From: Bordetella parapertussis
GTDB taxonomy: Bacteria > Pseudomonadota > Gammaproteobacteria > Burkholderiales > Burkholderiaceae_A
Assembly: GCA_945901825.1 (NCBI GenBank)
Contig: CAMDMC010000037.1
Coordinates: forward strand, 1 to 14,584
Reading direction: 5' to 3'
Length of the DNA: 14,584 nt
The notes beneath the pieces were generated by a model, which did not search any database, had not been told where the DNA came from, and saw nothing but the letters and a program-made list of their open reading frames with translations. Made by a program: the position numbers and the translations under genes. Positions 1-14,584 of this stretch are shown one piece after another (within the stretch, counting starts at the first letter, position 1; each line of letters begins with the position of its first letter).

Positions 1-1023
1 CCTACTGTCGTTGACACAATTCGTCAGGACACCACCAACGACCGATTGGAAAATGTTGAGTTAAAGACGGAGACCAAAAAAGAAGATCCACGTCCCGACC
101 CCGAGACCCAGGCGCAGGCCAAGGCCGTGGAGAAGGCGCTTGCTCAAGAGATCGCTAAGGGCCTTGTTGAAGTGAAGGCTGAGGGCAAGAAGGTGGTGGT
201 GCAGATGAACCCCCCTGTGGGTAAAGACCAGGGCCAAGGCGGTGGTGCGGGCACTCAGGGTGCGCAGGCAGCAGGCGGTGGCGCGAAGGGAGAATCCAGC
301 GCAGGCGGTGGCGAGCAGGGCGCGAAGATGGCGGGTGCGGCTGAGAAGGGCGAATCATCTGCCGGGGGTGGAACGGGCCAAAAGGGCGAATCGACCGCAG
401 GTGTTGTACCGCAAGAAACCATTGAAATTTTTGCCAAGGTGGCCCAGGTTCAGTCGCAAATTACCGCTCAGGTGGAGGTTCGGGCGGCAGGCGCCCAGGC
501 CGAAGGAGCTGGCGGGGCCACTGGTCAGGCCGGAACGAAGGCGGGTGCGGCAGGTACTGCGGGTGCAAGCGAGGCCGAGGTGGCCAACCGGTTGCAGCAA
601 ATTCAGTCCGACCTTGCCAAAGAGATTGCCAATGGGCAGGCCGAGGTCTTCCGAGACGGCATGAAGATTGTGATTCGTCTGGCTGAGCAAGGGTCGTTTG
701 TCAGTGGCCGGTCCGAGTTGCAACAGGGTTTTCTGCCCTTGCTTGAAAAGGTAGGAAAAACTGTGGCCTCAGGCAATGGCCAGGTGAAGATCGAGGGCCA
801 CACCGACAACGTTCCAGTGGTTATGAACGAGCGGTTTAAGTCGAACTGGGATCTATCCGCCGCCCGTTCCTCGGCCGTGGCCGATTTCATGGCCCAGCGG
901 GCCGGTGTTTCCATGAGTCGCATCAGCGTCAGTGGTCATGCCGATACACGCCCAGTGGATGTCAACACCACGGCCGCAGGCCGAGCCAAAAATCGGCGTA
1001 TCGAAATTATTGTTGACGGTTGA
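1..1023 (+). CDS. motB: MotB/PomB-like flagellar stator protein, 3' part (5' end outside window)
   Basis: This is the periplasmic part of a stator protein that anchors the ion-driven torque generator to peptidoglycan. The reading frame is open from base 1, so the gene starts upstream. The TTG at 46 is only an internal codon, and the N-terminal membrane helix and plug lie outside the window. The first residues (PTVVDTIRQDTTNDRLENVEL) resemble the post-plug linker of PomB/LafU-type stators. The C-terminal OmpA-like domain is seen from about 660: GSFVSG, then IEGHTDNVPV, NWDLSAARS, SGHADTRPVD and a final KNRRIEI, the usual peptidoglycan-binding motifs. Oddities are a linker module present twice (about 133-210 and 604-681) and, between them, a Gly/Ala-rich stretch with three KGES(S/T)AG repeats. 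The stop codon lies 1 base from that of the convergent activator gene. Family membership is secure; Na+ or H+ coupling cannot be decided here. Confidence 0.93.
   Translation, partial: PTVVDTIRQDTTNDRLENVELKTETKKEDPRPDPETQAQAKAVEKALAQEIAKGLVEVKAEGKKVVVQMNPPVGKDQGQGGGAGTQGAQAAGGGAKGESSAGGGEQGAKMAGAAEKGESSAGGGTGQKGESTAGVVPQETIEIFAKVAQVQSQITAQVEVRAAGAQAEGAGGATGQAGTKAGAAGTAGASEAEVANRLQQIQSDLAKEIANGQAEVFRDGMKIVIRLAEQGSFVSGRSELQQGFLPLLEKVGKTVASGNGQVKIEGHTDNVPVVMNERFKSNWDLSAARSSAVADFMAQRAGVSMSRISVSGHADTRPVDVNTTAAGRAKNRRIEIIVDG
286..402 (+). repeat. KGESSAGGG-type low-complexity repeats inside the stator gene
   Basis: Three related coding units begin at 286, 346 and 382. The first two encode KGESSAGGG and the third encodes KGESTAG. 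They lie in a longer Gly/Ala/Gln-rich segment (about 220-405) that separates two copies of the stator linker motif. The DNA copies differ at synonymous positions, so this is not a very recent duplication. The stretch is likely disordered. Confidence 0.7.
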
Positions 1024-1024
1024 T

Positions 1025-2227
1025 TTAAGCCGTGGAGGCCTCGTCGGCCTGCGCCTTGAGGTTGTACTTATTAATTTTTTCAATTAGTGTTGTTCGCTGA
1101 ATAGCTAAAATACGAGCCGTTTGAGAGACATTGCCGTCTGCCTGTTGCAACGCCTGCTCAATTAGTGTTTTTTCAAGCTCCGCAATCCGCTGCTTCAGTG
1201 GAATGGAATCGAGAGCAGGCAACGGCGTGCCCTGGGCCAGGGCAATTAGGTCTTCGATGGGGTTGTAGTCGGCGGGGCCGAGAGCCGCAGGCATTAGGCT
1301 TGATACGTCGACCGTTTCGAGGTGAACCGGCTCCGGTTCGTCGCTGCGCGGGTCTGGCGGGAGATGGGGAGGTTGACGGCTCTCGTCAGTAGTCAAGGGT
1401 GCCGCAACTGGGAGGTCCTTGGCTGCGGGGGCGTCTGTGGAACCCTCCCAAAGCCTTTCACGCAGGCCCTTGGGCAGCATCATGGCAGGAATGTCGGTGT
1501 AGCAAATGGATTTGCCTGGGAAGAGCGCGCTGAAGCGGGCCATAAGGTTTGAAAGCTCGCGAATGTTGCCTGGCCAGGTGTAACTGTGCAGCTCATGCAT
1601 CAGACGCTCAGAGAGTTCGATGGGCCGTTTATTGGGGTTCGCATGCACCCTGCCAAAGTGCTCGCAAAGGGCCGCGATGTCTTCAGGCCGATCGCGCAGG
1701 GGCGGCGTGGTAACCGGAAGAACATTCAGGCGGTAGTACAAGTCTTCACGAAAACGACCCGTCTGAACCTCAAGCTCAAGGTCTTTATGGGTGGCTGCCA
1801 CCACGCGAACATTGATGTCGATGGGCTTGTTCGACCCGATGGGGTCAACGCTTCGCTCTTGCAGCACGCGCAAAAGCTTGACCTGCATATCGAGGGGCAG
1901 GTCGCCAATTTCATCAAGGAAGAGGGTGCCGTCTTGGGCAAGTTCAAAGCGACCCATGCGATCGGAGATAGCCCCCGTGAATGCTCCCTTGCGGTGGCCG
2001 AAGAGTTCGCTTTCAATGAGGTCTTTGGGAATGGCCCCGCAGTTCACCGGAACGAACCGCTTGGCTGCACGCTGGGAATGGTCGTGCAGGGCGCGCGCAA
2101 CCAACTCTTTACCGGTGCCGCTTTCGCCAATAACCAAAACGGTCGCGTCCGACTGGGCAACGGACTCGATAAGCCGCTTTAGACTTAAGATGGTTTCGCT
2201 GCGCCCGATTATTGCGTCAAGGCTCAC
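1025..2227 (-). CDS. Sigma54-dependent transcriptional activator, FleQ/FlrA-like, without N-terminal regulatory domain
   Basis: A bacterial enhancer-binding protein that remodels sigma54-RNA polymerase by ATP hydrolysis. The AAA+ domain starts at the N-terminus: Walker A GESGTGKE (residues 34-41), the sigma54-contacting loop GAFTGA (81-86), Walker [10 protein letters not shown] (101-109) and the arginine-finger region [11 protein letters not shown] (159-169). A Fis-type helix-turn-helix lies near residues 364-390 ([19 protein letters not shown]) and closely resembles that of FleQ. Pseudomonas FleQ is about 490 residues and carries an extra N-terminal FleQ domain; here only about 10 residues precede the AAA+ fold. 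A Pro-rich linker of roughly 80 residues (about 250-335) separates AAA+ from the HTH, which is unusual. The start is GTG at 2227 with AGGAG 11 bases upstream. Sigma54 promoters elsewhere in the window are plausible targets. It may be a second, FleQ-derived regulator rather than the master regulator itself. Confidence 0.9.
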
Positions 2228-2289
2228 GGAACTTGGTGCTCCTAATATAAGCAGAGCTTTGAGTTTACGGGAATTTCGGCTGTTTTAAT

Positions 2290-2316
2290 TAAAGCATCCC
2301 TAGCCCCGGTCGAATT
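2290..2316 (+). promoter_or_regulatory. Candidate sigma28 promoter upstream of flgP
   Basis: TAAAGCAT at 2290-2297, an 11-base spacer, then GTCGAATT at 2309-2316. The -35 half fits the FliA consensus TAAAGTTT at 6 of 8 positions; the -10 half shares only G.CGA with GCCGATAA. The spacing and the GTCGA core match the better candidate in front of flgM. It lies about 45 bases before the flgP start codon. Tentative. Confidence 0.35.
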
Positions 2317-2361
2317 TAAAAGTATTCGGCATTCGTGTCACCACCTTAGAAGGAACTTGAG

Positions 2362-2958
2362 ATGAAACGAAATCGTCTTTTAATTGCATTGGGAACGGGT
2401 CTTCTTGGCTTTGGCCTTGCGGGATGCTCGGGCATGCCCACTCTATCAGGTAACGTCCCACCCATTCGAACGGTTGATCATATTGAGGTGACCAAGGTTA
2501 AAGCGGCTGAGGAGGCGGTAAAAAAAGCCGAGGAAGAGGCTAAGGCCGCGAAATCGGCCAAGGCCCCACCAAGCCCTCGGGGCCTTGTGGAATCCATGAT
2601 TGAGCGCCGTCAGGCCATGACCGCCACGGGCTACGCCGTAGTGAGCGTGCAGAACCATCGGTTACCCGCCCAGCAACGACTTCTGGCCATTCGTGCCTCA
2701 AAGCTTGATGCCTACCGCTCTTTAACCGAGCAGGTCTATGGTCAGTACCTTGATGCCACAACCACCGTGGCCGACATGGTGGTGCAAAGCGATAGTTTTA
2801 GGGCGCGTGTTGAGGGTGTTATTTACGGCGCCAGCCTGGTAAGCATTACGCCTGTTGGCGACGACACTTACGAGACAACCTTGTCGCTTGAGTCCGCTGT
2901 CGTGGACGATATTCGTAATTTGTATCTCGCTCAGCTTGCCTCGGCGAGAACGCGCTAG
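2362..2958 (+). CDS. flgP: FlgP-like outer membrane lipoprotein (LPP20 family)
   Basis: A predicted outer-membrane lipoprotein of the flagellar basal disc, which in polar-flagellated bacteria surrounds the LP ring. The signal peptide MKRNRLLIALGTGLLGFGLA ends in a lipobox LAGC with the lipidated Cys at residue 22. Residues 48-70 form a charged Glu/Lys/Ala helix followed by Pro, a likely spacer. The conserved FlgP/LPP20 part begins near residue 90: ATGYAVVSVQ, RLLAIRASKLDAYRSLTEQVYG and a VEGVIYGAS segment. Length (198 residues) is a little above usual FlgP because of the spacer. The ATG has a good ribosome site (GAAGGAAC, 2349-2356). It leads the plus-strand block and is followed by flgT, its usual functional partner. 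FlgO is not seen in the window. Confidence 0.85.
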   Translation: MKRNRLLIALGTGLLGFGLAGCSGMPTLSGNVPPIRTVDHIEVTKVKAAEEAVKKAEEEAKAAKSAKAPPSPRGLVESMIERRQAMTATGYAVVSVQNHRLPAQQRLLAIRASKLDAYRSLTEQVYGQYLDATTTVADMVVQSDSFRARVEGVIYGASLVSITPVGDDTYETTLSLESAVVDDIRNLYLAQLASARTR

Positions 2959-2971
2959 CGTGGTCTAGCAG

Positions 2972-3000
2972 GCCTGACCCAACATTTCGTCGGGTCAGGC
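2972..3000 (+). other. Intergenic hairpin between flgP and flgT-like gene
   Basis: A perfect 9-bp inverted repeat, GCCTGACCC (2972-2980) and GGGTCAGGC (2992-3000), with an 11-base loop. No T-run follows on either strand, so it is not a standard intrinsic terminator. It may protect the 3' end of the flgP message or be a protein-binding palindrome. Confidence 0.5.
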
Positions 3001-3032
3001 GAAAAGCCTAATCGAGCCGAAGGCCCTTCATC

Positions 3033-4616
3033 ATGAATCGCTTTATTCCTCTTCTTGTTGGGCTGACTGCTTTCTCATTCTTGGGGATGGCTCAGGCACA
3101 AAGCTTCAACCCGGCGCCTTCCGCAACGGCATCCAAGGTCTTCGAAGCACCTTTACCCAAAGAGGTGCTGCTTGAGCCGACGCCGTCAAAGGCCGCCTCG
3201 TCGTCAAGCAAGGCAAGGGCTGTGTCAAAGGCCTCAATTGGCTCTATTTCAGACGGACGGCCGCGATTTAATCCCTCGGCCTCGCAGGGTGCGCGCGCCC
3301 TTCTTGCGCCGCCTTCGGCTTTCAGAGGCCCACAGTCGTTTAATCCATCCATCTCGCCCGAGGCCCGTTTGCTACTCGCGCCAGTCTCAAAGGCCGACGA
3401 GCGTCGCGCCCGCCTAGCTGCCAATCAGCGGGATCGGGAGGCAAAAGCACTGGCGGGTCCGGGGGTCAGGGACGCCACACAGAAAAGCGAGGGCCCGCCC
3501 GAGTCGGATAAGCCTGTAAACAAGGCGGCCTCTAAGACCACTCCTAAGGACTCAGCGACCGCCCAACTCGACCTTATTCGCAGCCGCCTCATCGAGGCCG
3601 CGCAACGCTCCAACATTAATGTTCGCTCCCTTGCCTGGGTGGATTCCGAGGGTAAGCTTCACGAGGCGAGCCGGTTTGATTCGGATGCCCGTGTTCGCGG
3701 TGTGCGGGTTAACAGCTACTTGGGTGACGCATCGGTTGAGTTAGGCGCCGTCGAGGCACGCCCCAAAGACTGTTCGGCCGATGACCTGCGTTTTGCACGG
3801 CATGCCTATTTTGAAGTGCTTACCGAGACGGGTGGCAGTTTTTTCTCGGGTTCTCAGCTCAGGCTCCTGGCCCAGTACCTCGAGCCCGATTTTCGAAAGC
3901 TTTTAACCACCGACACAGGATGGCGGCTTTCAAACGTGCCAACAGGGTTTAACGGGCATAGTGGCCGAAGTCTCTATGAGCAAAGGCTTCTGGGCCAGTC
4001 GTCGGAGAATGCGAATTACCGGTTAAGTCTGCGTCTGCTTGATATGGGAAATTTTCGTAGGCCGTCATCAAAACAGTCCCCCACGCCAGCCGACCGTCCT
4101 GACTGGGTGGAGTCTGTTTTGGTGCAAACTGGTGTGCGTGAAGAACCAGAGGCTGTGGGCGTTCTTGGCCTAACCCTTACCCTCACTGAGATTTCAACGG
4201 GTCGAACCATTTCAACCAGCGCAGCCCAACTTGCCATGCGACTCGAGCGCACAGGCTATCTTGAGCCTACACAGCCGGTGGTAGTTGATCCCCAGGCCTC
4301 CCAGCAGGCGCTTCAAGCACTGCAGACCGAAGTGCGCCGCGCAATGGGCTGCAAGACGCCCGAGTACCCCGTGCTTCAGAAGGTGGGGTCCAAAGGGTTT
4401 CTTTTAAATGCTGGGCAGCAGGATGGTTTAACCGTGGGTATGCAGGTTCTTTTGTCGCCGGATGCGGGTTTTATGTCTAAGATTCTTCAGCCAGGTGTCG
4501 CGGACACGTTGATTCTTGGTGTGGTCGAGTCAGTCACCAATGACCGTGCCGTCATCCAGCAAATTGCAGGCCCTTCGGTTTCCAGTCCTGAGCGCCTGGT
4601 GGGCATGCCCATCTAA
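3033..4616 (+). CDS. flgT: FlgT-like flagellar basal-disc (H-ring) protein
   Basis: A predicted periplasmic protein of the H-ring/outer disc. It starts with a signal peptide (MNRFIPLLVGLTAFSFLGMAQA, cleavage after residue 22). Residues 23-180 are Ser/Ala/Pro-rich and contain repeated FNP motifs at 25, 79 and 103. The folded part begins near residue 183. It has a domain with KLHEASRF and VRGVRVNSYLGD (209-232), then a middle domain with two Cys overall (C247, C440). The C-terminal domain has the FlgT-like LNAGQQDGLTVGMQVLLSP (458-476) and LILGVVESV. Vibrio FlgT is about 380 residues, so this one is extended at the N-terminus. The start is supported by GAAGG at 3019-3023. Placement after flgP fits. 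Similarity to FlgT is judged by eye and strongest at the C-terminus; a FlgT-like assignment is likely, not certain. Confidence 0.7.
   Translation: MNRFIPLLVGLTAFSFLGMAQAQSFNPAPSATASKVFEAPLPKEVLLEPTPSKAASSSSKARAVSKASIGSISDGRPRFNPSASQGARALLAPPSAFRGPQSFNPSISPEARLLLAPVSKADERRARLAANQRDREAKALAGPGVRDATQKSEGPPESDKPVNKAASKTTPKDSATAQLDLIRSRLIEAAQRSNINVRSLAWVDSEGKLHEASRFDSDARVRGVRVNSYLGDASVELGAVEARPKDCSADDLRFARHAYFEVLTETGGSFFSGSQLRLLAQYLEPDFRKLLTTDTGWRLSNVPTGFNGHSGRSLYEQRLLGQSSENANYRLSLRLLDMGNFRRPSSKQSPTPADRPDWVESVLVQTGVREEPEAVGVLGLTLTLTEISTGRTISTSAAQLAMRLERTGYLEPTQPVVVDPQASQQALQALQTEVRRAMGCKTPEYPVLQKVGSKGFLLNAGQQDGLTVGMQVLLSPDAGFMSKILQPGVADTLILGVVESVTNDRAVIQQIAGPSVSSPERLVGMPI
3267..3383 (+). repeat. 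Tandem FNPS...AR.LLAP motif in the FlgT-like N-terminal extension
   Basis: The protein carries FNPSASQGARALLAP (residues 79-93) and FNPSISPEARLLLAP (103-117), 24 residues apart. A weaker relative (FNPAPSATASKVFEAP) stands directly after the signal peptide at residue 25, coded from 3105. This looks like a short linear binding motif repeated in a disordered arm. Confidence 0.6.
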
Positions 4617-4636
4617 TTAAGAAGGAGTTGCATGTT

Positions 4637-5185
4637 ATGACTACGAATGATTCTCGGCAGACGGTTCGTTGGCTTTTAGTGCTTCTGGCCATGCTCTTTC
4701 TTCTGACAGAAATGGTTCTGGCCCAGCCCATGCCCGACACTGCCCGTGCACTAAAAACACTCATGGATGCGAAGCCCGCAACGGTTGAACAACCTGCCTC
4801 GGGTGGTCCGACCATGTCAGCAGCATCCATGTCTGGCACCCCTTATGTTGTGAAGCGCGGTGACACGTTGGTCTCTCTGGTCTCAAAAATGTACGGCACT
4901 CACCCCTTTAAAAATCATGCCGTCTTTGGAATGCTTATCCAGCGCAATCCTCAGTCCTTCCTAAAGGGCAATCCGAATCGACTGCTTGAAGGGACTCGTT
5001 TAGTATTCCCCCATGCCAAAGAACTCCATCAGGTGTTGGCCGGTCAGCATCCGGAGCTTGCCGCCTCAATTGCTGCCAAGAGCGAGCCGATGTCCCCACA
5101 GGCCCAAAGCGCAGATGCCGCCGTTACTCCCCTTAAAGACGAGGTTCCCACCCATCTTCGCAAAGGTTGGGTTCGGTTCCCGTAG
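4637..5185 (+). CDS. Exported LysM/FimV-type domain protein of the flagellar operon
   Basis: A 182-residue protein of unknown exact function. Residues 12-30 form a hydrophobic signal sequence (WLLVLLAMLFLLTEMVLAQ), either cleaved after VLA or acting as an anchor. One LysM-like domain follows at about 70-115: YVVKRGDTLVSLVSKMYG, then RNPQSFLKGNPNRLLEGT and a closing LVFP. This resembles the FimV N-terminal LysM variant more than standard 44-residue LysM. The C-terminal 65 residues look disordered. The ATG at 4637 is chosen because GAAGGAG (4621-4627) stands 9 bases before it; the TTG at 4628 would abut the ribosome site. It lies between flgT and fliK-like genes. A role in binding peptidoglycan next to the basal disc is an inference. 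Confidence 0.75.
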   Translation: MTTNDSRQTVRWLLVLLAMLFLLTEMVLAQPMPDTARALKTLMDAKPATVEQPASGGPTMSAASMSGTPYVVKRGDTLVSLVSKMYGTHPFKNHAVFGMLIQRNPQSFLKGNPNRLLEGTRLVFPHAKELHQVLAGQHPELAASIAAKSEPMSPQAQSADAAVTPLKDEVPTHLRKGWVRFP

Positions 5186-5212
5186 CAACGGTCTGTTTCA
5201 ACCTTCAATGCC

Positions 5213-6415
5213 TTGGCCAGAAGTCTGGTCTGGGCGTTTGGACTTCAAGGGTGGGCTGCCCAGGTGTTGACAGGTCCCGAGGCCATCTCGCAGCTCGCGG
5301 GTGGAAAGGTCCTTCCAATCTATCTGGAAGGGCGTGTTGTTCCAGTTCAAAACGACATTAGCCGTGAGCTAGGCCTGTCAGCAAATCAGGTCATTCGCGC
5401 GGTGGTGGAGCAACGACCTGAAGGGCTCATCATCCTTATCAATGGTCGGCCGGTTGAGTTGGCCGCACAGTTGCGGTTCAGACCAGGGGACCTTATTTGG
5501 CTAAAGGTTGTACAGACGTCTCAAGGGCTTGTGCTGCAAACCACTGCGCCCCCAGCAGGCCAGGCAGGCCAGGCAGGCTCGGCAGCGCCCGGGCAGCCCT
5601 TGCCCATAGGAATAGCCGCCCCCCTACCCACAGCCGCGGTCTCCCCAATGGTTGCGAGCCTCTTTGCACAGCCTGCTAATTTCAACGGCCTGATGAGCTT
5701 ATTTTCCAGTTCGGGAAGTCTCGCGTCGTTGTCAACGCTTGCTCAGTCTTCAGGGGCACTTGGACCGTTGGCCCTTTTTCTCAATGCGCGGCCTTCAATG
5801 GGAAGGCTTTCGCCCGATGGGGTTCGCGCTGCCTTGGCTGCCTCAGGGTTTCTAACCGAGGCTCGCCTTGCGGCGGGAAAATCGGTTCGAGTTGATTTGA
5901 AAGCTGGCCTGCGTGAGGCTCTGCAAAGAATGACTGGCACCACTGCAGGTGCAGCCTCGGGCCTAAAGTCGATGCTTGAGTCAGCAGTTCGCGAACTCGA
6001 GTCCTCTCAGGCCGATGCATTATCTGCATCGAGTCAAAAGGAGTTTCTTTTTAGTTTTCTTATTCCGTTTCGCGATGCTGACCCCGTGTTAGTTACCTTT
6101 CAAAGGCCGCCCGCAGGCCCGGACGATCCTGAGGCCCCTTTTATTATCAACCTGCACACTCGCAGTGAGGGCCTTGGAGAGGTTTGGATGAAGACCGTGG
6201 TGGGTCGAAAGACTCGACTCGACCTTACCATGTGGGCCGATCGGTCCGAGACGGCTCGGCGTGCCGAGCTTGCCAAGTCAGAGCTTGCCGAGGAGTTGGA
6301 GTCTGCAGGATTGTCGTTGGCGTCCTTAATGGTTTTTCATGGACGTAGGCCTACAGAGCACCAGCCCATAGCCCCTGACGAAGGGCATGGTGTGGTCTTT
6401 GACCAGCGTGCCTAA
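5213..6415 (+). CDS. fliK: FliK-like flagellar hook-length control protein
   Basis: A predicted FliK-family protein, which is exported during hook growth, measures hook length and triggers the export switch through FlhB. The C-terminal Flg_hook-like domain lies at about residues 280-375, with IPFRDADPVLVTFQRPP, a strand pattern around FIINLHTRSEGLGEVWMKTV and a helix AELAKSELAEELESAGL. The N-terminal 250 residues are Gly/Ala/Ser/Leu-rich and low in Cys, typical of secreted FliK rulers, and include a GQAGQAG stretch coded by short direct repeats near 5550-5578. The start is uncertain. TTG at 5213 gives the longest frame but has no ribosome site. GTG at 5264, with AAGGGTGG 9 bases upstream, is a good alternative. 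The frame is the same as the preceding LysM gene and is separated from it by a single TAG. The adjacent FlhB-like gene supports the assignment. Confidence 0.75.
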   Translation: MARSLVWAFGLQGWAAQVLTGPEAISQLAGGKVLPIYLEGRVVPVQNDISRELGLSANQVIRAVVEQRPEGLIILINGRPVELAAQLRFRPGDLIWLKVVQTSQGLVLQTTAPPAGQAGQAGSAAPGQPLPIGIAAPLPTAAVSPMVASLFAQPANFNGLMSLFSSSGSLASLSTLAQSSGALGPLALFLNARPSMGRLSPDGVRAALAASGFLTEARLAAGKSVRVDLKAGLREALQRMTGTTAGAASGLKSMLESAVRELESSQADALSASSQKEFLFSFLIPFRDADPVLVTFQRPPAGPDDPEAPFIINLHTRSEGLGEVWMKTVVGRKTRLDLTMWADRSETARRAELAKSELAEELESAGLSLASLMVFHGRRPTEHQPIAPDEGHGVVFDQRA

Positions 6416-6465
6416 GCCCCCATTTCTATTTCGTCTTTCTAGCTTTAAGGCGTAATAAACGTCTG

Positions 6466-6750
6466 ATGCGTCAGCGATCCACAAAAAAGCAGCTTGAGGC
6501 CGTGGCATTGGAATACGGCAAACACAAGACGCCTGTTGTTGTTGCCAAAGGCAGCGCGGAACTTGCCCAGCTTATTGTGGAAGAGGCTGAGCGCCAGGGT
6601 GTTTACGTTGCACAAGATCCACAGCTCCTTGCCCTTTTAGCGAGGCTTGAGCTTGATCAAGAGATTCCAGAGGAGCTTTACGTCGCAGTGGCCGTTGTAC
6701 TGTCTTGGGCTTACTGGCTAAAGGGAATGCAACCAGGGGATGAAAAATAG
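6466..6750 (+). CDS. FlhB C-terminal domain-like protein (stand-alone export-switch homologue)
   Basis: A small protein (94 residues) matching the cytoplasmic C-terminal domain of FlhB/YscU export-switch proteins without membrane segments. Recognisable parts are AVALEYGKHKTPVVVAKG (residues 12-29), ELAQLIVEEAERQGVYVAQDPQLLALLARL and the end motif IPEELYVAVAVVLSWAYWLKG. The NPTH self-cleavage site of true FlhB is not present, since the protein begins just after where it would lie. Such stand-alone FlhB-like proteins are commonly coded beside fliK-type genes in proteobacteria. The ATG at 6466 has only a weak, distant AAGG (6447-6450). It lies 50 bases after the fliK-like gene. The known family view is that it can replace or modulate the FlhB C-domain; that role here is inferred. 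Confidence 0.88.
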   Translation: MRQRSTKKQLEAVALEYGKHKTPVVVAKGSAELAQLIVEEAERQGVYVAQDPQLLALLARLELDQEIPEELYVAVAVVLSWAYWLKGMQPGDEK

Positions 6751-6777
6751 GCCTAGACCACACCTTAAAAATAAGGG

Positions 6778-6809
6778 CCAAGACGGCTAAGACGGCCAAG
6801 ATGGCTAAG
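6778..6809. repeat. 9-bp tandem repeat between convergent genes
   Basis: Units CCAAGACGG (6778), CTAAGACGG (6787), CCAAGATGG (6796) and a partial CTAAG (6805) follow each other without gaps, running up to the flgN stop codon. They fill most of the short gap between the convergent FlhB-like gene and flgN. No terminator with a T-run is visible here. Confidence 0.6.
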
Positions 6810-7223
6810 TTAGGCGTCGGTGTAGCTCGAACGGCGTTTGTTTGCAGCCAGTCGTCCTAATCTATCGTAGACCTCAACAGAACTGGTGGCATCTGCCCCC
6901 TGAAGCGTTCGAAGCGCTGAGCGTATGGCATCAAGCTTGCGCTGAATAAGTATGGCGTTGCGTTGGTGTCGGTCGCGGCATTCGCGCACAAGTTGCTGGA
7001 AGCCCTCCCACTCGGCGCTAAGTCCGGCTTGCGAGCCTTGAGAGCCCTCTGTGCTGTTCGCCTTAGGAGGGGGTACTTGGGAAATTTTTTTCAGAAGGTC
7101 AACCTTGTTGGGTTGAAGCCTCTCGAAATGTTCGAGGTCTTGTGTTTTTAGTGCCTCGAACTCTTCGTCAAGAAGAAGGGAAAGCAAGCGGGCGGAGTCA
7201 ATAAAGCCCGAAAGGCCCGCCAT
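6810..7223 (-). CDS. flgN: FlgN-like flagellar export chaperone
   Basis: A cytoplasmic chaperone expected to bind the hook-filament junction proteins FlgK and FlgL. The protein (137 residues) is almost wholly helical. It has an acidic N-terminal helix (LLSLLLDEEFEALKTQDLEHF), a loop with a Ser/Gln-rich insert at about 50-66, then WEGFQQLVRECRDRHQRNAILI, the usual FlgN signature with a conserved RN, and the C-terminal YDRLGR. Size is typical (about 140). It is the second gene after flgM, 37 bases downstream, as in many flgMN operons. No ribosome site is visible before the ATG (7221-7223), so translation may depend on flgM translation. Confidence 0.9.
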   Translation of the reverse strand: MAGLSGFIDSARLLSLLLDEEFEALKTQDLEHFERLQPNKVDLLKKISQVPPPKANSTEGSQGSQAGLSAEWEGFQQLVRECRDRHQRNAILIQRKLDAIRSALRTLQGADATSSVEVYDRLGRLAANKRRSSYTDA

Positions 7224-7260
7224 TGGATTAGTGGAGGCAATAGGTCAAAAGGACAGTTCG

Positions 7261-7560
7261 TTAAACCATACGCTCGAGGGCTGCGAAGCTCTCGGCGAGA
7301 CGTCGCGAGTCGACGGGGTAACGACCCTCTTCAATGGCCTGTTTAATTCGGGCCACCTTTTCTTGGTCAATGTCTGGGGCAGATTCCATTGCCTTTTGGG
7401 CAATGCCAGAGAGTTTGACTTCGTCTTGGCGCTCCTCGGCCGCACGGGCTACGCTCGTGGCCTTTTGAAGTGAGTCGGCGTCCTGGGCCTTTTTTAGACG
7501 GTCCTGGGTGGCCACATCGATTCGAGTGCGATCAACACTGCTAAGCATATCGGGCATCAT
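7261..7560 (-). CDS. flgM: FlgM anti-sigma28 factor
   Basis: FlgM holds the flagellar sigma factor FliA inactive until the hook is complete, then leaves the cell through the export apparatus. The 99-residue length fits. The C-terminal half carries the family signature VKLSGIAQKAM (residues 48-58), then KVARIKQAIEEGRYPVDSRR and a final ESFAALE. The N-terminal half is polar and probably disordered, as needed for export. Two ATG codons stand in tandem (7560 and 7557), and AAAGGAAC provides the ribosome site. A sigma28-like promoter is found about 52 bases upstream and a terminator separates the gene from flgA, so it can be read independently as a late gene. flgN follows on the same strand. Confidence 0.95.
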   Translation of the reverse strand: MMPDMLSSVDRTRIDVATQDRLKKAQDADSLQKATSVARAAEERQDEVKLSGIAQKAMESAPDIDQEKVARIKQAIEEGRYPVDSRRLAESFAALERMV

Positions 7561-7611
7561 AATAAGTGTTCCTTTACTAACAAACAGGCGTATTGCCTCT
7601 TTCTCAATTGT

Positions 7612-7638
7612 AGATCGACGCGGAAAACCAAAACTTGA
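7612..7638 (-). promoter_or_regulatory. Sigma28 (FliA) promoter of flgM-flgN
   Basis: Read on the minus strand: TCAAGTTT (7638-7631), an 11-base spacer, then GTCGATCT (7619-7612). This fits the FliA pattern TAAAGTTT-N11-GCCGATAA at 7 of 8 and 5 of 8 positions. Transcription would start near 7605, leaving a leader of about 45 bases. A sigma28 promoter for flgM is the expected feedback arrangement. Confidence 0.72.
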
Positions 7639-7651
7639 GGCGCAGACTTAT

Positions 7652-7688
7652 AAAAATTGTTAGAAAAACCAAGGACAACTAACAATTT
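7652..7688 (-). terminator. Intrinsic terminator after flgA
   Basis: Inverted repeat AAATTGTTAG (minus strand 7688-7679) and CTAACAATTT (7663-7654) with a 15-base loop, followed on the minus strand by a short T-run. The stem is 10 bp but AT-rich. It begins a few bases after the flgA stop codon and separates flgA from the flgM promoter. Confidence 0.72.
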
Positions 7689-7692
7689 GATT

Positions 7693-8613
7693 TCACAAGC
7701 CTTTTACTTCACCGCGGGCAGTCACCAGGCCAGTTAAGATCTTACCGGATTCTGGGTTACGGAGTCGAATTTGTTCGCCAATAAAACCATCTTCTACGGC
7801 CTCTAACTTCACGCTTAGGCTTAGGCCCGGAACGGCGGACACTAAAAACTGAACGGGGGATCCCCGACGAACAAGCACCGACTTGCGTGTGTCTGCACGC
7901 CGAAGGGGGCTGCCGGCCTGGACCGGGCGGGAAAGCTCCAGATGTTCAAGGCCGTCAAACTCTGAAAAAAACTGAGATGGGTTTGTGGGTAGTTTTCGCT
8001 TTTCCGCTCGAAACATGGTGGGCGTAAGTGGCTGGTTCGACGCGATATTCGATGTGGCAACAAGTACCGTTGCTTCAAACTCAATACCCGCTGGCCGGGT
8101 TGCCATCGCAAGAGGCCCGCCGTTTGCAAGAGTGGGTAAGCGTGACAACTCGGAACTTGATCGCGCAACGGGCTGCCCAAAGCTTGTTCTCGTTGACTGA
8201 CCTTGGCCTGCTGCTAAAGGCTTAATTGGACTGGTTGCAAAGGCATTGGCACCGTGCCGACGCTTGAGAAAGACTTGTTGGTTAGTGGAAGGACAGCGAA
8301 GTCGCAGGGTTTGCGTTGTGCCGAAAGGTGAGTCAATAAGAAGTGGCTGCTCACAGCCGTTAAGCGACAAGCGCTCGTCAAGCGGTAAAAAGTTTACTTC
8401 TTCCGTGCGGAGCCCCTCTTTCTCGGACACCCATTGCTTAGCCTCATTAATAAGCCATTCATGCAGATTGGCCTGCAGAGTGCTTGTTACGACCTGCGCC
8501 CCTGTGCTTTGTGCCTGGCCAGGGTTGGTGCTTAAAAGAATGGCAAGGCCTGCCGCAAACAAAAGGGCTGAAGGGCTTACTTGGAAGGCTGGGTCATGTC
8601 GAAAGAGTTTCAT
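7693..8613 (-). CDS. flgA: FlgA, P-ring assembly chaperone
   Basis: FlgA acts in the periplasm and helps FlgI form the P-ring around the rod. The protein has an N-terminal signal sequence with a long polar start and hydrophobic core (ALLFAAGLAILL, residues 16-27), with likely cleavage near residue 35. Two Cys (C87 and C107) could form the disulfide seen in FlgA proteins. The SAF-like domain is around residues 178-240 (VATSNIASNQPLTPTMF, the usual 'G..L....' shape, and LSRPVQAGSPL). The C-terminal beta domain has VLVRRGSPVQFL (246-257) and ends in GLVTARGEV. At 306 residues it is longer than the usual 220-250 because of a Ser/Ala-rich stretch around 112-175. The ATG at 8613 has no ribosome site, and a sigma54 element places the predicted mRNA start only about 2 bases upstream of it. 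Confidence 0.93.
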   Translation of the reverse strand: MKLFRHDPAFQVSPSALLFAAGLAILLSTNPGQAQSTGAQVVTSTLQANLHEWLINEAKQWVSEKEGLRTEEVNFLPLDERLSLNGCEQPLLIDSPFGTTQTLRLRCPSTNQQVFLKRRHGANAFATSPIKPLAAGQGQSTRTSFGQPVARSSSELSRLPTLANGGPLAMATRPAGIEFEATVLVATSNIASNQPLTPTMFRAEKRKLPTNPSQFFSEFDGLEHLELSRPVQAGSPLRRADTRKSVLVRRGSPVQFLVSAVPGLSLSVKLEAVEDGFIGEQIRLRNPESGKILTGLVTARGEVKGL

Positions 8614-8625
8614 GCTGGAGACATA

Positions 8626-8642
8626 AGCAAGGGCTACGCCAA
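8626..8642 (-). promoter_or_regulatory. Candidate sigma54 promoter of flgA
   Basis: Minus strand: TTGGCGT (8642-8636), 5 bases, TTGCT (8630-8626). The invariant GG and GC are kept at correct distance; the -24 box departs from TTGGCAC at its last two bases. The predicted transcript start is near 8615, two bases from the flgA start codon. Confidence 0.55.
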
Positions 8643-8647
8643 GTTGC

Positions 8648-8664
8648 TTGGCACAAAGACTGCT
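8648..8664 (+). promoter_or_regulatory. Candidate sigma54 promoter of the LysM-transglycosylase gene
   Basis: TTGGCAC (8648-8654), 5 bases, CTGCT (8660-8664). The -24 box is perfect and the -12 box keeps TGC. The predicted start of transcription is near 8675, at the edge of the ATG at 8676. It stands back to back with the flgA element, the two -24 boxes forming GCCAA-N5-TTGGC. Confidence 0.65.
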
Positions 8665-8675
8665 TAGTTTTGGGC

Positions 8676-9722
8676 ATGAAACTAACCGTTCAACCAGGTG
8701 ACACTCTAAGCCACTTGACCCGCGAAGCCCTTAAAAAAGGGGGCGAGGCCAAGCCTAAGCAGGACCTGAGTTTCTCTAGCCTACTTAATAGGATCCAGAC
8801 CGTGGCCAAGACGAACGACATTGACAACCCCGACCTTATATTTCCTGGCCAGGTGATTAATTTTGCGCCCATTATTGGCCGCAAGCCAGGTGCCAGCCAG
8901 CCCATTGCTGAGGCGACGTCTAGCATGGCTGAGACCAGGCCCGCCGGGCCTCAACAGGTTTCTTCTGTAACAGATGCAGCCGCATCGAGCACCTCGCATC
9001 GCGTACTGGAGCGCACGCTTGAGCGCGCAGTTGCCCGAGGCTATTTGCCCCAGGCCGATCTGCCTGAAGCGCGACGACGAATTCTTGACATGGCCAAAGA
9101 GCACCGGTTCATGCCCGACGATTTTGCAAGGGTTGCTCTTATTGAGAGTGATGGCCTAAACCCCAAGGCAAGCAATGGGAACTGTCACGGTGTTATTCAG
9201 TTCTGTGATGGACCCGATCGTGGAGCTGCAAGCGTGGGTCTTGGTAAGAACCCCCAACAAATTCTTTCAATGTCCGTGCTTGATCAGCTTGATCTGGTGG
9301 ATAAGTACTTTAATGATACGCAGTTGAAGTCCTATATGCCGGCATCGCTCGATGCACTTTACTTAACTGTGCTTTACCCGGCGTCACGTGATGAGCGGCA
9401 GATGCATCGAGCGCTTCCAATCCCCGGGCCTCAGGCCTCGGTGCTTCATGTAGGTGGAGTGAACACAAACCCCATCACTCGGGCCTCGATTCGCAAAGGA
9501 CTTACTGAAAATGCAAGCCTACGACTTAACCAGTTTGCGCTTGAGAAGGCTCGTGCTGAAATGGCTCGCGCGAAGCAGCAGGAAGAATTTGCTGCAGCCG
9601 CTCAGACGCTCTCGTCTTTGAAGCCCTCGGGTGAGGTGGCGGCCTACTTCCCGGCAACCCAGTTTCCCGCGGCCTTAAATCGACCCGCGGCGGACTTCTT
9701 CGCAACACGTGAGCGACTCTAG
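8676..9722 (+). CDS. LysM plus lysozyme/transglycosylase-like protein of the rod-gene neighbourhood
   Basis: A probable peptidoglycan-cleaving protein (348 residues). A LysM domain begins at the N-terminus (LTVQPGDTLSHLTREAL, then NPDLIFPGQVINF at 51-63). Residues 72-107 are a Ser/Ala linker. A lysozyme-fold segment follows: ARVALIESDGLNPKAS (151-166) with a candidate catalytic Glu157, then GVIQF (172-176) flanked by C170 and C177. The C-terminal 70 residues include a basic/Ala-rich helix. No signal peptide is visible, so the flagellar exporter is a possible route, as for SltF-type or FlgJ muramidases. The ATG at 8676 is chosen because LysM starts immediately; a longer frame back to 8484 would run into flgA. 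No ribosome site precedes it. The gene may supply the rod-related muramidase, but the exact transglycosylase family is uncertain. Confidence 0.78.
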   Translation: MKLTVQPGDTLSHLTREALKKGGEAKPKQDLSFSSLLNRIQTVAKTNDIDNPDLIFPGQVINFAPIIGRKPGASQPIAEATSSMAETRPAGPQQVSSVTDAAASSTSHRVLERTLERAVARGYLPQADLPEARRRILDMAKEHRFMPDDFARVALIESDGLNPKASNGNCHGVIQFCDGPDRGAASVGLGKNPQQILSMSVLDQLDLVDKYFNDTQLKSYMPASLDALYLTVLYPASRDERQMHRALPIPGPQASVLHVGGVNTNPITRASIRKGLTENASLRLNQFALEKARAEMARAKQQEEFAAAAQTLSSLKPSGEVAAYFPATQFPAALNRPAADFFATRERL

Positions 9723-9768
9723 TTTTCTGTTGTTCTCCTAAGGGGCTTTTTAACATTGGGCCCCCTTC

Positions 9769-9794
9769 AAGCGGCAAGCAATTGCCGCTTTTTT
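9769..9794 (+). terminator. Intrinsic terminator after the LysM-transglycosylase gene
   Basis: A perfect 9-bp stem, AAGCGGCAA (9769-9777) and TTGCCGCTT (9782-9790), with a GCAA tetraloop, followed by a run of six T (9789-9794). It ends just 2 bases before the -24 box region of the flgB promoter, isolating the rod/hook operon from upstream reading. Confidence 0.9.
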
Positions 9795-9795
9795 A

Positions 9796-9812
9796 TTGGC
9801 ACAGCGGTTGCA
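9796..9812 (+). promoter_or_regulatory. Sigma54 promoter of the flgBCDE operon
   Basis: TTGGCAC (9796-9802), 5 bases, TTGCA (9808-9812): a full match to the TTGGCAC-N5-TTGCW core with GG at 9798-9799 and GC at 9810-9811. The predicted start is near 9823, giving a leader of about 30 bases before flgB with a proper ribosome site. Sigma54 control of rod/hook genes is the rule in FleQ-type systems. Confidence 0.9.
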
Positions 9813-9852
9813 TCTATCGACACAGGAAGTCTCTTCTTTATAGGAGCGAATG

Positions 9853-10239
9853 ATGGATTTGGTTAACAACGCATTTGGGATTCATGAGCGCGCGATTGCC
9901 GTACGCAACCGCCGTGTCGAGCTTTTGTCCCAGAATATTGCCAACGCAGATACGCCCAACTACAAAGCCCGAGACCTCGACTTTAAGAAAATGATTGCCG
10001 GTGTTGAGGGGGTAAAAGTTGCCGCAACCAACCAACGGCATTACGACATTGCCCATCTGGAAAACTCCCCGGACGGATTGAAGTTCCGCGTTCCTTTTAA
10101 CTCCGCTACCGACGGCAATACCGTTGAGATGGCTGTTGAACAGGCCCAGTACTCAAAGGCAACCGCGGACTACCAGGCCACCCTTATGTTTCTTGAGAGC
10201 CGCATCTCGGGCATTCGTAAAGCCTTACGCGGCGAATAG
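9853..10239 (+). CDS. flgB: FlgB, proximal rod protein
   Basis: One of the first rod subunits, exported by the flagellar type III apparatus and assembled in the periplasm. The protein (128 residues) shows the rod signature NIANADTPNYKARDLDF (residues 28-44) and the C-terminal helix QAQYSKATADYQATLMFLESRI (near 97-118). Length is typical. ATG at 9853 is preferred because TAGGAG (9841-9846) stands 6 bases before it; the tandem ATG at 9850 would leave only 3. It is first in the sigma54-driven operon, and its stop codon TAG overlaps the ribosome site of flgC. Confidence 0.96.
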   Translation: MDLVNNAFGIHERAIAVRNRRVELLSQNIANADTPNYKARDLDFKKMIAGVEGVKVAATNQRHYDIAHLENSPDGLKFRVPFNSATDGNTVEMAVEQAQYSKATADYQATLMFLESRISGIRKALRGE

Positions 10240-10250
10240 GAGCCTAAGCC

Positions 10251-10673
10251 ATGATTGACAACATTTTTGGAATTGCCGGCACGGCAATGAATGCGCAGCT
10301 GACGCGCATGAACCTTACAGCCTCCAACCTTGCCAACCAGAATACAACAGCACCAACGGAAGATGAGGCCTTTAAAGCAAAGCGATCTGTTTTCAAGGCC
10401 ATGTTGTCCGAGGCAGACACCCACAACGGCGCACAGTTTGTGGGTGGGGTAAGGGTTGACAAGATTGTCGATGTTCAAGACCCCAACCCTCGTGTCTATG
10501 AGCCAGGCAGCCCTCATGCGGATGCTGAGGGCTATGTCTGGATGTCCAACGTGAATGAAGTGACCGAGATGGTTGAAATGATGGCCTCGGCCCGCGCGTA
10601 TCAGAACAATGTGGAGGTGGTGAACACCGCCAAGGTTCTGATGATGAAGACACTTGATATTACAAAGGCTTAA
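10251..10673 (+). CDS. flgC: FlgC, proximal rod protein
   Basis: Rod subunit that assembles with FlgB. The N-terminal helix carries AGTAMNAQLTRMNLTASNLAN (residues 9-29, with ASNLAN as the family signature). The middle has VRVDKIVDVQDPNPRVYEPG and HADAEGYVWMSNVN. The C-terminus ends in EMMASARAYQNNVEVVNTAK, the usual conserved end of rod/hook proteins. The 140-residue length is normal. It starts 11 bases after flgB, with TAGGAG at 10237-10242 as ribosome site, and ends 3 bases before flgD. Confidence 0.96.
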   Translation: MIDNIFGIAGTAMNAQLTRMNLTASNLANQNTTAPTEDEAFKAKRSVFKAMLSEADTHNGAQFVGGVRVDKIVDVQDPNPRVYEPGSPHADAEGYVWMSNVNEVTEMVEMMASARAYQNNVEVVNTAKVLMMKTLDITKA

Positions 10674-10676
10674 AAC

Positions 10677-11372
10677 ATGGCTATTAACGCATCCACCTGG
10701 CAGTCGCCATCAAGCATTCCCACAATGGCAGGCTATCAGGCGAAGCAGAAAGAGGCCAAGGTTGGCGAGGATGAAATGGGCGAGCGCGAATTCTTGTTGC
10801 TCTTTACAACCCAGCTTCAGAATCAAGACCCGCTTGACCCCATGGAGAACGAGGCGTTCGTAGCTCAGCTAGCCCAGTTCTCGCAGCTTGAGGCAACCAC
10901 CTCAATGTCTGACAATATAAATTCGCTTGTGACCTCCATGAAGGGCGAGCGTATGCTGCAGGGTGCCGCTCTTCTTGGAAAAAAAGTTGCAGTACCTAAT
11001 GGCCCCGCACTTCTAGAAAATGGAGCTCCGATAACAGGAATTATTTCCGTACCTAATGGTGCGGATGGAGTTGAGCTGAAGGTGTATGACAGCTCTGGGG
11101 TCCCGATTAAGGCAGAGCTTTTGGGCCGACAGTCTCCCGGAGAGGTTCTGGTGCGCTGGGATGGAACGAATGCCAAGGGCGAGAAGATGCCCGACGGCGC
11201 CTATCAAATGGTTGCCACAGTGCGCAGCTTTGGCGAAGTAACTCAGGTACCTATCTCAACCCCCGATGTGGTGAAGAGTGTGTCCTACAGTGCCGAAGCC
11301 GATGACCTGGTGCTTGAGGTTGCAAGTGGCGCCACAGTGACCTTTAGCCAAGTGAAACAAATTAACAACTAA
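10677..11372 (+). CDS. flgD: FlgD, hook-capping protein
   Basis: FlgD caps the growing hook and guides FlgE assembly. The N-terminal part shows EREFLLLFTTQLQNQDPLDP and the conserved FVAQLAQFSQLE (residues 61-72). The folded part carries the beta-rich FlgD segments, with LLGKKVAV (near 99), VRWDGTNAKGEKMPDGAYQM and a final VTFSQVKQI. The length of 231 residues is within the normal range. The ATG is supported by AAAGG (10664-10668) 8 bases upstream. The cap appears ordinary although the following hook gene is far larger than usual. Confidence 0.96.
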   Translation: MAINASTWQSPSSIPTMAGYQAKQKEAKVGEDEMGEREFLLLFTTQLQNQDPLDPMENEAFVAQLAQFSQLEATTSMSDNINSLVTSMKGERMLQGAALLGKKVAVPNGPALLENGAPITGIISVPNGADGVELKVYDSSGVPIKAELLGRQSPGEVLVRWDGTNAKGEKMPDGAYQMVATVRSFGEVTQVPISTPDVVKSVSYSAEADDLVLEVASGATVTFSQVKQINN

Positions 11373-11399
11373 GTAGGCGCCTCGCGCCTTTTGCTACTT
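11371..11399 (+). terminator. Nested hairpin/weak terminator between flgD and flgE
   Basis: An inner stem GGCGC (11376-11380) - CTC - GCGCC (11384-11388) is followed by TTTT (11389-11392). An outer arm AAGTAG (11371-11376) pairs with CTACTT (11394-11399), competing at one base with the inner stem. It starts inside the flgD stop codon. It may act as a partial terminator or as an mRNA stabiliser; no separate promoter for flgE was found in 11400-11474. Confidence 0.45.
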
Positions 11400-11474
11400 A
11401 TTAATGACTGAAGTTCGAAACAACCCATTCAACGTCTGACCCGACTGAACCGCTTGATCTAGGAGAAGTTCGCC

Positions 11475-14400
11475 ATGTCTTTTTATACCTCGCTCACTGG
11501 ACTTAACGCTGCTACCGCTGCTCTTAGCGTCACCAGTAACAACATTGCCAACACAGGCACTACGGGTTTTAAACGTTCGCGAGCAGACTTTGGCGACATT
11601 TTTGCAACCTCTCCTTTGCAGAAGGCCTCTTCTGTTATTGGTCAGGGCGTTGCGTTGAAACAGGTAAGCCAAGAGTTCAGCCAAGGCAACATTCAGTTCT
11701 CAGCAAGTTCACTTGACCTTGCTATTACAGGTGATGGTTTCTTCCCCTTAAAGTCGGCCGATGGCCTTCAAGACATTTACACCCGCAACGGCACCTTCTT
11801 GCTTGACGACTCGTTTGCTGTGGTGAACTCGGCAGGCCAGTTTCTTGAAGCCGCGGCGGTTGACAGTAACGGTAAGGCCGACCTTGATAATCTGCAGAAA
11901 CTTATTATTCCTCGAAGCACCAATGGGGATGCACGTGAGACAACACTAGTTGAGCTTGCATTGAACCTTCCCGCAGAGGGCGAGGTGTATGAAGTGGCCT
12001 TTGATAGGGACGACCCTAATAGCTACAACCTCACCACGTCGGTAACGGTGTTTGATGCGGGTGGTAACGAGTACCTAGCAACGGTGTATTACCAAAAAAC
12101 CAAGGTGGCGTCGCCTGAGGATCCCACCAATAAATGGCAGACCCATGTTTTTATTGGTGACACCAAGCTTAATGAACTGCTTATTCAGGCAACGGACCCT
12201 AAGGGCAATGAGTTGTATGTGAATAAGTACGGCGAGATTCGCTCTGAGAACGGTTCACCCCCCATTCCCCCGCAGGACATTGCTCGTGGTGTCACAAAAC
12301 TTTTTAATCTAGACGATCTTAAAAACCTTCAGCCATCCATTCCTGCGACTGCCTCGGGCTCGCCCCTTACCGACGGGTTGGTGTCCCAATGGAAGCAGGG
12401 TATTAACATTCCTACCCGGATGCAAGAAGTTCTTACGGAAAGTCCCATTGCCGGCGTAACCAACCGCTCGCCCATTACCTTTGCGCTTAACATTGATGAA
12501 TCACGTGAGCCTGTAGTCATTGATCTTAGCTATTTAAACGAACCGGGCTCAAGCCTTAGCGAGCGCTATACAGGCGTTGAAATTGCCCGCGAGATGACAA
12601 ACACCATTTCTAAGGCATATGGCGGGCAGCGTTTCTTTGACTTTACTTCTTTAAAAGAGACCGAGACATCAACCTCAATTAACTTATTTGAACTCTCCGT
12701 AGCTGGCGCTGATGCAAACCCCGGTGAGGATGACACCCTTGTAATTTCACTAAGTGAGCAGCGTTCCAATGCCTCACCCGCATTTGCAACATTCCAAGAT
12801 TTATCCGAAATCACAAAAGCGGAGAGCGTGACGGCTATTCAGTCGCAAATTAACGAACGTGCCTATTCCGAAGGCCTCACAGGCGCTTACTCACTTGCAG
12901 TGTCGGACTACCTTAGCTTTTTAAATCAGGTGGCCGATAACAGCACCTTGGCGCAACTTGACCCCGATGCGACTGACGGTTCTTCCATCGAAAACGAAAT
13001 TGATCGTCTAACTGAAATTGACGTAGCGGCCTACACTATCGCCAGTGACGAGGCCCAAGAGGAGCGCCCTGAAAAACAACTAATCACCTTCTCCACTCCT
13101 GCTGTTGCCATTAATGCAGGCGAGAGTAAGCAAATTGAGGTGGGTGGTTACACGGTTAATCTTGTGAACCCCACTGGCTCATTGTCAACGAATCTAACCG
13201 CTGCCCAAATTGCAACCGCCACCTTTGAGGCCCTCAGTGATGGCGTTTTTGGTGCGATTCCCGAGGTGCAGTCGATCTCGTTTTCTGCACCAACTGCGGC
13301 CGGGGATATTTCGGTTGCAGGGGTCTCGGTCACCCTTGAGTTCCCTTCAACTGCCGAGGAGGTGGCCACTGCTGTGGTAGAGGCCTTGCGGGAAAGTGAC
13401 TTCGCAGGTAAAAAGCACGGGCTCACCTTTTCAGCCCCACTTGATCCTCCGACTGCCCCTGCCACCAAGAGCTTTGAGGTTTACGGCGTTACCGTTACCC
13501 TTGCAGACACTGACACCACAGCCGCCTTGGTGGCAGCCAAGGTTGACGCTGCACTAACCGCAGCAACGGCTGCTGGTGGCGTACTTGCAGGCTACACCGT
13601 CGATTGGGATGGAACATCAGGCACGGTTAGCGTTGAGGTGCCCTATGCCTCAGGAGATGAGCAAGCCCCCTCGATTGTCGATACCGACGCCTCTGGAGTG
13701 GCTTTAGCCGTGAACACACTGAGGGATTTTGAGGAGCGTACGATTGTGGACAACGGTGATGGTTCCATTACCGTGACGTTTGCCCGCGACGATGACAATG
13801 CAGACGGTCTTGACACCCTATTTGCCGACACGGACACCACGGGTGTTACGGTGTCCGGGCAAAGCACCGACCAGGCTTATGCGGCCGCAGTGCTTACCAA
13901 TAACTTAGACGGAACAATCACCATTGAATACAATGCCGACTCCGGGGATGTTGCGCCATTAGCGTTTACTGATACCGACAGCACGGGTCTGACGCTGAAT
14001 GTGGCTACCGTGCAGACCTACCGTGTTTCGGTTTCTGAAAAGCAGACACTAACTTTCACGGCCCCTACAGCCGATCTAACAAATGGCTTGACGATTACGG
14101 TGGCTGGGGTGTCCGTTGAGCTGACGGCCGACGAAACAACGCCAGCAGCGGTTGCAACGAAAGTCGCCCAGGCGCTTCGTGAAGACCCGTTTTTCTCTCA
14201 GACTGCGCGCACCGTTACCGACAACCTAGACGGCTCTGTCACCCTTACCTACTTGCTTGATGATGGTGATGTCAACCCAGTGGAGGTAGAGACCACGGGC
14301 ACGGGTACCCGAGTTACCATTGATACGACCCGGGATTATCTGAATACCGATGATCTAACGGATAAAGAGTTTGCTCAGTCGGTAGCCGAGTCGGTGGCGC

Positions 14401-14584
14401 CCTTGCAGATGGCTGCAAAAATTGCCTTTGACGAAAAGCTTACGAAGGCCGAGATTCTGACTGCCATTCGCCAGGCAGCGGCTTCGCAAGATGTGGGTAA
14501 TGCCTACTTCTATGGCTATGGTGATGCAACGACTCCTGCGCGAGGCTCTGTTGAGGGTGCGCTGGCTGCGGCTGAGGCCGAGGC
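11475..14584 (+). CDS. flgE: FlgE, giant flagellar hook protein (3' end outside window)
   Basis: The hook protein, exported and polymerised into the universal joint between rod and filament. The start ATG has AGGAG 9 bases upstream (11461-11465). The N-terminal domain is canonical: MSFYTSLTGLNAATAALSVT, SNNIANTGTTGFKRSRADFGD and the ITGDGFF motif (about residues 84-90), followed by YTRNGTF. A D2-like part has VTVFDAGGNEYLATVYYQK (near 190-208). From about residue 330 the sequence becomes a long insert of beta-rich modules rich in Thr, Asp, Ala and Val. The frame is still open after 1036 codons with no stop, while ordinary FlgE has about 400-470 residues and known long hooks in Campylobacter or Helicobacter about 720-870. 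The conserved C-terminal helix is not in the window. Repeat units resemble those of large adhesins and phage tail proteins. The identity as FlgE is secure from the N-terminus and operon position. Confidence 0.94.
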   Translation, partial: MSFYTSLTGLNAATAALSVTSNNIANTGTTGFKRSRADFGDIFATSPLQKASSVIGQGVALKQVSQEFSQGNIQFSASSLDLAITGDGFFPLKSADGLQDIYTRNGTFLLDDSFAVVNSAGQFLEAAAVDSNGKADLDNLQKLIIPRSTNGDARETTLVELALNLPAEGEVYEVAFDRDDPNSYNLTTSVTVFDAGGNEYLATVYYQKTKVASPEDPTNKWQTHVFIGDTKLNELLIQATDPKGNELYVNKYGEIRSENGSPPIPPQDIARGVTKLFNLDDLKNLQPSIPATASGSPLTDGLVSQWKQGINIPTRMQEVLTESPIAGVTNRSPITFALNIDESREPVVIDLSYLNEPGSSLSERYTGVEIAREMTNTISKAYGGQRFFDFTSLKETETSTSINLFELSVAGADANPGEDDTLVISLSEQRSNASPAFATFQDLSEITKAESVTAIQSQINERAYSEGLTGAYSLAVSDYLSFLNQVADNSTLAQLDPDATDGSSIENEIDRLTEIDVAAYTIASDEAQEERPEKQLITFSTPAVAINAGESKQIEVGGYTVNLVNPTGSLSTNLTAAQIATATFEALSDGVFGAIPEVQSISFSAPTAAGDISVAGVSVTLEFPSTAEEVATAVVEALRESDFAGKKHGLTFSAPLDPPTAPATKSFEVYGVTVTLADTDTTAALVAAKVDAALTAATAAGGVLAGYTVDWDGTSGTVSVEVPYASGDEQAPSIVDTDASGVALAVNTLRDFEERTIVDNGDGSITVTFARDDDNADGLDTLFADTDTTGVTVSGQSTDQAYAAAVLTNNLDGTITIEYNADSGDVAPLAFTDTDSTGLTLNVATVQTYRVSVSEKQTLTFTAPTADLTNGLTITVAGVSVELTADETTPAAVATKVAQALREDPFFSQTARTVTDNLDGSVTLTYLLDDGDVNPVEVETTGTGTRVTIDTTRDYLNTDDLTDKEFAQSVAESVAPLQMAAKIAFDEKLTKAEILTAIRQAAASQDVGNAYFYGYGDATTPARGSVEGALAAAEAE
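12474..14340 (+). repeat. Diverged beta-module repeats within FlgE
   Basis: The unit begins with (I/L)(T/S)F(S/T)(A/T)P at residues 537, 601, 650 and 859 (coded from 13083, 13275, 13422 and 14049), then a strand such as VAGVSVTL and an Ala-rich helix such as AEEVATAVVEALRE. A more distant unit starts at residue 334 (PITFALNI...VEIAREMTNTI). A second half-unit, xDGT(I/V)T(I/V)xYxxDxGDxxP ending DTDxxGLTL, is seen at residues 710, 759, 809 and 916. Copies are clearly diverged and are not recent duplications. Confidence 0.75.

Follow-up and report, generated by a model that had tools for sequence, protein, structure and literature searches.

The flgE locus

The window, that is, the whole stretch of 14,584 nucleotides analysed here, ends inside a gene for the flagellar hook protein FlgE. 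The features at this end are as follows.

9850..10239, + strand: flgB (129 aa), an ORF with a Flg_bb_rod match, named from gene order
10251..10673, + strand: flgC-like ORF (140 aa), N-terminal motif recognised by eye
10677..11372, + strand: flgD, hook cap (231 aa), matched by NCBIfam FlgD at E 4e-49, under the equivalog cut-off
11475..14582, + strand: flgE, 3' end open, residues 1-1036 of an estimated ~1,630, assigned from the ORF, domain matches and homology
11475..11963, + strand: N-terminal half of FlgE D0/D1, residues 1-163 (Flg_bb_rod 3-33, LlgE_F_G_D1 83-142)
11964..12251, + strand: first half of FlgE D2, residues 164-259 (FlgE_D2 profile 1-92 of 142)

From the ATG at 11475, with AGGAGA, similar to a ribosome-binding site, upstream of it, 1036 codons run without a stop to 14582, the edge of the window. 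The preliminary description had ascribed to this frame a canonical FlgE N-terminus, the flgE place in the operon and an uninterrupted course to the window end, and all three hold. The order flgBCDE is observed, flgB, the flgC-like ORF (by eye) and flgD lying 5' of the giant frame. Three Pfam domains exceed their cut-offs: Flg_bb_rod (D0) at residues 3-33 with 30.6 bits (cut-off 20.7), LlgE_F_G_D1 (D1 of FlgE/F/G) at 83-142 with 37.6 bits (cut-off 27), and FlgE_D2 at 164-259, profile positions 1-92 of 142, with 46.2 bits (cut-off 22.7). Among the NCBIfam models, the subfamily TIGR03506 is passed (153.1 vs 70.25 bits), and the FlgE equivalog gives a best score of 202.6 vs a cut-off of 472 for this partial, insert-bearing protein. 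Since the relatives P0002-P0018 are 54-91% identical to the frame's product over 98-100% of its 1036 residues, a chance ORF is excluded, and by sequence homology the frame is a genuine FlgE. Pfam gave matches only at chance level (gerPA, AA_kinase) for the insert discussed below. Elsewhere in the window, the product of 3033-4616 had been considered as FlgT; it has no match in the PDB sequences (E 1) or in Pfam (0.1), and the name was dropped.

Complete relatives and the length of the protein

A typical FlgE is 400-470 aa long. Judging from its complete relatives, the window FlgE would be about 1,630 aa, approximately four times the usual size, with the first two-thirds present in the window. 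The nearest complete relative, P0002 (1636 aa, 172 kDa), is 91% identical over 99% of the window protein, the alignment extending through the final residue of the latter, and has the standard FlgE terminus, with Flg_bbr_C at 1591-1634. The close relatives P0002-P0012, with a normal FlgE terminus, are 1611-1640 aa long; the ranges are 1608-1712 aa for P0003-P0018 and 1753-1765 aa for P0019-P0021. For the window FlgE, Flg_bbr_C would lie downstream of the window end; it is found in 29 of the 29 relatives in alignment A1 and is missing from P0001. Thus the earlier expectations, that the C-terminal segment is not reached by residue 1036, that the full protein is longer than the window and that a FlgE end follows downstream, agree with the relatives.

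Of 7995 candidates scored in the protein search with the window FlgE, 3851 were relatives at E 0.001, the best 120 being listed. Two protein searches with the best 120 each provided 199 FlgE relatives, ranked by similarity rather than drawn at random; 192 of them are complete, and 33 of these, in separate clusters, are 1600-1765 aa long, the longest having 1765 aa. In species genomes, 218 stretches encode relatives, and 80 loci were retained. FlgE is complete in 62 of the 80, which are again ranked by similarity, with lengths of 773-1729 aa (median 947; 28 above 1000 and three above 1600). The loci L001-L003, with uninterrupted FlgE frames of 1723-1729 aa, come from the metagenome-assembled genomes (MAGs) Proteobacteria CPC29, Burkholderiaceae MED-G174 and Betaproteobacteria TMED41 of one family, presumably marine, judging from their names.

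One relative deviates. P0001, 97% identical to the window FlgE, can be aligned with FlgE up to residue 1065 and then runs into a foreign ALTTAQ-like tail without Flg_bbr_C. A search with this tail found, besides P0001 itself, one relative among 2035 candidates, an ALTTAQ protein of 972 aa. P0001 is judged likely to be an assembly chimera and was set aside as evidence for a short natural form of FlgE. The fusion of FlgE residues 1-1065 to this tail is what would speak for an artefact, that is, for a chimera or a truncation soon after the window, so that no functional giant hook protein is made. However, given the 33 complete relatives of 1600-1765 aa in separate clusters, the three species-genome loci with uninterrupted frames, and the P0002 alignment covering the last residue of the window, we consider an artefact very improbable.

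Position of the insert in the hook core

Against Salmonella FlgE, P0002 aligns only at residues 1-211 (Salmonella 1-205) and 1461-1635 (Salmonella 230-403); against 9yee, a FlgE of 434 aa, it aligns at 4-273 (chain 3-277) and 1489-1635 (chain 290-434). Searched with the A1 profile, solved FlgE chains likewise gave two stretches, of which the best listed are 4-230/4-234 and 1471-1630. P0002 has two FlgE_D2 stretches, the C-terminal core match beginning at 1461, and in the relatives the second FlgE_D2 stretch is likewise downstream. The hook core in relatives is hence split, with about 210-270 residues in front and about 150-180 at the end. Since the core aligns as two end stretches, the alignments put the insert, of an estimated ~1,200 residues, in D2; about two-thirds of it should be visible in the window. 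Within the protein it is the insert that varies, both core ends being far more conserved.

The extreme size could also mean that this is a surface protein derived from FlgE which is no longer a hook subunit, the hook being built from another FlgE. Size is the only feature in its favour. On the other hand, the gene sits where flgE is expected, after flgBCD, and the giant flgE of L002 has flgF- and flgG-like genes (by eye) downstream of it. Further, a single giant frame contains both D2 halves in G001, G002, G003 and G023, where another frame with FlgE_D2 was not found, although these assemblies may be incomplete. We find this explanation hardly credible, even less so than an artefact.

The nested unit array

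A unit HMM was built from two window segments as the seed with four training iterations over P0001-P0035. The unit has about 105 residues, and six pieces of it are found in the window; these and the flanking helical segments are listed below.

12822..13052, + strand: helical segment 5' of the array, residues 450-526 (predicted helices 450-489 and 504-526; block pLDDT 38-65, weak)
13074..13265, + strand: opening half of unit 1, residues 534-597 (repeat HMM 1-61)
13269..13415, + strand: opening half of unit 2, residues 599-647 (repeat HMM 2-60)
13413..13730, + strand: unit 3, complete, residues 647-752 (repeat HMM 1-106)
13731..13880, + strand: closing half of unit 2, residues 753-802 (repeat HMM 60-106)
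13863..14021, + strand: closing half of unit 1, residues 797-849 (repeat HMM 54-106)
14040..14339, + strand: unit 4, complete, residues 856-955 (repeat HMM 1-106)
14361..14582, + strand: helical segment 3' of the array, truncated at the window end, residues 963-1036 (predicted helices 963-986, 991-1004 and 1026-1035)

The pieces follow each other as half, half, full, half, half, full, that is, unit 3 lies within unit 2, which lies within unit 1, and unit 4 comes after them. Simple tandem repeats are contradicted by this pattern. The window, P0001-P0012, P0015 and P0018 all have the same bracket order but, being closely related, do not count as independent cases; P0013, P0014, P0016, P0017 and P0019-P0021 have variants of it; in P0022-P0035, the class of 1,693-1,731 aa, three or four unit pieces are found. 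Thus the number of units varies among relatives.

P0013 appears to have one additional nested layer and would be the clearest case of a unit inside a unit. Here two opening halves are followed by a third unit of which just the initial strands are present (641-664, profile 2-30), and then by a complete unit (671-767); behind it the third unit resumes with its helix and its second half (773-846, profile 40-106), and two closing halves and one full unit come last. The piece at 641-664 scores weakly (i-Evalue 0.47) and is not significant alone. Unit-in-unit insertion is favoured because head-to-tail duplication does not readily yield the order seen in P0013. As the repeat search of the window DNA produced only short matches, the units are old and diverged. 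The array accounts for a part of the ~1,200-residue insert.

The 34 listed relatives of at least 1600 aa carry unit pieces by construction, since the profile was trained on them. Among the other relatives listed, the unit is absent from all 26 of 1350-1600 aa and from all 31 of 900-1000 aa (including P0200, which is not FlgE), and it occurs in two of the 82 with 1000-1150 aa and in two of the 23 with 1150-1350 aa. Other large FlgE proteins have grown through different inserts, and the unit is not the sole route to giant size. The Limnohabitans strains among the loci, with FlgE of about 780-840 aa, likewise have inserts in which the unit is missing.

Predicted fold of the unit

Both predicted models are mediocre (mean pLDDT 57.5 and 63.3; pTM 0.39 and 0.35), with a poor core and good quality mostly confined to the units. 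For the unit, the predicted fold is beta-beta-beta-alpha-beta-beta. Compared by predicted fold, it resembles the outer domains of flagellin and FliD (P. aeruginosa FliC 4nx9, S. maltophilia 9atl, FliD 6kty/5h5v) and phage sheath and baseplate domains (gp11 and tail sheath; 1el6, 8kee, 8foy). With the phage proteins it shares the domain fold alone, and the giant gene sits in a flagellar operon. Plain Foldseek gave few significant matches: for the window model three chains of one phage tail tip, with rmsd >26, and for the L024 model one FliD. Flagellin_IN (PF07196) was expected as the name of the insert and was not found in FlgE: there is no match in the window at E 1 and none in the 30 A1 members at 0.01. 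Among five other axial proteins scanned, it appears in one FlgK with E 0.011, under the cut-off.

The unit in other flagellar proteins

The unit HMM was further run, at E 1e-5, against the 1474 proteins predicted in the window and in 94 loci, of which some overlap. All 19 matched proteins are flagellar axial proteins: 12 FlgE, 3 FliC, 2 FliD and 2 FlgK rows. The FliC belong to the ~1,880-aa class, two of the three rows being cut by locus ends; both FliD have 674 aa; the two FlgK rows are one gene of 1485 aa (L008, L093). Pfam confirms the FliD of L089, two flagellins and two FlgK, and the other labels were taken from N-terminal motifs. The next-ranked protein beyond the threshold is another FlgE (E 0.08). 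Shuffled and reversed controls of the same database yielded none of 1474 each, with the best E of 0.15 and 0.3. No hit was obtained for the FlgK of L002 (E 4.2) or for the flagellins of 1,128-1,158 aa.

We tentatively suggest, while regarding it as somewhat doubtful, that one domain unit recurs on the outside of the flagellum in this lineage as a shared building block, with nested copies on the hook and homologous ones on FlgK, FliD and the largest flagellin, and that these related domains form a thick sleeve from the hook to the tip that grew unit in unit. Giant flagellins of thick filaments in Bermanella and Oleibacter are similar in that the outer region is enlarged by internal duplication and the flagellum is polar, but there it is the filament, not the hook, and the duplicated part is a Domain-Extension region (PMC6248924). 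The authors ask whether the remaining components of a thick flagellum are enlarged to match (PMC6248924). The common building block, if true, would answer this for one lineage.

Sizes of other axial proteins

The same question bears on the L002 MAG, where FlgE, FlgK and four flagellins are large and FlgL, FlgF and FlgG are ordinary (the question as posed in the available part of PMC6248924). The lengths are 1723 aa for FlgE, 1245 for FlgK, 674 for FliD and 307 for FlgL; 1128, 1154, 1134 and 1878 aa for the flagellins, of which the 1878-aa one is truncated where its locus stops (open frame 1883); and 256 and 261 aa for the presumed FlgF and FlgG, which like FlgL are of ordinary size. The names come from Flagellin_N, from Pfam for FlgK, FliD and two flagellins, and otherwise by eye. 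L093 has a FlgE of 1017 aa, a FlgK of 1485 aa and a flagellin of 719 aa. Four family members with FlgE of 1724-1730 aa have Flagellin_N frames (at least 100 bits) of 1131-1896 aa, and one of 705 aa.

The relation between hook and filament subunit sizes was assessed on 59 of the 62 complete-FlgE loci, traced to genomes (L052, L067 and L077 left out), the complete-FlgE genomes of the family search, incomplete frames being left out, and 33 order genomes, 19 with FlgE of 411-464 aa and 14 with 604-1179 aa. Correlations were calculated over 82 of these 98 genomes, the 16 dropped having no Flagellin_N match of 100 bits; weaker rows, including FlgL, were left out. The raw Spearman correlation of the FlgE length is 0.50 with the longest flagellin (82 genomes), 0.31 with the median flagellin and 0.19 (p 0.09) with the best-scoring one. 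With contrasts on the FlgE-core tree of 51 genomes the coupling is gone (r 0.06, p 0.65). Hence co-evolution of the hook and filament subunit sizes was rejected, since the correlation vanishes after correction for kinship. All eight genomes of the 82 with FlgE >1200 aa have a flagellin >1300 aa, yet they represent few related lineages, and two further genomes, with FlgE of 1200 and 1310 aa, fell among the 16 dropped. In G349, G343, G354, G337 and G339, FlgE of 1121-1151 aa coexists with the longest flagellin of just 290-508 aa.

The probable role of a proposed outer sleeve

The flagellar universal joint is thought to be tightly constrained. Here a hook subunit is some four times the textbook size, and a part of this growth appears to obey a readable rule, unit inside unit. 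It is quite probable that the gene encodes a true FlgE hook subunit of ~1,630 aa in a Burkholderiales lineage, with a nested outer sleeve whose role is most likely mechanical. The giant FlgE would be exported and polymerise via D0/D1 as an ordinary hook protein. With each extra unit inserted inside a unit, both ends would stay together at D2 and the array would point outward, so that the hook would gain layers over an unchanged core lattice. A thick sleeve would add subunit contacts, strengthening and stiffening the universal joint.

Among the closest known systems is the long FlgE of Campylobacter jejuni (5jxl), which likewise retains the D0-D2 core and bears D3/D4 within D2, according to the available text of PMC5097172 and PMC5069557. 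It is half the size, with a chain of 851 aa, and an array of nested copies is not described in the available parts of these papers. The chain is the longest solved FlgE matched by our profile, in line with the earlier statement that long epsilonproteobacterial hooks stay below about 900 aa. The A1 profile matches 5jxl in two stretches, the best being 2-125, and the best match of P0002 is the C-terminal core; both searches used the whole protein. Without D3/D4, C. jejuni FlgE gives broken flagella and very poor motility, with short stubs on >90% of cells (PMC5097172). A Salmonella hybrid with C. jejuni D3/D4 is fully motile according to the abstract and swims worse than the wild type according to the discussion, and for a D3-only hybrid a disturbed hook assembly is considered possible in the same partly available source (PMC5069557). 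Since the hybrid is motile, the hook tolerates a large D2 insert, as far as the available text of PMC5069557 goes. A mechanical role is the most likely one by analogy, because the C. jejuni D3/D4 experiments suggest strengthening.

The same anatomy may instead be a sleeve for surface display (adhesion, shielding from phages or grazers, antigenic variation) with little mechanical role. The variable insert between far more conserved core ends, the different number of units among relatives, and the presence of the unit, in some relatives, in FliD, FlgK and the largest flagellins are all consistent with display, as is the coexistence of FlgE of 1121-1151 aa with short flagellins in the five genomes named above. 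However, no enzyme, lectin or adhesin domain was found by Pfam in the window at useful scores, and Filamin, Cadherin_5 and CFSR were each hit in a single member out of 30 (E 1e-4 to 6e-4). We therefore consider display rather unlikely, if clearly less so than an artefact. Growth by unit insertion yields a natural series of hooks, with a common core and differing outer layers, in which to test what determines hook stiffness.

Frequency of giant FlgE

FlgE is described as hypervariable in the available portions of the literature. None of the literature matches listed, mostly from outside subscription journals, names a giant or nested FlgE. What is new about the giant FlgE is the degree of its enlargement and its nested construction, not its kind.

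Giant FlgE proteins are rare in evenly drawn samples. In the order sample, FlgE_D2 is matched in 200 of 300 genomes, and the listed frames have 325-711 aa with one exception of 1179 aa; these rows are the best listed, and insert-bearing proteins score low on D2 and tend to rank below them. In the even sample of the phylum, the FlgE N-terminus is matched in 165 of 299 genomes and, among the matches listed, the longest frame has 799 aa, apart from that of the centre genome (1724 aa).

Flagellins and hook subunits

Relatives of the window contain a class of large flagellins (about 1,880 residues) that share a repeat unit with the hook protein. Two members, in both of which the HMM of the approximately 105-residue hook unit detects that repeat, are

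L089, 14366-19999: flagellin of the ~1,880-aa class
L091, 3-4994: flagellin of the ~1,880-aa class

The former also has a weak match to phage tail sheath. Four genomes (G343, G354, G349, G339) encode FlgE of 1,121–1,151 aa, yet their longest flagellin is only 290–508 aa; the hook subunit outsizes the filament subunit two- to fourfold. In P0001, the relative 97% identical to the window FlgE, residues 1066–1166 form a tail resembling ALTTAQ repeats that replaces the FlgE terminus; this protein is probably an assembly chimera.

Other genes of the window

The window also contains the following genes.

1025-2227 (-): sigma-54 activator beside flagellar genes; AAA domain, residues 6-172
2362-2958 (+): LPP20 lipoprotein of the FlgP type; matches the sequence of FlgP 8z5n, E 4e-15
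3033-4616 (+): 527-aa protein, next after the lipoprotein gene
5213-6415: FliK-like gene; Flg_hook slightly below cut-off
6466-6750 (+): free-standing 94-aa protein homologous to the C-terminal domain of FlhB, adjoining the FliK-like gene; TIGR00789, below cut-off
8673-9722 (+): LysM protein between flgA and flgB; LysM domain match

The 527-aa product has no family match in NCBIfam, in Pfam at 0.1 or among PDB sequences at E 1; its gene is situated where FlgT/FlgO-like ring proteins would be expected. With the lipoprotein and this neighbour, there may be an additional outer-membrane ring or disk on the motor.

The LysM protein has a possible muramidase-like region, read by eye. At L002, a metagenome-assembled locus with a 1723-aa FlgE, the ORF 6856–8079 occupies the same flgA–flgB position (matched by position), and the presumed FlgJ is only 172 aa. 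Given the possible muramidase-like region and this short presumed FlgJ, the wall-cutting function may have moved to the LysM protein of the flgA–flgB gap.

The AAA domain of the sigma-54 activator starts at the very beginning of the protein, which has no receiver domain.
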